From positions 1 through 15,018 of the forward strand of contig JAKAIH010000011.1 of the NCBI GenBank assembly GCA_021825225.1: DNA of 15,018 nucleotides, read 5' to 3'. A model generated the notes under the pieces. It saw only the letters and a list, made by a program, of their open reading frames with translations, was not told where the DNA came from and did not search any database. This stretch comes from Pseudomonadota bacterium (lineage in GTDB: Bacteria > Pseudomonadota > Gammaproteobacteria > Burkholderiales > SG8-39). The position numbers and the translations under genes were made by a program. Shown in pieces: positions 1 through 15,018 of the stretch (within the stretch, counting starts at the first letter, position 1; every line of letters begins with the position of its first letter).

Positions 1-1233
1 GCGTTCGCGCAGGATCAGGCGCGCCTCCTGCCGCTTGCGCTCGCCGGAGACGGCGGCCTCGCGCCGCCCCAGCACCTGCACCAGATGCCAGCCGAACGGC
101 GATGCGAAAGGCTCGCTCACCTGCCCCACCTTGAGGCTGTTCATCACGTGCTCGAATTCGGGCACGGTATCGCCGGGATAGACCCAGCCCAGATCGCCCC
201 CCTTGCTCGAGGACGAGTCGTCGGAATTCAGCTTGGCCAACTCGCCGAAATCGGCGCCGGCGAGTATGCGTTCGCGCAGATTGTTGAGCTTGCGCTTGGC
301 GTCGGCTTCGGACACGAGTTCGCTGGTCTTCACCAGGATGTGGCGCACGTGGGTCTGCTCGACCATCGCCGGCAGGCCGCCGCCGCGGCGATCGATCAGC
401 TTGAGCAGATGGAAGCCAGCGGGACTGCGGATGATGCCGCTCACCTCGCCCGGCTTCATGCGGTCGAGCGCCTGGGTGTACAGATCCGGCAGCCGGTCGC
501 GCGCGCGCCAGCCCATGGCCCCGCCCTGCAAGGCGTCCGGCGCGTCGGAATACCCGACGGCCAGCTTGGCGAAATCCGCGCCCTGGCGCAATTGCGCCAG
601 CACCTGCTCAGCGCGCTCGTGCTGCCGGTTCACCTCCTCCGGGCTTGCCTGCTCGGGCAGGCGCAGCATGATTTCGCTCAGATTGAATTCGGTCGCCGCA
701 GAGGGCGATTGGGCCTGCTGGCTGAGGAAATAGTCGATCTCGTTGTCGGTGACCACGATGCGGTTGTCCACTTCGCGTTCGCGCAATCGCGACAGCAGGA
801 TCTCGTTGCGCATCTCCTCGCGGAACTTGTCGAACTGAATGCCGTCGCGCTCCAGGGCCTGGCGAAACTGGGTCAGCGACATCTTGTTGCGCTCGGCAAC
901 GCGCGCCACCGTCCGGTCCAGCTGCAGATCGTCCACGCGCAGCGCCGTCTCCCGCGCCAGCTGCAGTTGCAGCCGGTCCATGATCATGCGCTCCAGCACC
1001 TGTCTTTGCAGCTGCTCGGCCGGGGGCAGCGGTGTCCCCTGCTGGCGCAACTGCTGCGTCACGGTCTTCACCCGTTCGGCAAGCTCGGCTTTGGTGATCA
1101 CCTCGCTGTTGACCACGGCGACGATACGGTCCACCAGCGCCACGCGATTGGACGCCGCCGTCTGCGCGAGCGCGCCGCCGCTAGCTAGGGCCAATACCGC
1201 GGCGGCAAGCCACGCAGAAATGAAAAATCGCAT
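1..1233 (-). CDS. surA: Periplasmic chaperone / peptidyl-prolyl isomerase SurA (3' end outside window)
   Basis: SurA escorts unfolded outer-membrane proteins, including LptD, through the periplasm to the BAM complex. I translated the minus strand from the ATG at 1233. It gives 411 codons without a stop up to base 1, against roughly 430 residues for the family, so only a short C-terminal piece is missing. Residues 1-23 form a signal peptide (MRFFISAW, an Ala/Leu-rich core, then ALAQ). The SurA N-terminal helical domain follows, beginning with the typical VDRIVAVVNSEVIT segment (about 34-47). Two parvulin domains lie at about 181-283 (FNLSEIMLRLPE to GFHLLKLIDRR) and 294-392 (THVRHILVKTSE to GWHLVQVLGRR). 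The start lies 7 bases after the lptD stop, and a weak GAG ribosome site overlaps the end of lptD, so the two are almost certainly co-transcribed. Identification is firm. Confidence 0.97.
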   Translation of the reverse strand, partial: MRFFISAWLAAAVLALASGGALAQTAASNRVALVDRIVAVVNSEVITKAELAERVKTVTQQLRQQGTPLPPAEQLQRQVLERMIMDRLQLQLARETALRVDDLQLDRTVARVAERNKMSLTQFRQALERDGIQFDKFREEMRNEILLSRLREREVDNRIVVTDNEIDYFLSQQAQSPSAATEFNLSEIMLRLPEQASPEEVNRQHERAEQVLAQLRQGADFAKLAVGYSDAPDALQGGAMGWRARDRLPDLYTQALDRMKPGEVSGIIRSPAGFHLLKLIDRRGGGLPAMVEQTHVRHILVKTSELVSEADAKRKLNNLRERILAGADFGELAKLNSDDSSSSKGGDLGWVYPGDTVPEFEHVMNSLKVGQVSEPFASPFGWHLVQVLGRREAAVSGERKRQEARLILRER

Positions 1234-1240
1234 GTCATGG

Positions 1241-3475
1241 TTACTCGTAAAAATCGAAAGGCTGCGAGTCGGGACGTGTCTGGTTGAGACGGCCGTAGCC
1301 GGGGATACTGCGCTTCAAGGTCTCCAGCGGATTGGACCCGATGCGCGAAAATCCGTTCAATTCCAGCTGCACGAACACGGCGCTGGTGAAGCTCCCGGTA
1401 GCCGCAGCAAAACGCTGCAGCACTATTCGGCCGATCCAGCAGCCCGCATTATATTCGAAACCGCCCAGACCTTCGACCAAGCGGTTGTCGCGCATGGAAT
1501 AATTGTAGCGGCCCACGCCATACCAGGCGCCGCCCAGCGGCCACTGCGTCGAGACGTCGACCTGGTTCAGCGAATCGCGGGTAAAGCGATAGCCCAGGTT
1601 GAGAATCTTGGAGCTCTCGGGCTGGAAGCGGGCGCCTACGCCCAGGCGGTCGAAAAAATTACGGTGCGGGTTGTACTGCAGCGCGCTGTCGACGCTCCAA
1701 TGACGGGAAACGCGCCCGCTCAGCGCGGCGAGAAAGTCCGAGGTCTTGTCGGTGCGCGTCGGCGTCGCGCTGTCCAGGGCCACCCGCTGGTTCTGGAAAT
1801 AGTAGCGCTGTCCGAACGTTGCCTTGAGCACCTCCTGGCCGCTCGATGGGGTGAGTATGCGCGTGGTTGCCGCCACGGTAAGCTGATTGGCATCGGCAAT
1901 GCGGTCGCCGCCGTTGAACAGATTCTCGGAAAAGATCTGCGCATAATTGAAGTCGGCGAGACCGGTGTCGAACAGCGGAATCTTGCTCTGGTCGCGGTAG
2001 GGCACGTACAGGTAATACAGCCGCGGCTCCAGCGTCTGGCGGAATTTCTGTCCGATGAAGCTCGCGTCGCGCTCGAAGGTCAGTCCGCCGTCCACGCTGG
2101 CAATCGGCAATGCCCTGCGGATGGTGTCGGGAGAGTCGGCCACGTTGCGCTCGAGGCTGTAGCTGGTGGAATGGAAACCCAGCTTGGGCGTGAGGTAGGC
2201 GCCCGGCAGGATCAGCGGCAGGCTCGCGCTGGGATAAAGCGTGACCCGGCTGCCGATCACGCTGGTGGGATGATAGAACTTGACATACTCGCTCGCCAGC
2301 GCGAGATCCATCCCGCCGACGTATTGCCGCGTCGCATTCAGCGTGAACTGCGGCATCCGGCCGTAGGGTTCTATCACCGGATTGACCGGATCCTGCAGCG
2401 TCTGGAACCGCTGCGCCCGCGCTGTCGCCGTCCACCAGCCGCCGCCATAGGTAAGCACGCCCTCGCGCGGCAGCGTGGTCTGCGAGGTGATGTTGATGCG
2501 GCTGGACAGGTCGCGGAAATAATTGTCGTCGGAAACCTTGTTGAGGTTGAGATAACCGCTGAGCTTGCTGCTGAAGCGCTGGTTATGCTGGAAGGTGGCG
2601 GCATAGCGGCTGATGTTGCGCACCCGGTCGTTGGACATTTCCTCCAGGCGCGCATCGCCATCGTAGTTGCGGTCGAGATAGCGGAACTGCGTGGTCAGCT
2701 GCAGCCCGCGCTTGGAAAGTTCGCGCGGCGTGACCGTGAGATCGCGATTCGGCGCCAGGTTGACATAGAACGGCGTGCTGATTTCGACGCCGCTCTTGCC
2801 GCTGGAGCCTATGGTGGGAGGAAGAAAACCGGTCTTGCGCTGGTCGTGCAGCGGAAAATCGATCCAGGGCACATAAGCGATGGGCGCGCCCTTGAACACC
2901 AGTTTGCCCCGGCGCGCCACGCCCAGATCGCGCGTCATGTCCAGATCCAGTTCGCCCACCTCGAGATACCAGTCGTTGTTGCCCGGCTTGCAGGTCGTCA
3001 GCGTGGCGTTCTCCAGATGGTACCGGTCCTTGCCTTCGAGCTTGATCACGCTCGCCGCGCCGCGCGTCGTCACCGGCGCATAGCCGCCGCGGCCGGGACG
3101 CGCAAATTCGTATTCGGCGTGATCGAACTGACCGACATTGTCGTGCACGCGCAGGCGCAAGCCGGTGCCGCTCAGCCGGTCGCCCCCGCGCTCGAGGCGC
3201 ACGCCGCCGCTGGCCTCGACCTCGTCGGTGGCGTAAAGGTAGCGCAGGCGGTCGGCGGTGATGCTGACGTCGTCTTGACGCAGCTCGGCATTGCCGATGG
3301 CGCTGGCTTCCCGGTTCGCATAGCCCTCGATGCGGTCGGCGTTGATCGTGACCGGCGCGCCCGCAAGGCCCGGGGCATGCGCGGGCGGTTTCAACCGCGG
3401 CTCTTGCGCCTGCGCGATTGCCGCGCAGAAAAGCAAAACCAGGACGGGCGCTGACTGGCGCATCGGCGACTTCAC
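1241..3475 (-). CDS. lptD: LPS-assembly outer-membrane protein LptD
   Basis: LptD is the outer-membrane beta-barrel that, with the lipoprotein LptE, inserts lipopolysaccharide into the outer leaflet. The frame encodes 744 residues from a GTG at 3475, or 740 from the in-frame ATG at 3463. Neither start has a clear ribosome site. Both leave a usable signal peptide ending AIAQAQ. A stop at 3509-3511 rules out a longer start. The N-terminal periplasmic OstA/LptA-like jellyroll spans about 41-170 (VTINADRIEGYANREA, VEASGGVRLERGGDRLSG). The C-terminal barrel fills the rest, with the family-typical segment FEYNAGCW near the end and a terminal FDFYE. Only Cys162 (TTCKPGNNDW) and Cys679 (NAGCW) remain outside the signal peptide, whereas E. 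coli LptD has four cysteines forming two disulfides. The gene is followed directly by surA, whose product assists LptD assembly. Confidence 0.97.
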   Translation of the reverse strand: MKSPMRQSAPVLVLLFCAAIAQAQEPRLKPPAHAPGLAGAPVTINADRIEGYANREASAIGNAELRQDDVSITADRLRYLYATDEVEASGGVRLERGGDRLSGTGLRLRVHDNVGQFDHAEYEFARPGRGGYAPVTTRGAASVIKLEGKDRYHLENATLTTCKPGNNDWYLEVGELDLDMTRDLGVARRGKLVFKGAPIAYVPWIDFPLHDQRKTGFLPPTIGSSGKSGVEISTPFYVNLAPNRDLTVTPRELSKRGLQLTTQFRYLDRNYDGDARLEEMSNDRVRNISRYAATFQHNQRFSSKLSGYLNLNKVSDDNYFRDLSSRINITSQTTLPREGVLTYGGGWWTATARAQRFQTLQDPVNPVIEPYGRMPQFTLNATRQYVGGMDLALASEYVKFYHPTSVIGSRVTLYPSASLPLILPGAYLTPKLGFHSTSYSLERNVADSPDTIRRALPIASVDGGLTFERDASFIGQKFRQTLEPRLYYLYVPYRDQSKIPLFDTGLADFNYAQIFSENLFNGGDRIADANQLTVAATTRILTPSSGQEVLKATFGQRYYFQNQRVALDSATPTRTDKTSDFLAALSGRVSRHWSVDSALQYNPHRNFFDRLGVGARFQPESSKILNLGYRFTRDSLNQVDVSTQWPLGGAWYGVGRYNYSMRDNRLVEGLGGFEYNAGCWIGRIVLQRFAAATGSFTSAVFVQLELNGFSRIGSNPLETLKRSIPGYGRLNQTRPDSQPFDFYE

Positions 3476-3506
3476 GGTGGATGAAAGGGGAGCAGTGATT
3501 TTTGAA

Positions 3507-3515
3507 TGCTAAAAT
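3507..3515 (+). promoter_or_regulatory. Candidate extended -10 promoter for amgK-murU
   Basis: In the 76-base divergent gap between lptD and amgK, the plus strand carries TGCTAAAAT, which fits an extended -10 element (TGn followed by a TATAAT-like hexamer). No good -35 is present, which is acceptable for this promoter type. Transcription would begin near 3522, about 30 bases before the TTG start of amgK. The gap must also hold the promoter for lptD-surA on the other strand, but I could not pick a convincing one there. This is a prediction from sequence only. Confidence 0.45.
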
Positions 3516-3551
3516 CGCACACTTTCGCATTAATGGCAATCGGAAAGCATT

Positions 3552-5227
<1,676 letters not shown>

Positions 5228-5272
5228 ACCGCCGCCGGATTCCATGTGCGAACAGCGCCCGCGTACAGACGG

Positions 5273-5278
5273 TACAAT
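5273..5278 (+). promoter_or_regulatory. Candidate -10 element for pepP-ubiH
   Basis: TACAAT occurs in the 96-base gap between murU and pepP and would place a transcript start near 5285, about 39 bases before the pepP ATG. No recognisable -35 hexamer is found at 16-18 bases upstream, so this is weak. The gap could equally be a transcribed spacer of a longer amgK-murU-pepP-ubiH operon. Confidence 0.3.
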
Positions 5279-5323
5279 TGATCTGATCTGCGCCATGCCG
5301 GCGCTACCATAGAGTTGCACCAC

Positions 5324-6628
5324 ATGAGCGACATCCGGATTTATGCCAGGCGGCGCACCGCGCTGCTCGCGCAAATGCAACATGGCATCGCGATCGTGCC
5401 CACCGCGCCGCAGCGCGTGCGCAATCGCGACAGCGAGTACCTGTACCGCTTCGACAGCTATTTCTACTACCTCTGCGGCTTTCCGGAACCGGAAGCGGTG
5501 CTGGTGTTGATCGCCGGTGCCGAACCGCAAAGCCTGCTTTTCTGCCGCGAAAAAAATCTGGAGCGCGAGACCTGGGACGGATTCCGCTACGGACCTGACG
5601 CGGCGCGGGAAGCGTTCGGCGTCGACGCCGCCTATCCGGTCGCCGCGCTCGACGAGAAATTGCCGCTGCTGATGGCCAACCAGCCTGCGCTCTTTTACGC
5701 CGCGGGCATGGATGCGGACTGGGACGCGCGCATCATGCACTGGCTGAATCAGGTGCGCGCGCAGAGCCGCACCGGCGTCAGCGCGCCCCAGCGCATTCAC
5801 GACGTGCGCGCCTTGCTCGACGAGATGCGCCTCTTCAAGGATGCGCAGGAACTCGCGCTGATGCGCCGCGCCGCGGGCATTTCGGCCAGTGCGCACGAGC
5901 GCGCCATGCGCGCCACCAGGCCCGGCAAGATGGAATATGAAATCGAGGCCGAACTGCTGTACGAATTTCGCCGCCATGGCGCCCAGTTCCCCGCCTATTG
6001 GCCGATCGTCGCCGGCGGCGCCAATGCCTGCGTGCTGCACTACAGCGACAACAGCGCGCCGCTCGATGATGGCGCGCTGCTCCTGATCGATGCCGGCTGC
6101 GAACTCGACGGCTATGCCTGCGACATCACCCGCACCTTTCCCGTGAACGGCAAATTCGGCGGGCCGCAAAAGGACATCTACGAACTGGTGCTCGCGGCGC
6201 AGGCTGCCGCCATCGCCGCGACCAGGGCCGGGGTCGCCTGGGACGCGCCGCACGAGGCGGCAGTGCGCGTGCTGGCGCAGGGCATGATCGATTTCGGCCT
6301 GTGCCAGGGCAGCCTGGATCAAGTGCTCGAAACGGGCGATTACAAGCGCTTCTACATGCACCGCACCGGCCATTGGCTGGGGCTGGACGTGCACGACGCA
6401 GGCGAATACAAGATCGAGGGCAAATGGCGGCCGCTCGCGCCGGGCATGACGCTCACGGTCGAACCCGGCTGCTACATCCGCCCCGGCGACGGCGTGCCCA
6501 ATACCTACTGGAACATCGGCGTGCGCATCGAGGACGACGTGCTGGTGACCGAGGACGGCTGCGAGGTGATCACCGCGCAAACGCCGAAGAGCGTCGCCGA
6601 CATACAGTCCCTGGTAGGCAAGGACTGA
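5324..6628 (+). CDS. pepP: Xaa-Pro aminopeptidase (aminopeptidase P)
   Basis: This is a cytoplasmic dimanganese peptidase of family M24 that removes an N-terminal residue preceding proline. From the ATG at 5324 the protein has 434 residues, close to the E. coli enzyme. The N-terminal aminopeptidase-P domain covers about 1-165 (for example SEYLYRFDSYFYYLCGFPEPEAVL split across 37-60), and the pita-bread catalytic domain about 170-425. All five metal ligands are visible: Asp256 (LIDAG), Asp267 (CDITRTF), His350 (RTGHWLG), Glu380 (TVEPG) and Glu403 (VRIEDD). An in-frame TTG at 5315 is possible, but AGAG at 5311-5314 is placed correctly for the ATG. The gene sits 11 bases before ubiH, the same pairing as the pepP-ubiH operon of enterobacteria. 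Confidence 0.96.
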   Translation: MSDIRIYARRRTALLAQMQHGIAIVPTAPQRVRNRDSEYLYRFDSYFYYLCGFPEPEAVLVLIAGAEPQSLLFCREKNLERETWDGFRYGPDAAREAFGVDAAYPVAALDEKLPLLMANQPALFYAAGMDADWDARIMHWLNQVRAQSRTGVSAPQRIHDVRALLDEMRLFKDAQELALMRRAAGISASAHERAMRATRPGKMEYEIEAELLYEFRRHGAQFPAYWPIVAGGANACVLHYSDNSAPLDDGALLLIDAGCELDGYACDITRTFPVNGKFGGPQKDIYELVLAAQAAAIAATRAGVAWDAPHEAAVRVLAQGMIDFGLCQGSLDQVLETGDYKRFYMHRTGHWLGLDVHDAGEYKIEGKWRPLAPGMTLTVEPGCYIRPGDGVPNTYWNIGVRIEDDVLVTEDGCEVITAQTPKSVADIQSLVGKD

Positions 6629-6639
6629 GCGCAAGTGCA

Positions 6640-7800
6640 ATGGACGCTGAAAGCGTAGACATCCTGATCGCCGGCGGCGGGCCGGTGGGCGCGGCGCTTG
6701 CACTCGCACTGGAAGGCAGCGGCCACAGCGTAATACTGGCCGAGGCACGCAGTGCCGATTCCGCTGGCGCGCGCAGTGTGCCGGCGGGCGATGCGCGCGC
6801 GATCGCGCTGTCCTATGCGAGCCGGCTGCTGCTCGAACGAATGCACGCCTGGCCGGGGCTGCCCGTCACTCCCATCGAGACTATCCATGTTTCGCAGCAA
6901 GGCGGATTCGGCCGCACCTTGATCCGTGCCGCCGATTGCGACGTCCCCGCGCTGGGCTATGTCGCCAATTACGACGACCTGCAGCGCAGCCTGCTCGCCG
7001 CGCCCTGCTCGGCCCGGCGTCTGTTCGGCGCCCGAGTCAGCAGCTTCGACGGCAGCAAGGCCATAGTGCAGACGCGCGAGGGCGAGCACGTGTTCGCGCC
7101 ACGCCTGACGGTGTTCGCCGATGGCGCGCGTGTCGCCGATCAACCCGGCGCGCCCGCCTACAGCAAGGACTACCGCCAGACCGCCCTGATAGCCTGGGTC
7201 AGGACCGAGCAAGCGCACCACGGCAGGGCCTGGGAGCGATTTACGCCGGAAGGGCCGCTCGCACTGCTGCCGCATGGTGCAGGCTACGCGCTGGTATGGA
7301 CCATCGCCCCGGAGCGCAGCGCGCACCTCGCTGCGCTGGACACCCCGGCTTTTCTCGCCGAACTCCACGCCGCATTCGGCGAGCGACTCGGCGCATTCCT
7401 CGAAGCGGGCGAGCGCAGCGCATTTCCGCTGGTGCTGCGCTACCGGCGCGAGGAAACGCGTCCGCGCAGCCTTGCCGTGGGCAATGCGGCGCAAACCCTG
7501 CACCCGGTTGCCGGTCAGGGATTCAATCTGGGCCTGCGCGACGCGTGGGAACTCGCGCAATTCGCGCACGATGCGCGCGATCCGGGCAGCGAGCGTTTCA
7601 TTGCTGCCTATCGTCGCGCACGCTCGCTCGATCGGCGTGCCGGGATCCGATTTACCGACAGCCTGGTCGGCTTGTTCTCCAATTCCGATCCTCTGCTCAA
7701 GCTTGGCCGCGGCGCGGGCTTGCTGGCTCTGGACCTGCTGCCCTTCGCGCGCCGTTTCGTCGCGCGGCGCATGATTTACGGCGCACGCGGATTGCCCTGA
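6640..7800 (+). CDS. ubiH: FAD-dependent ubiquinone-biosynthesis hydroxylase, UbiH type
   Basis: UbiH is an O2-using flavin monooxygenase that hydroxylates a polyprenyl-phenol intermediate of ubiquinone synthesis, in a peripheral membrane complex. The 386-residue protein has the Rossmann FAD motif ILIAGGGPVG (8-17), the DARAIALSYAS segment (51-61), the DG-containing motif VFADGARV (158-165), and the second FAD-binding motif GNAAQTLHPVAGQGFNLGLRDA (281-302). The Asn-Ala-Ala-Gln version of that last motif, in place of the general GDAAH, is what E. coli UbiH carries, which separates it from UbiI and UbiF relatives. The start at 6640 is chosen because it gives the N-terminus directly before the FAD motif and lies 11 bases after the pepP stop; the open frame further upstream lies inside pepP. 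The ribosome site is poor, so translational coupling with pepP is likely. Confidence 0.92.
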   Translation: MDAESVDILIAGGGPVGAALALALEGSGHSVILAEARSADSAGARSVPAGDARAIALSYASRLLLERMHAWPGLPVTPIETIHVSQQGGFGRTLIRAADCDVPALGYVANYDDLQRSLLAAPCSARRLFGARVSSFDGSKAIVQTREGEHVFAPRLTVFADGARVADQPGAPAYSKDYRQTALIAWVRTEQAHHGRAWERFTPEGPLALLPHGAGYALVWTIAPERSAHLAALDTPAFLAELHAAFGERLGAFLEAGERSAFPLVLRYRREETRPRSLAVGNAAQTLHPVAGQGFNLGLRDAWELAQFAHDARDPGSERFIAAYRRARSLDRRAGIRFTDSLVGLFSNSDPLLKLGRGAGLLALDLLPFARRFVARRMIYGARGLP

Positions 7801-7862
7801 TGCAATTGAACTATTTGCGCCGCAAGCGTGAATATTTCGGTTTTTCTTCATTGGCGATTGGG

Positions 7863-7870
7863 TATAGAAT
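7863..7870 (+). promoter_or_regulatory. Candidate -10 region for dusB-fis
   Basis: The 103-base gap between ubiH and dusB is clearly more AT-rich than its surroundings and contains TATAGAAT. Either TATAGA or TAGAAT would serve as a -10, with a transcript start near 7875 and a leader of roughly 30 bases. No clear -35 lies at the right distance; the upstream sequence is a T-run at 7841-7845. This is a prediction only. Confidence 0.4.
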
Positions 7871-7903
7871 TGCTTCCCCTTCCGCAAAAAACCCTGGAAC
7901 GCA

Positions 7904-8911
7904 ATGAGAATCGGACCCCACGTGCTGCGCAACAATCTATTCGTTGCGCCGATGGCCGGGGTCACGGATCGGCCGTTCCGCCAGTTGTGCAAGAAATTCG
8001 GCGCCGGCATGGCGGTGTCGGAGATGGTGGCTTCCAATTCTCTGCTGTGGGGCAGCGAAAAAACGCGGCGCCGCGCCAACCACCAGGGCGAGCCCGATCC
8101 GATTTCGGTGCAGATCGCCGGCGCGGACCCGAAGATGATGGCCGAGGCCGCGAGTTACAACGTCGGCCAGGGCGCGCAGATCATCGACATCAACATGGGT
8201 TGTCCGGCCAAGAAAATCTGCAACGTGATGGCGGGCTCGGCGCTGCTCAAGGACGAGCCGCTGGTCGGCCGCATTCTTGAGTCCGTGGTGCGCGCGGTGG
8301 ACGTGCCGGTCACGCTCAAATTCCGCACCGGCTGGGACCAGCACAACAAGAATGCGCTGACGGTCGCGCGCATCGCCGAGCAAAGCGGCATCCAGCTGCT
8401 CTCCATCCATGGGCGCACGCGCGCCTGCGGCTACACCGGCCAGGCCGAATACGACACCATCGCCGCGGTCAAGCGCGCCACGCGCCTGCCGGTGATCGCC
8501 AACGGCGACATCACCACGCCGCAGAAAGCCAAGTACGTGCTCGATTACACCCGCGCCGACGGCATCATGATCGGGCGCGCGGCGCAGGGACGGCCCTGGA
8601 TCTTCCGCGAAATCGAGTACTACCTCAAGACCGGGGTGCAGCTGCCGCCGCCGCTGGTCACCGAGATTCATCAAGTGCTGATTGCGCACCTGCACGATCT
8701 GTACGCGTTCTACGGCACCGATACCGGCGTCAAAATCGCGCGCAAGCACATTTCCTGGTACACCAAGGGACTGGCCGGTTCGGCCAGCTTCCGCCATGCG
8801 ATGAACCAATTGCAGAGCGTAGAGGAACAGTTGGCCGCGGTTAACCGGTTTTTCGATCAACAGGCGCAGCAGCACGAGCATCTGCGCTACGAGGAGGAGT
8901 TGGCAGCATGA
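7904..8911 (+). CDS. dusB: tRNA-dihydrouridine synthase DusB
   Basis: DusB is an FMN enzyme that reduces a D-loop uridine of tRNA to dihydrouridine with NADPH. The 335-residue protein starts with the FMN-binding strand NLFVAPMAGVTDRPFR (11-26). It carries the catalytic-site motif MGCPAKK with Cys100, which is the same residue number as in E. coli DusB, and GSALL soon after. LKFRTGW, SIHGRTR and PVIANGDI follow as the phosphate- and flavin-binding strands of the TIM barrel, then MIGRAAQGRPW. The C-terminal helical tRNA-binding domain has the family mark RKHISWYTKG. The ATG at 7904 has GGA seven bases before it. The stop overlaps the fis start by four bases (ATGA), the conserved dusB-fis operon of proteobacteria. 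Confidence 0.96.
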   Translation: MRIGPHVLRNNLFVAPMAGVTDRPFRQLCKKFGAGMAVSEMVASNSLLWGSEKTRRRANHQGEPDPISVQIAGADPKMMAEAASYNVGQGAQIIDINMGCPAKKICNVMAGSALLKDEPLVGRILESVVRAVDVPVTLKFRTGWDQHNKNALTVARIAEQSGIQLLSIHGRTRACGYTGQAEYDTIAAVKRATRLPVIANGDITTPQKAKYVLDYTRADGIMIGRAAQGRPWIFREIEYYLKTGVQLPPPLVTEIHQVLIAHLHDLYAFYGTDTGVKIARKHISWYTKGLAGSASFRHAMNQLQSVEEQLAAVNRFFDQQAQQHEHLRYEEELAA

Positions 8912-9150
8912 CACCGCGCGCCAGTGAAATCGGGGAATGCGTACGCAAGTCCCTGGAGAAGTATTTCAAGGATCTGGACGGGGAGCGGCCGCGCGCCGTC
9001 CACGAGATGGTGCTGAAGAATGTCGAACGGCCCATGATCGAGGTGGTGCTGCATTATGCCGAAGGCAATCAGACCGTCGCCGCCAAATGGCTGGGCATCA
9101 ACCGCAACACCCTGCGCAAAAAAATCGAGCAGCTTAAAATTAAAATGTAA
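8908..9150 (+). CDS. fis: Fis family DNA-binding protein
   Basis: Fis is a small dimeric nucleoid protein that bends DNA and activates rRNA and other promoters. This version has 80 residues, shorter at the N-terminus than the 98 of E. coli but usual for betaproteobacteria. The dimerisation helices span about 25-50 (PRAVHEMVLKNVERPMIEVVL). The helix-turn-helix covers about 54-77 (NQTVAAKWLGINRNTLRKKI) and is nearly identical to the C-terminal domain of NtrC-type activators. The ATG overlaps the dusB stop, so Fis synthesis is probably coupled to DusB translation, as in enterobacteria. No strong terminator was found between fis and purH. Confidence 0.95.
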   Translation: MTPRASEIGECVRKSLEKYFKDLDGERPRAVHEMVLKNVERPMIEVVLHYAEGNQTVAAKWLGINRNTLRKKIEQLKIKM

Positions 9151-9235
9151 TTGCCGCGGGCGACGGCTGACGGACAGTTCCCGGCGCTCGCCTTAGCCGC
9201 ATATCCCTCAACGCACTCAAGACCCGGGTTCAGAC

Positions 9236-10801
<1,566 letters not shown>

Positions 10802-10810
10802 GCCCCCTGC

Positions 10811-12097
10811 GTGAAGCTCCTGGTCATCGGCTCGGGCGGTCGCGAGCACGCCCTGGCGTGGAAGTTGGCGCAAGGCCCGCGCGTGCAGAAAGTCTATGTC
10901 GCCCCCGGCAATGCCGGTACCGCGCTCGAACCCGGTCTGGAAAACGTTGCGATCAGCGACATCGGCGGGCTAGCCGCGTTCGCTCAGGACAATTCGGTGC
11001 ATCTCACCGTGGTCGGCCCGGAGGCCCCGCTCGCCGCAGGCGTGGTCGACCTGTTTCGCGCGAAAGGGCTGAAGATCTTCGGCCCGACCCAGGCCGCGGC
11101 CCAGCTGGAGAGCTCCAAGGATTTCGCCAAGCGCTTCATGCAGCGGCATCGCATTCCCACCGCCGCTTTCGCCACCTTCAGCGACGCGCGCGAAGCGCAC
11201 ACCTATATCGACGGCCAGGGCGCGCCCATCGTGATCAAGGCCGACGGCCTCGCCGCGGGCAAGGGCGTGGTGGTGGCGATGACGGCGCAAGAGGCACACG
11301 ACGCGATCGAGCTGATGCTGGTGGACAACAAGATGGGCGATGCCGGCGCGCGCGTGGTGATCGAGGAGTACCTCGCCGGCGAGGAAGCGAGCTTCATCGT
11401 CATGAGCGACGGCGAGCATGCGCTCGCGCTCGCCACCAGCCAGGACCACAAGCGGCTGAAGGACGGCGACGCCGGACCCAACACCGGCGGCATGGGCGCC
11501 TACTCGCCGGCGCCGGTGGTGACCCCAAGGCTGCACGCGCAGGTGATGCGCGAAATCATCATGCCGACCATCCAGGGCATGGCAGCGGACGGCATCCCCT
11601 ACAGCGGCTTTCTTTACGCCGGCCTGATGATCGACGCGAAGGGCAATGCGAAAACGCTCGAGTTCAACTGCCGCATGGGCGATCCCGAAACCCAGCCCAT
11701 CATGCTGCGGCTGAAATCGGACTTGTTCGAACTGTTCGAGCTCGCCTGCGCCGGCACGCTCGACCAGGCCGAGACCGACTGGGACCGGCGCACGGCGCTG
11801 GGTGTGGTGCTGGCCGCGGCCGACTATCCCGACGCGCCGAAAAAAGGCGCGGTCATCAGCGGACTGCCCAAACATACCGAGCGCAGCGAAGACTGCATGG
11901 TGTTTCACGCCGGCACGGTGTTGGCAGGCGACAAGGTCATCGTCAATGGCGGCCGGGTATTGTGCGTCACGGCGCTCGGCGACAGCGTCAAGATGGCGCA
12001 GCGGCGCGCCTATCAGGCGGCCGAAGGCATACGCTTCGACGGCATGCAGCTGCGCCGCGACATCGGCCATCGCGCCATCGCCGCAAAAAAAACCTAG
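10811..12097 (+). CDS. purD: Phosphoribosylamine-glycine ligase (GAR synthetase) PurD
   Basis: PurD joins glycine to phosphoribosylamine with ATP, the second step of de novo purine synthesis. The 428-residue protein is a complete ATP-grasp enzyme. It has the N-terminal fold LLVIGSGGREHALAWKL (3-19), VVGPEAPLAAG (67-77), the ATP-grasp loop VIKADGLAAGKGVVV (141-155) and the family signature DGDAGPNTGGMGAYSPAP (218-235). FNCRMGDPETQ marks the metal-binding strand, and the C-terminal domain ends with a normal length. The start codon is GTG at 10811: it gives the exact family N-terminus, lies 9 bases after the purH stop, and no ATG is available before the glycine-rich loop. It is almost certainly co-transcribed with purH. 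Confidence 0.97.
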   Translation: MKLLVIGSGGREHALAWKLAQGPRVQKVYVAPGNAGTALEPGLENVAISDIGGLAAFAQDNSVHLTVVGPEAPLAAGVVDLFRAKGLKIFGPTQAAAQLESSKDFAKRFMQRHRIPTAAFATFSDAREAHTYIDGQGAPIVIKADGLAAGKGVVVAMTAQEAHDAIELMLVDNKMGDAGARVVIEEYLAGEEASFIVMSDGEHALALATSQDHKRLKDGDAGPNTGGMGAYSPAPVVTPRLHAQVMREIIMPTIQGMAADGIPYSGFLYAGLMIDAKGNAKTLEFNCRMGDPETQPIMLRLKSDLFELFELACAGTLDQAETDWDRRTALGVVLAAADYPDAPKKGAVISGLPKHTERSEDCMVFHAGTVLAGDKVIVNGGRVLCVTALGDSVKMAQRRAYQAAEGIRFDGMQLRRDIGHRAIAAKKT

Positions 12098-12140
12098 CCC
12101 TTCCCCTGCCTCGCGCGCGCGGCGAAGCGCCAGGTCCTGC

Positions 12141-12149
12141 TGCTAGAAT
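12141..12149 (+). promoter_or_regulatory. Candidate extended -10 promoter for hemF
   Basis: The 82-base gap between purD and hemF contains TGCTAGAAT, a good extended -10 (TGn plus TAGAAT). Transcription would start near 12156, about 24 bases before the hemF ATG. No convincing -35 was seen. It suggests that hemF can be expressed apart from purH-purD. Confidence 0.5.
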
Positions 12150-12179
12150 CCGCGTTTCTCCGCATGCATCGGTCTGCCC

Positions 12180-13076
12180 ATGAACCCTGTCGCAGTCAAA
12201 GACTATCTGCTCGGCCTGCAACAGCGCATCGTCGCCGCGCTGGAACAACTCGACGGCAAACCGTTCCGGGAGGACCGCTGGGACCGTCCCCAGGGCGGCG
12301 GCGGCATCAGCCGCGTGATCGAGGAGGGCGGGCTGTTCGAGCGCGGCGGCGTGAATTTCTCGCACGTGCAGGGCGCGGGACTGCCGCCTTCGGCCAGCGC
12401 CTCGCGCCCCGAGCTGGCCGGTCGCGCCTGGGAAGCGATGGGCGTGTCGCTGGTGCTGCACCCGCGCAACCCGTATTGCCCGACGGCGCACATGAACGTG
12501 CGCTTTTTCGTCGCGACCAGGGAAGGCGCCGCGCCCGCCTGGTGGTTCGGCGGCGGCATGGATCTCACACCGTATTACGGCTACGCGGAGGATGCCGAAC
12601 ACTTCCATCGCAGCTGCAAGCTCGCGCTGGAACCGTTCGGCGGCGGCCATCACGCGCAATTCAAGGCCTGGTGCGACCGCTATTTCTTCCTCAAGCACAG
12701 GAACGAGCCGCGCGGCGTAGGCGGTATCTTCTTCGACGACTTCAACCAGCCCGACTTCGACACCTGTTTCGCGCTGATGCAAAGCGTGGGCGACCATTTC
12801 ATCGAGGCCTACCGCCCTATCCTCGAGCGGCGCAAGGACATGCCTTTTGGTGAGCGCGAGCGCGACTTCCAGGCCTACCGCCGCGGACGCTACGTCGAAT
12901 TCAATCTGGTCTACGACCGCGGCACTCTGTTCGGCCTGCAGTCGGGCGGCCGCACCGAAGCGATCCTGATGTCGCTGCCGCCGGTGGTGAAATGGCGCTA
13001 CGACTGGAAGCCCGAGCCGGGCAGTGCCGAAGCCGCGCTCTACCGCGATTTCCTCGTCGCCAGGGACTGGGTTTAG
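12180..13076 (+). CDS. hemF: Oxygen-dependent coproporphyrinogen III oxidase HemF
   Basis: HemF converts two propionate side chains of coproporphyrinogen III to vinyl groups using O2, giving protoporphyrinogen IX for heme synthesis in the cytoplasm. The 298-residue protein is full length for the family. Signature stretches include [20 protein letters not shown] (39-58), [17 protein letters not shown] (94-110, with conserved histidines), [15 protein letters not shown] (121-135) and [11 protein letters not shown] (179-189). The C-terminal part has [16 protein letters not shown] and [18 protein letters not shown], as expected. The ATG at 12180 matches the usual N-terminus; no strong ribosome site is visible. 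The gene is followed by a 325-base gene-free stretch rather than another coding sequence. Confidence 0.98.
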
Positions 13077-13091
13077 CGCGCGACCCGACAG

Positions 13092-13142
13092 TGCATCTTC
13101 GCCGAAACCGGCGCGGCCACACCGCACTGGCGCGGCGATGCA
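13092..13142 (+). other. Imperfect hairpin 16 bases after the hemF stop
   Basis: TGCATC at 13092-13097 pairs with GATGCA at 13137-13142. After a 3-base bulge, GCCG at 13101-13104 pairs with CGGC at 13133-13136, and an inner GCGG/CCGC stem can form within the loop. No T-tract follows, so it is not a standard terminator, but it could protect the 3' end of the hemF mRNA. The support is pairing only. Confidence 0.3.
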
Positions 13143-13197
13143 ATAAGCCAAGACGCCTGGCGATGACAATAATCAAAGTGCCGTCCTGCGGAATGTG

Positions 13198-13203
13198 CAT
13201 AAT
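13198..13203 (+). promoter_or_regulatory. Candidate -10 element for the structured RNA after hemF
   Basis: CATAAT matches the sigma-70 -10 consensus at five of six positions and would start a transcript near 13210, only a few bases before the closing stem that begins at 13215. No good -35 is found at 16-18 bases upstream. The position relative to the stem is the main support. Confidence 0.35.
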
Positions 13204-13209
13204 CGAAAC

Positions 13210-13334
13210 CGAGTAGACGCCCGCTTGGGTGGTCTTCCCTAACTTGACTGATCCCGTGGGATCGCGAAAAGCGGATGCATCCTCCTGACAGCAGGAGGAT
13301 GCAAGGGGAGACCTCCCAAGCGGGCGTTTTCATT
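13210..13334 (+). ncRNA. Candidate small structured RNA of unknown family, about 125 nt
   Basis: Two long arms close the whole element. ACGCCCGCTTGGG (13217-13229) pairs perfectly with 13315-13327 and extends by a G-U and an A-U pair to 13215/13329. After one T-T mismatch (13230/13314), 13231-13240 pairs with 13304-13313, including one G-U pair. Inside are a hairpin GATCC/GGATC (13250-13263), a small CGC/GCG stem around GAAAA (13263-13273) and a perfect 12-base-pair hairpin TGCATCCTCCTG/CAGGAGGATGCA with loop ACAG (13276-13303). Both wobble pairs are G-U only when read on the plus strand, and TTTT follows the 3' arm there, so I assign the plus strand. It lacks the SRP RNA GGAAGCAGC loop and I could not match it to 6S, tmRNA, RNase P RNA or a riboswitch. 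A terminator-like or mobile palindromic element is the alternative. Confidence 0.5.
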
Positions 13335-13401
13335 CCGGGTTGCGACGCCCCCACAGGCAGCGCCGGCAGGCGCAGAAATAATAGCGCTCACCGGGTTTCT
13401 G

Positions 13402-14613
13402 CTATGGCCGCAGCGCGAAACCCGCGCCGCACTCGCGCACCGCGTCCAGCGCGATGAGGAAGGCGGCGGCGTTCCAGGACTGGCCGCGCATGCCCCGCGG
13501 CGCCAGCGTGCGGCCGTGCAGCCACTCGTTGAACGACCAGTTATCGAGCGCATTGGCGCGCGCGAGTTTTGCCAGTTCGGCGCCGGCCCGATCGCCCTCG
13601 CCCGCCTGCGCCAGCGCGGCGACCCAGAAGCCGCCGACGAACGGCCAGATCCCGCCGTTGTGGTATTGCCACTCCAGGTTCTGCAGGTGGCGCGACATGT
13701 AGGCGCGCCATAGCGGGTCCCCGGCGGGAATGGGTTCGCACACCACGCGCACCGGCCAGGGCTCGGCAACGCGTGCGCGATCGAGCGCACGCAGCGTGCG
13801 CCGCGCGGCCTCGCGGTCGGCGAGGCCGCACAGCAGCGCCAGGACATTGCCGAAGACGTCGCCTTCGTCGCCGAAGAAGGAGAAGTTGACGAAGGAGAGG
13901 TAGAGGCCGCGGTTTTTCGCCTTGCGCTGCACGTAGTGGGTCAGCAGCCGCGCGCGGCGGTATTCGGCCAGCGCGGCGCTGAAGGGGTGGAACAGCTGGT
14001 TGAAATTGGCACGCGTCTCCTCGCTGCGCGCAAGCGCGTAGAGCTGCTTGACGCAGTACCAAAGCGCATTGGTGTAGAGCACGAAGCCCGAGCGCGGCAT
14101 GATGTCTGCCCAATCGCTTGCCTCGTTCTGCTGCAGCAGGAAGAAACGCTGGTGCTCCTGCGCGCCCAGCCACTGGATCGCCTTCGCTACCTCGGATGCG
14201 CAGCGCTGCCGCAAGGCGCCGGCCGGATCGCGGCGATCGAGGTAATCGAGCGCGATCAGCCACCATAGCGTGGCGTCGATGCAGCCGAGGTACCAGAAGT
14301 CCGCCTCCTGCTTGCGCAGGTCGACGAATTTCGGGATTTGCCCGTTTGTCGCCTGGTACCCGGCGAGCGTGACCAGGCCGGTGGCCGCCTCGCGCTCGAG
14401 CACGGCGTCTCCCGAGAGCGCCATGCCGATCGCGCACACCGCGGCGTCGCGTCCGAAGATCGCCGCGTAGCCGCGCGATTCGGCCTGTGCGCCGGGGGTC
14501 GCGGCAAGGATGCCCCCGGGCGAGAGGTTGGTGCGCAAAAGCTCCAGCGACTTCTGCCGGCAGGTCTCGATGAGCGCGTCGTCGTCCGGGTGCGCTGCGG
14601 TCGCTGATGTCAT
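13402..14613 (-). CDS. GH100-like (alpha/alpha)6-barrel glycosidase, probable alpha-glucan enzyme
   Basis: The 403-residue protein looks like a glycoside hydrolase of the six-hairpin barrel type. It resembles GH100 neutral/alkaline invertases in its ordered motifs: FGRDAAVCA (53-61), CIDATLWWLIALDYL (111-125), SDWADIMPRSG (166-176), FFGDEGDVFGNVLALL (246-261), CEPIP (292-296) and YHNGGIWPFVGGFW (317-330). By analogy with the GH100 DSGLWW and EEWR sites, Asp113 and Glu293 are the likely acid and base. Such proteins are often annotated as amylo-alpha-1,6-glucosidase. No signal peptide is seen, so it is probably cytoplasmic. The ATG at 14613 is chosen because the open frame upstream runs into malQ, which ends 28 bases earlier; no ribosome site is evident. 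Pairing with malQ suggests work on maltodextrin, glycogen or a sucrose-type sugar. The fold is fairly secure, the substrate is not. Confidence 0.75.
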   Translation of the reverse strand: MTSATAAHPDDDALIETCRQKSLELLRTNLSPGGILAATPGAQAESRGYAAIFGRDAAVCAIGMALSGDAVLEREAATGLVTLAGYQATNGQIPKFVDLRKQEADFWYLGCIDATLWWLIALDYLDRRDPAGALRQRCASEVAKAIQWLGAQEHQRFFLLQQNEASDWADIMPRSGFVLYTNALWYCVKQLYALARSEETRANFNQLFHPFSAALAEYRRARLLTHYVQRKAKNRGLYLSFVNFSFFGDEGDVFGNVLALLCGLADREAARRTLRALDRARVAEPWPVRVVCEPIPAGDPLWRAYMSRHLQNLEWQYHNGGIWPFVGGFWVAALAQAGEGDRAGAELAKLARANALDNWSFNEWLHGRTLAPRGMRGQSWNAAAFLIALDAVRECGAGFALRP

Positions 14614-14641
14614 GTGTGACGCTGGGTGTGCAAACGCAGGT

Positions 14642-15018
14642 TCAGCCGCCCGCGGCGGCAGGCGGCCGCGACGCCGCGAGCGAGCGCGCAAGGGCGGCGA
14701 AGCCCTCGTCGTCGGGCCAGCGCTCCAGCGCCAGCGGCAGCTTGCGCCGCCAGTTCGGGTGCTCGTTCGTGGTGCCGGGGAGGTTCATCTGCTCGCGCAT
14801 GCCGAATACGTCCTCGGGCTGCACCACCAGCACGCGCGCGCTGCAGCGCGCGAGGAATGCGTGAATCTGGACCATCAATGCGCGCGTCATCAGCGGCAGC
14901 GACGCGGGATCCGTGCTCGCGCCCTCCGGCAGCAGCCCTTCGTGCTCCAGCGCGCGCAGCAGCCGCGCGCGGTCCTGCACGCGCGCGTTCACCTGCGCCT
15001 GGCGTATTTCCTCGCTAG
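14642..15018 (-). CDS. malQ: 4-alpha-glucanotransferase MalQ, C-terminal part (5' end outside window)
   Basis: MalQ (GH77, amylomaltase) moves alpha-1,4-glucan segments between maltodextrins and releases glucose. Only the last 124 residues lie in the window, ending at a TGA at 14642-14644; the frame stays open through base 15018. The diagnostic C-terminal region is present: ARVLVVQPEDVFGMREQMN, then LPGTTNEHPNWRRKLPL, which forms the end of the GH77 barrel in this family. A tail of about 30 residues follows, ending in a low-complexity Pro/Ala stretch (RPPAAAGG). The catalytic residues lie upstream and cannot be checked. A fusion with another glycan domain upstream is possible but not visible. 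The gene precedes the GH100-like glycosidase on the same strand with a 28-base gap, so the two are likely co-transcribed. Confidence 0.9.
   Translation of the reverse strand, partial: SEEIRQAQVNARVQDRARLLRALEHEGLLPEGASTDPASLPLMTRALMVQIHAFLARCSARVLVVQPEDVFGMREQMNLPGTTNEHPNWRRKLPLALERWPDDEGFAALARSLAASRPPAAAGG

What the first reader, a model, noticed from the sequence alone, without database searches (positions are those of the whole stretch)
13210..13334. Unassigned, highly structured small RNA candidate after hemF
A closing helix of about 25 base pairs with a single T-T mismatch encloses a branched core with a perfect 12-base-pair hairpin. This is far more ordered structure than expected in a 325-base spacer. 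Both G-U pairs are compatible only with plus-strand RNA, a -10-like CATAAT lies at the right distance upstream, and the 3' arm runs into TTTT. The fully closed shape recalls stable housekeeping RNAs such as 6S, but I could not match conserved 6S, SRP or riboswitch sequences, so it may be a lineage-specific RNA.
Basis: partly seen in the sequence, partly recalled or inferred. Interest (0 to 1): 0.72.

Follow-up and report, generated by a model that had tools for sequence, protein, structure and literature searches.

The report
New oxygen-switched, tightly folded small RNA
Beside hemF in an uncultured betaproteobacterium sits what looks like a gene for an uncatalogued, tightly folded small RNA whose promoter carries a likely binding site for FNR, the oxygen-sensing switch, so it is probably made when oxygen runs out; what it controls is still unknown.

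Summary
The structure is real and far beyond chance (z -11.35). No Rfam family matches. It is single-copy in its genome. DNA and covariance-model searches gave eight further members, all in the window's order, in three families. G-U against A-C counts (26 to 4) favour the plus strand. The new finding is upstream: in 9 of 9 an FNR-type box lies 21-22 nt before an nAnnnT -10 hexamer, the class II FNR geometry. The box has at most one mismatch in 6 members and two in 3; random anchors do as well in 0.65% and 1.1%. The genome encodes an FNR. Best reading: a free-standing ~120-nt sRNA, induced on oxygen loss, that probably regulates mRNAs. It is not 6S; an ordinary 6S lies elsewhere. Transcription, FNR dependence and targets are untested.

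The parts
13163..13176 (+). FNR/ANR-type box ATGACAATAATCAA (1 mismatch to TTGAY-N4-RTCAA), centred about -40.5 from the predicted start
   Evidence: perfect TTGACAATAATCAA at the same place in the nearest relative G013
13198..13203 (+). -10 hexamer CATAAT, 21 nt after the box
   Evidence: nAnnnT at 21-22 nt in 9 of 9 members
13210..13332 (+). predicted small RNA (start inferred from the -10, end roughly from the 3' arm and TTTT 13327-13330; neither end mapped)
13216..13240 (+). P1, 5' strand of the closing helix (24 pairs, U13230 unpaired against U13314)
   Evidence: 12 of 24 pairs with changes on both sides
13250..13263 (+). P2 hairpin (13250-13254 with 13259-13263)
   Evidence: 3 of 5 pairs with changes on both sides
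13276..13303 (+). P3 hairpin, 12 bp in the window copy, 7 pairs in the consensus; strands read CCUCCUG and CAGGAGG
   Evidence: 3 of 7 pairs with changes on both sides
13304..13328 (+). P1, 3' strand of the closing helix; the TTTT run (13327-13330) begins in its last two pairs; possible weak terminator
   Evidence: terminator scan negative
12180..13076 (+). hemF, oxygen-dependent coproporphyrinogen oxidase, upstream neighbour
   Evidence: NF003727, 448 bits
13402..14691 (-). convergent downstream neighbour, glycogen-debranching/invertase-like protein
   Evidence: PF12899, PF06202

Best explanation
The locus is a free-standing gene for a plus-strand small RNA of about 120 nt. When oxygen falls, FNR binds the box at 13163-13176 and, as a class II activator, recruits RNA polymerase to the CATAAT -10; the RNA starts near 13210. 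It folds into a closed, branched shape (P1 closing helix around P2 and P3), with its 5' end buried in P1, whose 3' strand runs into a short T-run. The closed fold should make the RNA long-lived. The RNA then acts in trans, most likely as a ProQ- or Hfq-assisted base-pairing regulator that lowers mRNAs unneeded without oxygen, as FnrS does in enterobacteria; C-rich anti-Shine-Dalgarno-like strands in P1 and P3 are the candidate pairing sites. SHOWN by computation: conserved structure with compensatory change, strand, conserved promoter geometry, an FNR gene in the genome, single copy. INFERRED: transcription, FNR dependence, the exact ends. GUESSED: the chaperone and base-pairing mechanism (about 0.45 by itself).
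For: Fold z -11.35. Each of the eight other members folds below all 200 of its shuffles (z -4.69 to -8.13), with P1 and P3 in every minimum-energy fold. On nine members 95.5% of cells are paired, 18 of 38 pairs have changes on both sides, and the covariation score is 0.450 against 0.236 shuffled (0 of 500) and at most 0.191 when slid. G-U 26 against A-C 4 favours the plus strand. FNR-type box with nAnnnT after 21-22 nt in 9 of 9; box mismatches 0 in 4 members, 1 in 2, 2 in 3. Put through the same selection, random anchors in these loci give box plus hexamer in 0.65% (at most 1 mismatch) and 1.14% (at most 2) of 20,000 draws. The own genome encodes an FNR passing NCBIfam NF008365 (254.2 bits, cut-off 228) with an N-terminal CSNCSLREMC motif. 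In same-genus G005 the hemF/debranching-enzyme spacer is about 78 nt with neither box nor RNA. In all 6 members of families f1 and f36 the next listed gene downstream is convergent. A class II FNR site at -41.5 is the published arrangement of E. coli fnrS, and one is predicted for a gonococcal anaerobic sRNA (PMC3032703 passages).
Against: No expression data. The three f22 members have a degenerate box (TTGCC-N4-GGTCAG or close, 2 mismatches), and within 160 nt upstream each has another site as good or better further away, so another regulator or another site may act there; the nine are also not independent (three clades). One structure measure, further pair types, does not exceed shuffles (151 of 500). 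The minimum-energy fold of the P2 arm differs between members (G450 forms an extra hairpin). Distribution is patchy: 4 of 98 genomes of the family, 7 of 399 of the order, though large searches used stricter filters. Free stretches are short and little conserved, which does not fit a classical accessible seed. No standard terminator; the T-run is TTT or less in G038, G217 and G397. ProQ and Hfq in this genome were not searched for.
Confidence: 0.68

Rival explanations
1. A protein- or ribosome-binding RNA (functionally 6S-like): the rigid closed fold is itself the active part and titrates a protein or the translation apparatus during oxygen limitation, without pairing to mRNAs.
For: Helices, not loops, are conserved; 6 of 24 P1 pairs and 3 of 7 P3 pairs never vary in nine members. 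In the six f1 and f36 members P3 pairs a Shine-Dalgarno-like strand (CAGGAG; CAGGGG in G031) with a C-rich one. In G425 (f22) a gene for an S30AE/cold-shock-domain protein (hibernation-factor type) lies about 5.7 kb away.
Against: No protein partner is known. No Rfam 6S match, and the genome has its own 6S. The S30AE neighbour was seen in one genome.
Confidence: 0.2
2. A cis-acting leader or attenuator, or only a bulky bidirectional terminator between convergent genes.
For: In the three f22 members the model match ends 8-20 nt before the listed pncA start on the same strand. In the window it lies between convergent genes.
Against: In 6 of 9 members no same-strand gene follows directly. Read on the minus strand the helix is not followed directly by a T-run. 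A terminator needs neither covarying P2 and P3 nor an upstream FNR-type box.
Confidence: 0.07
3. A palindromic mobile element (MITE or REP type) or a remnant of one.
For: Long inverted arms; different neighbours in different genomes; presence/absence at the same hemF junction.
Against: One full-length copy in the own genome and one full place listed in each of the other eight, plus a partial one in G038. No match to the window copy in plasmids or phages at E 0.1 and no pattern match in viral contigs. Compensatory change and a conserved promoter are not expected.
Confidence: 0.05

Closest known systems
FnrS (Escherichia coli and other enterobacteria)
   Same: sRNA under a class II FNR site centred at -41.5 (PMC3032703 passage); represses functions dispensable without oxygen (PMC8139620 passage)
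   Different: No match to any Rfam family. A 2011 paper states that no fnrS homologue had been seen outside Enterobacteriaceae (PMC3032703). A closed branched fold is not described for it in the passages seen.
AniS / gonococcal fnrS (Neisseria)
   Same: Betaproteobacterial sRNA under FNR control, made in oxygen limitation (cited title in PMC7272453); predicted -10 plus class II FNR site for the gonococcal one. That AniS and gonococcal fnrS are the same RNA is recalled.
   Different: [quoted passage not shown] here one helix encloses the whole RNA
PaiI (Pseudomonas aeruginosa)
   Same: Anaerobically induced, 126 nt, affects denitrification; absent in anr and narL mutants (PMC5703892 title and passages)
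   Different: NarL site in its promoter; no extensive structure besides the terminator by RNAfold and probing
6S RNA (RF00013)
   Same: Long closing helix around an open core (recalled)
   Different: About 120 nt, branched core; no Rfam match; the genome has a separate 6S
Structured sRNAs bound by minimal ProQ in Neisseria meningitidis
   Same: ProQ binds mainly highly structured RNA; levels of five selected sRNAs including AniS are lower without it (PMC7272453 passages)
   Different: Binding untested here

Membership tests
FNR-controlled small RNA (functional class, FnrS/AniS-like control) | FNR box about -41.5 with a -10 at class II spacing | tested here: met
   9 of 9 with a box and nAnnnT at 21-22 nt; mismatches 0-1 in 6 of 9, 2 in 3 of 9 (these three have other sites as good or better further up); control. 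Start sites are predicted, not mapped.
FNR-controlled small RNA (functional class, FnrS/AniS-like control) | genome encodes an oxygen-sensing FNR | tested here: met
   for the own genome only; oxygen sensing is inferred from the family
FNR-controlled small RNA (functional class, FnrS/AniS-like control) | transcript induced without oxygen, lost without FNR | not testable with these tools
   no expression data
FnrS as a sequence family (Rfam) | match to a curated Rfam model | tested here: not met
   gathering; relaxed: searches (E up to 10; E up to 1), which list only HepC_CRE (11.3 bits, gathering 140) and mir-598 (outside the RNA)
6S RNA (RF00013) | match to the 6S covariance model | tested here: not met
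   the 6S model instead hits C39:1211-1403 at 63.1 bits
Structured RNA under selection | compensatory base changes in homologues | tested here: met
   18 of 38 pairs, 48 of 332 cells, 0 of 500 shuffles; alignment fitted to the model, kinship not corrected
Mobile palindrome (MITE/REP) | many dispersed copies per genome | tested here: not met
   7 rows, of which one is full-length, three are its own arms and three are 14-22-base matches (genome 84.7% complete)
Riboswitch or leader | directly upstream of a gene on the same strand in most members | tested here: not met
   3 of 9 only (f22, before pncA-pncB)

The most novel reading that the evidence does not exclude
An uncatalogued RNA family whose rigid closed fold, rather than an exposed seed, is the active part: an oxygen-switched RNA that binds a protein or the ribosome (SD/anti-SD-like hairpin in six members, hibernation-factor-type gene in the same locus of one carrier) and helps shut cells down on oxygen loss.
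Probability: 0.18. Interest if true: 0.8.

Novelty: new variant of a known kind. Interest (0 to 1): 0.57.

Why it matters
FNR-controlled sRNAs let bacteria turn off oxygen-dependent functions after FNR has turned on anaerobic ones. From the passages I saw and from recall, few are described outside enterobacteria, Neisseria and Pseudomonas, and those whose shape was given are largely open. A closed, strongly covarying one in uncultured betaproteobacteria would extend the class, give Rfam a candidate family with a ready model, and offer a well-defined RNA for asking how a molecule with almost no free sequence regulates anything.

Tried and rejected
Rfam at gathering and relaxed thresholds: no family near its gathering score. 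Plasmid and phage searches with the window copy: none. Pattern scan of viral contigs: none. Pattern scan of genome contigs: 8 stretches, of which 4 match the model (one partial) and 4 do not. A sample of 369 genomes of the class (some of the same order) gave the window's own genome only. One model hit, G852:C267, was read and rejected as an unrelated hairpin. The model's small third helix (2 pairs, 77.8% of cells paired) is probably wrong; an alternative GCUY:RAGC helix was not better than shuffles in single sequences, so it is not claimed. Coding: two of three frames hold stops in every member; the third is open in 4 of 9 (G031 and the three f22 members), so no shared frame. One search used 7 of 9 members, because minus-strand hits of window and L014 would have entered the alignment; one search uses 9 of 9. 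The partial second G038 copy (L015/L027) was left out of the pair and promoter counts. Both alignments were fitted to the model, which leans them towards it, and shuffles do not correct for kinship. Literature: search listings; no description of this RNA seen there. Of papers, only passages were seen. One search found none of the neighbour-gene names I tried in one paper on the Burkholderia low-oxygen locus, so a link is not claimed. No target prediction was made.

Full report
The stretch 13210-13334 folds at -80.7 kcal/mol, z -11.35 against 200 shuffles. No Rfam family reaches its gathering score in the window, and a relaxed scan of the spacer gives only a chance hit, HepC_CRE at 11.3 bits against a gathering score of 140. 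The window is one contig (C445) of a 3.1-Mb draft genome, 84.7% complete, in which the element has one full-length copy.

Relatives. A DNA search found the element in 4 of 100 related genomes, the own genome included. A covariance model built from these four (R1) found the same four in 98 genomes of the family; in 399 genomes of the order it found G000, G013 and one distant hit, G176 (E 6.2e-6). A DNA search with the G176 element found G217; 2 of 3 genomes of that family carry it. A second model (R2) added three members in a third family, f22. A third (R3) gave 7 of 399 in the order, all known by then. In a sample of 369 genomes of the class R2 found only the window itself. These large searches used stricter filters that lose some weak matches. 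In f22, 4 of 28 genomes gave a hit, one of which (G852) is an unrelated hairpin. The total is nine genomes in three families. By equal contig lengths, G013, G031 and G038 correspond to the MAG records JAJZPQ010000010, MEQX01000107 and JAOUFA010000251, titled Proteobacteria or Betaproteobacteria.

Structure is under selection. On the nine-member alignment A10, 95.5% of 332 cells form standard pairs; 18 of 38 pairs and 48 cells show changes on both sides; the covariation score is 0.450, shuffles averaging 0.236 with 0 of 500 reaching it, slid controls at most 0.191. One measure, further pair types, does not exceed shuffles (151 of 500). P1, P2 and P3 each carry double changes (12 of 24, 3 of 5, 3 of 7); the model's 2-pair third helix carries none and is probably wrong. 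Seven members gave the same picture. Even the outer P1 arms are rewritten: GCCCG/CGGGC in f1 reads GGGGG/CCCCC in f22. Each of the eight other members folds better than all of its shuffles; P1 and P3 appear in each of these folds, while the P2 arm is drawn differently in some (G450 most clearly), so a three-way junction is the consensus, not proven for each. G-U cells (26) outnumber A-C cells (4), which would be G-U on the other strand. No reading frame is open in all nine; one is open in 4 of 9.

The promoter. A plain sigma-70 scan finds none. In the -35 place lies a CRP/FNR-type box. In all nine a site starts 50 to 60 nt before the helix. It is perfect (TTGAY-N4-RTCAA) in G013, G031, G176 and G217, has one mismatch in G000 and G038, and two in the three f22 members. 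Against this: within 160 nt upstream, G176 and G217 have a second perfect site, and the f22 members have other sites as good or better. In 9 of 9 a hexamer with A at position 2 and T at position 6 follows after 21 nt (7 members) or 22 nt (2). Such a hexamer stands at either spacing at 6.2% of random positions and after 42 of 246 boxes with at most 2 mismatches in the held loci, which overlap and include the nine. Random anchors put through the same choice of box give box plus hexamer in 0.65% (at most 1 mismatch) or 1.14% (at most 2) of cases. The spacing puts the box at about -40.5 to -41.5 of the predicted start, the class II position (PMC4886647 passage). The own genome encodes an FNR: L037 856-1671, NF008365 at 254.2 bits, cut-off 228, closest solved sequence an FNR-type regulator, with the CSNCSLREMC motif (that these cysteines hold the iron-sulphur cluster is recalled).

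Neighbourhood. Of 14 genomes of the genus, 12 gave a hemF match; the 420 nt after hemF were read in all 12, and only G000 and G013 carry the RNA. G005 keeps the hemF/debranching-enzyme junction with a spacer of about 78 nt and neither box nor RNA. Of the ten without the RNA, one (G008) has a site with 1 mismatch, 369 nt downstream. Elsewhere the neighbours are Hsp20 (G038), TPM-domain genes (G031), PEP synthase and a nitroreductase (G176, and by likeness G217), and pncA-pncB with CBS/archease genes (f22). The downstream gene is convergent in 6 of 9 and on the same strand in 3 of 9. So this looks like a gene of its own, gained or lost with its promoter.

How it probably works. FNR without oxygen activates the promoter; the RNA is stable because its 5' end is locked in P1; it then regulates in trans. 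I favour chaperone-assisted pairing, because known FNR sRNAs act on mRNAs (FnrS; AniS is called Hfq-dependent in a cited title) and because C-rich strands of P1 and P3 resemble anti-Shine-Dalgarno sequences. The near absence of conserved free sequence argues the other way and keeps a protein- or ribosome-binding role open. Nothing here shows transcription.

Comparison with the known. By control it looks like FnrS and AniS. By sequence it matches no Rfam family, and in shape it differs from gonococcal fnrS, described as a stem-loop, an unstructured region and a terminator. It is not 6S. I saw no description of it in the search listings, which cover only openly licensed PubMed Central papers.

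Noticed in passing
L015 (G038:C95) about 371-484, minus strand; compare L014 195-317: The G038 draft holds a second contig with the same Hsp20 gene beside a copy whose promoter and 5' half match but whose 3' half does not. Broken allele or assembly chimera; not resolved.
   Followed up: partly
L026 and L036, upstream of the RNA (L082 6858 and 6922; L083 6321 and 6385): G176 and G217 each have a second perfect FNR box 64 bp further upstream, near the start of a divergent nitroreductase-like gene.
   Followed up: partly
L084 7102-13970 (G425): Beyond pncA-pncB the G425 locus holds an S30AE/cold-shock-domain protein, a Cpn60-like protein and a ribonucleotide-reductase C-terminal piece, with perfect FNR boxes at 12673 and 13419 just upstream of the Cpn60-like and S30AE genes: it looks like an oxygen-limitation locus.
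   Followed up: partly
L043, L044, L045, upstream of the RNA: The box in the three f22 members is TTGCC-N4-GGTCAG or close to it, alike among them but off the FNR consensus; it may belong to another CRP/FNR-family regulator.
   Followed up: no
L043, L044, L045, RNA region, third frame: One frame through the RNA is open and similar in the three f22 members, but not in most others.
   Followed up: no
G000 C97, C23, C74, C490: The own genome has five Crp-family HTH matches; the proteins at L040 and L041 are FNR-like but below the NCBIfam Fnr cut-off.
   Followed up: partly
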